Of a DNA stretch of 64,000 nt, positions 1 to 64,000 are shown piece by piece; the stretch's first letter is position 1, and the number at the start of each line of letters is the position of its first letter. The notes below the pieces were generated by a model that ran no database searches, had not been told where the DNA came from, and saw only the letters and a list, made by a program, of their open reading frames with translations. This stretch comes from Salinisphaera shabanensis E1L3A (lineage in GTDB: Bacteria > Pseudomonadota > Gammaproteobacteria > Nevskiales > Salinisphaeraceae): positions 1-64,000 of the forward strand of contig NZ_AFNV02000016.1 in the NCBI RefSeq assembly GCF_000215955.2, given 5' to 3'. A program made the translations under genes and the position numbers.

Positions 1-117
1 CTTAGCGCGAAACGGCAACACGCCCTAGTGTGGTGCGCAAGCTACGCCATCACGGGTTGCGTGCCACCGGTCGGGGCAGCGGCAAAACCGCAGCGCGGCG
101 TGAGCGACGTAAAGCCA
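1..117. other. Unassigned left-edge sequence
   Basis: No gene could be assigned here. One plus-strand frame is open from the first base to a TAA at 118-120, but its 39 residues resemble nothing I recognise. The stretch lies beyond the tmRNA terminator, so it is probably intergenic or the end of a gene outside the window. Confidence 0.3.
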
Positions 118-153
118 TAAAAAAAGCCCCTGTCGTATGACAGGGGCTCGTTT
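118..153 (-). terminator. Rho-independent terminator of tmRNA
   Basis: A 10-bp stem (125-134 pairing with 139-148) has a 4-nt loop and, read on the minus strand, is followed by a run of seven T (the A-run at 119-125). It lies directly after the encoded CCA end of ssrA. Confidence 0.85.
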
Positions 154-154
154 T

Positions 155-516
155 TGGTGGAGGCGGCGGGAATCGAACCCGCGTCCGCGGATTCTCGACC
201 CTCGGGTCTACATGCTTATTTCGTCTTTGATTGTCGGCGCGAGGTTACCCGACGAAAAGGGACAACCTGCGCGTATCTTCGTTTGCTCTTAACGGGTTGG
301 CCCGAAGCGGGGCCTTGCCGCGAGTCTGTAAGAGTCGATACCCGGATCCGGAAGCACAGACACTTACCGGGCGGGCACTAGCAGGCTTTTAAGCTGCTAG
401 AGCGTAGTTGTCGTCGTTCGCAACTAGCTTAGGTTGCAAATTGATTAACGAGGTTGATTTGCGACCTCGGCATGCACCTCGGGTTTTGACATCCGCGTCG
501 AAGCCATGTCGCCCCC
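155..516 (-). ncRNA. ssrA: Transfer-messenger RNA (tmRNA)
   Basis: tmRNA rescues ribosomes stalled on mRNAs without a stop codon and tags the unfinished peptide for proteolysis. On the minus strand the 5' end GGGGGCG pairs over 7 bp with CGCCTCC just before the 3' ACCA, forming the alanine-tRNA-like acceptor stem; the T-arm sequence GGTTCGATTCC is also present, and CCA is encoded. The resume frame reads GCG then AACGACGACAACTAC and on to TAA, giving the tag ANDDNYALAA, which has the usual AxxxxxALAA pattern. Length is 362 nt, normal for a one-piece tmRNA. Its protein partner gene smpB lies immediately upstream on the same strand. Confidence 0.97.
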
Positions 517-530
517 AAAAAGGCAATCGG

Positions 531-560
531 ATTGTAACAGGAAACGAAGTGCGGGCGGTG
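531..560 (-). promoter_or_regulatory. Possible tmRNA promoter (-10 TACAAT)
   Basis: Minus-strand TACAAT at 531-536 sits about 15 bases before the mature 5' end of ssrA, which would leave a short leader for RNase P to remove. The -35 region (about 554-559) is a poor match, so this is a weak call. Confidence 0.35.
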
Positions 561-582
561 CCCGGAAATTCAAGCCGGCGTA

Positions 583-1056
583 TCAGGTACGCAGAATCTG
601 CGCCTTACGGCGATTCCAGTCGGCTTCTTTCTTGGTCTGGCGCTTGTCGTAGTTGGCCTTGCCCTTGGCCAGCGCGATCTCCAGCTTGGCTTTGCCGCGT
701 TTCCAGTACATCGCCAGTGGCACGACGGTAAAACCTTTCTGCTCGGTTGCGCCGATGAGCGTGGCCAGCTCGCGCTCGTGCAGAAGCAGCTTGCGCGTGC
801 GCGTGGCATCCACCACGACATGCGTCGATGCCGACTCGAGCGGCTGGATATGGCTGCCGAGCAGAAATGCTTCGCCGTCCTTGATCAGGACATAGGCTTC
901 GGTGATGCGTCCTTTACCGGCACGAAGCGCCTTGACCTCCCAGCCTTCCAGCACAAGACCGGCTTCCAGGCGCTCCTCAAGGAAGAAGTCGTGACGCGCT
1001 CGCTTGTTGAGCGCGATGGTCGAGCTGGGCTGTTTGCTGTTTTTTTGCTTTGCCAT
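583..1056 (-). CDS. smpB: SsrA-binding protein SmpB
   Basis: SmpB binds the tRNA-like part of tmRNA and places it in the stalled ribosome during trans-translation. The 157-residue product has the family features: N-terminal [22 protein letters not shown], the [11 protein letters not shown] segment, and a basic C-terminal tail with KR-rich residues and a W near the end ([10 protein letters not shown]) that enters the mRNA channel. An in-frame ATG lies 22 codons upstream at 1122, but the conserved MAKQK start at 1056 follows an AAGG ribosome site and gives the usual length of about 160 residues. The gene is next to ssrA in the same orientation. Whether the two are cotranscribed is not clear, because ssrA has a possible promoter of its own. 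Confidence 0.97.
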
Positions 1057-1258
1057 GGCCTTAGTATAGCTGCCCAGGGCAAGCAGGTAACCGGGGGGAC
1101 GATTTGCCGGCCGATCATTCACGGCACGTAGTCGCAGGGCGCGTGTCAGCCAGAGGTTCGTGCGTGCACGACCGATTCGATATTGAACGCAGTTGCATCG
1201 CCGCGCCGCTTGTTACTACGTGCGCGTACACGCGCGCCGCTGGCTGCAAGCGCGCCTG

Positions 1259-2641
1259 ATGGTTGCGTTCGCACAACGCCCGGAGTGGTCGTCCTCACCA
1301 CGTTTCGTCATTGCCACGATCGCGGCAGTGGTGAGTTTGAGTAACCTATGGCGTCTGCCTTACCTGCTGTCGGACTACGGCGCCGGGGCGTTTCTGCTGG
1401 TTTATGTGGCAGCGCTGCTGAGCATGGGGTTGCCGCTTTTTTCCGGCCAGCTGCTTATGGCTCGGGGTACGCGCGCGGATGTGCCGGGCGTGATCGCGGC
1501 CTGGACGCGCAACACGCCGCACTCGCGCGTGTGGATATGGAGCGGCTATCTGGCGGTGCTGGGCGCGGCCATGCTGTTAGCGGCTTACAGCGTCGTGGCT
1601 GCCTGGAGCCTGGCGTACAGCCTGCGCGGCGTAACCGGCATGCTGGATGGCAGCTCGGTCGCCGCAGCAAGCGCGCAGTTCGTGACATTCGCGCGCGACT
1701 CGGAGCGCGGTTTCGGCTGGTTGCTGCTGTTCTTCGCGCTGATTATTGCGACCGCCGCCCGCGGGTTGCGCCGCGGTGTCGAGCCAGTCATGCGCACGCT
1801 GGCTTTCTGCATGCTCATGGCGCTTACCACGCTGGTGGTATCCGCCCTCATGGATGCCCGCGCGGGTCCCGCGTTTCATGCCGTATTTGCAGCCGATTTC
1901 GGCGCGCTGGGGTGGCGGGGCGTGTTCGAAGCCCTGTACCAGGCGTTTTTTACCTTGAGCCTGGGTACAGGGGTCATCGTGTGTTTTGGTAGTTATCTGC
2001 CCAGCGATACGCCGGTGGTGCGTTTATCGTTGCTGATTCTCGGCATCGATCTGGCGGTGTCGATGGCCTGCGCGTTCATGCTGGCCGTGTTCGTGGGCGC
2101 CAGTGAGGCGGAGCTCGACGTGGGCATTCAGAGCCTGTTCGAAACACTGCCGGTCGCGCTTGCCGGCAACTGGCAGGCGCCGATCGTGTTCGTGCTCGTC
2201 GGGCTTGTGAGCCTGTCGACTGCGATCGGATTGTTCGAGCCGGTGGTGCAACTGGTACAGCAGCGCAGCGGCTATACGCGGCTGCGCTCGACGCTTTATG
2301 CCGGGGTCGGACTCGCGCTTCTAGGCATGGCCGCGTTGCTATCGTTCGGGGTGCTTCATAACGTAACGCTGTTCGGCTACAACCTGTTCGGCTGGCTCAT
2401 GCTGGCCACCGCACAGCTGATCGGGCCGCTGACGGGATTGCTGCTGTGTATCCTCATGGGCCGCGTATTGGCACGCAAGCGTCTGGTCAACGCATGGCAA
2501 CATGCGGGCGAATATAGCCGGGCGACGGGGTTTGCACTCTGGCACGCGCTGCTGCGCTATCCGACCCGAATCGTGCTGGTGCTGGTGCTGGCGTACGCGC
2601 TGGGTGCGTTGCGCGTAATCGAAATGGTGTGGTTCCCGTGA
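1259..2641 (+). CDS. Sodium:neurotransmitter symporter family transporter (NSS)
   Basis: A predicted inner-membrane Na+-coupled transporter for an amino acid or related solute, about 460 residues. The N-terminus has the NSS hallmark of the first two helices: W near the start, then SLSNLWRLPYLLSDYGAGAFLLVY, corresponding to the G-x-G-N-x-W-R-F-P-Y / GGGAF motif of LeuT-type carriers. Roughly eleven to twelve hydrophobic helices follow, the normal number. The start is uncertain: ATG at 1259 is chosen because the first helix follows closely, but no clear ribosome site is visible and the frame is open to a TTG at 1193. It overlaps rnfH by 4 bases (GTGA at 2638-2641), so the two are probably translated from one message. 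The substrate cannot be read from sequence. Confidence 0.85.
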   Translation: MVAFAQRPEWSSSPRFVIATIAAVVSLSNLWRLPYLLSDYGAGAFLLVYVAALLSMGLPLFSGQLLMARGTRADVPGVIAAWTRNTPHSRVWIWSGYLAVLGAAMLLAAYSVVAAWSLAYSLRGVTGMLDGSSVAAASAQFVTFARDSERGFGWLLLFFALIIATAARGLRRGVEPVMRTLAFCMLMALTTLVVSALMDARAGPAFHAVFAADFGALGWRGVFEALYQAFFTLSLGTGVIVCFGSYLPSDTPVVRLSLLILGIDLAVSMACAFMLAVFVGASEAELDVGIQSLFETLPVALAGNWQAPIVFVLVGLVSLSTAIGLFEPVVQLVQQRSGYTRLRSTLYAGVGLALLGMAALLSFGVLHNVTLFGYNLFGWLMLATAQLIGPLTGLLLCILMGRVLARKRLVNAWQHAGEYSRATGFALWHALLRYPTRIVLVLVLAYALGALRVIEMVWFP

Positions 2642-2964
2642 GTGAGTCGATCGACATTGAAGTGGTGCTGGCGTTGCCGGACGAATGCCTGCGTCGACAT
2701 ATTCGGCTGAATACGCCGGCGAGCGCGGCGGTTGCGCTACAGGCCAGTGGTCTGGATCGAGCGTATCGCGAACGCGTGGGCGAAGATACGCCGCCGCTGG
2801 GTGTCTACGGTCGCAAGATCAAACCGGACTATTTGCTCAAGAGCGGCGATCGTCTGGAAATTTATCGCCCGCTCACGGCAGACCCGCGCCAGCGGCGTCG
2901 CGCGCGAGCCGATGCCCGACGCCGCGGCGAGACCGCGGATTCAGACGGTTCAAGTTCCGGGTAG
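2638..2964 (+). CDS. rnfH: RnfH family (UPF0125) ubiquitin-like-fold protein
   Basis: A 108-residue protein of the RnfH/RatB family (UPF0125), a small beta-grasp fold whose role is not settled. The family segments are clear: an N-terminal EVVLALPDE, a GVYGRKIKPDYLLKSGDR stretch, and EIYRPLTADPRQRRRARA near the C-terminus, followed by an acidic-serine tail. The GTG at 2638 overlaps the stop codon of the upstream symporter gene; another GTG at 2629 is possible. In many gammaproteobacteria this gene sits between ratA and bamE near smpB; here bamE is present on the opposite strand (the 3' ends overlap by 15 bases) but ratA is absent. Confidence 0.9.
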   Translation: MSESIDIEVVLALPDECLRRHIRLNTPASAAVALQASGLDRAYRERVGEDTPPLGVYGRKIKPDYLLKSGDRLEIYRPLTADPRQRRRARADARRRGETADSDGSSSG

Positions 2965-3390
2965 CGGCCGGCTCAGCTGACGATCGGCGGAGCGATCGAT
3001 ATCGTCCGTGCCAGGTAGATCGTTATCCGGGCCGGGGGTGACGCTCGAGGGTACCGGCTCGTCGTCCATGATCTGGTCGGTGTATTCCTCGTCGCCATCG
3101 ATCTCCGCGAGCTTGTTATTGACGAAATAGAGGTTCAGCTCGCTCTTGCGCACATGCGCGCGCGGATCGCGGTAATAGAAGACATAGTCCCAGCGATCGT
3201 TTTCGAAGCTGCTGTCGATGAGCGACGTGCCCATGACGTATTCGACCTGACGCTTGGTCATGCCGATTTCGAGCTGGTTGACGTTCTTGGCCGTCACCAC
3301 ATTGCCTTGCACCACCGGCACGCGGAAGAAGACCGGTAGGCTGCATGCGCTGAGCATGAGCAGCATGACGAGCACGGCGACTGTTCTCAT
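2950..3390 (-). CDS. bamE: Outer membrane assembly lipoprotein BamE
   Basis: BamE (SmpA/OmlA) is a small lipoprotein of the BAM complex that inserts beta-barrel proteins into the outer membrane. The product is 146 residues from the ATG at 3390, with a hydrophobic signal peptide and a lipobox ending LSAC (Cys16). The domain has the typical EIGMTKRQVEYVMGTSL helix and WDYVFYYR strand. The last 40 residues are a less conserved acidic and proline-rich tail, longer than in Escherichia coli. An ATG at 3423 would add 11 residues before the signal peptide and is less likely. The 3' end overlaps convergent rnfH by 15 bases. Confidence 0.95.
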   Translation of the reverse strand: MRTVAVLVMLLMLSACSLPVFFRVPVVQGNVVTAKNVNQLEIGMTKRQVEYVMGTSLIDSSFENDRWDYVFYYRDPRAHVRKSELNLYFVNNKLAEIDGDEEYTDQIMDDEPVPSSVTPGPDNDLPGTDDIDRSADRQLSRPLPGT

Positions 3391-3492
3391 AGACTTGGAC
3401 CCGTAGTTAGCGAGGGGCATCATACGGCAGCGCTTTTGCGGCTGCCAAACGCGGTACGCCGTAGCCGTGCTCTGGGCAGGTATCCCGCGGAT

Positions 3493-5166
3493 TCAATCAC
3501 GTGCACGCTCGATCATGTCGGCGGCATGCGCTCGTGTCTGGGCGGTGAGTTCGACACCCCCGAGCATGCGCGCCACTTCTTCGACGCGCGTTTTCGCATC
3601 GAGATAGGTGATACGCGTCGAGGTGTTGCCGTTGCGCACCTGTTTGGCCACATGCAGATGATGCGCGGCCTGCGCAGCCACCTGGGGCAGATGCGTCACG
3701 CAAAGCGATTGCCCGGCGGTGCCGAGCGCGCGCAGCTGCCGGCCCACGATTTCGGCCACGCCGCCGCCGATGCCGGTATCGACTTCATCGAAAACCAGGG
3801 TAGGTACGCGGGTTCGCGTAGCGGCGACCACCTCGATCGCCAGACTGATACGCGACAGCTCGCCGCCCGAGGCCACGCGTTCGAGCGGACGTGCGCTCTG
3901 ACCGGGATTGGCCGCGATCAGAAATTCGATATCGTCGGTGCCGCTGGCGTTAATGCGCGTATGCGCAGCTGGGGTGATTCGCACGCTGAATTCGCCTTCG
4001 GGCATGCCCAGCGAACGAATAATCTCGGTAATGGCGTTACCGAGCTGGCTCGCCGCCGCACTGCGTTTGGCGCTGAGCGCGGCCGCCGCCTCGTGGTAGG
4101 CCTCGGTTTGCCGGGCTTCGTCCATCTTGAGCGTTTCCAAGCGTGCGCCGGCGCCTTCGAGCGCGTCGAGTTCATCGGCCAGCCGCGCGGCGAGCGCAGG
4201 CAACTCGGACGGCGCGCAGCGATGCTTGCGCGCCAGATCCTGAATGCTGGCCAGTCGTTGTTCGACTTCGCGAAAGCGTTGCGGGTCGATATCGAGCGTA
4301 TCCACATGATGGCGCAGCGCGTCGACCGCTTCTTGTGCCTGTATGCGCGCACTGGCGACCAGTTCGAGAATCGGCGCGAAACCGTTGTCGGTTTCGGCCA
4401 GATCGCCGACGAGACGCTCAGCGCTGCCGAGCTGATCCATCGCCGCGCCTTCTTCGGCTTCGTAAAGCAGGGTGAGCGCACGCTGCCCGTCGCCGATCAG
4501 GCGCTCTGCGCTGGCCAGCCGGCGATGTTCGGCTTCGAGTTCATCGAGTTCGTCCGCGCCGAGGTCCAGCGCCTCGAGTTCGCTGACCTGGTACTGCAGC
4601 AGATCGATACGCATGGCGCCTGCATCGTCGACCTGTTCGATGGCAGCAATCGCGGCGCGCGTTTCGCGCAGCGTATCGGCAGCCGCAGCCACCGCCGCAA
4701 GCGCCTCACTGTGTTCGCCGTATTCATCGACCAGGTCGCGCTGGGCACTTCGCCTCAACAGCGACTGGTGTGCATGCTGGCCGTGAATATCGACCAGGCG
4801 TTCGCCGAGTTCGCGCAGTTCGCGCGCCGGCATGGGCGTGCCGTTGATCCAGCACCGGCTACGGCCTTCACTGGCGACCACGCGCCGGATCAGGCATTCG
4901 TTGTCGTCGTCGAGTTCGTGTTCGGCCAGCCACTCGCGCGCGGCCGGGGCATCATCGAGCACGAAGCGCGCGCTCACCTCGGCGCGCTCCGCACCCTCGC
5001 GTACGGCTTGCGCATCCGCGCGATCGCCGAGGATGAGATTGAGCGCGTCCACCAGGATCGACTTGCCTGCGCCGGTTTCACCGGAAAGCACCGTCATGCC
5101 GGATTCGAACTCGACGTCCAGCCGATCGATGATCGCAAAATTGCGAATGGTGATTTCAGCCAGCAT
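3493..5166 (-). CDS. recN: DNA repair protein RecN
   Basis: RecN is an SMC-like ATPase that acts early in double-strand-break repair. The 557-residue product has a Walker A motif (GETGAGKS, residues 29-36), long coiled-coil arms, and a C-terminal ATPase half with the ASGGELSRISLAI signature and the Walker B sequence PTLVFDEVDTGIGG, then THLPQVAAQAHHH-type residues. The ATG at 5166 shares its A with the TGA of nadK (TGATG), showing translational coupling; an upstream in-frame start at 5199 would lie inside nadK and add 11 residues before the conserved N-terminus. A nadK-recN pair is common in gammaproteobacteria. SOS regulation is usual for recN, but I see no separate promoter or LexA box immediately upstream, since the gene is coupled to nadK. 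Confidence 0.97.
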   Translation of the reverse strand: MLAEITIRNFAIIDRLDVEFESGMTVLSGETGAGKSILVDALNLILGDRADAQAVREGAERAEVSARFVLDDAPAAREWLAEHELDDDNECLIRRVVASEGRSRCWINGTPMPARELRELGERLVDIHGQHAHQSLLRRSAQRDLVDEYGEHSEALAAVAAAADTLRETRAAIAAIEQVDDAGAMRIDLLQYQVSELEALDLGADELDELEAEHRRLASAERLIGDGQRALTLLYEAEEGAAMDQLGSAERLVGDLAETDNGFAPILELVASARIQAQEAVDALRHHVDTLDIDPQRFREVEQRLASIQDLARKHRCAPSELPALAARLADELDALEGAGARLETLKMDEARQTEAYHEAAAALSAKRSAAASQLGNAITEIIRSLGMPEGEFSVRITPAAHTRINASGTDDIEFLIAANPGQSARPLERVASGGELSRISLAIEVVAATRTRVPTLVFDEVDTGIGGGVAEIVGRQLRALGTAGQSLCVTHLPQVAAQAAHHLHVAKQVRNGNTSTRITYLDAKTRVEEVARMLGGVELTAQTRAHAADMIERARD

Positions 5167-6059
5167 CAGGAATGCGCCAGCTTCTGGCCGCGGCCCCACT
5201 GCAACTTGTTGCGCAAGATATTGAAATAGTCGTAGTTGGGCGGATGGATCAGCTTGAGATCGTGTGCGCCGCGGCGGATATGCACGCAGTCGCCCGCGCC
5301 CAGCGGCTGGCTGACCTGGCCATCGCTGGTGAAAAGCGCCGCGCCGTCGAGCGTATCGGCCACGCGGATCTCGATTTCATGATCGGCGTCGACGATCAGC
5401 GGCCGGTCCGAAAGCGTATGCGGACAGATCGGCACCAGCGCCAGCGCGTTGAGTCCCGGATGCAAAACCGGGCCGCCGCCGGACAGTGCATAGGCCGTCG
5501 AGCCGGTGGGCGTGGCCACCACCATGCCGTCGGCACGATGATGACTGATGAAGGCGCCGTTCATATACGTATCGAAATCAAGAACCCGGGCGAATGCCTG
5601 ATTGCGGATTACACATTCATTAATCGCGGAGAATTGCTCGGGCTGCATTGTCCCGTCGGCGCGCTCGATCTGTGCGCAGAGCATGAGTCGTGACTCGGCG
5701 ATGTAATCGCCGGCAAAAATATCGTCGAGCGTGGTGCTCATGTCGGCGGGCAGCACATCGACCATGAAACCCAGGCGGCCGAGATTGACGCCGAGCAGCG
5801 GCGTGGCCGAGGCCGCGACCGAGCGCCCGGCGTCCAGCAGCGTACCGTCGCCGCCGACGACCACGACCAGGTCGCAGCGTTCGCCCAGTTCCGCTCGGGG
5901 GCAGGTGTCTACACCGTCGTGCGCGCTGGCGTGGCCTTCGTCGAGGAGTACGTGTTTGTTTCTCGCCTGTAGATCGGCGATCAGATTCTTGAGGGTCTGG
6001 CGTACGCCGTCGTCGTTTTTCTTGGCCAGGATGCCGACGGTTTCGAACTGTTGCGCCAT
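5166..6059 (-). CDS. nadK: NAD kinase
   Basis: NadK phosphorylates NAD to NADP and is the only de novo source of NADP. The 297-residue protein has the GGDGTLL motif (residues 69-75), then NLGRLGFM, NECVI, and the glycine-rich TPTGSTAYALSGGGP segment that binds NAD. The start ATG at 6059 gives MAQQFETVGILAKKND, which matches the family N-terminus; the frame extends 14 codons further to 6101 without conserved sequence. It is the first gene of a nadK-recN unit, transcribed away from grpE. Confidence 0.97.
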   Translation of the reverse strand: MAQQFETVGILAKKNDDGVRQTLKNLIADLQARNKHVLLDEGHASAHDGVDTCPRAELGERCDLVVVVGGDGTLLDAGRSVAASATPLLGVNLGRLGFMVDVLPADMSTTLDDIFAGDYIAESRLMLCAQIERADGTMQPEQFSAINECVIRNQAFARVLDFDTYMNGAFISHHRADGMVVATPTGSTAYALSGGGPVLHPGLNALALVPICPHTLSDRPLIVDADHEIEIRVADTLDGAALFTSDGQVSQPLGAGDCVHIRRGAHDLKLIHPPNYDYFNILRNKLQWGRGQKLAHS

Positions 6060-6147
6060 GCGCGTGCCTGCGGCCTGCCGGGAAGTCGATCGCGTAAGCA
6101 TTCACGCCTTGGTCGACAATTTCAACGAAAACCGGGGGCGCCGCGCG

Positions 6148-6176
6148 CTTGAAATGGCTGCAGCCAGCCCAATGGT
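6148..6176 (+). promoter_or_regulatory. Sigma-32-like heat-shock promoter before grpE
   Basis: CTTGAA at 6148-6153, a 14-base spacer, and CCCAATGG at 6168-6175 match the heat-shock consensus CTTGAA / CCCCATNT well. It ends 67 bases before the grpE ATG. It fits the known heat-shock regulation of grpE; activity is inferred. Confidence 0.7.
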
Positions 6177-6242
6177 GAGGGCAGTCACGCCGGCGTAGGG
6201 CATTCTCGCCGGCACCGTCCAACAAGCGGGGATTTGCAACAG

Positions 6243-6872
6243 ATGAGCCAGGACGAAAAACACAACACACCGCACGGCGAAACGGATTCCGCGGCTGAAA
6301 ACACGCCTCAGCCGGATATCGAAGGTATCCAGACCGGCACAGAAGAGTACGTCGACGCGGGTGAAGCCACGGCCGACAGCATTGCGGAAACCGATGAGCT
6401 GCAGGCCGAGCTCGATCAGGCGCGTGCTGAAGCCGAGCAGTATCGCGATCAGGCGGTGCGTGCGCATGCCGAAATGGAAAACGTGCGCAAGCGCGCGCAG
6501 CGCGATGTGGAATCGGCGCGCAAGTTCGCCATCGAGAAGTTCGCCTCCGAGCTGCTGGGCGTGCGCGACAGCCTGGAACTGGGCTTGAAAGCCGCCGAAG
6601 AACACAGCGGCGACTACGATAAGCTCAAGGAAGGCATGGACATGACCGTGCGCATGCTGGTGTCAAGCATGGAAAAGGTCGGTATCGAAGCGATCGACCC
6701 GAAAGGTGAGGCCTTCAACCCCGAGTTCCACGAAGCGGTCTCGACCCAGCCCAGCGAAGAACTGGAGCCCAATACCGTCGCCGAGGTGATGCAGAAGGGC
6801 TACACGCTCAATGGGCGTGTGCTGCGGGCGGCCATGGTGGTCGTTGCCAAGCCCGCCGATGGTAATTCGTAG
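6243..6872 (+). CDS. grpE: Nucleotide exchange factor GrpE
   Basis: GrpE releases ADP from DnaK and so drives the chaperone cycle. The 209-residue product has an acidic, low-complexity N-terminus (residues 1-45), a long coiled coil (AEMENVRKRAQRDVESARKFAIEKFASELL) and the C-terminal beta domain with the HEAVSTQPS and GYTLNGRVLRAAMVVVAK segments. The ATG at 6243 lies 10 bases after an AAGCGGGGA ribosome site; a TTG three codons earlier is less likely. It leads the grpE-dnaK-dnaJ chaperone cluster and has a sigma-32-like promoter upstream. Confidence 0.97.
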   Translation: MSQDEKHNTPHGETDSAAENTPQPDIEGIQTGTEEYVDAGEATADSIAETDELQAELDQARAEAEQYRDQAVRAHAEMENVRKRAQRDVESARKFAIEKFASELLGVRDSLELGLKAAEEHSGDYDKLKEGMDMTVRMLVSSMEKVGIEAIDPKGEAFNPEFHEAVSTQPSEELEPNTVAEVMQKGYTLNGRVLRAAMVVVAKPADGNS

Positions 6873-6907
6873 GCGACTAGAAATACGACGCATGACGGGG
6901 TGTAGCG

Positions 6908-6936
6908 CTTGAAAACATTCGCAGCGCGCCCCAAAT
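6908..6936 (+). promoter_or_regulatory. Sigma-32-like heat-shock promoter before dnaK
   Basis: CTTGAA at 6908-6913, a 15-base spacer and CCCCAAAT at 6929-6936 form a near-consensus heat-shock promoter. It lies in the 124-base grpE-dnaK gap, 60 bases before dnaK, so dnaK can be transcribed separately from grpE. Confidence 0.75.
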
Positions 6937-6996
6937 CGATTGTCAAGTCAAGTTTAAAGACGCTGCTAATGCAGTGCGAAGTAGAGGGAATTAAAC

Positions 6997-8937
6997 ATGG
7001 GTAAGATTATCGGTATCGATCTCGGCACCACGAACTCGTGCGTGGCCGTGCTCGAAGGCGATCAGCCGAAAGTGATCGAGAATGCGGAAGGCGAGCGCAC
7101 TACGCCGTCGGTTGTGGCGTTCACTGACGATGACCAGACGCTGGTTGGCCGTCCGGCCAAGCGCCAGGCGGTTACCAACCCCAACGATACGCTTTATGCG
7201 ATCAAGCGCCTGATCGGCCGTACCTTCGATGATCCGACCACGCAGAAGGATATCGAGACGGTCCCCTACAAGATCGTCAAGGCCGACAACGGCGATGCGT
7301 GGGTCGAAGCGCGCGGTCAGAAGATGGCGCCGCCGGAAGTCTCGGCCAAGGTCCTTCAGAAGATGAAGGCCACCGCCGAAGACTATCTCGGCGAAAAGGT
7401 CACCGAAGCCGTGATCACCGTGCCGGCCTACTTCAACGACGCCCAGCGTCAGGCCACCAAGGACGCCGGTCGTATTGCCGGGCTCGACGTCAAACGCATC
7501 ATCAACGAGCCGACCGCGGCCGCGCTGGCCTATGGCATGGACAAAAAGGGCGGCGACAAGAAGATCGCGGTCTACGACCTGGGCGGCGGCACTTTCGATA
7601 TCTCCATCATCGAAGTGGCCGAAGTCGATGGCGAACACCAGTTCGAAGTGCATGCCACCAATGGCGACACCTTCCTGGGTGGTGAAGACTTCGACAACGC
7701 CATCATCGAGCACATCGCGGCCGAGTTCGAAAAAGAACAGGGCGTGGATCTGCGCAAGGACAAGCTCGCGCTGCAGCGCCTGAAAGAGGCCGCAGAGAAA
7801 GCCAAGATTGAGCTGTCCTCCACACAGCAGACCGAAATCAATCTGCCGTACGTGACCGCCGATCAGTCGGGTCCGAAGCATCTCAACATGAAGATGACCC
7901 GGGCCAAGCTGGAAAGCCTGGTCGACGATCTGGTCGCTCGTACGATCGATCCCTGCCGCACCGCGCTCAAGGACGCGGGCATGAAGGCATCGGACATCGA
8001 CGACGTGATTCTCGTCGGCGGCCAGACCCGCATGCCGGCCGTGCAGGAAGCGGTGAAGAGCTTCTTCGGCAAGGAAGCACGCAAGGACGTGAACCCGGAC
8101 GAAGCCGTGGCTGTCGGTGCCGCGATTCAGGGCTCGGTCCTGTCGGGCGACACCAAGGACGTGCTGCTGCTCGACGTCACGCCGCTGTCGCTGGGTATCG
8201 AAACCCTCGGCGGCAAGATGACCAAGCTCATCGAGAAGAACACCACCATTCCGACCCGCAAGTCGGAAGTGTTCTCGACCGCCGAAGACAACCAGCCGGC
8301 CGTGACCGTGCATGTGCTCCAGGGTGAGCGCGAGCAGGCGTCGGCCAACAAGTCGCTGGGCCGTTTTGATCTGTCGGACATTCCGCCGGCACCGCGTGGC
8401 ACGCCGCAGATCGAAGTCACCTTCGATATCGATGCCAACGGCATCCTGAACGTGTCGGCCAAGGACAAGGCGACCGGCAAGGAACAGTCGATCGTCATCA
8501 AGGCTTCTTCCGGTCTGTCGGACGAAGAGATCGACCAGATGGTCGCCGATGCCGAAGCGCATGCCGAGGAAGACGCCAAGTTCAACGAACTGATCACGGC
8601 GCGTAACCAGGCCGATGGCCTGATCCACGGCATCGAGAAGGCCATGCGCGATCTGGGCGACAAGGTCAGCGACGACGAGAAGAAGTCGATCGACGACGCG
8701 ATCGCCGAACTGCGCACTGCGCTCGAAGGCGACGACAAGGACGAGATCGACGCCAAGACGCAGAAGCTCTCCGAAGCCTCTGCGCCGGTCATGGAAAAGG
8801 CCTACAGCGACGGTCAGGGCGATGACGCCGCTGGCGAAGGCCAGGCCCAGGATCAGGGCGGCTCGAACGACGACGTCGTCGATGCAGACTTCGAAGAAGT
8901 CAAGGACGACGACAAGAAGTCGGGCACCAATTCCTAA
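6997..8937 (+). CDS. dnaK: Chaperone protein DnaK (Hsp70)
   Basis: DnaK is the major cytoplasmic Hsp70, binding exposed hydrophobic peptides in an ATP-dependent cycle with DnaJ and GrpE. The 646-residue protein begins [15 protein letters not shown] (phosphate-1 motif), carries [13 protein letters not shown] (phosphate-2), the interdomain linker [16 protein letters not shown], a substrate-binding domain, an alpha-helical lid, and an acidic tail ending with the typical [12 protein letters not shown]. Length is normal. An AGAGGGA ribosome site precedes the ATG. A strong terminator stands between dnaK and dnaJ. Confidence 0.99.
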
Positions 8938-8960
8938 TCGAATGATTGGGTAGTCCTTCA

Positions 8961-8995
8961 GCCGGGGCAGCGCCTGTCGTTGCCCCGGCGTTTTT
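8961..8995 (+). terminator. Hairpin terminator between dnaK and dnaJ
   Basis: A 9-bp GC-rich stem (8961-8969 with 8981-8989) is followed by five T. It lies 24 bases after dnaK and 22 before dnaJ, so it may act as a partial terminator that lowers dnaJ expression relative to dnaK. Confidence 0.75.
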
Positions 8996-9016
8996 GGTTC
9001 TAAAGGTCAACGATTC

Positions 9017-10156
9017 ATGGCGAACCGCGATTACTACGAAGTCCTCGGCGTTTCGAAAGGGGCGTCCAAGGACGAAATCAAGAAAGCCTATCGCCGGCTG
9101 GCGATGAAAAACCATCCGGATCGCAATCCGGATGACGCTGACGCCGAAGCGCGTTTCAAGGAAGCTTCTGAAGCCTACGAGGTGCTCTCGGACGACCAGA
9201 AGCGTCAGGCCTATGATCAGTTCGGTCATGCCGGGCTGGGTGGCGCGGCCGGTGGCGGCGGCTTTGGTGGCGGCGGCGCCGGTGGTTTCGGCGATATCTT
9301 CGGCGATATCTTCTCCGATATCTTTGGCGGTGGCATGGGCGGCGGTGGCCGTCAGCGTGCCTCGCGCGGCGCCGACCTGCGCTACGACCTGGATCTCGAT
9401 CTGGAAACCGCAATCGGCGGTGATACGGTCGAAATCCGTATCCCCACGCTCGATCAATGCGATGCCTGCGATGGCAGCGGCGCGGAGAAGGATTCGCCGG
9501 TCGATACCTGTTCCACCTGCCAGGGTGTCGGCCAGGTCCGGATTCAACAGGGCTTCCTGTCGATCCAGCAAAGTTGTCCGGATTGTCACGGCAGCGGCAA
9601 GAAGATCCGCAACCCGTGCAAGAAATGCGGCGGCGAAGGCCGTGTGCAGTCTTCGAAGACGCTATCGGTCAAGGTGCCGCCGGGCGTGGACAACGGCGAT
9701 CGCATCCGTCTGTCCGGCGAAGGCGAAGCCGGCGAGATGGGCGGCCCGTCGGGCGATCTGTATGTCCAGATCAACGTCAAGCCGCACGAATTCTTCGAAC
9801 GCGACGGCAACAATCTGCGCGCCAACGTGCCGGTCGATATGATCACGGCCGCGCTCGGCGGCGATATCGACGTGCCCACGCTCAATGGCAAAGTCAGCCT
9901 GCGTATTCCTGCAGAAACCCAGTCGGGTAAGACCTTCCGTCTGCGCGGCAAGGGTGTGCAATCGGTCCGTACCTCGGCACCGGGCGATTTGTTGTGCAAG
10001 GTGTCGGTGGAAACGCCGGTCAATCTCAATGCCAAGCAGAAGAAGCTGTTGGAAGAGTTTCGTGACAGTCTCGAAAACAGCGGCCGTAGCCATAGTCCCG
10101 CCACCAGTTCCTGGCTGGACAAGGCCAAGCGCTTTTTCAACGAGCATCTCGGCTAG
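9017..10156 (+). CDS. dnaJ: Chaperone protein DnaJ (Hsp40)
   Basis: DnaJ delivers substrates to DnaK and stimulates its ATPase. The 379-residue protein is a type I J-protein: J domain at the N-terminus with the HPD triad (NHPDRNPDD), a Gly/Phe-rich linker at about residues 75-115, a zinc-binding domain with four repeats ([32 protein letters not shown]), and C-terminal substrate-binding beta domains. Length and order are typical. It follows dnaK by 79 bases, with a hairpin terminator in between. Confidence 0.98.
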
Positions 10157-10186
10157 ACGAGCCAATCGCACAGGGATAGGTACGCC

Positions 10187-10999
10187 ATGACGACACGCGT
10201 AGCAATCAATGGCGCCGCTGGGCGCATGGGGCGGGAGCTGGTCATCGCCTGTCAGCGTAACGAGGCGCTGACCCTGGCCGCGGCCTTTGAGGCGCCGGAG
10301 AGTCCGGCGCTCGGCCAGGATGCCGGGCGTTTGGCCCTCGGTGAAGATCTCGACGTGGTGATCGCCAGCGCTGCCGAGCGCGATGCGTCGACGTTCGATG
10401 TGCTGGTGGACTTCACGCGGCCGGAGCCGTGTCTGGCCGCGCTTGCTGACTGTGTGGCGGGCAACGCCGCGATGGTGATCGGCACGACCGGTTTCGACGA
10501 TACGCAGCTCGATCAGTTGAACGATGCGGCCACCAAGATACCGGTCGTATTCGCGCCGAACTTCAGCGCGGGCGTGAACTTGACGCTGAAGCTGCTTGAA
10601 ACTGCAGCGAAAGCGTTAGGCGACGACTTCGATATTGAAGTCATCGAGGCGCACCATCGGCACAAGGTCGATGCGCCGTCGGGTACTGCGCTTCGTATTG
10701 GCGAAGTGCTGGCTGATGCCACGGGTCGGGATCTGGGCGAGTGCGCGGTCTATGCCCGCGAAGGACACACGGGCGAGCGCGAGCGCAAGACGATCGGCTT
10801 CCAGACGATTCGCGGTGGCGATATCGTCGGCGAGCACACGGTGCTTTTTGCGGGCGAAGGCGAGCGCGTCGAGATCACCCACAAGGCATCGTCGCGCCAG
10901 ACCTTTGCCGGTGGCGCAATGCGTGCAGCGGCCTGGGTGGCCGCACAGACTGCCGGTCGTTACGACATGAACGATGTGCTCGGGCTCGATCACGATTGA
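10187..10999 (+). CDS. dapB: 4-hydroxy-tetrahydrodipicolinate reductase
   Basis: DapB catalyses the second committed step of diaminopimelate and lysine synthesis with NAD(P)H. The 270-residue product starts with the nucleotide-binding [12 protein letters not shown] loop and has the substrate-binding signature [16 protein letters not shown] in the middle and [20 protein letters not shown] near the end. It precedes carA, the same order as in Pseudomonas. The pathway begins from aspartate semialdehyde, which is also the branch point for ectoine made by the ect genes 5 kb downstream; that metabolic link is known, but the proximity may be chance. Confidence 0.97.
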
Positions 11000-11005
11000 C
11001 GAAAC

Positions 11006-11034
11006 TGGTCGCGCGCCATTCAAGCGGCTATAAT
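11006..11034 (+). promoter_or_regulatory. Probable carA promoter (-10 TATAAT)
   Basis: A perfect TATAAT at 11029-11034 lies in the 108-base gap before carA. The hexamer 17 bases upstream (TGGTCG, about 11006-11011) is a poor -35, so the promoter may depend on an activator or on the -10 alone. Transcription would start about 65 bases before carA. Confidence 0.5.
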
Positions 11035-11107
11035 CCGGCGCCGCCTGCGCCCGGATTCGTTTAGCGAAGCCCGGTGCGTCCCGAACCCACGAATCCTGGA
11101 GGCCTTG

Positions 11108-12238
11108 TTGCGCCCTAAAGCTGTGCTCGCGCTCGAAGACGGTAGCCTGTTTCACGGTCGTGCAATCGGTGCCCTCGGCACGACGGTGGGCGAGGTCGTG
11201 TTCAACACGGCCATGACCGGCTATCAGGAAATCCTCACCGATCCCTCGTATCGGCAGCAGATGGTCACTCTGACCTATCCGCATGTCGGCAATACCGGTG
11301 CCAACCCCGAAGATATCGAATCCGACCGCGTGCAAGCGGCCGGCTTGATTATTCGCGAAGTGCCACGTGCGCAAAGTAACTGGCGCGCTTCGAGTGGCCT
11401 GATCGAATATCTCGAGGACAATGGTGTGGTCGGCATCGGCGATATCGACACGCGCCGCCTGACGCGCGTTCTGCGTGAAAAAGGCGCACAGAATGGCTGC
11501 ATCATTACCGGCGACGCGATCGACGCCGACGAGGCGCTCGCTAAAGCCCGTGCCTTCCCCGGCTTGAAGGGCGCGGATCTGGCTGCGGCTGCCGGCACGA
11601 CCGAGATCTACGCTTGGGACGAGCCCAGCTGGGTCGGGCCCAACGATGCCCATGAGGCCGCTCCTGCGGCTTACCACGTGGCGGTTTACGACTACGGCGT
11701 CAAATACAATATCCTGCGGCGTCTGGTCGACTGCGGCGCGAAGGTCACGGTGGTGCCGCCGCGCACGCCGGTCGCCGACGTAATGGAAATGGGCGTGGAC
11801 GGCGTCCTGTTGGCCAACGGCCCGGGTGATCCGGAACCCTGCGATTACGCGATTGCGACGTGCCGCGAGCTGATAGAACGCGGATTTCCCACGTTGGGTA
11901 TCTGCCTGGGGCACCAGATCATGGGGCTGGCCGCCGGCGGTAAGAGCCTGAAGATGAAGTTCGGTCATCACGGCGCGAATCATCCGGTTCAGGATATCGA
12001 CACGGGCGAAGTGCTGATCAGCAGTCAGAATCACGGCTTTGCGATCGATGAGGCGAGCCTGCCCGATACCGCACGCGTGACCCATCGATCGCTGTTCGAC
12101 GGTTCGCTGCAAGGCATCGAGATCGTCGGCAAGCCGGTGTTTTCGTTCCAGGGTCACCCGGAAGCGAGTCCCGGGCCGCATGATGTGGCGCCGATCTTCG
12201 AGCGTTTTATCCGCGCGATGGATGCCGCCAAGGCTTGA
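11108..12238 (+). CDS. carA: Carbamoyl-phosphate synthase small subunit
   Basis: CarA is the glutaminase subunit that supplies ammonia to CarB for carbamoyl phosphate, used in arginine and pyrimidine synthesis. The 376-residue product has the N-terminal CPSase domain ([14 protein letters not shown]) and a class I glutamine amidotransferase domain with the nucleophile in [15 protein letters not shown] and the His-Glu pair in [11 protein letters not shown]. Two TTG codons stand in tandem; the second (11108) is five bases after GGAGG and is preferred, the first (11105) is only two bases after it. A TTG start is also known for carA of Escherichia coli. No ATG is available at this end. Confidence 0.96.
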
Positions 12239-12341
12239 TCCGAACTTGAGGCGATGCCTGATGTTTCGCCTGTAAGTAATTGATTTAGGCGCGTTCGAGT
12301 CTTCGAAGCGATCGCGCATGCCAGTCTAAAGAGCAATCGCC

Positions 12342-15566
<3,225 letters not shown>

Positions 15567-15622
15567 CTCTGATTTCGGGGATACGGGTTAGGGCGCAATC
15601 CCGCGCTACGATGGGCGATACG

Positions 15623-15647
15623 CGCCGGCCGCTCTTGCCGGCCGGCG
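15623..15647. repeat. GC-rich inverted repeat downstream of carB
   Basis: An 8-bp perfect inverted repeat (15623-15630 with 15640-15647) has a 9-base loop and lies 57 bases after carB. No T-run follows, so it could be a weak terminator, an mRNA stabiliser, or an operator of the ect promoter 50 bases on. Confidence 0.4.
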
Positions 15648-15699
15648 TGTTACCTGACGCTGGCGCTGAACTTGGCCCGAAAAAAGTCTGCGAACTCGG

Positions 15700-15705
15700 T
15701 ATAAT
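15700..15705 (+). promoter_or_regulatory. -10 box of the putative ect promoter
   Basis: A perfect TATAAT stands at 15700-15705, 30 bases before the proposed ectA start. No good -35 hexamer lies at 16-18 bases; the nearest TTGGCC is 22 bases upstream. Such a -10-only arrangement fits a sigma-S-type or activator-dependent promoter, which would suit osmotic induction, but this is inference. The predicted start of transcription is near 15712, giving an mRNA leader of only about 23 bases. Confidence 0.5.
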
Positions 15706-15734
15706 GTGCGCAAACCAAAACCTCAACGAAAGCT

Positions 15735-16277
15735 ATTAGCGACCAAAATTCTGCAAACGACGTCCGGTTTCGGCCGCCCCGCAAGGAAGACGGCGCCGGC
15801 ATTCTCCGACTCGTGCACGACCTTGGCGTGCTCGATGTGAACTCCGCCTATGCCTATATGCTCATCGGCGAGCATCATGCGGCCACGAGCGTGGTTGCCG
15901 AGCTCGACGGCGAACTGGTCGGGTTCATCACTGCCTATATCCTGCCGGCCCAGCCCGAGATCGTGTTTGTCTGGCAAGTCGGCGTGGCCGAAGCCGGCCG
16001 AGGCCGCGGTCTGGCCACGCGCATGCTCTTCGAAATACTCGAGCGCGATGCGTGCGAAAACGTGCGCTATCTAGATACGACGATCGGGCCGACCAACGAC
16101 CCCTCGATCGCGTTGTTCCGCGGCTTGGCGCGACGCCTTGAAGCCGACATCGACGAAAGCGAGCTGTTTTCCAGCGAAATGTTCGGTGATTTCGACGACG
16201 AGCCGCACGAACCGGAAATTCTGTTCCGCATCGGCCCGTTCGACCGCGCGAGCGTTATCGCGCACGACACCGAATAA
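15735..16277 (+). CDS. ectA: L-2,4-diaminobutyrate N-gamma-acetyltransferase EctA
   Basis: EctA acetylates 2,4-diaminobutyrate with acetyl-CoA, the second step of ectoine synthesis. It is a GNAT-fold enzyme; the product shows VRFRPPRKEDG near the N-terminus, LDVNSAYAYM, VVAELDGELVGFITAY, and the acetyl-CoA loop around FVWQVGVAEAGRGRGLATRM. The start is a problem: from the stop at 15702 to 15813 this frame has no ATG, GTG or TTG. GTG at 15813 would remove about 26 residues that are conserved in the family. I propose the ATT at 15735 (180 residues, preceded by a weak GAAAG), a rare but known bacterial start codon; a sequence error is the alternative. It heads ectABC and lies 67 bases before ectB. 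Confidence 0.9.
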   Translation: MSDQNSANDVRFRPPRKEDGAGILRLVHDLGVLDVNSAYAYMLIGEHHAATSVVAELDGELVGFITAYILPAQPEIVFVWQVGVAEAGRGRGLATRMLFEILERDACENVRYLDTTIGPTNDPSIALFRGLARRLEADIDESELFSSEMFGDFDDEPHEPEILFRIGPFDRASVIAHDTE

Positions 16278-16344
16278 GATCGCCTGGCCGCTTGCCTTAC
16301 GGCCGCAGGTCATCAATTATCCGAGCAAACGCTTAGGAGTATTT

Positions 16345-17622
16345 ATGGAAACCATCAATCGTCTCGAATCGGAAGTGCGCGGCTATGTACGCGGCTTCCC
16401 GACGGTCTTCACGACCGCCAAGGGCAATCGCATGACCAACCAGGAAGGCGAGGTCTATCTCGACTTCTTCGGCGGCGCCGGCGCGCTCAACTATGGTCAC
16501 AACGACGAAGTGATGAAAGCCGCGCTGATGGAATACATCCAGGGCGACAACATCTGTCATGGCCTGGACATGGCCACGGCCGAGAAGATCAATTTCCTCG
16601 AAACGTTCGATGAAGTGATCATGAAGCCGCGCGGCATGGACTATAAGATCCAGTTCCCCGGGCCGACGGGCACCAACGCGGTGGAAGCCGCATTGAAGAT
16701 TGCGCGCAAGGTCAAAGGTCGCAGCGGCATTCTGTGCTTCACCGACGGCTACCATGGCATGACGCTGGGTGCGCTGGCTGTGACGGGTAACTCGGCCAAG
16801 CGTGGCGGTGCCGGCGTGAATCTGGCGGACACGCACTCGGTGCCGTTCTGCGATTATTTCCGCGATGGCCGCGATACCGCGGCTGATCTTGAATACATGG
16901 TCAAGGATGGCTCCAGCGGTCTCGAAAAGCCGGCTGCGGTGATCCTCGAGACCGTGCAGGGCGAGGGCGGCATCAACGTGGCCAGTGACGAATGGCTGCG
17001 CGAGATCGAGCGTATCTGTCGCGAGAACGACATGCTGCTGATCGTGGACGATATCCAGGCGGGGGTGGGTCGTACCGGCCCGTTCTTCTCGTTCGAGCCG
17101 TCGGGCATCAAGCCGGACATCATTACCGTGTCCAAGTCCCTGTCGGGCTTCGGCCTGCCGCTGGCGATCACGATGATCCGCCCGGATCTGGATATCTGGG
17201 AGCCGGGCGAACACAACGGTACGTTCCGTGGTAACAACCACGCCTTCGTAACCGCCGTCGCGGCGCTCAACCACTACTGGCGCGACGATGCCTTCGAGAA
17301 AGAAATCCTGCGCAAGGGCGAATACATGCGCAAGCGCCTGAACGAGATCGTCGACAGTCATCCCGGCTTCAATGCCGAGGTGCGCGGTCGTGGCATGTTC
17401 ATCGGTGTCGACTGTGAAAACGCCGACCTTGCCGACGAAGTCGCCGCCGAATGCTTCAAGCACAAACTGTTGTTGGAAACAGCCGGACCGCGCGACAGCG
17501 TGATCAAGTTCATGCAGGCCGTGAACACCAGCGACGCCGACATCGACGAAGGGCTGGACATCGTTGCCACTGCACTGCAGACCGTGCTCGAAAAACACGG
17601 CCTGACCCAGGGCGCGGCCTGA
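16345..17622 (+). CDS. ectB: Diaminobutyrate-2-oxoglutarate transaminase EctB
   Basis: EctB converts aspartate semialdehyde to L-2,4-diaminobutyrate using glutamate, the first step of ectoine synthesis. It is a class III PLP aminotransferase of 425 residues, the usual length. Visible landmarks are PGPTGTNAVEAALKIARK (phosphate-binding region, about 106-123), DGYHGMTLGALAVTGN, VDDIQAGVGRTG (PLP-ring Asp, about 235) and SKSLSGFGLPLAI with the Schiff-base Lys264. The ATG at 16345 follows an AGGAG ribosome site by 5 bases. It stands between ectA and ectC in the canonical order. Confidence 0.98.
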   Translation: METINRLESEVRGYVRGFPTVFTTAKGNRMTNQEGEVYLDFFGGAGALNYGHNDEVMKAALMEYIQGDNICHGLDMATAEKINFLETFDEVIMKPRGMDYKIQFPGPTGTNAVEAALKIARKVKGRSGILCFTDGYHGMTLGALAVTGNSAKRGGAGVNLADTHSVPFCDYFRDGRDTAADLEYMVKDGSSGLEKPAAVILETVQGEGGINVASDEWLREIERICRENDMLLIVDDIQAGVGRTGPFFSFEPSGIKPDIITVSKSLSGFGLPLAITMIRPDLDIWEPGEHNGTFRGNNHAFVTAVAALNHYWRDDAFEKEILRKGEYMRKRLNEIVDSHPGFNAEVRGRGMFIGVDCENADLADEVAAECFKHKLLLETAGPRDSVIKFMQAVNTSDADIDEGLDIVATALQTVLEKHGLTQGAA

Positions 17623-17630
17623 TAAACACT

Positions 17631-17652
17631 GAACGTTAATACGCCGAACGTT
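17631..17652 (+). repeat. Direct GAACGTT repeats between ectB and ectC
   Basis: Two identical heptamers GAACGTT occur at 17631-17637 and 17646-17652, 15 bases apart, in the 85-base ectB-ectC gap. They could be a protein-binding site or chance; no function is known to me. Confidence 0.3.
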
Positions 17653-17707
17653 GTCATATACAGCGCAAGAGCGTACAAATCGTTCGACCCACTATTAAGG
17701 AGATTGC

Positions 17708-18097
17708 ATGAAAATCGTCCGTACCGAAGACCTGCGTGGTACCGACCGCGAAGTCATCAGCGATGATGGCTGGACCAGCGTTCGCTGGTTGCTCAAGAGT
17801 GACGGCATGGGTTTCTCGTTTCACGAGACGACGTTCCCGCCGGGCCTCGAATTCGACATGTGGTACAAGCACCACCTCGAAGCCGTGTTCTGCTACAAGG
17901 GCGAAGGCACGCTCGTGAACCGGGACACCGGCGAAGAGCACAAAATCGAGCCGGGCACTGTCTATGCGCTCGACAATCACGACAAGCATACGCTCAAGGC
18001 CAAGACCGAGCTGAAGCTGGTCTGTGCCTTCAACCCGCCGGTCACGGGTCGTGAGACCCACGACGCGGACGGCGCTTACGTGCCGCCGGAAGACTGA
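17708..18097 (+). CDS. ectC: L-ectoine synthase EctC
   Basis: EctC closes the ring of N-gamma-acetyl-diaminobutyrate to give the compatible solute ectoine. The 129-residue protein is a small cupin: MKIVRTEDLRGTDREV, WTSVRWLLKSDGMGFSFHET, then EAVFCYKGEGTLVNRDTGE and GTVYALDNHDKHTLKA, which include the metal-ligand and substrate residues of the family. An AAGGAG site is 6 bases before the ATG. It ends the operon, with a strong terminator 38 bases later. No ectD (hydroxylase), ask_ect or ectR gene is adjacent, so hydroxyectoine synthesis cannot be concluded from this locus. Confidence 0.98.
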   Translation: MKIVRTEDLRGTDREVISDDGWTSVRWLLKSDGMGFSFHETTFPPGLEFDMWYKHHLEAVFCYKGEGTLVNRDTGEEHKIEPGTVYALDNHDKHTLKAKTELKLVCAFNPPVTGRETHDADGAYVPPED

Positions 18098-18132
18098 TTA
18101 CGCGTCCTTAGCGCGTATCCAGTACGGGTAGG

Positions 18133-18165
<33 letters not shown>

Positions 18166-18196
18166 GTGGTCGCTGGCGGCGCAGCGCGGTTCAGCT

Positions 18197-18508
18197 TCAG
18201 ACGGTGAGGCCGCCGACAAATGCGCCGAGCAGCAAGGGCAGGCTCTGTACCACGATAAGAATGAACAGGCCGGCGCTCGCAATGATGCCGATCAGCGGCA
18301 GTCCGGCCAGTGCGGTACCAAAACCCACCAGTACGAAACACAACACAGCCGCCGGCAACACCGCAGCCAACAGGCCGCCGCCGGCGCTGCCGGCCGTGCG
18401 CCCGCCGACAAAGCCGGCTATCAGCGGCCCAAGCAGAGGCAGCCAGAACAGCAGTAGAGAGAGAACGGCCATCCAGATCATGGCCATGACGATACTGCCT
18501 TGTTTCAT
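18197..18508 (-). CDS. Small hypothetical membrane protein
   Basis: I do not recognise this 103-residue protein. It is almost wholly hydrophobic, with about three to four predicted membrane helices and many glycines ([20 protein letters not shown]), and a basic residue only near the GGRTAG turn. The start ATG at 18508 follows AAGGA by a suitable spacing, which supports it as a real gene. It faces the ectC terminator and is divergent from queH. The glycine-rich pattern recalls small DUF-type membrane proteins of unknown role. A link to osmotic adaptation is possible because of position only. Confidence 0.65.
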
Positions 18509-18591
18509 TCGGTCTTATCCTTTCTTGCATGGACGAACGCCGGTCAAAACCGGACAATGGCGCCGATTATCGCATCCTCGCGCCAACACTC

Positions 18592-19320
18592 ATGAATCGT
18601 TATAGTCTCGACAACTACGAGCGTCCCGAACTCGTGCCGCCGCAGAGCGACGCCAAGCTGCTCATGCATTCGTGCTGTGCGCCGTGTGCCGGCGAAGTGC
18701 TGGCTGCAGTAAAGACCTCCGGCATCGATGTGACGGTGTATTTCTACAACCCGAATATCCATCCGGTACAGGAATACGAAATGCGCAAGGCGGAAGATAT
18801 CCGCTATTGCGAGGAACTCGGTATTCCGCATATCGACGGCGATTACGACACCGATAACTGGTTCGACCGAATTCGCGGGTTGGAAAACGAGCCCGAGCGC
18901 GGTCGCCGCTGCACAGTCTGTTTCGACATGCGCTTCGAACGCACCGCGCTGTATGCCGCTGAGAACGGCTACGGGCTGGTTTCCAGCACGCTGGGCATCT
19001 CGCGCTGGAAGAATATGGCGCAGATCAATGAAGCCGGCGTGCGCGCGGCCAATCGCTACGACGATGTCACCTACTGGACACTCAACTGGCGTAAGCAGGG
19101 CGGTGCGGCGCGCATGATCGAGATCGCCAAGCGCGAGGCTTTCTATCAGCAGGAATACTGCGGTTGTGTCTATAGTCTGCGCGATACCAATCGCCATCGA
19201 AGCGCCGCCGGACGCCCGCGTATTCAGAAAGGCGTGAAGTTCTACGGCCGCGAAGCGATTCAGAGTGCGAACGTACCCGGGCGTGGCGAGTACCCCGCGC
19301 TCAATCGGCGTTCGGACTAA
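18592..19320 (+). CDS. queH: Epoxyqueuosine reductase QueH
   Basis: QueH (DUF208) reduces epoxyqueuosine to queuosine in tRNA, replacing the non-homologous QueG. The product, about 242 residues, has the family cysteine set: [11 protein letters not shown] (Cys28, 29 and 32), [10 protein letters not shown] around residue 105, and [10 protein letters not shown] near residue 190, which ligate an iron-sulfur cluster and a neighbouring metal. Other family segments are [17 protein letters not shown] and [15 protein letters not shown]. The start is uncertain: ATG at 18592 is chosen because it gives [12 protein letters not shown] shortly before the first motif; ATG at 18529 would add 21 residues. Neither has a clear ribosome site. 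The queF gene at 54.1 kb belongs to the same pathway. Confidence 0.93.
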
Positions 19321-19336
19321 AAACCCGCGGCTGTTC

Positions 19337-19367
19337 GCTGTCGCGCGACGCATCCGCGCGCGACAGC
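19337..19367. repeat. 11-bp inverted repeat between queH and the CDF gene
   Basis: Perfect 11-bp arms (19337-19347 and 19357-19367) with a 9-base loop form a very stable GC-rich hairpin. No T-run follows. It ends 20 bases before a TATAAT, so it may terminate queH or act as an operator for the downstream gene. Confidence 0.55.
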
Positions 19368-19398
19368 ATGAACACCCGTGCCCGACTATAATTGCGCC

Positions 19399-20580
19399 AT
19401 GACCCGCCCCCATGTGCATTCGGCCGCCGCGCATCGGCAAGCGCGTTCGGATTTCAGCGCCAAGCGCCGTGCGACTATCGTGGGCGCGTTGGTGAACCTG
19501 CCGCTGGCCTTGATCAAAATCGTGGTCGGCGTGATCGGGCATTCGCAGTCGCTCATTGCCGACGGCGTACATTCGGCCGCCGATCTAATCAGCGACGCCG
19601 TTGTGCTCGGCGCCGTTCAAATGGGTATGCAGCAGGCCGATCGCGATCACCCGTATGGGCATGCGCGCATGGAAACAGCGGCCACGTCGCTGGTTTCGCT
19701 GTTCCTGCTGATTACCGCTGGCGCGCTGGCCTATGACGGCATAAGCCATCTGGCGGCCGAAGAGTCGACTAGGCCGCCGACCCTACTCGCACTGGCGGTG
19801 GCGCTGTTGTCGCTGGTTCTCAAGGAGGGGTTGTTCTGGTACACGCTGCGTGTCGCGCGACGAGCCAAATCACAACTCATCGAGGCGAACGCCTGGCATC
19901 ATCGCAGCGATGCGTTATCGTCGATCGCGGCCCTGGTCGCTATCGGTGGCGCGATGCTTGGCTACCCGGCGCTGGATGCGCTCGGCGCGATTCTGATTGG
20001 CTTGATGCTTGCGTTCATTGGTGTGCGCTACGGCTGGCAGAGCTTTCGCGAACTGGTGGATACAGGCCTCAAGGACGACCGTATTCAGGTCGTGCGCGAA
20101 CAGATCGCCACCGTGCCCGGCGTGCGGCATATGCGTCGCCTGCGTACGCGCACGATGGGCGGACACGATGCGTTTGCTGATGTCGGCGTCTTTGTCGATC
20201 CGTATGTGAGTCTGACCGAAGCGCATCGCATCAGCGAGGCAATTACATCGCGGCTCGTTCGTCATGTCGATGAAATCGCCGACATCTGCGTGCATATCGA
20301 GCCGGACGGGCATGCGGATTCGGATGCGGCGCATGCGTTGCCGCTACGGGAACAGATCCTGCCGGAACTCGAAGATGCGTGGTCAACACTGCCTGCAGCA
20401 GAGGATATTCAGCGGGTAACGCTCCACTATCTGGACGACATTATCGAAGTCGAGATTCAACTGCCGCTTTCACGCGTGCGCTTTCACGAGCGCGAGCAGG
20501 CCGCGTTCGATGCCGTGGCCCGCGATATTCCTGCGATCTCGGAGATCCGCCTTTTATACGGCGCGCCAACACGCACATGA
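19399..20580 (+). CDS. Cation diffusion facilitator family transporter
   Basis: A predicted proton-coupled efflux carrier for a divalent metal (zinc, iron or manganese) in the inner membrane, 393 residues. Six membrane helices are expected; the metal site residues appear in helix 2 (SLIADGVHSAADLISD, with Asp55, His58, Asp62) and helix 5 (AWHHRSDALSSI). The HPYGHARMET segment after helix 2 is a CDF hallmark. The soluble C-terminal domain is longer than in the basic family and seems to hold a second ferredoxin-like repeat from about residue 300. A TATAAT at 19387-19392 is only 6 bases before the ATG, so the message may be leaderless; a GTG at 19378 in frame is the alternative. Confidence 0.9.
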   Translation: MTRPHVHSAAAHRQARSDFSAKRRATIVGALVNLPLALIKIVVGVIGHSQSLIADGVHSAADLISDAVVLGAVQMGMQQADRDHPYGHARMETAATSLVSLFLLITAGALAYDGISHLAAEESTRPPTLLALAVALLSLVLKEGLFWYTLRVARRAKSQLIEANAWHHRSDALSSIAALVAIGGAMLGYPALDALGAILIGLMLAFIGVRYGWQSFRELVDTGLKDDRIQVVREQIATVPGVRHMRRLRTRTMGGHDAFADVGVFVDPYVSLTEAHRISEAITSRLVRHVDEIADICVHIEPDGHADSDAAHALPLREQILPELEDAWSTLPAAEDIQRVTLHYLDDIIEVEIQLPLSRVRFHEREQAAFDAVARDIPAISEIRLLYGAPTRT

Positions 20581-20622
20581 ACGCGGGCCTGCACTGGGCC
20601 GGCAGTTGCGCGTCAACAGGCC

Positions 20623-21987
20623 TCAATAGGCGAATTCGGTGAACACCGGATCGACCGACTCATTCCAGCGGCCCGTATAGAGGTCGAGTAGCGTTTCGGC
20701 CGGTGTAACGCCGGTTTCTGCGATCTCGGCGAGCTGATCCAGATACATGCGCTCATCGCGATCCTGGCTGTCCAGGCGTGCGCGTCGCTCAAGCCCGCCT
20801 CGGGCGATAGCCACCACCTGCTTCGCGATATCCTGCAAGGTGCCGTCGCGAAACGGTGTTTTCAGGCCCTGCACCGGCGCTTCCCGGCGCAGCATATTGC
20901 GTTCGTCGGCAGTGAAATCGCGACACAGCTGCCAGGCTGCGTCGAGTGCTTCGCTGTCGTAGCATAGCCCGGCCCAGAGGGCAGGCAATGCGCACAGTCG
21001 GCGCCATGGCCCGCCGTCCGCGCCGCGCATTTCCATAAAGCGCTTGAGCCGTACTTCCGGGAACAGGGTGGTCAGATGATCGTCCCAGTCGGACAGCGTC
21101 GGCAGCTCGCCGGGCAGCGCCGGTAGCTTGCCGGCGAGGAAATCCCGGAACGACTGGCCCGAGGCATCGATATAGCGGCCGTCGCGGTAGACGAAATACA
21201 TGGGCACATCGAGCGCATACTCGATATAGCGCTCGAAACCCATGTCGTCGTCGAATACCCAGTCGAGCATGCCGGAGCGATCATTGTCGGTATCGGTCCA
21301 GATCTGGCTGCGATACGACACGAAACCGTTGGGTTTGCCCTCGGTGAACGGCGAGTTGGCAAACAACGCCGTGGCCACCGGCTGCAGGGCCAGGCCGACC
21401 CGGAATTTCTGGATCATATCGGCTTCGGAGCCGTAGTCGATATTCACCTGTACGGTGGATGTACGCAGCATCATGTCGAGGCCCAGGGTGCCGACCTTGG
21501 GCATGTAAGCCTTCATGATGTCGTAGCGCTGCTTCGGCATCCATGGGCAGTCTTCGCGCGCCCACTTGGGCTGAAAGCCCAGTCCGAGAAGTCCGACATT
21601 CATCTCGGCCGCGACTTCCTTGACCTGCTTGAGATGCACATAAATCTCGTCGCAGGTCTCATGCACGGTATCCAGCGGTGCGCCAGCGAGTTCCAACTGG
21701 CCGCCGGGTTCGAGCGTGATATGGCAACGGCCGAGTTCGAGCGCGACGAGATTGCCGTTTTCGTTCATCGGCTGCCAGCCGAACCGCTGCAACTTTTCCA
21801 GAAAGCTGCGAATACCGCGCTCGCCTTCATAGGGCAGCGGTTTGAGCGTGTCGCGGTCGAACACGAATTTTTCGTGCTCGGTGCCCAGGCGCCAGCGGCT
21901 CGGCGGCTTGCAGGCGTTTTCAAAATACTCGATGAGCTGGCGACGATCCGTGATCGTCGCGCCGCCGGATTGCGAAGGCGCCGACAT
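20623..21987 (-). CDS. gshA: Glutamate-cysteine ligase (plant/alphaproteobacterial type)
   Basis: This enzyme joins glutamate and cysteine, the first step of glutathione synthesis. At 454 residues it belongs to the family found in plants, alphaproteobacteria and xanthomonads, not the enteric GshA family. Diagnostic stretches are [33 protein letters not shown] (glutamate and ATP/Mg site), [54 protein letters not shown] and [12 protein letters not shown]. The ATG at 21987 is the first in frame near the conserved region. It is alone on the minus strand between plus-strand genes. gshB is not in the window. Confidence 0.93.
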
Positions 21988-22187
21988 GGACTCTCCAATC
22001 GGTCATGATCGCGGCCTTGGCGCGCGATTCATGCTGCAGTCTGAATTTGGCGCATGGTAACGTTAAAACGGGCGTTTCGGGATAGTTGGCGAATGCAATC
22101 AATACATGACGCGCGATGGCGGCCGCCCGCGCGCACGACTTGCGCCGCGTCTGGCGCCCGTGCCCGCAGCTTTGCTAGGAGTTCACG

Positions 22188-23063
22188 ATGAGTACGGCAC
22201 GCCTGAACGCCGGCCATTTCGACGCGCTGTTTCGACTGACACGCTTGCACAAGCCGATCGGTATTTTTCTGGTGGTCTGGCCCATGCTGTGGGCGCTGTG
22301 GCTGGCCGCCGGCGGTGTGCCTGATCTGTGGGTGCTCAGCGTGTTCGTACTCGGTGCGATTCTCATGCGTTCGGCTGGCTGCGTGATCAACGATTTTGCA
22401 GATCGCAAGATCGACGGCCACGTCAAACGTACAAAAGCACGGCCGCTGGCGACAGGCGAGGTGAGCTCACGTGAGGCGCTGGTCCTTTTCGCGGCGCTGT
22501 GCCTGACCGCGTTTGCGCTCGTGCTGACACTCAACGGCTTAACCATCGCGATGTCGTTCGTCGGGGCCGGACTGGCGGTGCTCTATCCGTTTACGAAGCG
22601 TCACACCCACTGGCCGCAGATGTTTCTCGGCGCCGCCTTTGGTTGGGCCGTGCCCATGGCGTTTGCTGCTCAGGCCCACGGCGTACCGCTGGGCGGCTGG
22701 CTGCTGTTTGCGGCCACGCTGATCTGGGCGCTGGTCTATGACACGTTCTATGCCATGGTCGACCGCGACGACGATCTCAAGATCGGCGTCAAATCCACCG
22801 CCATTCTCTGGGGGCGCTACGACCGTGCCGTGATCGGCGTGTTCCAATTGCTGTTTTTTGCGTTGCTGATCGGGGTCGGACGTGCGTTCGAACTGGGGTG
22901 GCTCTACTACCTCGGGCTGGTCGGTGGTGCTCTCATGGCCATCTATCATCAATGGCTGGCGCGACACCGTGATCGCGATGCCTGTTTCCGGGTATTCATG
23001 CAGCACAATGTGCTCGGCGGCATCATTTTTGCCGGCGTTGTGGCCGATCTCGCGATCCGCTAG
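22188..23063 (+). CDS. ubiA: 4-hydroxybenzoate polyprenyltransferase UbiA
   Basis: UbiA attaches the polyprenyl tail to 4-hydroxybenzoate in ubiquinone synthesis. It is an integral membrane protein of 291 residues with about eight to nine helices. The two Asp-rich prenyl-diphosphate motifs are visible: [23 protein letters not shown] and [20 protein letters not shown]. An AGGAG site precedes the ATG by 6 bases. It stands alone between divergent gshA and a hypothetical gene; ubiC is not adjacent. Confidence 0.96.
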
Positions 23064-23096
23064 GGTGCCGCGATCGACTCACCTGCCACGGCTGCC

Positions 23097-24137
23097 ATGA
23101 TCGCGGTTCGTATTCTCGAAAAAGGCTTGTTCGAATGTTTCGACGCCGGGCTGACCGGCAGTAGTGACGCGCCGGTCAAGGTCGAAGTATCGGCGGTCGT
23201 CTGGGACGGGCACCGGCTGGTCATGGCCAGTGACAAGAACGTGCCCGGCGAACATCGCTCGCCAGTGTTCGCGCTCGACTGTGTCGATGGCCGGCCACAG
23301 CCGCAAACCCTGCGTTACTACACCGCGGATCTGATCCGCAACGCCGAGAAGTACGAGGATTTTGCGCTCACGGTCGGCGGCACGCATATCATTGCAACGA
23401 CCGGCTTCGATCGTGTCGACGGTGCTTCTTCCGAGCTTCATCACTACAACCGATTGCTTGTATGGCCGGTGGATGCGCCCGATGCGCCACGCCTGGTGGC
23501 CGAAAGTGAAGAGTCGGGCGTACGAAGTTCGGTGGATCTGCGCGCCGAGCTGGCCGCTGCGCTCGGCGCGCCGTATTACAAGGTCGAAGGGTTGGCGACC
23601 ATACCGGGGCGTTACGGCGGCAATGATCGGCTGTTGTTCGGTATCCGCGAAGTAGGCGACGACCATGAAAACTTCGACTATGTTTGTCGCGTAGTCGCTG
23701 TGCCTTATCGAATGGAAGGCGAGGATTTGGTGCTCACCGGCGAATTTGAAGTCGTCGACGACTTCGATCCGAGCGGCGTCGAGGACGTTCGCTTTGCGGT
23801 GGGGTTGTCGAGTCTCGAACACGACCCCGTCCATGACGGCTTGTATCTTTTGACCCGTTTCGAGGTCGAGGACGAGACCGGCGCAGAACAGGTGGGCGCC
23901 TACCTTTGGTGGCTGTCGCTGGACGACTTCTCTGCCCGGCGGGATCCCGCGCTGGTACGTAACGAAAGCGGTGGCGTGTTCGAGTTTGCCAACAAGGCGG
24001 AAGGCGTGGCCTTGCTCGGAGATGGGCGGCTGTTTGTGGTTTATGACCCGGATCGTGCGCTCGAGCTGGAAAGCGAGCATCCGCGCGATACACGTGAACC
24101 CCACGAGGCGCCGTACACGCTTTTGACCCTGGTCTGA
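23097..24137 (+). CDS. Hypothetical protein, probably beta-propeller-like
   Basis: A 346-residue acidic protein I cannot name. It has no signal peptide and no membrane segment, so it is probably cytoplasmic. It looks beta-rich, with blade-like repeats: KVEVSAVVWDGHRLVMASD, EGLATIPGRYGGNDRLLFGIRE, FAVGLSSLEHDPVHDGLYLLTR and EGVALLGDGRLFVVYDPDRAL. These recall DUF3616 and phytase-like esterase proteins that fold as propellers, but this is only a resemblance of pattern. It starts 33 bases after ubiA and ends 32 before bioA, all on the plus strand, so it is probably cotranscribed with them. Confidence 0.75.
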   Translation: MIAVRILEKGLFECFDAGLTGSSDAPVKVEVSAVVWDGHRLVMASDKNVPGEHRSPVFALDCVDGRPQPQTLRYYTADLIRNAEKYEDFALTVGGTHIIATTGFDRVDGASSELHHYNRLLVWPVDAPDAPRLVAESEESGVRSSVDLRAELAAALGAPYYKVEGLATIPGRYGGNDRLLFGIREVGDDHENFDYVCRVVAVPYRMEGEDLVLTGEFEVVDDFDPSGVEDVRFAVGLSSLEHDPVHDGLYLLTRFEVEDETGAEQVGAYLWWLSLDDFSARRDPALVRNESGGVFEFANKAEGVALLGDGRLFVVYDPDRALELESEHPRDTREPHEAPYTLLTLV

Positions 24138-24169
24138 CTCTGATACCGAATTTGCAACCGTGAGCCCCT

Positions 24170-25528
24170 ATGAACAATGCCGAGTTGATCGCCCGCGATC
24201 TGAACGTCGTCTGGCATCCCTGTACCCAGATGAAGGACACCGAAGCCATCCCGCCGGTGCCGATCAAGCGCGGCGAGGGCGTCTGGCTGGAAGACTTCGA
24301 CGGTAACCGCTATATCGATGCGGTGAGTTCCTGGTGGGTCAATATCTTCGGCCACGCCAACCCGGCCATCAACGACCGCATCAAGACCCAGCTGGATACG
24401 CTCGAACATGTAATGCTGGCTGGCTTTTCCCACGAGCCGGCGGTGGAACTGGCCGAGCGTCTGGTCGATTTGACGCCGGCCGGCCTTACGCGCGCGTTCT
24501 ACGCCGACAACGGCTCGGCCGCGGTGGAAGTCGCGCTGAAGATGAGTTTCCACTACTGGCGCAATACAGGGCACGGTGAGAAGACGCGCTTCATCAACCT
24601 GAGTAACAGCTATCACGGTGAAACGCTGGGTGCGCTCGCCGTCGGTGATGTCGATCTCTACAAGAAGACCTACGAACCGCTGTTGCTCAAGCCGCTCACC
24701 GCGCGCTCGCCGGATTGCTACGAACGCGAGCCGGGCATGAGCTGGGAAGCGCATAGCCGCGCGGTGTTTGCGGATATGGAAGCGCTGCTTGCCGAGCATG
24801 CCCACGAGACCTGCGCGGTGATCGTGGAACCGCTGCTTCAGTGTGCCGGGCATATGCGCATGTATCACCCGGTCTATCTCGAACTGCTGCGCGAGGCCTG
24901 CGATCGCTACGGGGTCCATCTGATTGCCGACGAGATCGCGGTCGGCTTCGGCCGAACCGGCACGCTGTTCGCCTGCGAGCAGGCCGGCGCGCACGGTATC
25001 TCGCCCGATTTCATGTGCCTGTCCAAAGGGTTGACAGCAGGTTATCTGCCGCTGTCGATCACGATGACAACCGACGATATCTATGCGGCCTTCTACGACG
25101 ACTACGCCAATCTCACCGCGTTTCTGCACTCGCATTCCTATACCGGCAATCCGCTGGCCTGTGCGGCCGCGCTAGCCACGCTCGACGAGTTCGAGCGCCG
25201 CGACCAGATCGCGGTCAATCGTGGTTTGGCTCAGCACATGGCCGATGCCGTTGCGCCGCTGGCCGATCATCCGAATGTGGCCGAGGTGCGCCAGACCGGT
25301 ATGGTGTTGGCGATCGAAATGGTTGCAGACAAAACGACTAAAACACCGTTCGACTGGCGCGAGCGCCGCGGCATTCGCGTTTATCGGCATGCGCTCAGCC
25401 AGGGCGCGCTGTTACGTCCTCTGGGCGACGTGATCTATTTCATGCCGCCTTATGTGATTACGCCCGAACAGATCGCGCATCTGGGCGAAGTCGCTGCACA
25501 AGGCATCGAACGCGCTGTCTCGACTTGA
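24170..25528 (+). CDS. bioA: Adenosylmethionine-8-amino-7-oxononanoate aminotransferase
   Basis: BioA moves the amino group of S-adenosylmethionine to 7-keto-8-aminopelargonate in biotin synthesis. The 452-residue class III aminotransferase shows the BioA hallmark WHPCTQMKD (about residues 15-23), VSSWWVNIFGHANP, FYADNGSAAVEVALKMSF, IADEIAVGFGRTG (PLP Asp254) and LSKGLTAGYLPLS with the Schiff-base Lys286. Length is typical. The other bio genes are not in the window. It is the last gene of the block inserted between carB and greA and is followed by a terminator. Confidence 0.97.
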   Translation: MNNAELIARDLNVVWHPCTQMKDTEAIPPVPIKRGEGVWLEDFDGNRYIDAVSSWWVNIFGHANPAINDRIKTQLDTLEHVMLAGFSHEPAVELAERLVDLTPAGLTRAFYADNGSAAVEVALKMSFHYWRNTGHGEKTRFINLSNSYHGETLGALAVGDVDLYKKTYEPLLLKPLTARSPDCYEREPGMSWEAHSRAVFADMEALLAEHAHETCAVIVEPLLQCAGHMRMYHPVYLELLREACDRYGVHLIADEIAVGFGRTGTLFACEQAGAHGISPDFMCLSKGLTAGYLPLSITMTTDDIYAAFYDDYANLTAFLHSHSYTGNPLACAAALATLDEFERRDQIAVNRGLAQHMADAVAPLADHPNVAEVRQTGMVLAIEMVADKTTKTPFDWRERRGIRVYRHALSQGALLRPLGDVIYFMPPYVITPEQIAHLGEVAAQGIERAVST

Positions 25529-25606
25529 GTCGAAAGCGCTGCTAGCCTGACGGTATCTGGTTTGCACCGGGCCAGACACAACCGATTCTTGCACCCGCAA
25601 ACGAGA

Positions 25607-25636
25607 AACGGTCGCCGAAATGGCGGCCGTTTTGTT
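25607..25636 (+). terminator. Terminator between bioA and greA
   Basis: A 10-bp stem with one G-U pair (25607-25616 with 25622-25631) and a 5-base loop leads into TTTTGTTTT. It separates bioA from greA. Confidence 0.8.
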
Positions 25637-25665
25637 TTCGGGTGATTTGTTTTTGAGGTAGAGCG

Positions 25666-26148
25666 ATGGACAAGACACCGCTGACGCAAAACGGCGCCGA
25701 CGCGCTCCGAGACGAGCTCAAGCGACTCAAAAAGACCGAGCGCCCGCGTATCGTCGCGGCAATCGAAGAAGCGCGCGCCCACGGCGATCTCAAGGAGAAC
25801 GCCGAATATCACGCCGCCAAGGAAGAGCAGGGCTTCAACGAAGGTCGTATCAACGATATCGAGTCCAAGCTCGCGACGGCGCAGATCATCGATGTCGCCC
25901 GCGTCGGTGCGCAGGCGAACGGCCGCGTGGTATTTGGCGCGACCCTCGATCTGGCCGATGAAGACAGCGGCGAAGAGTTTACCTACCAGATCGTTGGCGA
26001 AGACGAAGCCGATATCAAAAAAGGCTTGCTGTCGTTCGCCTCGCCGATCGCACGTGCGCTGATCGGCAAGACTGAAGGTGATGTCGTTGATATCGATGTG
26101 CCCGGTGGGCGCCGCACACTCGAAATTGTCGAGGTACGTTATATCTGA
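25666..26148 (+). CDS. greA: Transcription elongation factor GreA
   Basis: GreA enters the RNA polymerase secondary channel and stimulates cleavage of backtracked RNA. The 160-residue protein has the N-terminal coiled coil with the acidic tip ([26 protein letters not shown]) and the C-terminal FKBP-like domain ([33 protein letters not shown]). Length is normal. It resumes the conserved order greA-yhbY-rlmE-ftsH that in Pseudomonas follows carB directly. Confidence 0.98.
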
Positions 26149-26218
26149 TCGGCCGCGCTAATGCGGCGAGCGGATTGACCGGCTGGGTTGCCTGTCGCGC
26201 GATTCGACCGACATTGCT

Positions 26219-26503
26219 CTACGCTTTTTCGGGATTGGGGCGATACAGTGTCGCCGTGCGTCCGATCTGCTGTACACAGGCCGAATCGAGGCGCTCGCAG
26301 ATCTGTTCGACTTCGCTGCGTCGATCCTGCTTGTCGTCGGTGGCGAGTTTGATCTTCACGAGTTCATGATCGAACAGGGCACGGTCGATTTCTGCCAGCA
26401 CGGGCTCGCTCAATCCGGCCGCGCCGGTTTGCACGACAGGCTTGAGATGATGGGCCTGTTTCTTGAGCGCGCGGCGGGTTGCGGCATCGAGGTCTAGGGA
26501 CAT
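26219..26503 (-). CDS. yhbY: Ribosome assembly RNA-binding protein YhbY
   Basis: A 94-residue CRS1/YhbY (CRM) domain protein that binds pre-50S particles. The signature is ALKKQAHHLKPVVQTGAAGLSEPVLAEIDRAL, which includes the GxxG-like loop, followed by HELVKIK. The ATG at 26503 opens the conserved MSLDLDAATRRALKK; the frame continues to 26599 without conserved sequence. It is divergent from rlmE with 49 bases between the starts, a common arrangement. Confidence 0.93.
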   Translation of the reverse strand: MSLDLDAATRRALKKQAHHLKPVVQTGAAGLSEPVLAEIDRALFDHELVKIKLATDDKQDRRSEVEQICERLDSACVQQIGRTATLYRPNPEKA

Positions 26504-26552
26504 TGGCGGTTTCACGACAGCTGGCTGAAAACAGCGCAACAGTATACGACCC

Positions 26553-27170
26553 ATGAGCAAGCGCAGCGATACACGCCGCTGGCTGGACAAGCATCGCAAC
26601 GATCCTTACGTCCGGGCAGCCCAGAAGGATAATTACCGCACACGCGCGGTTTACAAGCTTGCTGAGGTAGACGAGCGCGACCAGCTGCTCAAATCCAAGC
26701 AGTGTATTGTCGACCTGGGCGCGGCGCCGGGTGGCTGGAGCCAGTACTGTCGTCGTCAGCGGCCGCAGGCGCGAGTGGTCGCACTGGATCGGCTGGATAT
26801 GAAGCCGATAGACGGGGTGGATTTTCTCAACGTCGATTTTGCCGAGCAGGCCGGGGTCGATACGCTGATGGAAACGCTGGGCAGCGATCGCGTCGATCTT
26901 GTACTTTCGGACATGGCCCCCAATTTGACAGGGATCATGGTGGCCGATCAGGCCGGCGTGATGCAGTTGGCCGAACTCGCACTGGATCTGTGCGCCTCGG
27001 TGCTGGATGCGGACGGCGACCTGTTTATGAAAGTGTTTCAGGGCGAGGGGTTCGATGAAATGCTGGTCGATATGCGCAAACGCTTTCGGCGTGTGGCGGT
27101 GCGCAAGCCCAAGGCCTCGCGAGACGCCAGTCGAGAGATGTATCTGCTGGGCCAGGGCTGGCGTACATAG
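26553..27170 (+). CDS. rlmE: 23S rRNA (uridine-2'-O)-methyltransferase RlmE
   Basis: RlmE (FtsJ/RrmJ) methylates U2552 of 23S rRNA with S-adenosylmethionine, a late step in 50S assembly. The 205-residue protein begins with SDTRRWLDKHRNDPYVRAAQKDNYRTRAVYKL, then the SAM motif VDLGAAPGGWSQYC, and the catalytic Asp in VLSDMAPNLTG; later KVFQGEGFDE and RKPKASRDASREMYLLG. Length is normal. It is followed by ftsH as in many gammaproteobacteria. Confidence 0.97.
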   Translation: MSKRSDTRRWLDKHRNDPYVRAAQKDNYRTRAVYKLAEVDERDQLLKSKQCIVDLGAAPGGWSQYCRRQRPQARVVALDRLDMKPIDGVDFLNVDFAEQAGVDTLMETLGSDRVDLVLSDMAPNLTGIMVADQAGVMQLAELALDLCASVLDADGDLFMKVFQGEGFDEMLVDMRKRFRRVAVRKPKASRDASREMYLLGQGWRT

Positions 27171-27276
27171 ACCGAAGGATAAAGCAGCGGGCCGGCAGGC
27201 CGATTGTTTATACTGTCCGGCATAGGGGCCGGACGCCAATCATACGACCGCCAGATCGCGGTCGAGGATGTAGATC

Positions 27277-29238
27277 TTGAACGAACTAGCTAAGAATCTG
27301 CTGTTGTGGGTCGTGATCGCGCTCGTGTTGATGAGCGTGTTCTCGAGCTTCGCACCGTCGACGTCGAACGCTAACGAGGTGCCGTACTCGCAGTTCCTCG
27401 ATCAGGTCGAAAACGGCAGCGTATCGCAGGTCAATATCGAGGATCAGCGGATTCGCGGCCAGCTCAAGTCGGGTCAGAAGTTCGCGACTTTCAGCCCGGA
27501 ATCCGACAACAAGGCCATGATCGGAACGCTGCGCGAGTATGATGTCGAGATCGTCGGCGAGCCGCCGGATCAGGGTTCGTTCCTCAAGCAGATTCTTATC
27601 TCCTGGTTCCCGTTCCTGCTGCTGATCGGCGTATGGATCTATTTCATGCGCCAGATGCAGGGTGGCGGCGGTGGCCGTGGTGCCATGTCCTTCGGCAAGT
27701 CGAAGGCGCGCATGATGCAGGCCGACCAGGTCAAGATCACCTTCGCCGATGTGGCCGGTGTGGAAGAGGCCAAGTCCGAGGTGCAGGAACTCGTCGAGTT
27801 CCTCTCCGAGCCGGGTAAGTTCCAGCGCGTCGGCGGCAAGATCCCGCGCGGTGTGCTCATGGTCGGCTCGCCGGGTACCGGCAAGACCTTGCTCGCCAAG
27901 GCCATTGCGGGCGAAGCGGGCGTACCGTTCTTCTCGATCTCGGGCTCCGACTTCGTCGAGATGTTCGTGGGCGTGGGCGCCTCGCGTGTGCGCGACATGT
28001 TCGAGCAGGCCAAGAAGCAGTCGCCCTGCATTATCTTTATCGACGAAATCGACGCGGTCGGTCGCCAGCGTGGCGCGGGCCTGGGTGGCGGCCACGACGA
28101 GCGCGAACAGACGCTCAACCAGCTGCTGGTCGAAATGGACGGCTTCGAGGGTAGCGAGGGCGTGATCGTGATCGCCGCCACCAACCGTCCTGACGTGCTT
28201 GATCCGGCGCTGCTGCGCCCCGGTCGTTTCGACCGTCAGGTCGTGGTGCCGCTGCCGGACGTGCGCGGCCGTGAGCAGATTCTGAAAGTTCACATGAAGA
28301 ACGTGCCGATTCACGACAACGTGAAGGCATCGATCATCGCGCGCGGCTGCCCAGGCTTTTCCGGTGCGGACCTTGCCAACCTGGTGAACGAGGCCGCGTT
28401 GTTCGCCGCGCGTGCGAACAAGAAGCTCGTGGTGCAGGAAGACTTCGAGCGTGCCAAGGACAAGATCATGATGGGCGCCGAGCGCAAGTCCATGGTCATG
28501 ACCGAGGACGAGAAGCGCCTGACTGCCTATCACGAGGCCGGGCACGCCATCATCGGCCTGACCGTGCCGCAGCATGATCCCGTTCACAAGGTGACCATCG
28601 TGCCGCGTGGGCGTGCGCTTGGTGTGACCATGTTCCTGCCGGAAGAAGATCGCTACAGCTATTCCAAGCAGCGTCTGATCAGCCAGATCTGCACCCTCTA
28701 CGGCGGGCGTCTGGCCGAGGAAATCATCTTCGGCAAGGAAGCCGTGACCACCGGTGCCTCGAACGATATCGAGCGGGTGACCGAAATCGCCCGCAACATG
28801 GTCACCAAGTGGGGTCTGTCCGATCGCCTGGGCCCGATTGCCTACGATACGGAAGACAATCAGCCGTTCCTGGGCAAGGCCGCAAGTCAGTCCAGCGGTA
28901 TTTCCGATGAAACGGCGCATGCCATCGACAAGGAAATTCGTTCCATCATCGACGGCTGCTACGAGCGGGCCAAGCAGATCCTCGAAGATCATATGGACAA
29001 GCTGCATCTGATGTCGGATGCGCTGATGAAGTATGAAACCATCGATCGCAAGCAGATCGACGAGATCATGCAGGGCCGCGAGCCGGGCCCGCCGGAAAGC
29101 TGGGACGACTCGGATACGCCGAGCTCCGGTGGCGGCAATACGCCGACCGCCAGCGCACCGGATTCCGGTACGCCGTCCGACAGTCAGGACAAGGATGACA
29201 AGGGTGTGCCGAGCCCGGCGCATCATCGCGAATCCTGA
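27277..29238 (+). CDS. ftsH: ATP-dependent zinc metalloprotease FtsH
   Basis: FtsH is a membrane-anchored AAA+ protease that degrades membrane proteins and regulators such as sigma-32 and LpxC. The 653-residue protein has two N-terminal membrane helices (about residues 5-25 and 107-125) flanking a periplasmic domain, Walker A GSPGTGKT, Walker [12 protein letters not shown], the second region of homology with the arginine finger [20 protein letters not shown], and the zinc site HEAGHAI. The C-terminal tail is rich in Gly, Ser, Pro and Asp. The start codon is a TTG at 27277. A TATACT at 27209-27214 may be its -10 box, but no good -35 is visible. Confidence 0.98.
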
Positions 29239-29258
29239 TCTCGATTCGTATTTTAAAG

Positions 29259-29288
29259 AGCCGGCAGGCTGAACCTGCCGGCTTTTTT
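29259..29288 (+). terminator. Rho-independent terminator after ftsH
   Basis: A 10-bp stem (29259-29268 with 29274-29283) and a 5-base loop are followed by six T. Confidence 0.92.
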
Positions 29289-29351
29289 AATTCGAACGAA
29301 GAATACGACTAGTATCTTTCAGGCTTTTCATGGTTGCGCTCGGAATCCTTC

Positions 29352-30182
29352 GTGCAGTTAAACAGTCGTAACAGAACGCTGGATCTTGCCCGCCCGGTCG
29401 TCATGGGCATTCTCAACGTCACGCCGGATTCCTTCTCGGACGGCGGTGCGTATGTCGAAACGGCACGCGCACTCGATCATGCGCTGGGCATGGTAGAGCA
29501 GGGTGCCGCCATCGTTGATGTCGGCGGCGAGTCCACGCGGCCGGGCGCCGACCCGGTCGATGAGCGCGAGGAGATGGCACGCGTGTTGCCGCTCATCGAG
29601 GCGCTACGCGCCCATAGCGACGTCTTCATCTCGATCGATACGATCAAGCCTCGGGTCATGCGCGAAGCCTGCGCGGCCGGAGCGGACATGATCAACGACG
29701 TCATGGCGCTACGTGCGCCGGGCGCGCTTGAGGCCGCATGCGATACGCAGGCAGCCGTGTGTCTCATGCACATGCAGGGCCAGCCGCGCACCATGCAGAA
29801 GGCGCCTGTTTATGATGATGTCGTCGCTGACGTGCGGTCATTTCTCGGTGCGCGCGTGGCCGCCTGCCGTGATGCGGGTATTGATGACAGCCGTATTTGT
29901 CTCGATCCCGGGTTCGGGTTCGGCAAGACGCTCGAGCACAATCTTGCGCTGATGCGAAACCTGCACGCCTTTGTTGGCGACGGCTACCCGGTTCTCGTCG
30001 GGGTGTCGCGTAAATCCATGTTCGTAAAGCTGCATGGCCACGACGATATGAGCAGTCGTATTCACGCCAGTGTGACGTCAGCATTCTGGGCGGCCACTCA
30101 GGGGGCGGGTATCATTCGCAGCCACGATGTGGCTCATACCGTCGAGGCGCTTACGCTCGCCGCGGCGCTGGCCGATAACTAG
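29352..30182 (+). CDS. folP: Dihydropteroate synthase
   Basis: FolP condenses p-aminobenzoate with hydroxymethyl-dihydropterin diphosphate in folate synthesis; it is the sulfonamide target. The 276-residue TIM barrel has [72 protein letters not shown] and GVSRKSMF, all family loops. GTG at 29352 is chosen because it gives 18 residues before the VMGILN motif, as in Escherichia coli; TTG at 29334 is also in frame. It is closely followed by glmM (29 bases). Confidence 0.96.
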
Positions 30183-30211
30183 CATTCGAATTGAACAAGG
30201 AAGACGCGATC

Positions 30212-31597
30212 GTGGCGCAGCGATATTTTGGAACGGACGGCATTCGGGGCGAAGTCGGTGAGGCGCCGCTGACGCCGGATTTCGCGCTCAAGCTCGGTTG
30301 GGCCGCAGGCCGCGTTCTCGTGCGCCGACTCGGCGAGCGGGGGGTGCCGGAAAGTGCGGGCGAGCGCGCCCAGGTGCTCATCGGCAAGGACACCCGTTTG
30401 TCCGGTTATATGTTCGAGTCTGCGCTCGAAGCCGGGTTTGCCGCCGCCGGAGTGGATGTGCTTCTGGTCGGGCCGCTGCCGACGCCGGCGATTGCCTATC
30501 TTGCGCGCACCTTTCGTGCCGCTGCGGGCGTGGTGATCAGTGCCTCGCACAACCCGTTTTCCGACAACGGCTTCAAGTTCTTTTCGCATTACGGCCAGAA
30601 ATTGCCGGACGATGTCGAAGCCGAGATCGAGGCTGAACTCGAACAGCCGCTGGTCTGTGTGGATTCGGATCGTCTGGGTCGCGCGCGGCGTGTAGAAAGC
30701 GCGCCCGGGCGTTATATCGAGTTCTGTAAATCGACTGCGCGCTTCGAAAACGGCGGCTTGTCGGGTATGAAGATCGTGCTCGACTGCGCGCATGGGGCGA
30801 CTTATCACGTAGCCCCCGACGTGTTCCGGGAGCTGGGCGCGCAGGTCACGGTGCTCGGTGCGTCGCCGGATGGTTTGAACATCAACCGCGATGTCGGGTC
30901 GACCCATCCGAAAGGTCTGTCCGAAGCGGTGCGTGCCCACAGTGCGGACGTCGGGATTGCACTGGATGGCGACGGCGATCGCTGCATCATGGTCGATAAT
31001 GAAGGCAATATCGTCGATGGCGATCAGCTGCTCTACGTGATCGCGAATGCGCGCCGTGAAGCCGGCGAACTGCAGGGCGCGGTCGTGGGCACGCTGATGA
31101 GCAATCTCGGGCTTGCGCTTGCATTCAAACGCGACGGGGTGGGCTTCGAGCGTGCCAAGGTCGGGGATCGTTATGTTTTCGAGCGCCTCCAGGCGCTGGG
31201 CGCCAACATCGGCGGCGAATCGTCGGGCCATATCCTGTGTCTGGATCGGGCGACGACGGGCGACGGTATCGTGTCTGCGCTACAGGTGCTGGCGGCGATG
31301 GTCGCGTCAGGCGCGAGCCTGCAGGCCTTGGTGATGCCCGTCGACAAGTGCCCGCAGACGTTGATCAACGTACGCATAACGCGCGGCAGTGCCGATACGC
31401 TCATGCAGGATGCGCAGGTCATCGAGGCGGTGCGCGATGTCGAGAATGCGCTCGGTGAGGAAGGTCGCGTATTATTGCGCCCCTCGGGTACCGAGCCGCT
31501 GCTGCGCGTGATGGTCGAAGGCACGGACGCGGCGGCAGTCGAAGACTGCGCCAACCGGCTTGCCGAGAGTGTGCGTCAGGCCGCTGCAGCTGCCTGA
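30212..31597 (+). CDS. glmM: Phosphoglucosamine mutase
   Basis: GlmM interconverts glucosamine-6-phosphate and glucosamine-1-phosphate for peptidoglycan and lipopolysaccharide. The 461-residue protein opens with [13 protein letters not shown], has the phosphoserine loop [18 protein letters not shown], the Mg2+ loop [12 protein letters not shown], the sugar-binding [12 protein letters not shown], and the phosphate-binding [12 protein letters not shown] near the end. GTG at 30212 follows AAGGA at a good distance and is preferred to the in-frame TTG at 30191. It lies between folP and tpiA. Confidence 0.97.
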
Positions 31598-31630
31598 AGG
31601 CAATAAACAGAACGACGAAAAGGATATTCG

Positions 31631-32386
31631 ATGAGCCGTACGATGCTGATCGCAGGCAACTGGAAAATGAATGGTGATGCCGGCCAGGTCGATGCGTTCG
31701 CGCGCTCGCTTGCCGCCGACGCATCGGCGATTACAGCCGATATGCTTGTGTGCGTGCCCTTTGTTTATATCGAGCGGCTTGTCGCGGGATTGGCGGATGC
31801 GCCGGTCGCAGTGGGTGGGCAGAATGTGGCGGCCGAAGTCGACGCAGGCGCGTTCACCGGCGAAGTCAACGGCGCGATGCTCGCCGATATTGGCTGTCGT
31901 TACGTGATCGTCGGTCATTCCGAACGACGCGCGATGTACGGCGAAACGGATTCGGTGGTCGCGGCAAAAACCAGTGCGGCGGTCGCAGTCGGCCTCACCC
32001 CGATCGTATGCGTAGGTGAAACGCTTGAGCAGCGCGAAGCCGACCAGACAGAAGCGGTCCTGGCAGCGCAAATTGGCGCATTGTTCGAGCAATGCGATGC
32101 GCGCACGCTGGCCGAAGTCGTAATCGCATATGAGCCGATTTGGGCGATCGGCACCGGTCGTTCGGCCTCGCCTGAGCAGGCTCAGGATGTTCACGCATTT
32201 TTGCGCGGACAAATCGCCGATAGGGATGCTACAATCTCCGAATCGGTTCTGCTGCTTTACGGCGGCAGCGTAAAGCCGGACAATGCCGCGGCATTATTTG
32301 CCGGGGCGGACGTCGACGGCGCGCTGATTGGCGGCGCTTCGCTCAAGGCCGATTCATTCTTGGACATTGCGCGCGCGGCCGGTTAG
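31631..32386 (+). CDS. tpiA: Triosephosphate isomerase
   Basis: TpiA interconverts dihydroxyacetone phosphate and glyceraldehyde-3-phosphate. The 251-residue barrel has the substrate lysine in AGNWKMNGD, the electrophilic His in [13 protein letters not shown], the catalytic Glu in [22 protein letters not shown] and the phosphate loop [11 protein letters not shown]. An AAGGATA site precedes the ATG. The glmM-tpiA-secG order is as in Pseudomonas. Confidence 0.98.
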
Positions 32387-32412
32387 GCTCGCGCTCGTTC
32401 ACAGGCTCTGGC

Positions 32413-32892
32413 ATGGTTTATACAATACTGGTCATCATCCAGGTCGTTGTTGCATTGGCTCTTATCGGGCTGATCCTCGTGCAGCACGGCAAGGGTGCAG
32501 ACGCAGGCGCTGCATTTGGTAGTGGCGCTTCGGGTACGGTTTTCGGGGCCAAGGGTTCCGCCAACTTCATGACCCGTGCAACCGCGTCTCTGGCTACGGT
32601 ATTCTTTGCCATCAGTCTGACGCTGGCCTACCTGATCAACGGTGCAAGCACGCCCACCGGGAGTGTCACCGATCAGGTTCAACAGCAGGCGCCGGGTTCG
32701 TCGCTGCTGTCGGATGGCAACAACAACGGGGTCGCTGGCGACGAAATGGTCACCGGGGACAACGCGGCGCCCGACGCCGATAATACGAATCAAGGTGCGC
32801 CGGCCGAAGATGGCTCGGCGGCGCCGCAAGTACCGGCCGATGAAGGCGATAATGCCGATTCGGCCGAGCCCAGTGCGCAGGTGCCCGAGTAG
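32413..32892 (+). CDS. secG: Preprotein translocase subunit SecG
   Basis: SecG is a small subunit of the SecYEG channel that aids protein export. The 159-residue protein has two membrane helices (about residues 3-22 and 54-74) joined by GAAFGSGASGTVFGAKGSANFMTRATA, the family hallmark, and a long acidic low-complexity C-terminal tail rich in Asp, Ala, Asn and Pro. The tail makes it longer than the 110-residue Escherichia coli form. It ends 23 bases before the tRNA-Leu gene, so the tRNA may be made from the same transcript. Confidence 0.95.
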   Translation: MVYTILVIIQVVVALALIGLILVQHGKGADAGAAFGSGASGTVFGAKGSANFMTRATASLATVFFAISLTLAYLINGASTPTGSVTDQVQQQAPGSSLLSDGNNNGVAGDEMVTGDNAAPDADNTNQGAPAEDGSAAPQVPADEGDNADSAEPSAQVPE

Positions 32893-32915
32893 GGCGCGCA
32901 CGGGCCCACGATCAT

Positions 32916-34400
<1,485 letters not shown>

Positions 34401-34404
34401 TTCC

Positions 34405-35664
34405 ATGGCCGGTTTGAGAGAAAGGCTGGATCGCTTGCATCCGTTGTTCGCCAAGGGCGGCCGGCTCGAGCGTTTCTATGCGCTTTACGAAATGGTGGAT
34501 ACGTTCCTCTATTCGCCGGCGGATACGACCCGTACTGCGCCGCACGTGCGTGACGGCATCGATCTCAAGCGGGTCATGATCTACGTATGGCTTGCCACTT
34601 TTCCCTGTATTTTCATGGCGTGCTGGAACACCGGTTTCCAGGCGAATCTTGCCATGGCGCAAATGGGTATCGACAGCGTCGACAACTGGCGCCAGGCGCC
34701 GTTGCATCTGTTTGGCGTAAGCCATGACCCGGACAGTTTCTGGGATAACTTTGTCTTCGGCTTCTGGTATTTCGCGCCGGTTTATTTCGTTACCTTCGTG
34801 GTGGGCGGCATTTGGGAAGCTCTGTTCGCTGCCGTTCGCAACCACGAAATCAACGAAGGTTTTTTCGCGACCTCTATCCTCTACACGTTGACGCTGCCGC
34901 CGGCGATTCCGCTATGGCAGGCCGCCCTGGGTATCACCTTTGGCATCGTTGTCGGCAAGGAAGTGTTTGGTGGTACGGGCAAGAATTTCCTCAATCCCGC
35001 ACTGACCGGGCGCGCCTTCCTGTTCTTCGCTTTCCCGGCCTACATGTCCGGCGATAGCGTATGGACGGCGGTGGATGGGTGGTCGGCTGCGACGCCATTG
35101 GGCCTGGGCGCAAGCGATGGCATGGCGGCGATCACCAGCCAGCTCACCTGGTGGGACGCATTTGCGGGTGATATTCAAGGTTCGTTGGGCTCGACCTCGA
35201 CCCTGGCGATCCTGCTGGGTGCCGCCTTCCTGCTATACACGCGCGTTGCTTCCTGGCGAATCATGGCCGGCTGTGTCGGCGGGTTGGTCGGCATCACGTT
35301 GCTGTTCAACCTCATCGGTAGTGACAGCAATGCAATGTTCGCCATGCCGTGGTATTGGCATCTGGTGATCGGCGGTTTTGCTTTCGGCGCCGTTTTCATG
35401 GCCACGGATCCGGTCAGCGCATCGATGACCAACACGGGTCGTCTGATCTATGGTGGTCTGATCGGCGTGATGACCGGTCTCGTGCGCGTGGTCAATCCCG
35501 CCTTTCCCGAAGGCATCATGCTTGCGATCCTGTTTGGCAATATCTTTGCGCCGCTGATCGACTATTTCGTGGTTCAGGCGAACGTGCGCCGCCGTCAGAA
35601 ACGTCTGGCAGGTGCCAACGGCAGTCGAAATGCCAAGTCGGCGGACACGGTGGCGGCGGAGTAA
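34405..35664 (+). CDS. nqrB: Na+-NQR subunit B
   Basis: NqrB is the largest membrane subunit, with covalently bound FMN and riboflavin, and is thought to form the sodium path. The 419-residue protein has about ten membrane helices. The flavinylation site reads DGWSAAT (residues 224-230, Thr230 being the expected FMN-linked residue), which fits the ApbE target motif. The NPALTGRAFLFFAFPAYMSGD segment just before it is typical. The ATG at 34405 is 4 bases after the nqrA stop, showing tight coupling. Confidence 0.97.
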   Translation: MAGLRERLDRLHPLFAKGGRLERFYALYEMVDTFLYSPADTTRTAPHVRDGIDLKRVMIYVWLATFPCIFMACWNTGFQANLAMAQMGIDSVDNWRQAPLHLFGVSHDPDSFWDNFVFGFWYFAPVYFVTFVVGGIWEALFAAVRNHEINEGFFATSILYTLTLPPAIPLWQAALGITFGIVVGKEVFGGTGKNFLNPALTGRAFLFFAFPAYMSGDSVWTAVDGWSAATPLGLGASDGMAAITSQLTWWDAFAGDIQGSLGSTSTLAILLGAAFLLYTRVASWRIMAGCVGGLVGITLLFNLIGSDSNAMFAMPWYWHLVIGGFAFGAVFMATDPVSASMTNTGRLIYGGLIGVMTGLVRVVNPAFPEGIMLAILFGNIFAPLIDYFVVQANVRRRQKRLAGANGSRNAKSADTVAAE

Positions 35665-35667
35665 CTC

Positions 35668-36477
35668 ATGGTTGGTATCGTCGGTTTTTCGCGTGATGGC
35701 GTCGGTTATGTCGTCGTAGTCGCCCTCGCGGTGTGTCTGGTGTGTTCGGTGCTGGTCGCCTCCGCAGCGACGTTCCTCAAGCCCATGCAGACAGTCAACG
35801 CCAAGGCAGATCGTCGTAGTAATATTCTTGAAGTCGCGGGCCTGCCCAGCGGCCCGGACGTCGACGTAAATCAGGTCTTCAAGGATCGCATCGAGGCGCG
35901 TGTCGTCGATCTGTCGACCGGCGACTATGCGACGGATATGGAATCCGCGGAGTTTGACCAGCGGCGCGCGGCGTCCGATCCGGATACCAGTATCAAGATC
36001 CCGCGTTCGCAGGACATTGCCGATATCAAGCAACGCTCGAAATACGCCGAGGTTTACCTGGTGAATGACGAGCAGGGTAATCTCAAGACGATCGTGCTGC
36101 CGATTCACGGTTACGGCTTGTGGTCGACGATGTACGGCTTTCTTGCGCTCAAGCCGGATGCAAACACGGTCGAAGGCATCAAGTATTATGAGCAGGGCGA
36201 GACGCCCGGGCTCGGCGCAGAGGTCGAGAACCCGCGCTGGCGCGCCAAGTGGGACGGCAAGAAAGTCTACGATGGAAATGGCGACGTCGAGCTGAGTGTG
36301 ATCAAGGGCAGCGTTGGCAAGGGCACGCCGAATGCCGAGTACAAGGTGGACGGCCTGTCCGGCGCAACCCTGACCAGCCGCGGCGTATCGAATACGATCC
36401 ACTACTGGTTGGGCGAAAACGGTTTCGAGCCGTTCCTCGACAAGATTCGCAGCGGCAAGCTGTCGGCGGAGGGATAG
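35668..36477 (+). CDS. nqrC: Na+-NQR subunit C
   Basis: NqrC carries the second covalent FMN on the periplasmic side. The 269-residue protein has one N-terminal membrane helix (about residues 13-33) and a soluble FMN-binding domain with [23 protein letters not shown] and the flavinylation motif DGLSGAT (residues 228-234, Thr234). It begins 3 bases after nqrB. All expected motifs are present. Confidence 0.97.
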
Positions 36478-36479
36478 AC

Positions 36480-37145
36480 ATGGCACAGAGTCAGGCAATG
36501 AAGGTGTTGACCGAGCCGTTGGTCAACAACAACCCGATTGCGCTGCAAATCCTGGGTATCTGTAGTGCGCTTGCCGTAACCAACCAGGTCGCGACCGCGC
36601 TGCTCATGTCTGTCGCGCTTACTGCGGTCACGGCCTGCTCGAATTTTTCGATCAGCCTGATTCGCAATCATATTCCGTCGAGTATCCGCATCATCGTGCA
36701 GATGACCATCATCGCCTCGCTGGTGATCGTGGTGGATCAGTTGCTCAAGGCTTTTGCCTACGACCTGGCCAAGTCGATGTCGGTTTTCGTGGGTCTGATC
36801 ATTACCAACTGCATCGTCATGGGCCGAGCGGAAGCGTTCGCCATGAAGGAACCACCGGGACTGGCATTTCTGGACGGCATCGGTAATGGCCTCGGCTACA
36901 GTTTGATTCTTCTGCTCGTCGCCACGATTCGCGAGCTGTTCGGCTCGGGTTCCCTGCTGGGTTATCAGATCCTGCCGCTGGCGAGCGCAGGCGGTTGGTA
37001 TGTGCCGCTGGGTATCATGCTGTTGCCGCCGAGTGCCTTCTTCATTATCGGCTTTCTGATCTGGGGTCTGCGCAGCTGGAAACCGGAGCAGAACGAGGAA
37101 GCGGATTATCAGATCCACCAGGTGCACCGCACCGAAGTCGTTTAG
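36480..37145 (+). CDS. nqrD: Na+-NQR subunit D
   Basis: A 221-residue integral membrane subunit with about six helices, homologous to RnfE and to NqrE. Together NqrD and NqrE form the membrane core that holds an iron centre. Typical segments are [50 protein letters not shown] and [15 protein letters not shown], the last containing the conserved Cys of the family. The ATG at 36480 is 2 bases past the nqrC stop. Confidence 0.97.
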
Positions 37146-37169
37146 CGGCGGACCGACGAGGCGTACGAC

Positions 37170-37778
37170 GTGGAAAACTATCTCAGTATTCTGATCAAAT
37201 CGGTCTTTATCGAGAATCTGGCGCTGGCCTTCTTTCTCGGTATGTGCACCTTCCTGGCGCTGTCGAAGAAGATCTCGACCGCGATCGGTCTCGGCGTGGC
37301 GGTGATTGTCGTGCAGGGCCTGACCGTGCCGGTCAACAACCTGATTTATCAGCATTTGCTCAAGGAAGGCGCGCTTGCGTGGGCCGGTTTGCCGAATGCG
37401 GATCTGAGTTTTCTCGGCCTGATCAGCTATATCGGCGTGATCGCAGCGATCGTGCAGATTCTGGAGATGTTTCTCGACCGGTTCGTGCCCGCGCTCTATG
37501 CAGCGCTGGGTATTTTCCTGCCGTTGATTACGGTTAACTGCGCGATCATGGGTGGCTCGCTGTTCATGGTCGAGCGTGACTATGGGTTTGGCGAAAGCGT
37601 GACTTATGGTCTGGGCAGCGGTATTGGTTGGGCGTTGGCAATCGCAGCGCTGGCCGGGGTGCGTGAGAAGCTCAAGTATTCGGACGTGCCGGACGGTCTT
37701 CAGGGGCTGGGCATCACGTTCATCACCGTAGGTCTGATGTCGCTCGGCTTCATGGCCTTTTCCGGTATCCAGCTCTAA
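37170..37778 (+). CDS. nqrE: Na+-NQR subunit E
   Basis: A 202-residue integral membrane subunit with about six helices, homologous to RnfA and paired with NqrD. The sequence begins [29 protein letters not shown], with the conserved Cys in helix 1, and later has [19 protein letters not shown], the matching Cys region. It starts with GTG, 24 bases after nqrD. Confidence 0.97.
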
Positions 37779-37806
37779 CACGCGACTTCGGGGAACGTGA
37801 GAACTC

Positions 37807-39036
37807 ATGGGTGAAGTAGCGCAAATCAGTCTCGGCGTCGGTGTGTTCACCGGCGTCGTTTTATTTCTCGTTGCGGTGATTTTGTTGGCCAAGTCGCGCC
37901 TCGTGGCGAGCGGCAACGTCAATATCGAAATCAACGGCGAAAAAACCATCAAGGCGGCGGTCGGCACCAAGTTGCTGGGCGCGCTGGCCGACTCGAAGCT
38001 ATATGTCTCTTCTGCCTGCGGCGGTGGCGGCACCTGTGCGCAGTGTCGTGTGAAAGTGCTCGAAGGCGGTGGCGCGATTCTTCCCACTGAAGAAAGCCAT
38101 ATCAACAAGCGCGAAGCGCGCGAGGGTGATCGTCTTTCCTGTCAGGTCACCGTCAAGCAGGACATGAAGATCAAGGTCCCGGAGGAAGTCTTCGGGGTCA
38201 AGCAGTGGAAGTGCAAGGTACGTTCCAACGACAACGTCGCAACCTTCATCAAGGAGCTTGTCCTGGAGCTGCCGGAAGGCGAGCACGTGAATTTCCGCGC
38301 CGGCGGCTATATACAGATCACCTGTCCGCCGCATGAAGTCGCCTACAAGGACTTCGTCATCGACGAGCGTTTCCATGAAGATTGGGATACGCACAATCTC
38401 TGGCGCTACGTCTCGAAAGTCGACGAAACGGTCACCCGTGCCTATTCGATGGCGAACTATCCGGAAGAAGAGGGCATCATCATGCTCAACGTCCGGATCG
38501 CGACGCCACCGCCGCGTAATCCGGATGTCAAACCCGGCGAGATGAGCTCGTACATTTTCAGCCTCAAGCCGGGCGACGAAGTGCTCATCTCGGGGCCGTT
38601 CGGCGAATTCTTCGCCAAGGACACCGACGCGGAAATGGTGTTCGTGGGCGGCGGTGCCGGTATGGCGCCCATGCGCTCACACATCTTCGACCAGCTCGGC
38701 CGGATCAAGACGGACCGAAAGATGTCGTTCTGGTACGGCGCGCGCTCCAAGCGCGAAATGTTCTATGTAAACGATTTCGATACGCTCGCCGAAGAGAACG
38801 ACAACTTCACCTGGACTGTGGCGCTCTCCGATGCCAAGGAAGAGGATGAATGGACTGGCGAAACCGGGTTTATCCATAACGTGCTTTACGATCGCTATCT
38901 AAAGGATCATCCCGCGCCGGAAGATTGTGAATATTATCTTTGCGGCCCGCCGATAATGAACGCGTCGGTCATCAGCATGCTCGAGGATCTGGGCGTCGAA
39001 CCCGAGAATATTATGCTGGACGATTTCGGAGGCTAG
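37807..39036 (+). CDS. nqrF: Na+-NQR subunit F (NADH dehydrogenase module)
   Basis: NqrF takes electrons from NADH and passes them through FAD and a 2Fe-2S cluster into the pump. The 409-residue protein has one N-terminal membrane helix (about residues 7-28), a ferredoxin domain with cluster cysteines Cys71, Cys77, Cys80 and Cys112 ([11 protein letters not shown] and SCQV), and a ferredoxin-reductase domain with RAYSMANYP (FAD), [14 protein letters not shown] (NADH) and the C-terminal [13 protein letters not shown]. Length is typical. A terminator follows, so apbE may have its own transcript. Confidence 0.98.
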
Positions 39037-39066
39037 TACTCGCGTCACGAGTCGTCTCCTATTTGA

Positions 39067-39100
39067 CCCTGCGTTTGGCTTCGTCAGCGCGGGGTTTTTT
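39067..39100 (+). terminator. Terminator after nqrF
   Basis: A 7-bp stem with one G-U pair (39067-39073 with 39088-39094) and a 14-base loop is followed by six T. It is weaker than the other terminators in the window and may allow read-through into apbE. Confidence 0.7.
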
Positions 39101-39168
39101 GTTAAGCGCGCATAATCGGCATGGCTGAGCGCAGCCGAGTACGCGGCCGCTAACGCTCAGGAAGAGAT

Positions 39169-40251
39169 ATGAACGCTATTTTTCGTCATGTGAGCGCTGA
39201 AAGGCATATCGCGTCTCGACGCGGTGCGCGGCGGTGGTTGGTCGTCGTGCTCGTGCTGGTTCTGACGGTGAGCGGCTGTAGCGGCGAGCAGCGCGAGCCG
39301 GTACGGGTTAGCGGGCCAGCTCAGGGCACCACTTACAGCGTGACGGTGATGAATCCGCCGGGCGATCTTGACCGTGCACGGTTGAAAGCCGCGATGGACG
39401 AGCTCATAGCCAAAGTCGATGAGCAGATGTCGACCTGGCGTGATGACTCGCAGATCACGCGTTTCAATGCGGCGTCGTCCGGTGAATGGGTCCCGGTATC
39501 GCCGGAACTTGCGCATTTGACTGCGCGCGCGCTAGCGCTCGGCCGAGAAACCGGCGGTGCGTTCGACGTTACGCTGGGTCCGATTCTCAAGGTCTGGGGG
39601 TTTGGCGCCGGTGCCAATGAGCCGGATCATCTGCCGAACGCCGATGAGCTCGCCGCCGCGCGCGAAAACACGGGTATCGGCCTGGTCGAAGTCCGAGACC
39701 AGCCGCCGGCACTGCGCAAGCGCTCGCCGGATGTGACTCTTGACCTTGCAGGTCTGGCTCAGGGCTATACGGTGGACTTGTTGTCCGACCGGCTCGATGC
39801 GCTCGGGGCGAAGCGGTATCTGGTCGAATTGGGCGGTGAACTTTATGCCAAGGGCAACAAACATGGCCGCTCCCCGTGGCGAATCGGTGTAGAAAAACCC
39901 AAGGCGGGTACCCGCGAGATCGAGCGCGTTGTGGGGTTGGCAGATGCGGGGATGACCACGTCGGGCGATTACCGCGATTATTTCGAGCTCGACGGTCGCC
40001 GCTTCTCTCATACCATTGACCCACGCACCGGGCGGCCAGTCGCACATGATCTGCGCGCGGTGACCGTGATCGCCAAGGACGCGTTGATGGCGGATGCCAT
40101 GGCGACGGCGTTGCTGGTTATGGGGCCTCAGGCAGGATTGGACTACGCAAATACGCACGATATCGCGGCGCTGTTCGTGAGCGGCAACGCGCCCGCGTAT
40201 ACTGAAACGTACTCAACAGCGTTCGAACCCTATATCGAGGAATCGGAATGA
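39169..40251 (+). CDS. apbE: FAD:protein FMN transferase (ApbE), lipoprotein
   Basis: ApbE transfers FMN from FAD to a threonine of target proteins, here presumably NqrB and NqrC. The 360-residue protein has a signal peptide and lipobox ending VSGC (Cys37), followed by GTTYSVTVMN, MSTWRDDSQITRFN, GGAFDVTLGPILKVWGFG, LDLAGLAQGYTVD and the C-terminal SGDYRDYFELDGRRFSHTIDPRTGRPV, including the Mg2+ and FAD-binding residues of the family. An AGGAAGAG site precedes the ATG. It overlaps nqrM by 4 bases (ATGA). Confidence 0.96.
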   Translation: MNAIFRHVSAERHIASRRGARRWLVVVLVLVLTVSGCSGEQREPVRVSGPAQGTTYSVTVMNPPGDLDRARLKAAMDELIAKVDEQMSTWRDDSQITRFNAASSGEWVPVSPELAHLTARALALGRETGGAFDVTLGPILKVWGFGAGANEPDHLPNADELAAARENTGIGLVEVRDQPPALRKRSPDVTLDLAGLAQGYTVDLLSDRLDALGAKRYLVELGGELYAKGNKHGRSPWRIGVEKPKAGTREIERVVGLADAGMTTSGDYRDYFELDGRRFSHTIDPRTGRPVAHDLRAVTVIAKDALMADAMATALLVMGPQAGLDYANTHDIAALFVSGNAPAYTETYSTAFEPYIEESE

Positions 40252-40436
40252 CACAGTTACTGATACTCACGCTCGTCGCATTCGGTGTGATGTCCTTGGT
40301 GGTCGCAGGCATGGCCGTCGGCGTCATAGTCACCGGGCGCGAGATCAAAGGCAGCTGCGGCGGTGTAGGCGGCGGTGATTGTGCTTGTAGCAAAGGCGGT
40401 AATTGCCCGACCTCCGACAAGGCGCAGTCGCACTGA
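40248..40436 (+). CDS. nqrM: Na+-NQR maturation protein NqrM
   Basis: NqrM (DUF539) is needed for assembly of Na+-NQR and is thought to deliver iron to the NqrD-NqrE site. The 62-residue protein has one membrane helix (about residues 3-29) and then the cysteine-rich tail KGSCGGVG...DCACSKGGNC with Cys37, Cys45, Cys47 and Cys53, the family pattern. It overlaps apbE (ATGA) and the next gene (TGATG), so the three are translated in series. Confidence 0.95.
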   Translation: MTQLLILTLVAFGVMSLVVAGMAVGVIVTGREIKGSCGGVGGGDCACSKGGNCPTSDKAQSH

Positions 40437-40834
40437 TGTCGGCGCCATCGCTGCTTATCAAAGACCACATGCGCGAGGTCATGGTGACTTTTCGCCCCGA
40501 CACCGATGTCTTGCGTGCGGTGCATTTGTTGCTGGAGAACGGCGTGTCGGGCGCGCCGGTGACGGATCGGCTGGGCAATATCGTTGGCTTTCTTTCGGAG
40601 AAGGATGTCATGGGGATCGCGCTCGAGGCGGGCTATTACGCGGATACCGCGGGCACGATTGACCGACTGATGTCGAAAAAAATCGTGACAGTCGATGCAG
40701 AAGATAGTATTGTGCAGGCCGCTCGGATATTCCGGGACTCGTCGATGAAGACGCTGCCGGTGATGCTTAATGGACGCCTCGCCGGAATGCTGACTCGTCG
40801 TGACGTGCTCCGGGCATTCGAACGCCAGCGCTAG
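40436..40834 (+). CDS. Two-CBS-domain protein
   Basis: A 132-residue protein made only of two CBS domains (about residues 9-65 and 72-128), as seen from MVTFRPDTDVLRAVHLLLENGVSGAPVTD, IVGFLSEKDVM and a second copy IVTVDAEDSIVQAARIFRDSSMKTLPVML. Such pairs form a Bateman module that binds adenosine nucleotides and often senses energy state. There is no catalytic domain. The ATG overlaps the nqrM stop, which links it to the sodium pump; a regulatory role there is inference. A similar protein is often seen next to nqrM, but I cannot confirm this without a search. Confidence 0.88.
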   Translation: MSAPSLLIKDHMREVMVTFRPDTDVLRAVHLLLENGVSGAPVTDRLGNIVGFLSEKDVMGIALEAGYYADTAGTIDRLMSKKIVTVDAEDSIVQAARIFRDSSMKTLPVMLNGRLAGMLTRRDVLRAFERQR

Positions 40835-40902
40835 TCGGGCGGTGTAATCAGTTACTCGTTCGACGGCCGGTTTTGTAGAAGCTGTATTGGCGAATCAGGC
40901 CC

Positions 40903-40931
40903 TTGCATTATTAAGGCCAAGTCATTATAGT
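40903..40931 (+). promoter_or_regulatory. Promoter of tRNA-fMet and the nusA operon
   Basis: TTGCAT (40903-40908), a 17-base spacer and TATAGT (40926-40931) make a good sigma-70 promoter. Transcription would start near 40938, 8 bases before the mature tRNA, as expected for a tRNA gene. Confidence 0.8.
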
Positions 40932-40945
40932 TTCGCGCCATCGGG

Positions 40946-41022
40946 TGCGGGGTGGAGCAGTCTGGCAGCTCGTCGGGCTCATAACCCGAAGGTCGCAGGT
41001 TCGAATCCTGCCCCCGCTACCA
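40946..41022 (+). tRNA. metY: Initiator tRNA-fMet (anticodon CAT)
   Basis: A 77-nt tRNA with anticodon CAT. The first base (T) and base 72 (T) do not pair and the anticodon stem has three consecutive G-C pairs (GGG with CCC), the two marks of initiator tRNA. CCA is encoded. It precedes rimP-nusA as metY does in Escherichia coli. Confidence 0.98.
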
Positions 41023-41037
41023 CATCTTGGTTGGATT

Positions 41038-41064
41038 AAAAGCCCCCGATGCGGGGCTTTTTTT
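41038..41064 (+). terminator. Hairpin terminator between tRNA-fMet and rimP
   Basis: A 9-bp stem (41038-41046 with 41053-41061) is followed by a T-run ending at 41064. It ends 11 bases before the rimP ATG, so it must be passed by read-through or act as an attenuator for the rimP-nusA operon. Confidence 0.8.
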
Positions 41065-41075
41065 ATTGGCGCTTT

Positions 41076-41528
41076 ATGTCGCAACGTCTTCACGAACTGC
41101 TCGAACCGATCATTAACGATTTAGGTTACGAGCTCTGGCATCTCGAATCCGTAGGTGCAGGGCGTAGCCGTGTGCTGCGGGTGTATATCGATTCACCTGC
41201 CGGTATCGCGCTTGAAGACTGCGAGGCAGTAAGCCACGAAGTAAGCGCGGCCCTCGACGTCGAAGACGAGGGCAATGGTCAGTATCAGCTGGAAGTGTCG
41301 TCCCCGGGACTGGATCGGCCGCTGGTTACAGGCGAACATTTTCGCCGGTTTATTGGCGAACGCGCCCGCGTGAACATGTTCGCGCCGGTGGCTGGCCAGC
41401 GGAAATTCCGCGGCACGATACTCGCCGTGAATGGCGATATGGTTGATTTGGGCTGTGACGACCAGACATACAGCCTCGCGACAGGTGACATGGCGAAAGC
41501 CCGGCTGGATCCCGTTTTTGAAGAATAG
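41076..41528 (+). CDS. rimP: Ribosome maturation factor RimP
   Basis: RimP assists 30S subunit assembly. The 150-residue protein shows LLEPIINDLGYELWHLESVGAGRSRVLRVYIDSPAGIALEDCEAVSHEVSAALD in segments typical of the family, then the EVSSPGLDRPLVTGEHFRRFIG motif and a C-terminal SH3-like domain. The ATG at 41076 starts the conserved part but has no Shine-Dalgarno sequence, because the T-run of the preceding terminator fills that place. The frame extends nine codons to a start at 41049 inside the hairpin, which is unlikely. Confidence 0.95.
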   Translation: MSQRLHELLEPIINDLGYELWHLESVGAGRSRVLRVYIDSPAGIALEDCEAVSHEVSAALDVEDEGNGQYQLEVSSPGLDRPLVTGEHFRRFIGERARVNMFAPVAGQRKFRGTILAVNGDMVDLGCDDQTYSLATGDMAKARLDPVFEE

Positions 41529-41588
41529 AGTCCTAGTCGAGACGGTTTTGCCGGTCAAACGCAACACGAACGATTTCGGGTGGCAGCG

Positions 41589-43112
41589 ATGAACAAGAAT
41601 GTCCTATTGGTCGCCGAGGCGGTTTCTAACGAGAAAGGCGTCGATCGCGAGATCATTTTCGAAGCGATCGAAGCGGCACTGGCCTCGGCGACACGCAAGA
41701 AGCATGGCGGCGAGATCGCTGTGCGGGTCGCGGTCGACCGCAAGACCGGCCACTACGAAACCTTTCGCCGCTGGCAGGTGATCGAGCCCGGCGCTGAAGG
41801 CGAAGACGGCGAACCGGTTTTCATCGAAGAGCCGGATCGTGAGATCTCTCTCGAAGCAGCGCGCGAGAATAACCCCGATATCCAGTCTGGCGATTTCATT
41901 GAAGAGCCGATGGAGTCGGTAGAGTTCGGCCGCATTGCGGCGCAGGCGGCCAAGCAGGTTATCGTGCAGAAAGTGCGCGAAGCCGAGCGCGCCCAGATCG
42001 TCGATCAGTACAAGCACCGCGTCGGTGAATTGATCACGGGTCTGGTTAAGCGCATGGAACGTGGCGCCGTGATTCTCGATCTCGGTGGCAACGCCGAGGC
42101 CATCATTCCGCGAGATCAGATGATCCCGCGTGAGCCCACGCGCCCCGGCGACCGTGTTCGTGGTTATCTCTACGATGTACGCCCCGAGCAGCGTGGCCCT
42201 CAGCTGTTCGTTTCGCGGACCAAGCCTGAGTTTCTGCTCGAGTTGTTCAAGCTGGAAGTGCCGGAAGTCGGCCAGGGGCTTATCGAATTGCGCGGCGCCG
42301 CGCGCGACCCGGGCCTTCGCGCAAAGATTTCCGTGCTCGCCAAGGACCGCCGGATCGATCCGGTAGGGGCCTGTGTCGGCATGCGCGGTTCGCGCGTGCA
42401 GAGCGTGTCGAACGAACTCGCGGGCGAGCGTATCGATATCATCATGTGGAACGAAAACCCGGCACAGTTCGTGATTAATGCGATGGCGCCGGCCGAAGTC
42501 GAGTCGATCGTGCTCGATGAAGATTCGAGCAGCATGGATCTGGCGGTTGCCGAGGACGTGCTCGCCAAGGCGATCGGCCGCGGCGGCCAGAATATTCGTC
42601 TGGCCTCTGAACTCACGGGCTGGAAGCTTAACGTGATGACGGTCGAAGATGCCGACGCCAAGAGTGAAGCCGAAGGCGAGGCGCTGCAGGCCATGTTCCG
42701 TGACCAGTTGGATGTCGACGATGAAGTTGCCGTCATCCTGGTACAGGAAGGCTTTACCACGACCGAAGAAATCGCCTACGTCCCGCTCGACGAACTCGCC
42801 GAGATTGAAGAGTTCGACGAGGATATCGTGGAAGAGCTTCGTAATCGCGCCCGCGATTATCTGCTCTCGAAGGCGATTTCGAGCGTCGAAGGCGGTGCGG
42901 AACCCGAAGACGATCTGTACGAAGTCGATGGGGTCGATGAGGAACTCGCCTCTCGGCTTGCAGAAAACGGTATCCTCTCGCGCGACGATCTGGCCGAACT
43001 GGGCGCAGATGAACTCGTCGAGATGGTCGAAATGGATGAGGCAGAAGCCGGCAAGCTGATCATGGCTGCGCGGGCGCACTGGTTTGCTGACGAGCAGGCC
43101 GACGCCGAATAG
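41589..43112 (+). CDS. nusA: Transcription termination/antitermination protein NusA
   Basis: NusA binds RNA polymerase and modulates pausing, termination and antitermination. The 507-residue protein has an N-terminal polymerase-binding domain ([24 protein letters not shown]), an S1 domain (about 135-200), two KH domains ([15 protein letters not shown] and [15 protein letters not shown]), and two acidic C-terminal repeats (about 365-495), as in the enteric form. The ATG at 41589 is preceded by GGGTGG; GTG at 41580 is the first possible start. It is followed by infB in the classical operon. Confidence 0.98.
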
Positions 43113-43181
43113 AATTGTCCTGAACAAACGGACGCCCGGCGCGGCAACGCACCAGCGCGGGCTCCATGGAGTAAGCAGAAT

Positions 43182-45842
43182 ATGGCGCAAACGACAGTCA
43201 AACAGCTGGCATCGGAAGTCGGTATTCCGGTGGAGCGACTGATCACGCGCTTGGCCGAAGCCGGTGTCTCCGCTTCTACGGAGAGCGACGGCATCAGCGA
43301 CGACGACAAGCTCAAGTTGCTGCGGCATCTTCGTGATAGCGGCGGCGCATCTCGGTCGGGCGGCAAGCTCGGTACCCGTAAAAGCGGTGTGTCAACACGT
43401 CGCCGCTCCACGTCAGAGCTGAAAGTGAATACGGGCCGCGGCGCAACGTCCGGCCGGACGGTGAGCGTCGAAGTGCGCAAACGTCGCACCTACACCAACC
43501 GCCAGCAGGAGGAGGCGCAGCCTGAAGCCGAGCCCGAACAGCCGGCCCAGCCGCCGCAGCCGGATCCCGAGCAGCAGGCGCGGGCCGAGGCTGAAAAGGC
43601 AGAGCAGGATCGCGTCGCTCAGGAAGCGGCCGAACAGGCGCGTGTCGAAGAAGCCAAGCGTGCAGAGGCCGAGGCTGCAGCCCAGCGCGAGCAGGAAGAA
43701 GTACTGCGCCAGCAAGCCGAGGAACGCGCCAAGCGCGAAGCCGAGATCAATGCGCAGCGTGAGGCGAAAGAAAAAGCCGATCGTGAAGCGCTCGATAAAG
43801 AGCGTGCCAAGCGCACGGTCAAGGTGGACGACGCGCGTTCGCGTGCTCAGGAAAACCTGCGTCGTGCCGCCGAGAACCACGGCCGCACGCAGGAAGATGT
43901 GGATCGCGAGAAAAATCGCGGCAAGCGCAAGGAGCTCCACGTCGCCGAAGGCAAGGAAGGCCGTCGCAAGAGCAAGAAGAAGCGCGTTACGCGTAGCAGT
44001 AGCAAGGTCAATGTCGCGACCGACCACGGTTTCGAGCGTCCGACTGCACCTGTCGTACGCGACGTCGAGATTCCGGAGCTCATCACCGTGGCCGAATTGG
44101 CTCAGCGCATGGCCGTCAAAGGCGGTGATCTGCTCAAGCGGATGATGAAGCTGGGTGTGATGGCCACCATCAACCAGACCGTCGATCAGGATACGGCACA
44201 TCTTCTGGTCGAGGAGATGGGCCACAATCCCAAGCCGGTCAAGTCGGAAACGGCGGAAGAAACGCTGATCGACGAAGTGCGCGCCGAGGAAAACGAAGTC
44301 GAAGGCGTGTCGCGTGCCCCGGTGGTGACCATCATGGGCCACGTCGACCACGGCAAGACATCGCTGCTCGACTATATTCGTCGCACCAAGGTACAGGCCG
44401 GTGAAGCGGGTGGTATCACCCAGCATATCGGCGCCTACCATGTGAAGCACGACAAAGGCGCGATTACCTTCATCGATACCCCGGGCCATGCCGCGTTTAC
44501 CCGCATGCGTGCCCGTGGCGCCGAAATCACCGATATCGCGATTCTTATCGTGGCTGCGGATGACGGTGTGATGCCGCAAACGAAGGAATCGATTCAGCAC
44601 GCGCGCGCCGCGGGCGTGCCGATGGTGGTCGCGGTCACCAAGATGGACGTACAGGCCGCGGATATCGACAAGGTGAAAAGCGGCTTGTCGGCCGAAGACA
44701 TCATTCCGGAAGATTGGGGCGGCGACACCATGGTCTTGCCGGTGTCCTCGCATACCGGTGAAGGTATCGACGATCTGCTGGACGCCATTCTGCTCCAGGC
44801 CGAAGTGGCCGAGTTCAAGGCGCCGATCGACGTGCCGGCCCGCGGTACGGTGATCGAATCCAGCCTCGAGAAGGGGCGTGGACCGGTCGCGACGATTCTG
44901 GTCAAGGCCGGTACGCTCAAGCGCGGCGACGCCATTCTGGCCGGCCCGCATTTCGGGCGTGTGCGCGCCATGTTCAACGAACTGGGCGAGCAGGTGAAAT
45001 CGGCTGGCCCGTCGATTCCGGTCGAGGTGCTCGGCTTGTCCGGCACGCCGGAAGCCGGCGATGACGCCTTCGTGGTGGCCAACGAGAAGCGCGCCAAGGA
45101 AATCGCCAGTCAACGCGACGAACGCGAACGCGAGAACAAGCTCGCCCAGCAGCAGGCCGCACGTCTGGAAGAGGTGTTCTCGGCGATCGGCGAAAACGGC
45201 CCGTCGGAAACGAAGGATCTGAATCTGCTCATCAAGGGCGACGTGCAGGGCAGTGTGGAAGCGCTGGTCGAGTCGCTCGGCAAGATCCCCTCGGAAGAGG
45301 TCAAGATCCGCATCATTTCCAGCGGTGTAGGCGGCATCAGCGAGTCCGATGTCGAGCTGTCGCTGGCGTCGAAGGCGATTATCATCGGCTTCAACGTCCG
45401 TGCCGACGCCAAAGCGCGCAAGGTTATCCAGGAATCGGGTGTGGACGTGCGTTATTACAGCGTCATCTACGAAGCGATCCAGGACGTGACCGACGCGGTC
45501 AGCGGCCTGCTGGGTACGGAAGTACGCGAAGAGATCATTGGTTTGGCCGAAGTGCGCGATGTGTTCCGGTCGTCCAAGCTCGGCGCGATTGCCGGTTGTC
45601 TGGTGGCCGACGGCAACGTCGTGCGCGGCCAGCCGATTCGCGTGCTGCGTGACAACGTCGTGGTCTATGAAGGCGAGCTGGAGTCGCTGCGTCGTCACAA
45701 GGACGACGTCAACCGCGTGCCGGCCGGCACCGAGTGCGGTATTGGTGTCAAGAACTACAACGACATCAAACCGGGCGACCAGATCGAAGTCTACGAGCGT
45801 ACGGAAGTCCAGCGCGCCGTGCAGACGGCCGAGCCGGCTTAA
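43182..45842 (+). CDS. infB: Translation initiation factor IF-2
   Basis: IF-2 is the GTPase that brings fMet-tRNA to the 30S subunit and promotes subunit joining. The 886-residue protein has an N-terminal IF2-N domain, a long charged low-complexity region rich in Ala, Glu, Arg and Gln (about 100-270), a second IF2-N domain (about 300-350), the GTPase with GHVDHGKTS (385-393) and DTPGHAAFT, and domains II-IV. One oddity: the G4 motif reads TKMD (486-489) where NKxD is usual. The ATG follows a GGAG site. The order nusA-infB-rbfA-truB-rpsO-pnp is canonical. Confidence 0.98.
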
Positions 45843-45869
45843 GCCGGCTCGGATACGGATACAGCGGAT

Positions 45870-46301
45870 ATGGCACGCGAGTTTTCTCGTAAGCATCGGG
45901 TCGCCGAGGAGCTCAAGCGCGAACTCGGGATTCTGATCACCACTGAGGTCAAGGATCCACGGGTTCGGCTGGTGGCGATTACCTCGGTGGAAGTGTCGGC
46001 TGACCTGGCCTATGCCAAGGTTTATGTCGGCAGTTTCGATGTAACGGCACCGCCGGAAGAGTCGAACAAGGCCATCGAAGGGCTCAATGCCGCGCGCGGC
46101 TTTCTCAAGCGTGCGCTCGGCAAACGGCTGCGTCTGCGTGTGATGCCCGAACTGCGCTTTATCGAAGACACCACCGAACGCGATGCCCAGCGTATGCGCG
46201 AGGTGATCAATTCGGCCGTTGCAGAAGATCGCCGTCACGGTGATCCGTTGGCCGACGACGATAACGCGGCCGACGATAGCGAGGCACATGGGCCGTCGTA
46301 A
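45870..46301 (+). CDS. rbfA: Ribosome-binding factor A
   Basis: RbfA is a KH-like protein that helps mature 16S rRNA in the 30S subunit. The 143-residue product has REFSRKHRVAEELKRELGILI, the ITSVEVSADLAYAKVYV strand region, and RMREVINSAV, with an acidic C-terminal tail. It starts 27 bases after infB, and its end overlaps truB by 14 bases. Confidence 0.96.
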   Translation: MAREFSRKHRVAEELKRELGILITTEVKDPRVRLVAITSVEVSADLAYAKVYVGSFDVTAPPEESNKAIEGLNAARGFLKRALGKRLRLRVMPELRFIEDTTERDAQRMREVINSAVAEDRRHGDPLADDDNAADDSEAHGPS

Positions 46302-47211
46302 GCGCGGTCAGGATATCGACGGGGTCGTACTGCTCGACAAGCCCGTCGGGTGTTCATCGAATACTGCGCTGCAACGCGTGCGACGCGCCTTCGATGCCCG
46401 CAAAGCCGGGCATACGGGTAGTCTCGACCCGTTGGCGAGTGGGCTTCTGCCTGTTTGTCTGGGGGAGGCCACCAAGGTTTCCTCCTATCTGCTGGCGGCG
46501 GACAAGACCTATCGGGTTACGGCGCTACATGGCACGCAGACCGCCACGGGCGACCGCGAGGGCGATGTGGTGGCACGCAGCGACGTGCCCATGCCCGACC
46601 GGGGCGCGCTGGAAGCGATACTGAGCGGGTTTCTCGGCCCTCAGCAGCAGATCCCGCCGATGTATTCGGCGCTCAAGAAGGATGGCAAGCGCCTCTACGA
46701 GCATGCGCGCGCCGGTGAAACCGTCGAACGCGAGCCCCGAGATATCACCGTGTACGAGATTCGGCTCATGGCTTGTGACGCCGAGACCTTTACGCTCGAA
46801 ACGCGCGTATCGAGCGGAACCTATATACGAACGCTGGTCGAGGACATCGCCGCGGCCTGGGGCAGCGTCGCCCATGTCGGCACACTCCATCGCACGGCCA
46901 TCGGCCGGCTGGGCGCCGAGCTGGGTATGACGCCGCTTGCCGATATCGAGGCCCGCGCGGCCGATAGCGGAGCGTTGGACGAATGGCTGCTGCCGCTTTC
47001 AGTGGCGGTTGCGGACTGGCCGAAAGTCGTGCTTGATCAAACGCGTGCGGCCGCCATGAACCACGGCCGCGCAGTCGATTGTCCGAGCGATACGGCGAAT
47101 TCCGAAACCCTCTGTATCGAAGACGAGGCCGGCCAAATGCTTGGCCTTGGGTATATCGATGAGAGCGGGATGCTGGCCCCGAAGCGGCTGTTTGCGCGTC
47201 CGCAACGGTAA
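46288..47211 (+). CDS. truB: tRNA pseudouridine-55 synthase TruB
   Basis: TruB makes pseudouridine 55 in the T-loop of tRNAs. The 307-residue protein has the catalytic Asp in GHTGSLDPLASGLLPVCLGEATK, then KTYRVTALHG, QQQIPPMYSALKKDGKRLYEHARAG, the SSGTYIRTLVEDI segment and a C-terminal PUA-like domain. The ATG at 46288 lies inside rbfA; the frame is open further upstream but only the part from MGRRKRGQD is conserved. Confidence 0.97.
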   Translation: MGRRKRGQDIDGVVLLDKPVGCSSNTALQRVRRAFDARKAGHTGSLDPLASGLLPVCLGEATKVSSYLLAADKTYRVTALHGTQTATGDREGDVVARSDVPMPDRGALEAILSGFLGPQQQIPPMYSALKKDGKRLYEHARAGETVEREPRDITVYEIRLMACDAETFTLETRVSSGTYIRTLVEDIAAAWGSVAHVGTLHRTAIGRLGAELGMTPLADIEARAADSGALDEWLLPLSVAVADWPKVVLDQTRAAAMNHGRAVDCPSDTANSETLCIEDEAGQMLGLGYIDESGMLAPKRLFARPQR

Positions 47212-47269
47212 TGGCACGACATCTTGCGGATACGCCGGCGTGAGCCGTGCTTCATTCGTCGAAACTGTG

Positions 47270-47299
47270 TTGTACAGTGCGGCGACAAGCCGCTAGAAT
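47270..47299 (+). promoter_or_regulatory. Probable rpsO promoter
   Basis: TTGTAC (47270-47275), an 18-base spacer and TAGAAT (47294-47299) form a plausible sigma-70 promoter within the 260-base truB-rpsO gap. It would give rpsO a leader of about 165 bases. Confidence 0.6.
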
Positions 47300-47347
47300 A
47301 TGTGCCTCGCGGCACAGGCGGCTGCTGCCCGGTGAATGGATTGCACG

Positions 47348-47418
47348 GGCTTTTTCCAAACCGTTGAGTGGGGATGAGAGCGAACGGCTCGCCCCGGTTT
47401 TGCTGTTTGGAAAAGGCC
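47348..47418 (+). promoter_or_regulatory. Structured rpsO mRNA leader, possible S15 autoregulatory site
   Basis: A 14-bp helix with one G-U pair (47348-47361 with 47405-47418) closes a 43-base loop that itself can fold (GGGG, then GAGC-GAACG-GCTC, then CCCC). It starts about 40 bases after the predicted transcription start and ends 53 bases before the rpsO ATG. In several bacteria S15 represses its own mRNA through leader structures of differing shape; a similar role here is inference. Confidence 0.5.
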
Positions 47419-47471
47419 GGGCTTTCCAGCTGGGCGGGGCTGCGGTGTTTGTATTGTGATTTGGAGTAATT

Positions 47472-47741
47472 ATGGCCCTGTCGACCGAAGAAAAAGCCGA
47501 AGTCATCAACAAGTATAGCCGTGGTACCGGCGATACCGGTTCCCCGGAAGTGCAGGTTGCGCTGCTGACGACCCGTATCAGCCAGCTTGGCGATCACTTC
47601 AACGCCCATAAGGCCGATCATCATTCGCGTCGGGGCCTGCTCAAGATGGTTAACCAGCGCCGCAAACTGCTTGATTACATCAAGCGTCGCGACGCTTCGC
47701 GTTACAAAGCCTTGATTAGCGAGCTGGGTCTGCGTCGCTAA
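47472..47741 (+). CDS. rpsO: 30S ribosomal protein S15
   Basis: S15 is a primary 16S rRNA-binding protein of the small-subunit platform. The 89-residue product is the standard length and has [42 protein letters not shown] and LISELGLRR. The GGAG site is 6 bases before the ATG. It has a predicted promoter and a structured leader of its own, and a strong terminator stands between it and pnp. Confidence 0.99.
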
Positions 47742-47768
47742 GCGCGATCATCAGCCCCAGCCAACGAA

Positions 47769-47805
47769 AGCGCCCCTCGGTGAAAGCCGAGCAGGGCGCT
47801 TTTTT
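47769..47805 (+). terminator. Terminator between rpsO and pnp
   Basis: A long stem (47769-47775 with 47794-47800, extended by CTCGG/CCGAG, with a 2-base bulge and a 6-base loop) ends in a T-run to 47805. The pnp start is 26 bases on, so some read-through, or a further promoter, must supply pnp. Confidence 0.88.
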
Positions 47806-47830
47806 GTTTGAAAGACACAGGATAATTCTA

Positions 47831-49963
47831 GTGAGCAACGTCACCGTAACCAGTAAACAGACTTTCCAGTTCGGCGAACATGCGGTCACCCTCGAAACGG
47901 GTGAGATCGCACGTCAGGCCGATGGCGCCGTCAAGGTGAGCATGGGCGACACCGTGGTGCTCGTCACCGCAGTCGGCAAGAAAGAAGCCGCGCCGAACGC
48001 CGCCTTCTTCCCGCTGACCGTCAACTATCAGGAACGCACCTACGCCGGCGGCAAGATCCCGGGCGGCTTCTTCAAACGTGAAGGTCGTCCCGGCGAAAAG
48101 GAGACGCTGACCTGTCGCCTGATCGACCGTCCGATCCGCCCGCTGTTCCCGAAAGGCTTCTATAACGAAGTCCAGATCGTGGCCACCGTGATGTCGGTCG
48201 ACCCCGAAATTGATGCCGATATTCCGGCCATGATCGGCGCCTCGGCCGCGCTGAGTGTTGCCGGACTGCCCTTCGCCGGCCCGATCGGCGGCGCGCGCGT
48301 GGGCTATGCCAACGGCGAATACGTGCTCAACCCTAGCGCGACCCAGCTCAAGACCAGCGATCTGAACCTGGTCGTGGCCGGCACGTCGGACGCGGTACTG
48401 ATGGTGGAATCGGAAGCCAAGGAGCTGTCCGAGGAAATCATGCTCGGCGCGGTCCTGTTCGGCCATGAACAGATCCAGGCCGCCATCCAGGCGATCGAAG
48501 CCATGGTCGCCGAAGTCGGCAAGCCGAAATGGGACTGGCAGGCACCGGCCAAGGACGAGTCCCTGGCCGAAGCCGTCGAGCGCGTGGCCAAGAACGACGT
48601 CGTTGAGGCCTATCAGATCGCCGACAAGCAGGAGCGCGGCGCGCGCCTGGGCGAGATCAAGGAAGCCGTGGTGGCCGAGTTGGCGGCCGCCGAAGGCGAA
48701 GAGGGCTGGAGTCGCGACGACGTGAAGGGCGCGCTGGGTGCCCTCGAGAAGACCACCGTGCGTTCGCGCATTCTCGAAGGTCAGCCGCGTATCGACGGGC
48801 GCGACACGCGCACTGTGCGTGCGCTGGATATCAAGACGGGGGTGCTGCCGCGTACCCACGGCTCGGCGCTGTTCACGCGTGGCGAAACGCAGGCGCTGGT
48901 TGTCACCACGCTCGGCACCGGCCGCGATGCGCAGATGATCGACGCCGTCGAAGGCAAGTACGACGATCCGTTCATGCTGCACTACAACTTCCCGCCCTAC
49001 AGCGTGGGCGAAACCGGTTTCATGGGCAGCCCCAAGCGTCGTGAAATCGGCCACGGCAAGCTGGCCAAGCGCGCGATCATGGGCGTGTTGCCGGATCTGG
49101 AAAAGGAATTCCCCTACGTCATGCGCGTCGTGTCGGAAGTCACTGAATCCAACGGCTCCTCGTCCATGGCATCGGTGTGCGGCACCAGCCTTGCGCTGAT
49201 GGACGCCGGTGTGCCGGTCAAGGCACCGGTTGCCGGTGTCGCCATGGGCCTGATCAAGGAAGGCGACAAATTCGCCGTTCTGACCGATATTCTCGGTGAC
49301 GAAGATCATCTCGGCGACATGGACTTCAAGGTGGCCGGTTCCAACGACGGCATCACTGCCTTGCAGATGGATATCAAGATCGCCGGTATCACCCGCGAGA
49401 TCATGGAAGCCGCGCTGGAGCAGGCCAAGGAAGGTCGGCTGCATATCCTCGAGGTCATGGGCCAGGCGATCGACAAGCCGCGCCAGGAAGTCTCCGAGTG
49501 GGCGCCGCGCATCTTCACGATCAAGATCGATTCCGACAAGATCCGCGACGTCATCGGCAAGGGCGGTGCCACGATCCGCTCGATCACCGAGGAAACCGGT
49601 GCTTCGATCGATATCGAGGATGACGGCACGATCCACGTCGCCGCCGTCGATAAATCGGCGGCCGACATGGCGATCAAGCGTATCGAAGACATTACCCGCG
49701 ATATCGAAGCCGGCCAGGTCTATGAAGGCAAGGTCGTACGTATCGTCGACTTTGGTGCGTTCGTGAATCTGGTGCCGGGTCGTGACGGCCTCGTGCATAT
49801 TTCGCAGATTGCCGATCATCGTGTCGAGAAGGTCAGCGACGAGCTCTCCGAAGGCCAGACCGTCAAGGTCAAGGTTCTGGAAGTCGACCGTCAGGGCCGT
49901 GTGCGCCTGTCGATGAAGGAACTGGCCGAGAAAGCGTCGGAAGAGCCCAGCGAAGAGGGCTGA
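47831..49963 (+). CDS. pnp: Polyribonucleotide nucleotidyltransferase (PNPase)
   Basis: PNPase degrades RNA from the 3' end with phosphate and is part of the degradosome. The 710-residue protein has two RNase PH domains, the second with [14 protein letters not shown] and the catalytic region [22 protein letters not shown], then a KH domain ([21 protein letters not shown]) and an S1 domain ([30 protein letters not shown]). GTG at 47831 follows ACAGGA by a suitable distance; the frame continues upstream through the terminator and is not conserved there. It is the last gene of the nusA-to-pnp cluster. Confidence 0.98.
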
Positions 49964-49996
49964 TTCGCTGTCGACCACGACAGCCGCTTGTGAAAG

Positions 49997-50022
49997 GGCG
50001 CCCTGCGGGGCGCCTTTTTTTT
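49997..50022 (+). terminator. Terminator after pnp
   Basis: A 7-bp GC stem (49997-50003 with 50008-50014) with a 4-base loop is followed by eight T. Confidence 0.92.
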
Positions 50023-50023
50023 G

Positions 50024-50280
50024 GGCGCGGTACCGGCTTGAGCTATTACTCGAGAGACAGCAACAGGCGGTTAGCAGCGAACCTGCGTGCCAGGCCGCCT
50101 AACGTCAGGCCGTGCGGACCGAGTTGAGGGGGAACAAGCGTAAGAAGCCGTGTGATCTGCCTGGATCCCCTCGGCTGCGAACAAGCAGCTGATTATGGAC
50201 ACGTTGAATTTCGAACGGGACTAAAGCTGAGTGCGAAGAGTGACTTGCAGCGGAACTGCCGAACCTGAATTTATATAGCG
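50024..50280. other. Intergenic stretch without a recognised feature
   Basis: No convincing ORF, tRNA or terminator was found between the pnp terminator and the small-RNA terminator. There is a loose AGGCGG/CCGCCT inverted repeat around 50071-50100. The stretch may hold an undetected RNA or be spacer. Confidence 0.4.
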
Positions 50281-50285
50281 CCCAT

Positions 50286-50376
50286 AAAAAAGCCCCCTAG
50301 GGTAAGGGGGCAAGGTGCGAGAAAGGCCGTTAGGCCTTTCGGAGGAGATTCGGTATCAGCGTTTCCGCTGATGTTG
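50286..50376 (-). ncRNA. Predicted small RNA with an exposed anti-Shine-Dalgarno motif
   Basis: Read on the minus strand, the region holds three stem-loops in a row: a 7-bp stem with GAAA loop (50372-50355), an 8-bp stem GAAAGGCC/GGCCUUUC with loop UAAC (50340-50321), and a 7-bp C-rich/G-rich stem (50311-50292) running into a U-tract, a standard terminator. The linker between the first two stems contains UCUCCUCC, complementary to Shine-Dalgarno sequences and likely unpaired. A good promoter lies just upstream, predicting a transcript of about 91 nt. It starts about 67 bases past the phaR stop codon on the same strand and encodes no ORF. This is a prediction from structure; no known family was matched. 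Confidence 0.72.
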
Positions 50377-50382
50377 CGTTGC

Positions 50383-50410
50383 AGTATACCCGGCCTACGA
50401 CTTTAGTCAA
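50383..50410 (-). promoter_or_regulatory. Promoter of the predicted small RNA
   Basis: Minus-strand TTGACT (50410-50405), a 16-base spacer and TATACT (50388-50383) are close to the sigma-70 consensus. Transcription would start near 50376. Confidence 0.75.
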
Positions 50411-50442
50411 GTATCCTTTCTGCAAAAAATCGGGTTGCGTTT

Positions 50443-50973
50443 CTATTGGCCCGATTGCTTGTCTTGATCACTGTTATCGGCATCGGATTCGATAACTTGC
50501 GCGCTCGCATCATCTTTTTCTTTGCGCTTGAGGTTGGCCAGGAATTCGCGCCGTACGGTGCGCCAGATCGGAACCTGATACTGGGACAACTCTCGCAGGG
50601 CGGTCAGCGGGTTGTTCACATCCAGCAGTCGGCGCATACGATCCTTGAACTGCTGCTGCTGTTCGCTGAAGAACTCCAACGACAGTTCGAGATAGGAACT
50701 CACCGTGCTCTGCATGGAGTCGCCGTAGAAACGGATGATGTTACGCAACACCTCCGTGCGAAAGATCGGGTCGCCGCCTTCTTCCTGTTCACTGATGACC
50801 TGCAGAAGAATGCTGCGCGTGATGTCGTCGCCACTGCGCTTGTCGATCACCGTGAAATGCTCGCCCCGAATCACCAGCTGGCGGATATTTTCCAGCGTGA
50901 TGTAGCGGCTGACCTCGGTATCGTAGAGTCGCCGGTTCGGATACTTCTTGATGATGCGCGTGTTCTCACTCAT
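50443..50973 (-). CDS. phaR: Polyhydroxyalkanoate synthesis repressor PhaR
   Basis: PhaR represses phasin and other polyhydroxyalkanoate genes and is released by binding the polymer. The 176-residue protein has the N-terminal DNA-binding domain IIKKYPNRRLYDTEVSRYITLENIRQLV and the PHB-accumulation domain SILLQVISEQEEGGDPIF and LRNIIRFYGDSMQSTVSSYLE. The C-terminal third is glutamine-rich and then charged. No phaC, phaA or phasin gene is in the window, so targets lie elsewhere. A small-RNA promoter begins 33 bases after its stop. Confidence 0.94.
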   Translation of the reverse strand: MSENTRIIKKYPNRRLYDTEVSRYITLENIRQLVIRGEHFTVIDKRSGDDITRSILLQVISEQEEGGDPIFRTEVLRNIIRFYGDSMQSTVSSYLELSLEFFSEQQQQFKDRMRRLLDVNNPLTALRELSQYQVPIWRTVRREFLANLKRKEKDDASAQVIESDADNSDQDKQSGQ

Positions 50974-51085
50974 CCCGTGGCCCCGTCATACAAAGAAATA
51001 GCGCGGCGCGCAGCTTGCTGCATCGCGGCAATACGATTGTGCCAGATCGGCCGGCGCAAACGTAGGGCGTTGAGTCGGCGGCAAT

Positions 51086-51113
51086 AAAAACGCCCGCGCG
51101 AGGCGGGCGTTTT
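51086..51113 (-). terminator. Terminator of dksA
   Basis: A 7-bp GC-rich stem (51091-51097 with 51103-51109), extended by A-T pairs, is followed on the minus strand by a T-run (the A-run at 51086-51090). The flanking T's on the other side could make it work in both directions. Confidence 0.85.
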
Positions 51114-51134
51114 GGGCCGGTGAAGTGTGCGCGT

Positions 51135-51578
51135 TCAGCGACCGAGCTGGCGCTCGCGAATTTCGTCCAGGCTCTTGCAGTCCACGCACAGCGTCGCTGT
51201 GGGACGCGCTTCCAGGCGCCGAATACCGATTTCCGTACCGCAGGTATCGCAGAACCCGTATTCGTCGCGGTCAACTCGTGCTATGCCTTGATCGATCTTG
51301 CGAATAAGTTTTCGCTCACGATCACGGGTGCGCAGTTCGAGGCTGAACTCCGATTCCTGGCTCGCACGATCGGTCGGGTCCGGGAAGTTCGCCGCCTCGT
51401 CCTTCATGTGATGCATGGTGCGATCGACTTCTTCCATGAGCTCCCGTTTCCAGTTCATCAGGATATGGCGGAAGTGATCGCGCTGCGCCTCATTCATATA
51501 CTCTTCACCCTCTTTCGGGGTGTAAGGCGTAAATTGCTGAGGCGCCTCGAGTTTCGATTGTTTTTGAGTTGCAGCCAT
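51135..51578 (-). CDS. dksA: RNA polymerase-binding transcription factor DksA
   Basis: DksA binds the secondary channel of RNA polymerase and works with ppGpp in the stringent response. The 147-residue protein has the coiled coil (FRHILMNWKRELMEEVDRTMHHM), the acidic tip DPTDRASQE, and a four-cysteine zinc finger (CDTCG and CVDCK) with all four Cys present, so it is the zinc-dependent form. The ATG at 51578 follows GAGGG. It has its own promoter and terminator. Confidence 0.97.
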   Translation of the reverse strand: MAATQKQSKLEAPQQFTPYTPKEGEEYMNEAQRDHFRHILMNWKRELMEEVDRTMHHMKDEAANFPDPTDRASQESEFSLELRTRDRERKLIRKIDQGIARVDRDEYGFCDTCGTEIGIRRLEARPTATLCVDCKSLDEIRERQLGR

Positions 51579-51594
51579 GCGGCCCTCGGGTCAG

Positions 51595-51623
51595 ATAACA
51601 GCGCGTACGTTTAGCATGGTCAA
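51595..51623 (-). promoter_or_regulatory. Probable dksA promoter
   Basis: Minus-strand TTGACC (51623-51618), 17 bases, and TGTTAT (51600-51595) match sigma-70 elements moderately, 17 bases before the dksA start codon; the leader would be very short. Confidence 0.45.
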
Positions 51624-51724
51624 GTACGTTCGTGCAACGGTTTTCTTAACGTGCGTGCGATTCTGGCATGGTTCTGGCAAACTTGCGGCTCCCGCAAACT
51701 CCCGCCGTCTCCGGCTTTTTGTCC

Positions 51725-52519
51725 ATGACGCTTGGCGCGCTGCTTTTTGATGTCGACGGCACTCTGGCCGATACGGAACCCGAGGGCCACCTGCCGGCCT
51801 ACAACCGGGCGTTCAAGGAATATGGTCTGGATTGGCGCTGGACCAAAAAGCTCTACCGCAAGCTGCTTTTGATCTCGGGCGGGCGAGAGCGCATCAATCA
51901 CTATCTCGACAGCTACGAGCCCGAGCTCGGACCCAACGACGAACGCGTGCGTGAAGATCGCGATAGCTGGGTTGCCGAGCTGCATCAGAGCAAGTCCCGA
52001 TACTTCCGTGATCGCCTGCGCAAGGGCCGGGTGCCGCTTCGCGCAGGCGTGGCCCGGCTGATTCGCGAAGCCGGCGAGTCCGGCTTGCGTATCGCGATCG
52101 TCACCAATGCGACCCGGGCCACCCTCGAGCCGTTTCTGGCCTATGCGCTCGGAGACGAACTGTTGTCGTATATCGAATTGACCGTCTGCGGTGATGAGGT
52201 GGACAACAAAAAGCCGGCGCCGGACGTGTATCGCATGGCCTGTGAACGGCTTGGCTGCGACCCGGGCGAATGTATCGCTATCGAAGATTCGAATGCGGGT
52301 GTGCGGGCCGCGCACGGGGCGCAGGTGCCGGCGCTGGTCACCGTCAACGCCGATACGCGCGATCAGGTGTTCGATAGCGCCAGTGCGGTGCTGGATTCGC
52401 TGGGCGAGCCGGATCTGCCGGTGACCATTCTCAAGTCGCCAGGGTTCGATTTCGACTACGTCAATCTGGACGTGTTGCGCCGTATCAACAACGAAGCCGC
52501 GCCTGCTTCGGCGGATTAG
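51725..52519 (+). CDS. HAD hydrolase, CbbY/Gph-like phosphatase
   Basis: A haloacid-dehalogenase phosphatase of about 264 residues, close to CbbY and phosphoglycolate phosphatase types. Motif I is LLFDVDGTLADTE with the nucleophile Asp, motif II is VTNAT, motif III the lysine in DNKKPAPDVYRMA and motif IV IAIEDSNAGVRAA. A helical cap domain lies between motifs I and II (about residues 18-90). The ATG at 51725 starts close to motif I; ATG at 51668 would add 19 residues. The stop overlaps the convergent cysZ stop by 4 bases. The substrate (2-phosphoglycolate or a sugar bisphosphate) cannot be read from sequence. Confidence 0.88.
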   Translation: MTLGALLFDVDGTLADTEPEGHLPAYNRAFKEYGLDWRWTKKLYRKLLLISGGRERINHYLDSYEPELGPNDERVREDRDSWVAELHQSKSRYFRDRLRKGRVPLRAGVARLIREAGESGLRIAIVTNATRATLEPFLAYALGDELLSYIELTVCGDEVDNKKPAPDVYRMACERLGCDPGECIAIEDSNAGVRAAHGAQVPALVTVNADTRDQVFDSASAVLDSLGEPDLPVTILKSPGFDFDYVNLDVLRRINNEAAPASAD

Positions 52520-53283
52520 GGCCGAGGTTTGACGGGCGCCGTGTCGCTCGGGTGACATTCGAGATAGAGCAGCGTCGCACCGACCACCGCTGCCGGCATG
52601 ACGACGAGATTGGCCAGCGGCAGCGCCGTCATGAATGTCACCAGGCTGCCAAAGCCCAGATGGCGCCAGCGTCGTTCACGCATGCGCAGTATCTTGTCGT
52701 CAAAGCGCAGTCCGCGGTTGGCCATCGGCTGATCGAGATACTCGAACGAGAGCATGAACGCACCGAACACGAACCATAGCGGCGCGATGGCCAGATTGGC
52801 GCCCGGAATGAAGAACAGCGCCAGGCTGACGATGGCCAGCATGAGTGCTCGTGCGAAGTAATAGCGCAATCGACGTAATTCCCCGAACAGTCCGTCGGCC
52901 ATTTCTCGCGCCAGGCTCATGCCCGACTCCGGCGCGGCTCCAGTCACAAGGCGCTCGACCTGCGCCGATAGCAGGCCGTTGAAGGGGCTGGCGATGAGGT
53001 TGGCCAAAAGAGTAAAGACGTAACAGAACGCCAGACTTGCCAATAGCACACCGACCCACCAGAGCAGCGTTTCCAGCCAGGCCAGCCAGTTCGGCAGGCC
53101 GGACAGCCATGCATCGAGCCAGCTGTCGAGCTGCCAGCCGAGCAGCGATACGAGTGCGGTGATCAAAACGATATTGATCAGGATCGGAATCACCACGTAG
53201 CGGCGTAGCGATGGCTCACGCAGCATGCGAAAGCCCCGTAGCAGGTAGGCCGGGCCGGCGCTGAATTCGGTGATCGGATTCAT
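52516..53283 (-). CDS. cysZ: CysZ/EI24 family sulfate permease
   Basis: CysZ is an inner-membrane protein for sulfate uptake in cysteine synthesis. The 255-residue protein begins PITEFSAGPAYLLRGFRMLREP, has about four to six hydrophobic segments, and the family stretches FTLLANLIASPFNGLLSAQVERLV and FFIPGANLAIAPLWFVFGAFMLSFEYLDQPMANRGLRF. The true start is the ATG at 53283; the frame stays open far upstream, across the divergent lipoprotein gene, without conserved content. It is divergent from the lipoprotein gene by 112 bases. Confidence 0.9.
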   Translation of the reverse strand: MNPITEFSAGPAYLLRGFRMLREPSLRRYVVIPILINIVLITALVSLLGWQLDSWLDAWLSGLPNWLAWLETLLWWVGVLLASLAFCYVFTLLANLIASPFNGLLSAQVERLVTGAAPESGMSLAREMADGLFGELRRLRYYFARALMLAIVSLALFFIPGANLAIAPLWFVFGAFMLSFEYLDQPMANRGLRFDDKILRMRERRWRHLGFGSLVTFMTALPLANLVVMPAAVVGATLLYLECHPSDTAPVKPRP

Positions 53284-53395
53284 CGTGCGTTCGGGTAGTT
53301 TGAATAGAATTCGGCGTATTGATCTGGCCGGCGTATTCAAACGAAGTGCCGCGCCGCTTTCGATCGTGAGTGTAGAACAACCCAGGGGAATGCCC

Positions 53396-54076
53396 ATGAA
53401 CAACCCGCGCTTGCAATGGTTTGCCGCGCTACTGTGCTGTGTCGCGTTGGCTTTGAGCGCTTGCTCCCAAGACAACGGCGAGCAGGCCCAGGCACAACTG
53501 CAGGAAGCCAACGCCGAACTCGAAGCCGCACAGGCCAAGGTTGAGGCTGCCCAGAAGGCGCAGGCACAAGCCGAAGCGCGCGAAGAAAAGGCAGCGGCCG
53601 AAAAGCAGGTCGCCGAAGCCAAGTCCGAACAACGCGAAGCCGCGCAGCAGCAGATGCAAGCCGCGAAGAAGTCGGACACGGCCACCCAGCAAGCCCGCGC
53701 CGATGCCCGTGAAGAGGCTAAAACCAACGAGCAGCCGGTCTGCAGCGATTGCGGCACCGTCAGTTCGATTACGCCTGTCACCACCAACGGTGATCCGAGC
53801 TTGATCGGCAGTGTTGCCGGCGGTGTGGCAGGTGCCGTGGTCGGCAGCCAGATCGGTAGCGGTTCGGGCAAGACAATTGCCCAGATCGCCGGCACGGTCG
53901 GCGGCGTGTTCGCGGGCCGCGAGGTCGAAAAGCGCGTCAAGCGCAAAACGATTTATCAGGTGGCCGTGGCAATGGACGCGGGCGGCTCGCGCAGCGTGAA
54001 TGTCGATACGGCCGACAGCATCAGCCCCGGCACGCGTGTGCGCGTTCAGGGCAACAGCCTGATTCTCATGCGCTAG
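53396..54076 (+). CDS. Glycine-zipper outer membrane lipoprotein
   Basis: A 226-residue predicted lipoprotein with lipobox ALSAC, then an Ala/Glu/Gln-rich coiled coil (about residues 26-105), and a C-terminal domain with a glycine zipper (SVAGGVAGAVVGSQIGSGSG and AGTVGGVFAGREVEKR), resembling the 17-kDa antigen and SlyB-like 2TM families, plus a small basic beta-like end. Such proteins are generally associated with the cell envelope; a precise role is unknown. ATG at 53396 is 7 bases after AGGGGA. It is divergent from cysZ. Confidence 0.85.
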   Translation: MNNPRLQWFAALLCCVALALSACSQDNGEQAQAQLQEANAELEAAQAKVEAAQKAQAQAEAREEKAAAEKQVAEAKSEQREAAQQQMQAAKKSDTATQQARADAREEAKTNEQPVCSDCGTVSSITPVTTNGDPSLIGSVAGGVAGAVVGSQIGSGSGKTIAQIAGTVGGVFAGREVEKRVKRKTIYQVAVAMDAGGSRSVNVDTADSISPGTRVRVQGNSLILMR

Positions 54077-54079
54077 GCA

Positions 54080-54118
54080 AAAGGCCCATGCCCGGTCGCT
54101 GCACGGCCGGGCATGGGC
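54080..54118 (-). terminator. Long hairpin, probable queF terminator
   Basis: A perfect 12-bp stem (54084-54095 with 54107-54118) has an 11-base loop. On the minus strand it is followed by CTTTT, so it probably ends queF; in the plus direction there is no T-run, though the lipoprotein gene ends just before it. Confidence 0.75.
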
Positions 54119-54124
54119 GTCGAC

Positions 54125-54514
54125 TTACGGCAGATGGACCGGCGTGCCGGGATGCCAGTTATCGGCGCGATGATCGACGATCACGGTGGTATCGATACCG
54201 CCGCGCATCCAGAATTCGGCGCGCAGGCGCATGAAGCGCGGCTGGGTCGCCGCGACCAGATCCGCGAGAATCCGATTCGTGACCGCTTCATGAAAGGCGC
54301 CTTCATCGCGGAACGACCAGACATACAGCTTGAGCGATTTCAGCTCGACACAGCTCGCCTCCGGCACATATTCGAGATACAGCGTGGCAAAGTCGGGCTG
54401 GCCGGTCTTCGGGCACAGGCAGGTGAATTCCGGAATACGCATACGGATCGTGTAATCGCGCTCCGGCGTCGGGTTGGGAAACGTTTCGAGATCGCGGCTC
54501 GGTTGGGTCGACAT
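54125..54514 (-). CDS. queF: NADPH-dependent 7-cyano-7-deazaguanine reductase QueF
   Basis: QueF reduces preQ0 to preQ1 with NADPH in queuosine synthesis. The 129-residue protein is the short, unimodular type, unlike the 280-residue form of Escherichia coli. The tunnel-fold family motifs are visible: [16 protein letters not shown] with the catalytic Cys and Asp, the NADPH motif [23 protein letters not shown] (E-S/L-K-S/L-K pattern), and the C-terminal [12 protein letters not shown]. It is divergent from smc, with a perfect 10-bp palindrome in between. The queH gene at 18.6 kb acts later in the pathway. Confidence 0.96.
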
Positions 54515-54551
54515 CGGCTCTCCGTGAACTACACGCTTTTAGTCGCAATTT

Positions 54552-54577
54552 AGCCCGCTAGGTTACACTAGCGGGCT
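54552..54577. repeat. Perfect 10-bp inverted repeat between queF and smc
   Basis: Arms 54552-54561 and 54568-54577 are fully complementary with a 6-base loop. The repeat is in the 166-base gap between divergent queF and smc and follows no gene end, so it is not an ordinary terminator. It could be an operator or a leader attenuator (three T follow on the plus strand). Confidence 0.7.
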
Positions 54578-54680
54578 TTGCGTTCGCCCATCAGCCGGAG
54601 GCCGATTTGCGCCGCCGTATTCCACAACGCGACGAAATCGTACGTCGACGCGGCCAGCGCGCGAGTCAGGTGCGCCGCTC

Positions 54681-57600
54681 ATGCGTCTGACCTCGATCCG
54701 GCTGGCCGGTTTCAAGTCGTTCGTCGACCCAGCAACGCTCGCGCTGAACTCCAACCTCACCGGTGTGGTCGGGCCCAACGGCTGTGGTAAATCCAACGTA
54801 ATCGACGCGGTACGCTGGGTCACGGGCGAATCGAGCGCGCGCCAGCTGCGTGGCGAGGCGCTGGAAGACGTCATTTTCAACGGCTCCAAGGCACGCAAGC
54901 CGGTTGGCCGCGCGTCGGTCGAACTCAAGTTCGACAACAGCGATGCCACGCTCACCGGGCAGTACGGCGCTTTCAGCGAAATATCGGTCAAGCGCGAACT
55001 TTCACGTGATGGCGGCTCGCGCTACTACATCAACGGTACGAAATCGCGCCGACGTGATGTGATCGATCTGTTTTTGGGTACCGGTCTAGGCGGGCGCAGC
55101 AATTACGCGGTGATCGAGCAGGGTGCGGTCAATCGACTGATCGAAGCCAAGCCCGAAGACATGCGTCAGGTGCTCGAAGAAGCGGCCGGTATTTCCAAGT
55201 ACAAGGAACGCCGGCGCGAGACCGAAAACCGGATGCGCCACACGCGTGAGAATCTCGACCGCCTCAACGATCTGATCGGCGAAGTCACTCAACGTCTGGG
55301 CGTACTCAAGCGTCAGGCTGCCAACGCCGAAAAATACAAACAGTTCAAGGCCGAAGAACGGCGCCTGCGGGCCGAATTACTCGCCTTGCGCTGGGCCGCT
55401 GAAAACGAAAAGGTGGAAGTCGCCGAAGGGCGTTTGCGCGCAAGCGAACATGAATTGCGCGAAGCGATCTCCACCCAGCGCAGCGCGCAGCAGGCGCGCG
55501 CAGCCGAAGCCGAAAGCCAGCAGAAGGCCATGGGCGCGGTGCAGACACAACAAGCCGCGTTCTACGACGCCCAGGCGCAGGCATCGCGTATCGCCCAGGC
55601 GTTGGCGCATGCCAAGGAAATGCGCGAGTTGCGCGAGCGCGAGCGCGACGAACTGGTCGAACGCCGTGACGCCTTGGCGAAACGCATTGCTGAAGACGAA
55701 CACGCCGAGCACGACACTGTATCGGCGGCCGAAGCGATCGCAACCGAACACGACGAGGCGCAGCGCGCACTGACGCAGGCGCGCGAGGCGCTCGATGGCG
55801 CCGAAAAGGCCGCTCGCGAGGCGGAGTCCGCTTGGGACGCACATAACAGCGCTGAGCAGAACCCGGTTCAGCAGCTTGACGCCGAACGTCGGCGCGCACG
55901 CTATGCGGAAGAACGTGTCCAGCAGCTCGGCGCCCGGCGCGACAAGCGCCGCGGCGAACGCGACAAGCTCGATGATGAAGATACCGGTGATCTGGCGGCC
56001 GGCGCCCGCGATATTGAAAGCCGGGCCGGTCAGCTCGCCGAAGACGAAAAAACGGCTGCAAACCAGGCCGAATCCGACGACGCATTGCGTGCCGCGATCA
56101 ACGACGCCGAGGCCGATGTAGAAGCACGCCGTACCCAGCTGGGTGAAACGCGTGCGCGCCTCGCTTCGGAGCGCCAGCTCCAGCAGTCCGTACTGCGCGA
56201 AGACGATGCCACGCTGGCCCAGTGGCTGGCCGATAATGCCCAAACCGAAGCCGCCGGTGTCGCGCGGCGCGTGAAAGTGCGTGGACCCTGGCAAACCGCG
56301 GCGGAGGCGGTGCTGGGTCCCTGGCTGCGCGGTTTCGTGGTCGAGCGTTTACCGGCGCTGGCGGGCGATTGGCCGAGTGAGTCGCTCACGCTGGTTGAAT
56401 CCGGGCCGGCGGATCCGGTCGGCGCAGCGCGCGGGCCCGCCGATACGCCGAGCCTGGCCGAAGGCATCGAAGCGCCGGCGGTGATCGCGGCTTTGGCTGC
56501 GCGCGTGTTCGTTGTCGACGATCTGGCGGCTGCGCTCGAGTACCGCCATGAACTCACCGAAGATCAGCGTTTCGTTACGCTCGATGGCTGTTGTATCGGT
56601 CCGCACAGCCTTGTCACCCCGGCTGCGGGTTCGGCCGAGCAAGGCGTGCTCGAGCGCGAACAGCGTATCGAAACTCTGGCCGTCCAGATCGACGCCGAAC
56701 AGGCCGAGCTGGACAGCCTGCAGGAGACGCTTGATGGCCAGCGCGAACAGCGCGACGAACGCCGTGAACAAAGGCGCGCGCTCGAACAGCGCATCGCCCA
56801 GGCACGGCGTGAACTCGAAGCCGCCCGCGCCGAACAACAGGGGCGCGAAATCCGCGCAGAACAGCTGGCGCGCCGTCGTAAGGAACTCGATAACGAACTC
56901 GCCGATCTCGAAAACCAGATCACAGAAGCGGCAGGCGAATTCGAGCGTCTGAGCGCCCAGGTCACCGCGCTTGAAGACAAAGCCGAAGCGTTCAGCGCGG
57001 CTCGGCGCGAGGCCCAGGCACAGCTGGCCGAAAGCCGGGCCGCGCGGGATGCCGCGCGTAAAGCCTATGCGCAGGCCGAGCGTGCGTTGCGCGAGATCGA
57101 AACGCGCAGCGAACAAAACCGCAGTCGCGCCGAGTCGATCGCCCAGCGTCTGGCGGATACGCGCGATGCCCGTTCGGATGTCGAAACCCGTCTGGCCGGT
57201 TTCGACGACGACTCGGCAGCGAGCGACAAAGAGGCCACACCGGCGCCGGATGAAAGTGAGCACGAACAGGCGCTCGAAGCGCAACATCGCGCCGAGCGCG
57301 AGCTGCGCGCCGCGCGCGAGTCGCTCAAGGCCAGCGAAAAAGCCCTCGACGAGGCTTCACAGCGGCAGATGCAGGCCGAGCAGGGCGTCGAGACGGCGCG
57401 CGAAGGTCTGCAACAGGCCAAGATCGATGTCGAAACCACCCGCGTACGGCGTGCCGGCATCGCCGAACAGATCGAAGAGCTGGGCGAAACACCGGCCGCG
57501 CTCGTGGCGAACCTCGAAGACGGGGCGACGATTGAAACCCGTACTGCGGCGATTGAAACGATCGAGCGCAAGATCCAGCGGCTGGGCGCGATCAATCTCG

Positions 57601-58193
57601 CCGCGATCGAGGAATACGACGCCGAGGCCGAGCGCGAGCGCTACCTGGGCGAGCAGCATGCCGATCTGAGCGAAGCGCTGGAAACGCTGGAGACGGCGAT
57701 CGCGCGCATCGATCGTGAAACCCGCGCGCGCTTCAAGGCAACCTACGAACAGGTCAATGAACGCTTTGCCGGCATGTTCCCGGAATTGTTCGGTGGCGGC
57801 GAGGCTGCACTCGAACTCACCGAGGACGATTGGCTGGTGACCGGCATTCGCGTCATGGCGCGCCCACCCGGCAAACGCAACGCCTCGATCCAGATGTTGT
57901 CGGGCGGGGAGAAAGCGTTGACCGCGGTTGCGCTATTATTCGCCCTATTCGAACTCAACCCGGCACCGTTTTGTATGCTGGACGAGATCGATGCGCCGCT
58001 CGACGATGCCAACGTGTCGCGTTTTTGCGAACTCGTGCGGCGTATGTCGGCACAGGTTCAGTTCATCGTGATTACGCACAATAAGCTGACGATGTCGCTC
58101 GCCGAGCAATTGCACGGCGTGACCATGGCCGAGCCGGGTGTTTCCCGGCTGGTCAGCGTCGATATCGATCAGGCCCTCGACATGGCCGGCTGA
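54681..58193 (+). CDS. smc: Chromosome segregation protein SMC
   Basis: SMC is the ATPase that organises and segregates chromosomes. The 1170-residue protein has an N-terminal Walker A (GPNGCGKSN, 31-39) and R-loop, long coiled coils, a hinge at about residues 510-660, and a C-terminal ATPase head with the LSGGEKALTAVALLFALF signature and Walker B CMLDEIDAPLDDANV. Enteric bacteria use MukB instead; SMC here fits a non-enteric gammaproteobacterium. It is followed by zipA and ligA, a conserved trio. scpA and scpB are not in the window. Confidence 0.98.
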   Translation: MRLTSIRLAGFKSFVDPATLALNSNLTGVVGPNGCGKSNVIDAVRWVTGESSARQLRGEALEDVIFNGSKARKPVGRASVELKFDNSDATLTGQYGAFSEISVKRELSRDGGSRYYINGTKSRRRDVIDLFLGTGLGGRSNYAVIEQGAVNRLIEAKPEDMRQVLEEAAGISKYKERRRETENRMRHTRENLDRLNDLIGEVTQRLGVLKRQAANAEKYKQFKAEERRLRAELLALRWAAENEKVEVAEGRLRASEHELREAISTQRSAQQARAAEAESQQKAMGAVQTQQAAFYDAQAQASRIAQALAHAKEMRELRERERDELVERRDALAKRIAEDEHAEHDTVSAAEAIATEHDEAQRALTQAREALDGAEKAAREAESAWDAHNSAEQNPVQQLDAERRRARYAEERVQQLGARRDKRRGERDKLDDEDTGDLAAGARDIESRAGQLAEDEKTAANQAESDDALRAAINDAEADVEARRTQLGETRARLASERQLQQSVLREDDATLAQWLADNAQTEAAGVARRVKVRGPWQTAAEAVLGPWLRGFVVERLPALAGDWPSESLTLVESGPADPVGAARGPADTPSLAEGIEAPAVIAALAARVFVVDDLAAALEYRHELTEDQRFVTLDGCCIGPHSLVTPAAGSAEQGVLEREQRIETLAVQIDAEQAELDSLQETLDGQREQRDERREQRRALEQRIAQARRELEAARAEQQGREIRAEQLARRRKELDNELADLENQITEAAGEFERLSAQVTALEDKAEAFSAARREAQAQLAESRAARDAARKAYAQAERALREIETRSEQNRSRAESIAQRLADTRDARSDVETRLAGFDDDSAASDKEATPAPDESEHEQALEAQHRAERELRAARESLKASEKALDEASQRQMQAEQGVETAREGLQQAKIDVETTRVRRAGIAEQIEELGETPAALVANLEDGATIETRTAAIETIERKIQRLGAINLAAIEEYDAEAERERYLGEQHADLSEALETLETAIARIDRETRARFKATYEQVNERFAGMFPELFGGGEAALELTEDDWLVTGIRVMARPPGKRNASIQMLSGGEKALTAVALLFALFELNPAPFCMLDEIDAPLDDANVSRFCELVRRMSAQVQFIVITHNKLTMSLAEQLHGVTMAEPGVSRLVSVDIDQALDMAG

Positions 58194-58227
58194 GCCGGCG
58201 CCACGCAACTCATCAATACAAGCGCCT

Positions 58228-61214
<2,987 letters not shown>

Positions 61215-61311
61215 GCAAACCCGTGGTTTGCCGCGCGCCGGTGCCGGCTTAATATTCGTATCGATCATTCCACGATGGCCATCGGCCGCCGCGCCGCACA
61301 AGGAACCCGCC

Positions 61312-61608
61312 ATGCCGCTGCCTGTTTTCAAACGTGTTGCCCTTATCACCGTGGGCGCTGTGGCACTTTCCGGCTGCAGCACCTTGTTCGTATCCCCCAG
61401 CGACAGCCGCTGTGCGCGTGATCTGGCCGAAGTCGAACGCGCAGCGGCCGCCGCGCGTCAGGCTCTGGCCGAAGGGGTCGATGCCGAACAGCGCCAGCCC
61501 ATGCTCGATCTGCTGGTGGACGCTGCCGATCAGGCGCGCGCAAGCTGTGGTTATGAAAAACCGGATACGCCGTCGTCGCAGCGCGCACGCCAGCCCAAGG
61601 CCGGCTAG
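61312..61608 (+). CDS. Small hypothetical lipoprotein
   Basis: A 98-residue protein with a signal peptide and lipobox ALSGC (Cys at about position 22), followed by a short Ala-rich helical region with two more cysteines (SRCARDLAEVERAAAAARQAL and RASCGYE). An AAGGA site precedes the ATG by 8 bases. It has no family I can name. It lies 97 bases after ligA, so it may be read from the same transcript. Confidence 0.7.
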   Translation: MPLPVFKRVALITVGAVALSGCSTLFVSPSDSRCARDLAEVERAAAAARQALAEGVDAEQRQPMLDLLVDAADQARASCGYEKPDTPSSQRARQPKAG

Positions 61609-61694
61609 CGCTCATCGTCGCACGCTTGTACGCGACCACGGCAGCGCTTACGCTTAGCCGCCGTTTGTTTATTCGTTCACACAGGTAGAATCTC

Positions 61695-62096
61695 GTGGCG
61701 CTTAGCTGGCTTGAAGTCACCACCGATGAAGTACAGTCCAAACTCGGCGCGAACGAGCGCCTGGCCGAACGGCGTGCCACGATCGAGAAGCAGGCCCGCG
61801 AGACGGTGAAGTCTCTGGTCGAACCGGCGTTTCGAGAAGCGGCCGAGGCCGACGGCTGGGAATACTTCGAACAATCGCATACGGAATGGTCGGTCGTGCG
61901 CTGCGGGATCCATAGCCCGGGCGAGGTCGGCCGTGACCCGAGCGTGGCTTTTCGCATTGCCGAGTTCGATGCCTACCAGCCGCTGGTGATTCTGCGTCGC
62001 AAGGCCGAAGGCGCGGCCGCACAGCCCAGCGCCGAGATCGTGAAACTCGACAAGCTGGATGCGGCGACGCTCGACCGGTTTCTTACCGACAGCTGA
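61695..62096 (+). CDS. Hypothetical protein
   Basis: A 133-residue soluble protein with no signal peptide or membrane helix. The first half is helical and charged (LGANERLAERRATIEKQARETVKSLVEPAFREA), the second shows EQSHTEWSVVRCGIHSPGEVGRD and a beta-like FRIAEFDAYQPLVILRRKAEG. I do not recognise the family. The start is a GTG at 61695 with a poor ribosome site. It lies 86 bases after the small lipoprotein and is convergent with the TonB receptor gene. Confidence 0.6.
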   Translation: MALSWLEVTTDEVQSKLGANERLAERRATIEKQARETVKSLVEPAFREAAEADGWEYFEQSHTEWSVVRCGIHSPGEVGRDPSVAFRIAEFDAYQPLVILRRKAEGAAAQPSAEIVKLDKLDAATLDRFLTDS

Positions 62097-62165
62097 TTGG
62101 TCGTATTCGACAGTTTGCTGAGTGTCGGTGTGGCGTTGCCCGGTTAACCCGGGCCTGTACCGCGA

Positions 62166-64000
62166 TTAAAGCTCGTAGGCCAGGCCGGTATAGAACGTGC
62201 GATCCGGTGCAGGCTCGTAATAGCGCCCGCCAAATGCGTTGATCCGGATATTGTCGAAATAGACCTCGTCGAACATGTTGTCGATGCCGAAATAGACGGT
62301 GAGGTTATCGTCGCCGGCATCGATGGTCTTGCCCACCCGGCCGTTGAATATCCAGGCGTTGTCGATCTTGGCGGTATTGGCGTTGTCGGCATAGAACGAG
62401 CCGGCGTAGCGCATGTCGAGCGTGGCATAACCGACATCGGAATCGCGCCATGCGACTTCCGCGAACAGGCGTTCCTCGGGCAGGCCGGGGATGGCATTGC
62501 CCGCGTAGTCGACGCCGCCGTCGTCGACGAATTCACGATATTCGTAGTCGGCGAGCGTATAGGCGGCCATCGCCGATAGCTCGTCGTTCACGGCGTATTC
62601 CAGTTTTGCTTCCAGACCCTGGCGGCGCGATTTGCCGGAGTTCTGATAGAAATCGCGTCGGCCATCGTCGTTGAAGACAACGAGCTCGTCGCGTACGTCG
62701 ATCCAGAACGCGCTGATCTGGTAGCGCGTGCGGTTGCCGATCTCGCCCTTGGCGCCGATTTCGTATTGCACGGCTTTCTGCGGGTCGAGTTCGCTGTTGA
62801 AACCGCCATTGCCGGCCGGATCGGCGAATTCGGTGAACGTGGGGGATTCGAACGCGTTCGCGACGTTGGCATAGACGCGCTGGCGTTCGGCCCAGGCATA
62901 ACTCAAACCGGCATTGGCCGAAACCTCGTGGTAGGTGCGTGAGCCGGAGTCGTTCGGATCGGTCGCGGTCACGAACGCGTCGTCGATATCGAAATCGAGA
63001 TAGTCGTAGCGTAGGCCGGTGGTGAGTTCCAGATCGGAACTGATCGAGAACACGTTCTGGGCGAACACGCCGATGCTGGTGGCCTGCTGGTCTTCGTCCA
63101 GGCCGAGTGCACCTTTATCGCCGGCGATGTTGTCGTAGCGGGTACGCGCATCCCGCTGAATCTGGGCATCGATACCGGCCACGATCTGGTTTTCGTGGCC
63201 GAATAACGTGTCGAAACGCGTGGTCTGCACGCCACCACCGAAAAAGTCGCGCTCATAAGCCACCACGCCGGCGTCTTCGAAGGGCAGGAACTGGATGAAA
63301 TCGCGGTGGCTATAGAACAGGTTGGCCTGATAACTCTGGTTCTGGGCGAGCTGGTCTTCATACACCAGCCCGATGGTTTGCTGCTCGGCGGACTGGCGCG
63401 CATCAAACGCCAGGTTGGCATCGCGGGCCGAGCGTCGGTCGGATTGTGCCTGTTCCAGCGTCACGCCGCCCGGATCGAGCGTATCCGGCGCATCGAGTAC
63501 GCGGGTAATCAGGCGTAGCGTGCCGGTGGTGCCCACGCGGCGTTCGAGCTTGCCGGTAAGCTGTTGTTTCTTGACCTCGCTATGGGCGCGATAGCCTTCG
63601 ATATCGAGTTGCGAAGCCGTCAGTGCATAGCCCCAGTCGCCGCGTTCGTGCGCGGTTGCGGCTTCGATACGCCGATAACCGTGGCTGCCCACGGTCAGCT
63701 CGCCGCGATCCACTGGCCCGCTCGCCGGTGTCGTCGTGGTGATATCCACCACGCCGCCAGTCGCATTACCGTAAAGCGCTGAAAACGGCCCGCGAATAAC
63801 TTCCAGGCGTTCGACCGCGCCGAGATCGATCGTATCGGTCTGGGCCTGACCGTCGGCCAGCGTTTCGGGAATACCGTCGACCAGTACCTTGACGCCGCGT
63901 ACGCCAAACGCCGAGCGAGCGCCGAAGCCGCGGATCGAGATGCGCAGGTTCTGGGCGAAGTTACTGCCGTTGTTGGCATAGACGCCCGGCGTGCGGTTGA
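62166..64000 (-). CDS. TonB-dependent outer membrane receptor, 5' end outside window
   Basis: A TonB-dependent receptor imports iron complexes or other scarce nutrients across the outer membrane. The frame is open from the stop at 62166 to the right edge, at least 610 residues. The part nearest the edge is a plug domain (TPGVYANNGSNFAQNLRISI, GFGARSAFGVRGVKVLVDGI, LEVIRGPFSALYGNATGG), then the 22-strand barrel with repeated aromatic and Asp/Asn-rich strands and a C-terminal FYTGLAYEL. The signal peptide and TonB box lie outside. The annotated-looking start at 63752 is internal and not real. The substrate is unknown; no regulator or TonB genes are adjacent in view. Confidence 0.93.
   Translation of the reverse strand, partial: NRTPGVYANNGSNFAQNLRISIRGFGARSAFGVRGVKVLVDGIPETLADGQAQTDTIDLGAVERLEVIRGPFSALYGNATGGVVDITTTTPASGPVDRGELTVGSHGYRRIEAATAHERGDWGYALTASQLDIEGYRAHSEVKKQQLTGKLERRVGTTGTLRLITRVLDAPDTLDPGGVTLEQAQSDRRSARDANLAFDARQSAEQQTIGLVYEDQLAQNQSYQANLFYSHRDFIQFLPFEDAGVVAYERDFFGGGVQTTRFDTLFGHENQIVAGIDAQIQRDARTRYDNIAGDKGALGLDEDQQATSIGVFAQNVFSISSDLELTTGLRYDYLDFDIDDAFVTATDPNDSGSRTYHEVSANAGLSYAWAERQRVYANVANAFESPTFTEFADPAGNGGFNSELDPQKAVQYEIGAKGEIGNRTRYQISAFWIDVRDELVVFNDDGRRDFYQNSGKSRRQGLEAKLEYAVNDELSAMAAYTLADYEYREFVDDGGVDYAGNAIPGLPEERLFAEVAWRDSDVGYATLDMRYAGSFYADNANTAKIDNAWIFNGRVGKTIDAGDDNLTVYFGIDNMFDEVYFDNIRINAFGGRYYEPAPDRTFYTGLAYEL

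Follow-up and report, generated by a model that had tools for sequence, protein, structure and literature searches.

The cuckoo RNAs of alphaproteobacteria have exposed CU-rich hairpin loops that cover ribosome-binding sites, and they are linked to a small-protein gene. The neisserial sibling small RNAs (sRNAs) NmsR also place exposed CU-rich stretches over ribosome-binding sites (PMC5688073). Rfam family RF02278 (Betaproteobacteria toxic sRNA, also double-hairpin RNAs or bdhR1, and related to S17) has a UCUCCUCC-type stretch at the 5' end, a hairpin and a terminator, and the loop of its first hairpin holds another CU-rich stretch. Several RF02278-type homologues are found per Burkholderia genome, growth became slower when the related ncS27 was overexpressed, and for B. 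cenocepacia the regulator of sRNA accumulation is given as unknown (PMC5688073). The targets named for S17 and the double-hairpin RNAs belong to transport and carbon metabolism (PMC11722255, PMC5688073). In S. meliloti, the repressor PhaR represses the sRNA MmgR (PMC8401924), whose promoter has a site bound by PhaR in an EMSA (PMC12542648). MmgR lowers phasin proteins and is tied to polymer storage (PMC8401924). Together with suhB it forms the alphaproteobacterial family RF00519, small terminator-ended RNAs with an unpaired CUCC between hairpins in the Rfam consensus. Phasin promoters are themselves freed when polymer granules draw off PhaR (PMC12542648, PMC12849132).

A predicted sRNA gene downstream of phaR

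The window analyzed here is a stretch of 64,000 nucleotides from Salinisphaera shabanensis E1L3A. On its minus strand, positions 50286-50410 carry a promoter and a predicted RNA that folds into three stem-loops, exposes UCUCCUCC and ends in a terminator. The locus is placed between phaR and the end of the pnp open reading frame at 49963 (Table 1). The encoded PhaR scores 161.8 bits with TIGR01848 (cut-off 109.45) and also matches PF07879 and PF05233. Elsewhere in the window are a tmRNA (155-516, minus strand) and two tRNA genes (32916-32997 and 40946-41019).

Table 1. Features of the sRNA locus in the window
Feature	Position	Strand	Basis or remark
-35 box TTGACT	50405..50410	-	sequence
-10 box TATACT	50383..50388	-	sequence; 16-nt spacer from the -35 box
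Putative PhaR operator ATACTGCAACGCAACAT	50371..50387	-	matches YGCRNYGCR (S. meliloti)
Operator core TGCAACGCA	50383-50375	-	shares positions with the -10 box and includes the predicted start
Predicted sRNA transcript, 92 nt	50286..50377	-	start inferred from the -10 box; fold, conservation
Stem-loop 1, variable 5' domain	50355..50372	-	fold; stem kept across the family, sequence not
Exposed anti-Shine-Dalgarno UCUCCUCC	50341..50348	-	linker between hairpins 1 and 2
Stem-loop 2, GAAAGGCC-UAAC-GGCCUUUC	50321..50340	-	fold, covariation
Conserved linker UCGCACCUUG, stem 2 to terminator	50311..50320	-	alignment A1; last G pairs within the terminator
Stem-loop 3 and U6 tail, intrinsic terminator	50286..50311 (hairpin 50311-50292)	-	fold, covariation
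phaR, PHA synthesis repressor	50443..50973	-	directly upstream of the sRNA, same strand

The promoter matches the sigma-70-type consensus at 10 of 12 positions. When folded, 50377-50286 gave -39.6 kcal/mol (z = -6.4), with none of 200 shuffled sequences equally good, and the mean unpaired probability of UCUCCUCC was 0.97. Consensus scans, which are weak evidence alone, gave two promoter-like sites in a 2-kb stretch (mean in shuffles 0.8) and three terminator-like sites (2.2 in shuffles). As 80 of the 85 genomes of the order carry the sRNA (see below), the element in the window stands above chance. The window thus almost certainly encodes a real sRNA.

Other roles for the locus were considered. 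A small peptide was rejected as the predicted RNA sequence contains no ATG, and an antisense role to pnp was rejected as the end of the pnp open reading frame falls outside the RNA. Stem 1 of the window RNA has a GGA; near relatives have GAACAC or AGACAC in its place, and a CsrA-type decoy was therefore dropped.

Comparison with described sRNAs

The sRNA region had no match at the gathering threshold in an Rfam scan of the window, and the window sequence and 20 relatives gave sub-threshold scores only. RF02278 was examined because it had the best such score among the relatives: 28.6 bits, with 10.8 bits for the window (gathering 50). For RF00519 (gathering 41) the corresponding values were 26.9 and 16.4 bits. 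The predicted RNA shares with RF02278 the order of CU-rich stretch, hairpin and terminator, and the family likewise reaches up to five copies per genome. In contrast to RF02278, the first of the two shared hairpins has no second CU-rich stretch: its loop is UAAC in the window, and no CU-rich loop was found there in the 32 sequences of alignment A1. The family also differs in its stem 2 sequence, GAAAGGCC/GGCCUUUC, and in a variable hairpin added upstream.

Like MmgR, the window RNA is small, ends in a terminator and has an unpaired CU-rich stretch between hairpins, and both have a PhaR-type operator in the promoter, in the window at the level of sequence. Unlike MmgR, the window family has one more conserved stem (stem 2) past the CU-rich linker, often occurs in several copies per genome and lies mostly beside phaR. 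A phasin target has been proposed for MmgR, whereas there is no sign of one for the window family (see below). The likeness to the cuckoo RNAs and NmsR is by description, with neither name among the Rfam matches of the window and its relatives, and we know of no PhaR control for either. By threshold the window sRNA stands outside RF02278 and RF00519; by analogy it would nevertheless work like both. The earlier note, made from the sequence of the window, knew of no family with this layout, a view that has to be revised given these two close families. The window sRNA belongs to a conserved and apparently undescribed family of a kind already known.

Distribution and conservation of the family

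A core-model search at E ≤ 0.001 found the sRNA in 80 of the 85 genomes of the order, with 127 copies in all; the order is taken to be Nevskiales from the names of the relatives. One copy is present in 47 genomes, two in 23, three in eight, and five in two. The core model had no match in G010, G014, G016, G075 and G077; in G077, a DNA search gave a weak hit at a distance of about 450 bases to phaR. The 21 phaR-relative loci are mostly from Salinisphaera, Solimonas, Hydrocarboniphaga, Panacagrimonas and Sinimarinibacterium, with one from a Nevskiales-labelled MAG. By DNA search, 92 of 100 relatives had a match at E ≤ 1, the weakest of these probably by chance. In a sample of the class, 12 of 369 genomes matched. 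Four are within the order; among the eight outside it, the matches in G185 and G268 are the weakest (28.5 and 28.9 bits) and doubtful. Three queries with these sRNAs against plasmid records gave no match, and phage records gave a single one, to 846 bases elsewhere in a 4.6-kb query.

The block from UCUCCUCC to the terminator can be aligned across the order, and UCUCCUCC is exact in 114 of the 127 copies. In the 91 copies that were folded, its median unpaired probability was 0.78, compared to 0.45 for the whole RNA. The 5' domain varies in sequence and length, giving predicted RNAs of 91-166 nt (median 123) in the same 91 copies, all of which have at least four base pairs in this domain. Covariation was counted on alignment A5, which holds 100 of the 127 loci plus a few weak or partial extra matches and was itself fitted to the given structure (model R2). 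Across its two 3' helices, 98.7% of cells are paired, compared to at most 66.5% when the structure is slid, and 13 of 16 pairs have two-sided changes. Stem 2 contributes five of eight such pairs (99.7% of cells paired) and the terminator stem eight of eight (97.7%). Model R1 has only four base pairs, its stems having been misplaced by the sequence alignment, and is mainly a sequence model.

These results bear out much of the earlier note. It had described a minus-strand promoter followed by three stem-loops, the last a terminator, without an open reading frame, and the sequence, the fold and the missing ATG agree. Its exposed anti-Shine-Dalgarno linker is both predicted to be unpaired and kept across most copies, and the stand-alone sRNA that it proposed has its own promoter and terminator and is conserved. 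Compensatory changes in the stems around a kept linker, which it had put forward as support, were also found, on the structure-fitted alignment.

Position relative to phaR

An sRNA copy lies just downstream of phaR on the same strand in 68 of the 81 phaR-bearing genomes of the order, the sRNA core being 424-723 bases beyond the segment that matches the PhaR DNA-binding domain. Of the 13 others, four (G014, G016, G075 and G077) have no sRNA match, three (G020, G042 and G044) have phaR and the sRNA on one contig at least 9.8 kb apart, and six have them on different contigs. In at least G025 and G046 both genes are well inside their contigs and so are truly separate. Outside the order, G121 and G195 also have phaR and the sRNA together, separated by about 0.9 kb, and these are the only phaR-positive genomes among the eight outside the order with an sRNA match.

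The placement in the 68 genomes would also be expected if the element were no more than an elaborate 3' end to the phaR mRNA, with stems added to a terminator and no function in trans. However, 47 of the 127 copies are not beside phaR, 91 have a conserved promoter of their own (83 with a properly spaced TTGAC), and the unpaired UCUCCUCC, for which a terminator has no use, belongs to the invariant part. We therefore consider this reading highly improbable compared to that of a separate sRNA.

A PhaR-type operator core in the sRNA promoter

In most copies, TGCANYGCAACA directly follows the -10 box. This element fits both the PhaR motif of S. meliloti, WNWD2NYGCRNYGCRNH2WNW (PMC12542648), and the R. 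eutropha consensus, YTKNTGCRNYGCANMAR (PMC12849132). The window operator has three mismatches to the R. eutropha 17-mer, just inside the limit used in PMC12849132. Within 130 nt, the core YGCRNYGCR was found at 102 of the 127 copies. The reversed motif was found at six, and 200 shuffles gave 11.3 on average and 20 at most, though these counts cover related sequences and the shuffles therefore yield no probabilities. The core is fused to the -10 box (TATA[CGT]-TGCRNYGCA) in 91 of 127 copies, compared to one of 6350 shuffled sequences. TTGAC precedes the -10 box by 16-18 nt in 83 of the 91 fused copies; the spacer is 17 nt in 74 of them and 16 nt in the window. Allowing up to three mismatches, the R. 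eutropha 17-mer was present at 98 of 127 copies and the reversed consensus at 11.

Beside phaR, 72 of 80 copies have the core, as do 30 of the 44 copies elsewhere in phaR-bearing genomes and none of the three in genomes lacking phaR. Counted by sRNA-bearing genome, the core is present in 74 of 77 with phaR and in zero of three without. It is missing from 25 of the 127 copies, and three genomes (G002, G005 and G007) encode phaR with the core at no sRNA copy. All six core-less genomes belong to the genus of the window, so they may go back to a single event or a few and need not count as six. Taken together, the operator core makes it very likely that PhaR controls the sRNA promoter. The earlier note had suggested a tie to storage polymers or stress from the adjacency of phaR and dksA. 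The first part, formerly a guess, is now well-supported at the sequence level as a link to a polymer sensor by the PhaR core and the synteny with phaR; the second, for which adjacency is the sole argument, was not sustained.

It could be argued that the family are real anti-Shine-Dalgarno sRNAs with a main control other than PhaR, TGCANYGCAACA being a feature of the start region or the site of another factor. Six genomes, of which three have phaR, retain the sRNA but not the core and are consistent with this, as are the other elements shared in the spacer, AAAGTCGTA in the genus of the window and GTAAGT in many others; the absence of the core from all three genomes without phaR is not, and the phasin and RF02278 loci below also argue against it.

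Further elements were seen in these promoters. At L189, L191, L194, L228 and L257, which represent five of the six core-less genomes in the genus of the window, the stretch separating the -35 box from the -10 box holds a palindrome, TACGAAAGTCGTA. The window promoter (50404-50396 region) has the right half of this palindrome, AAAGTCGTA, too, and a second regulator of the sRNA seems possible. Outside the genus, L156, L162, L187, L196 and others have GTAAGT or GTCAGTC in the promoter spacer. Four sibling sRNAs (L268, L269, L271 and L273) have the same core RNA with a TGTGACGCAGCCGTCA-like upstream element and no PhaR core, and perhaps respond to another signal.

Such siblings, with their different upstream regions, would fit a housekeeping anti-Shine-Dalgarno brake on growth that acts on many mRNAs, with polymer as one of several inputs and other signals acting through the siblings. 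The "toxic" in the name of RF02278, the slower growth on ncS27 overexpression (PMC5688073) and the presence of up to five copies per genome point the same way. Because at least one copy has the core in 74 of 77 sRNA-bearing phaR genomes, polymer state nevertheless looks like the main input, and a general growth brake is rather unlikely. We thus favor an sRNA family switched mainly by PhaR.

PhaR cores at phasin genes and at RF02278 loci

To the phasin family PF09361 there were 100 matches in 76 of 100 relatives. The short PF09361 genes comprise 37 open frames of at most 207 aa and L105, which was assigned manually once its true start had been recognized; of these 38, all but G018:C3 were read. 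A PhaR core is upstream of 32 of the 37, at least two cores in 30, and the reversed motif in five; five of the 37 genes lack the core. Some short PF09361 genes are outside the order (G095, G096, G098 and G099). In contrast, long PF09361 proteins had the core in seven of 41 and the reversed motif in five of 41. The core is fused to a -10-like hexamer in 14 of a set of 28 short phasin genes, and the L105 phasin promoter is also of the fused type (TTGACA-17-TATGAT, then the core). The PF09361 protein from the same genome as the window, L089, is long with no PhaR core upstream and was therefore not counted as a phasin.

The full S. meliloti-type motif occurs at five places in the genome of the window, compared to one for the reversed control. 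One is 45 nt upstream of the gene for a PhaC-like alpha/beta-hydrolase, L113 (TIGR01836 192.8 bits, under the cut-off of 365.3), with a divergent aldo/keto reductase gene opposite. Another precedes a gene for a cyoA-like oxidase subunit, L110. The full motif was also seen near a gene for a DUF4282 protein (L111).

The family of G306, inferred to be Burkholderiaceae from the Rfam family and score, has RF02278 in 51 of 60 genomes, 40 of them above the cut-off. We read 31 RF02278 loci, the 29 best-scoring new ones of 68 matches and two from a class-wide search, and all 31 genomes have phaR. Of the 31, 29 have a PhaR core in the 150 nt upstream, compared to five for the reversed motif, and in 27 the core is closely followed by a -10-like hexamer. 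In G457, one of the two without a core, the upstream sequence ends at the contig end. At these 27 loci the core is upstream of the hexamer and thus outside the RNA, which a feature of the start region would not explain, nor would it explain the same core at 32 of 37 short phasin genes. Control mainly by something other than PhaR is accordingly improbable, and PhaR remains the favored regulator.

In other groups, 28 RF02278-like loci had the core in three of 24 genomes without phaR and one of four with it; one of the core-bearing genomes without phaR, G293, is an 86%-complete assembly, and its congener G170 has both. The looser 17-mer was present in nine of these 28 loci and reversed in three. 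Outside the family of G306, phaR alone is therefore no predictor of the core. Among 369 genomes from the class, 102 had RF02278-like sRNAs with E ≤ 0.001; two pass the Rfam cut-off, so RF02278 as defined in Rfam looks too narrow.

Predicted targets and proposed mechanism

The pattern GGAGGAGA-N3-9-ATG has 12 sites in the genome of the window and the reversed pattern one. The control AAGGAGGT-N3-9-ATG had one site and gives no usable background rate. The list is small and from one genome, and at least three of the 12 (L346, L350 and L353) are not credible starts. Four sites precede genes for periplasmic solute-binding proteins (L343, L347, L351 and L352). The other five credible sites are at genes for an OmpW-like protein, an aldehyde dehydrogenase, a class II aldolase, a ureidoglycolate lyase and an unassigned protein. 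The list resembles the targets named for S17 and the double-hairpin RNAs, and is no more than a lead. A phasin was rejected as a direct target as GGAGGAGA is absent within 130 nt before the domain in all 28 short phasin genes searched, and the direct sRNA-phasin step of MmgR was therefore not carried over. With good confidence, the sRNA would block ribosome sites; that uptake genes are its main targets is more tentative and somewhat doubtful.

We propose that the family are trans-acting sRNAs, switched by PhaR, that probably repress translation by covering ribosome-binding sites. Without polyhydroxyalkanoate, PhaR would occupy the operator and shut the sRNA promoter. As granules form, PhaR would be titrated, by analogy to the phasin promoters, and the sRNA made along with the phasins. 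It would then pair with GGAGGAGA-type ribosome sites through UCUCCUCC, perhaps after being cut to a form of about 65 nt starting near UCUCCUCC, which is suggested because that part alone is conserved in sequence. In the most speculative step, uptake and catabolic genes would be the targets and the sRNA a brake under carbon sufficiency.

Whether this circuit is an old and general one in polymer-storing Proteobacteria, with granules titrating PhaR to release the sibling anti-Shine-Dalgarno sRNAs MmgR, RF02278 and the window family, we rate at even chances. If so, the "toxic" sRNAs of RF02278 would be storage-state regulators. The PhaR link offers a cause for their expression, and in the window family it would give PhaR a post-transcriptional arm in a gammaproteobacterial order. 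This raises the question of stored carbon turning off the translation of uptake genes, which bears on bioplastic-producing bacteria. A literature search, with thin coverage of subscription journals, found no paper tying PhaR to RF02278 and none with both "Salinisphaera" and "sRNA".

sRNA copies within a phasin-like transcript

In G195, phaR is followed by PhaR cores around TTGACA-17-TATGAT, an Ala/Lys-rich open reading frame of 110 aa and then the sRNA. At this locus (L150), which adjoins phaR, the open reading frame is at 1059-1391 and the sRNA at 1501-1570, which puts the sRNA at the 3' end of this short gene. The frame reached E 0.001 with no family of Pfam or NCBIfam, giving weak matches only, and is thus called phasin-like by composition and place. 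The same open reading frame end is present in G311 (L149), an 88%-complete assembly in which phaR was not found. G121 has a similar promoter with a fused core between phaR and the sRNA. These arrangements hint at a former joint transcript of the sRNA and a phasin gene, from which the stand-alone sRNA may derive.
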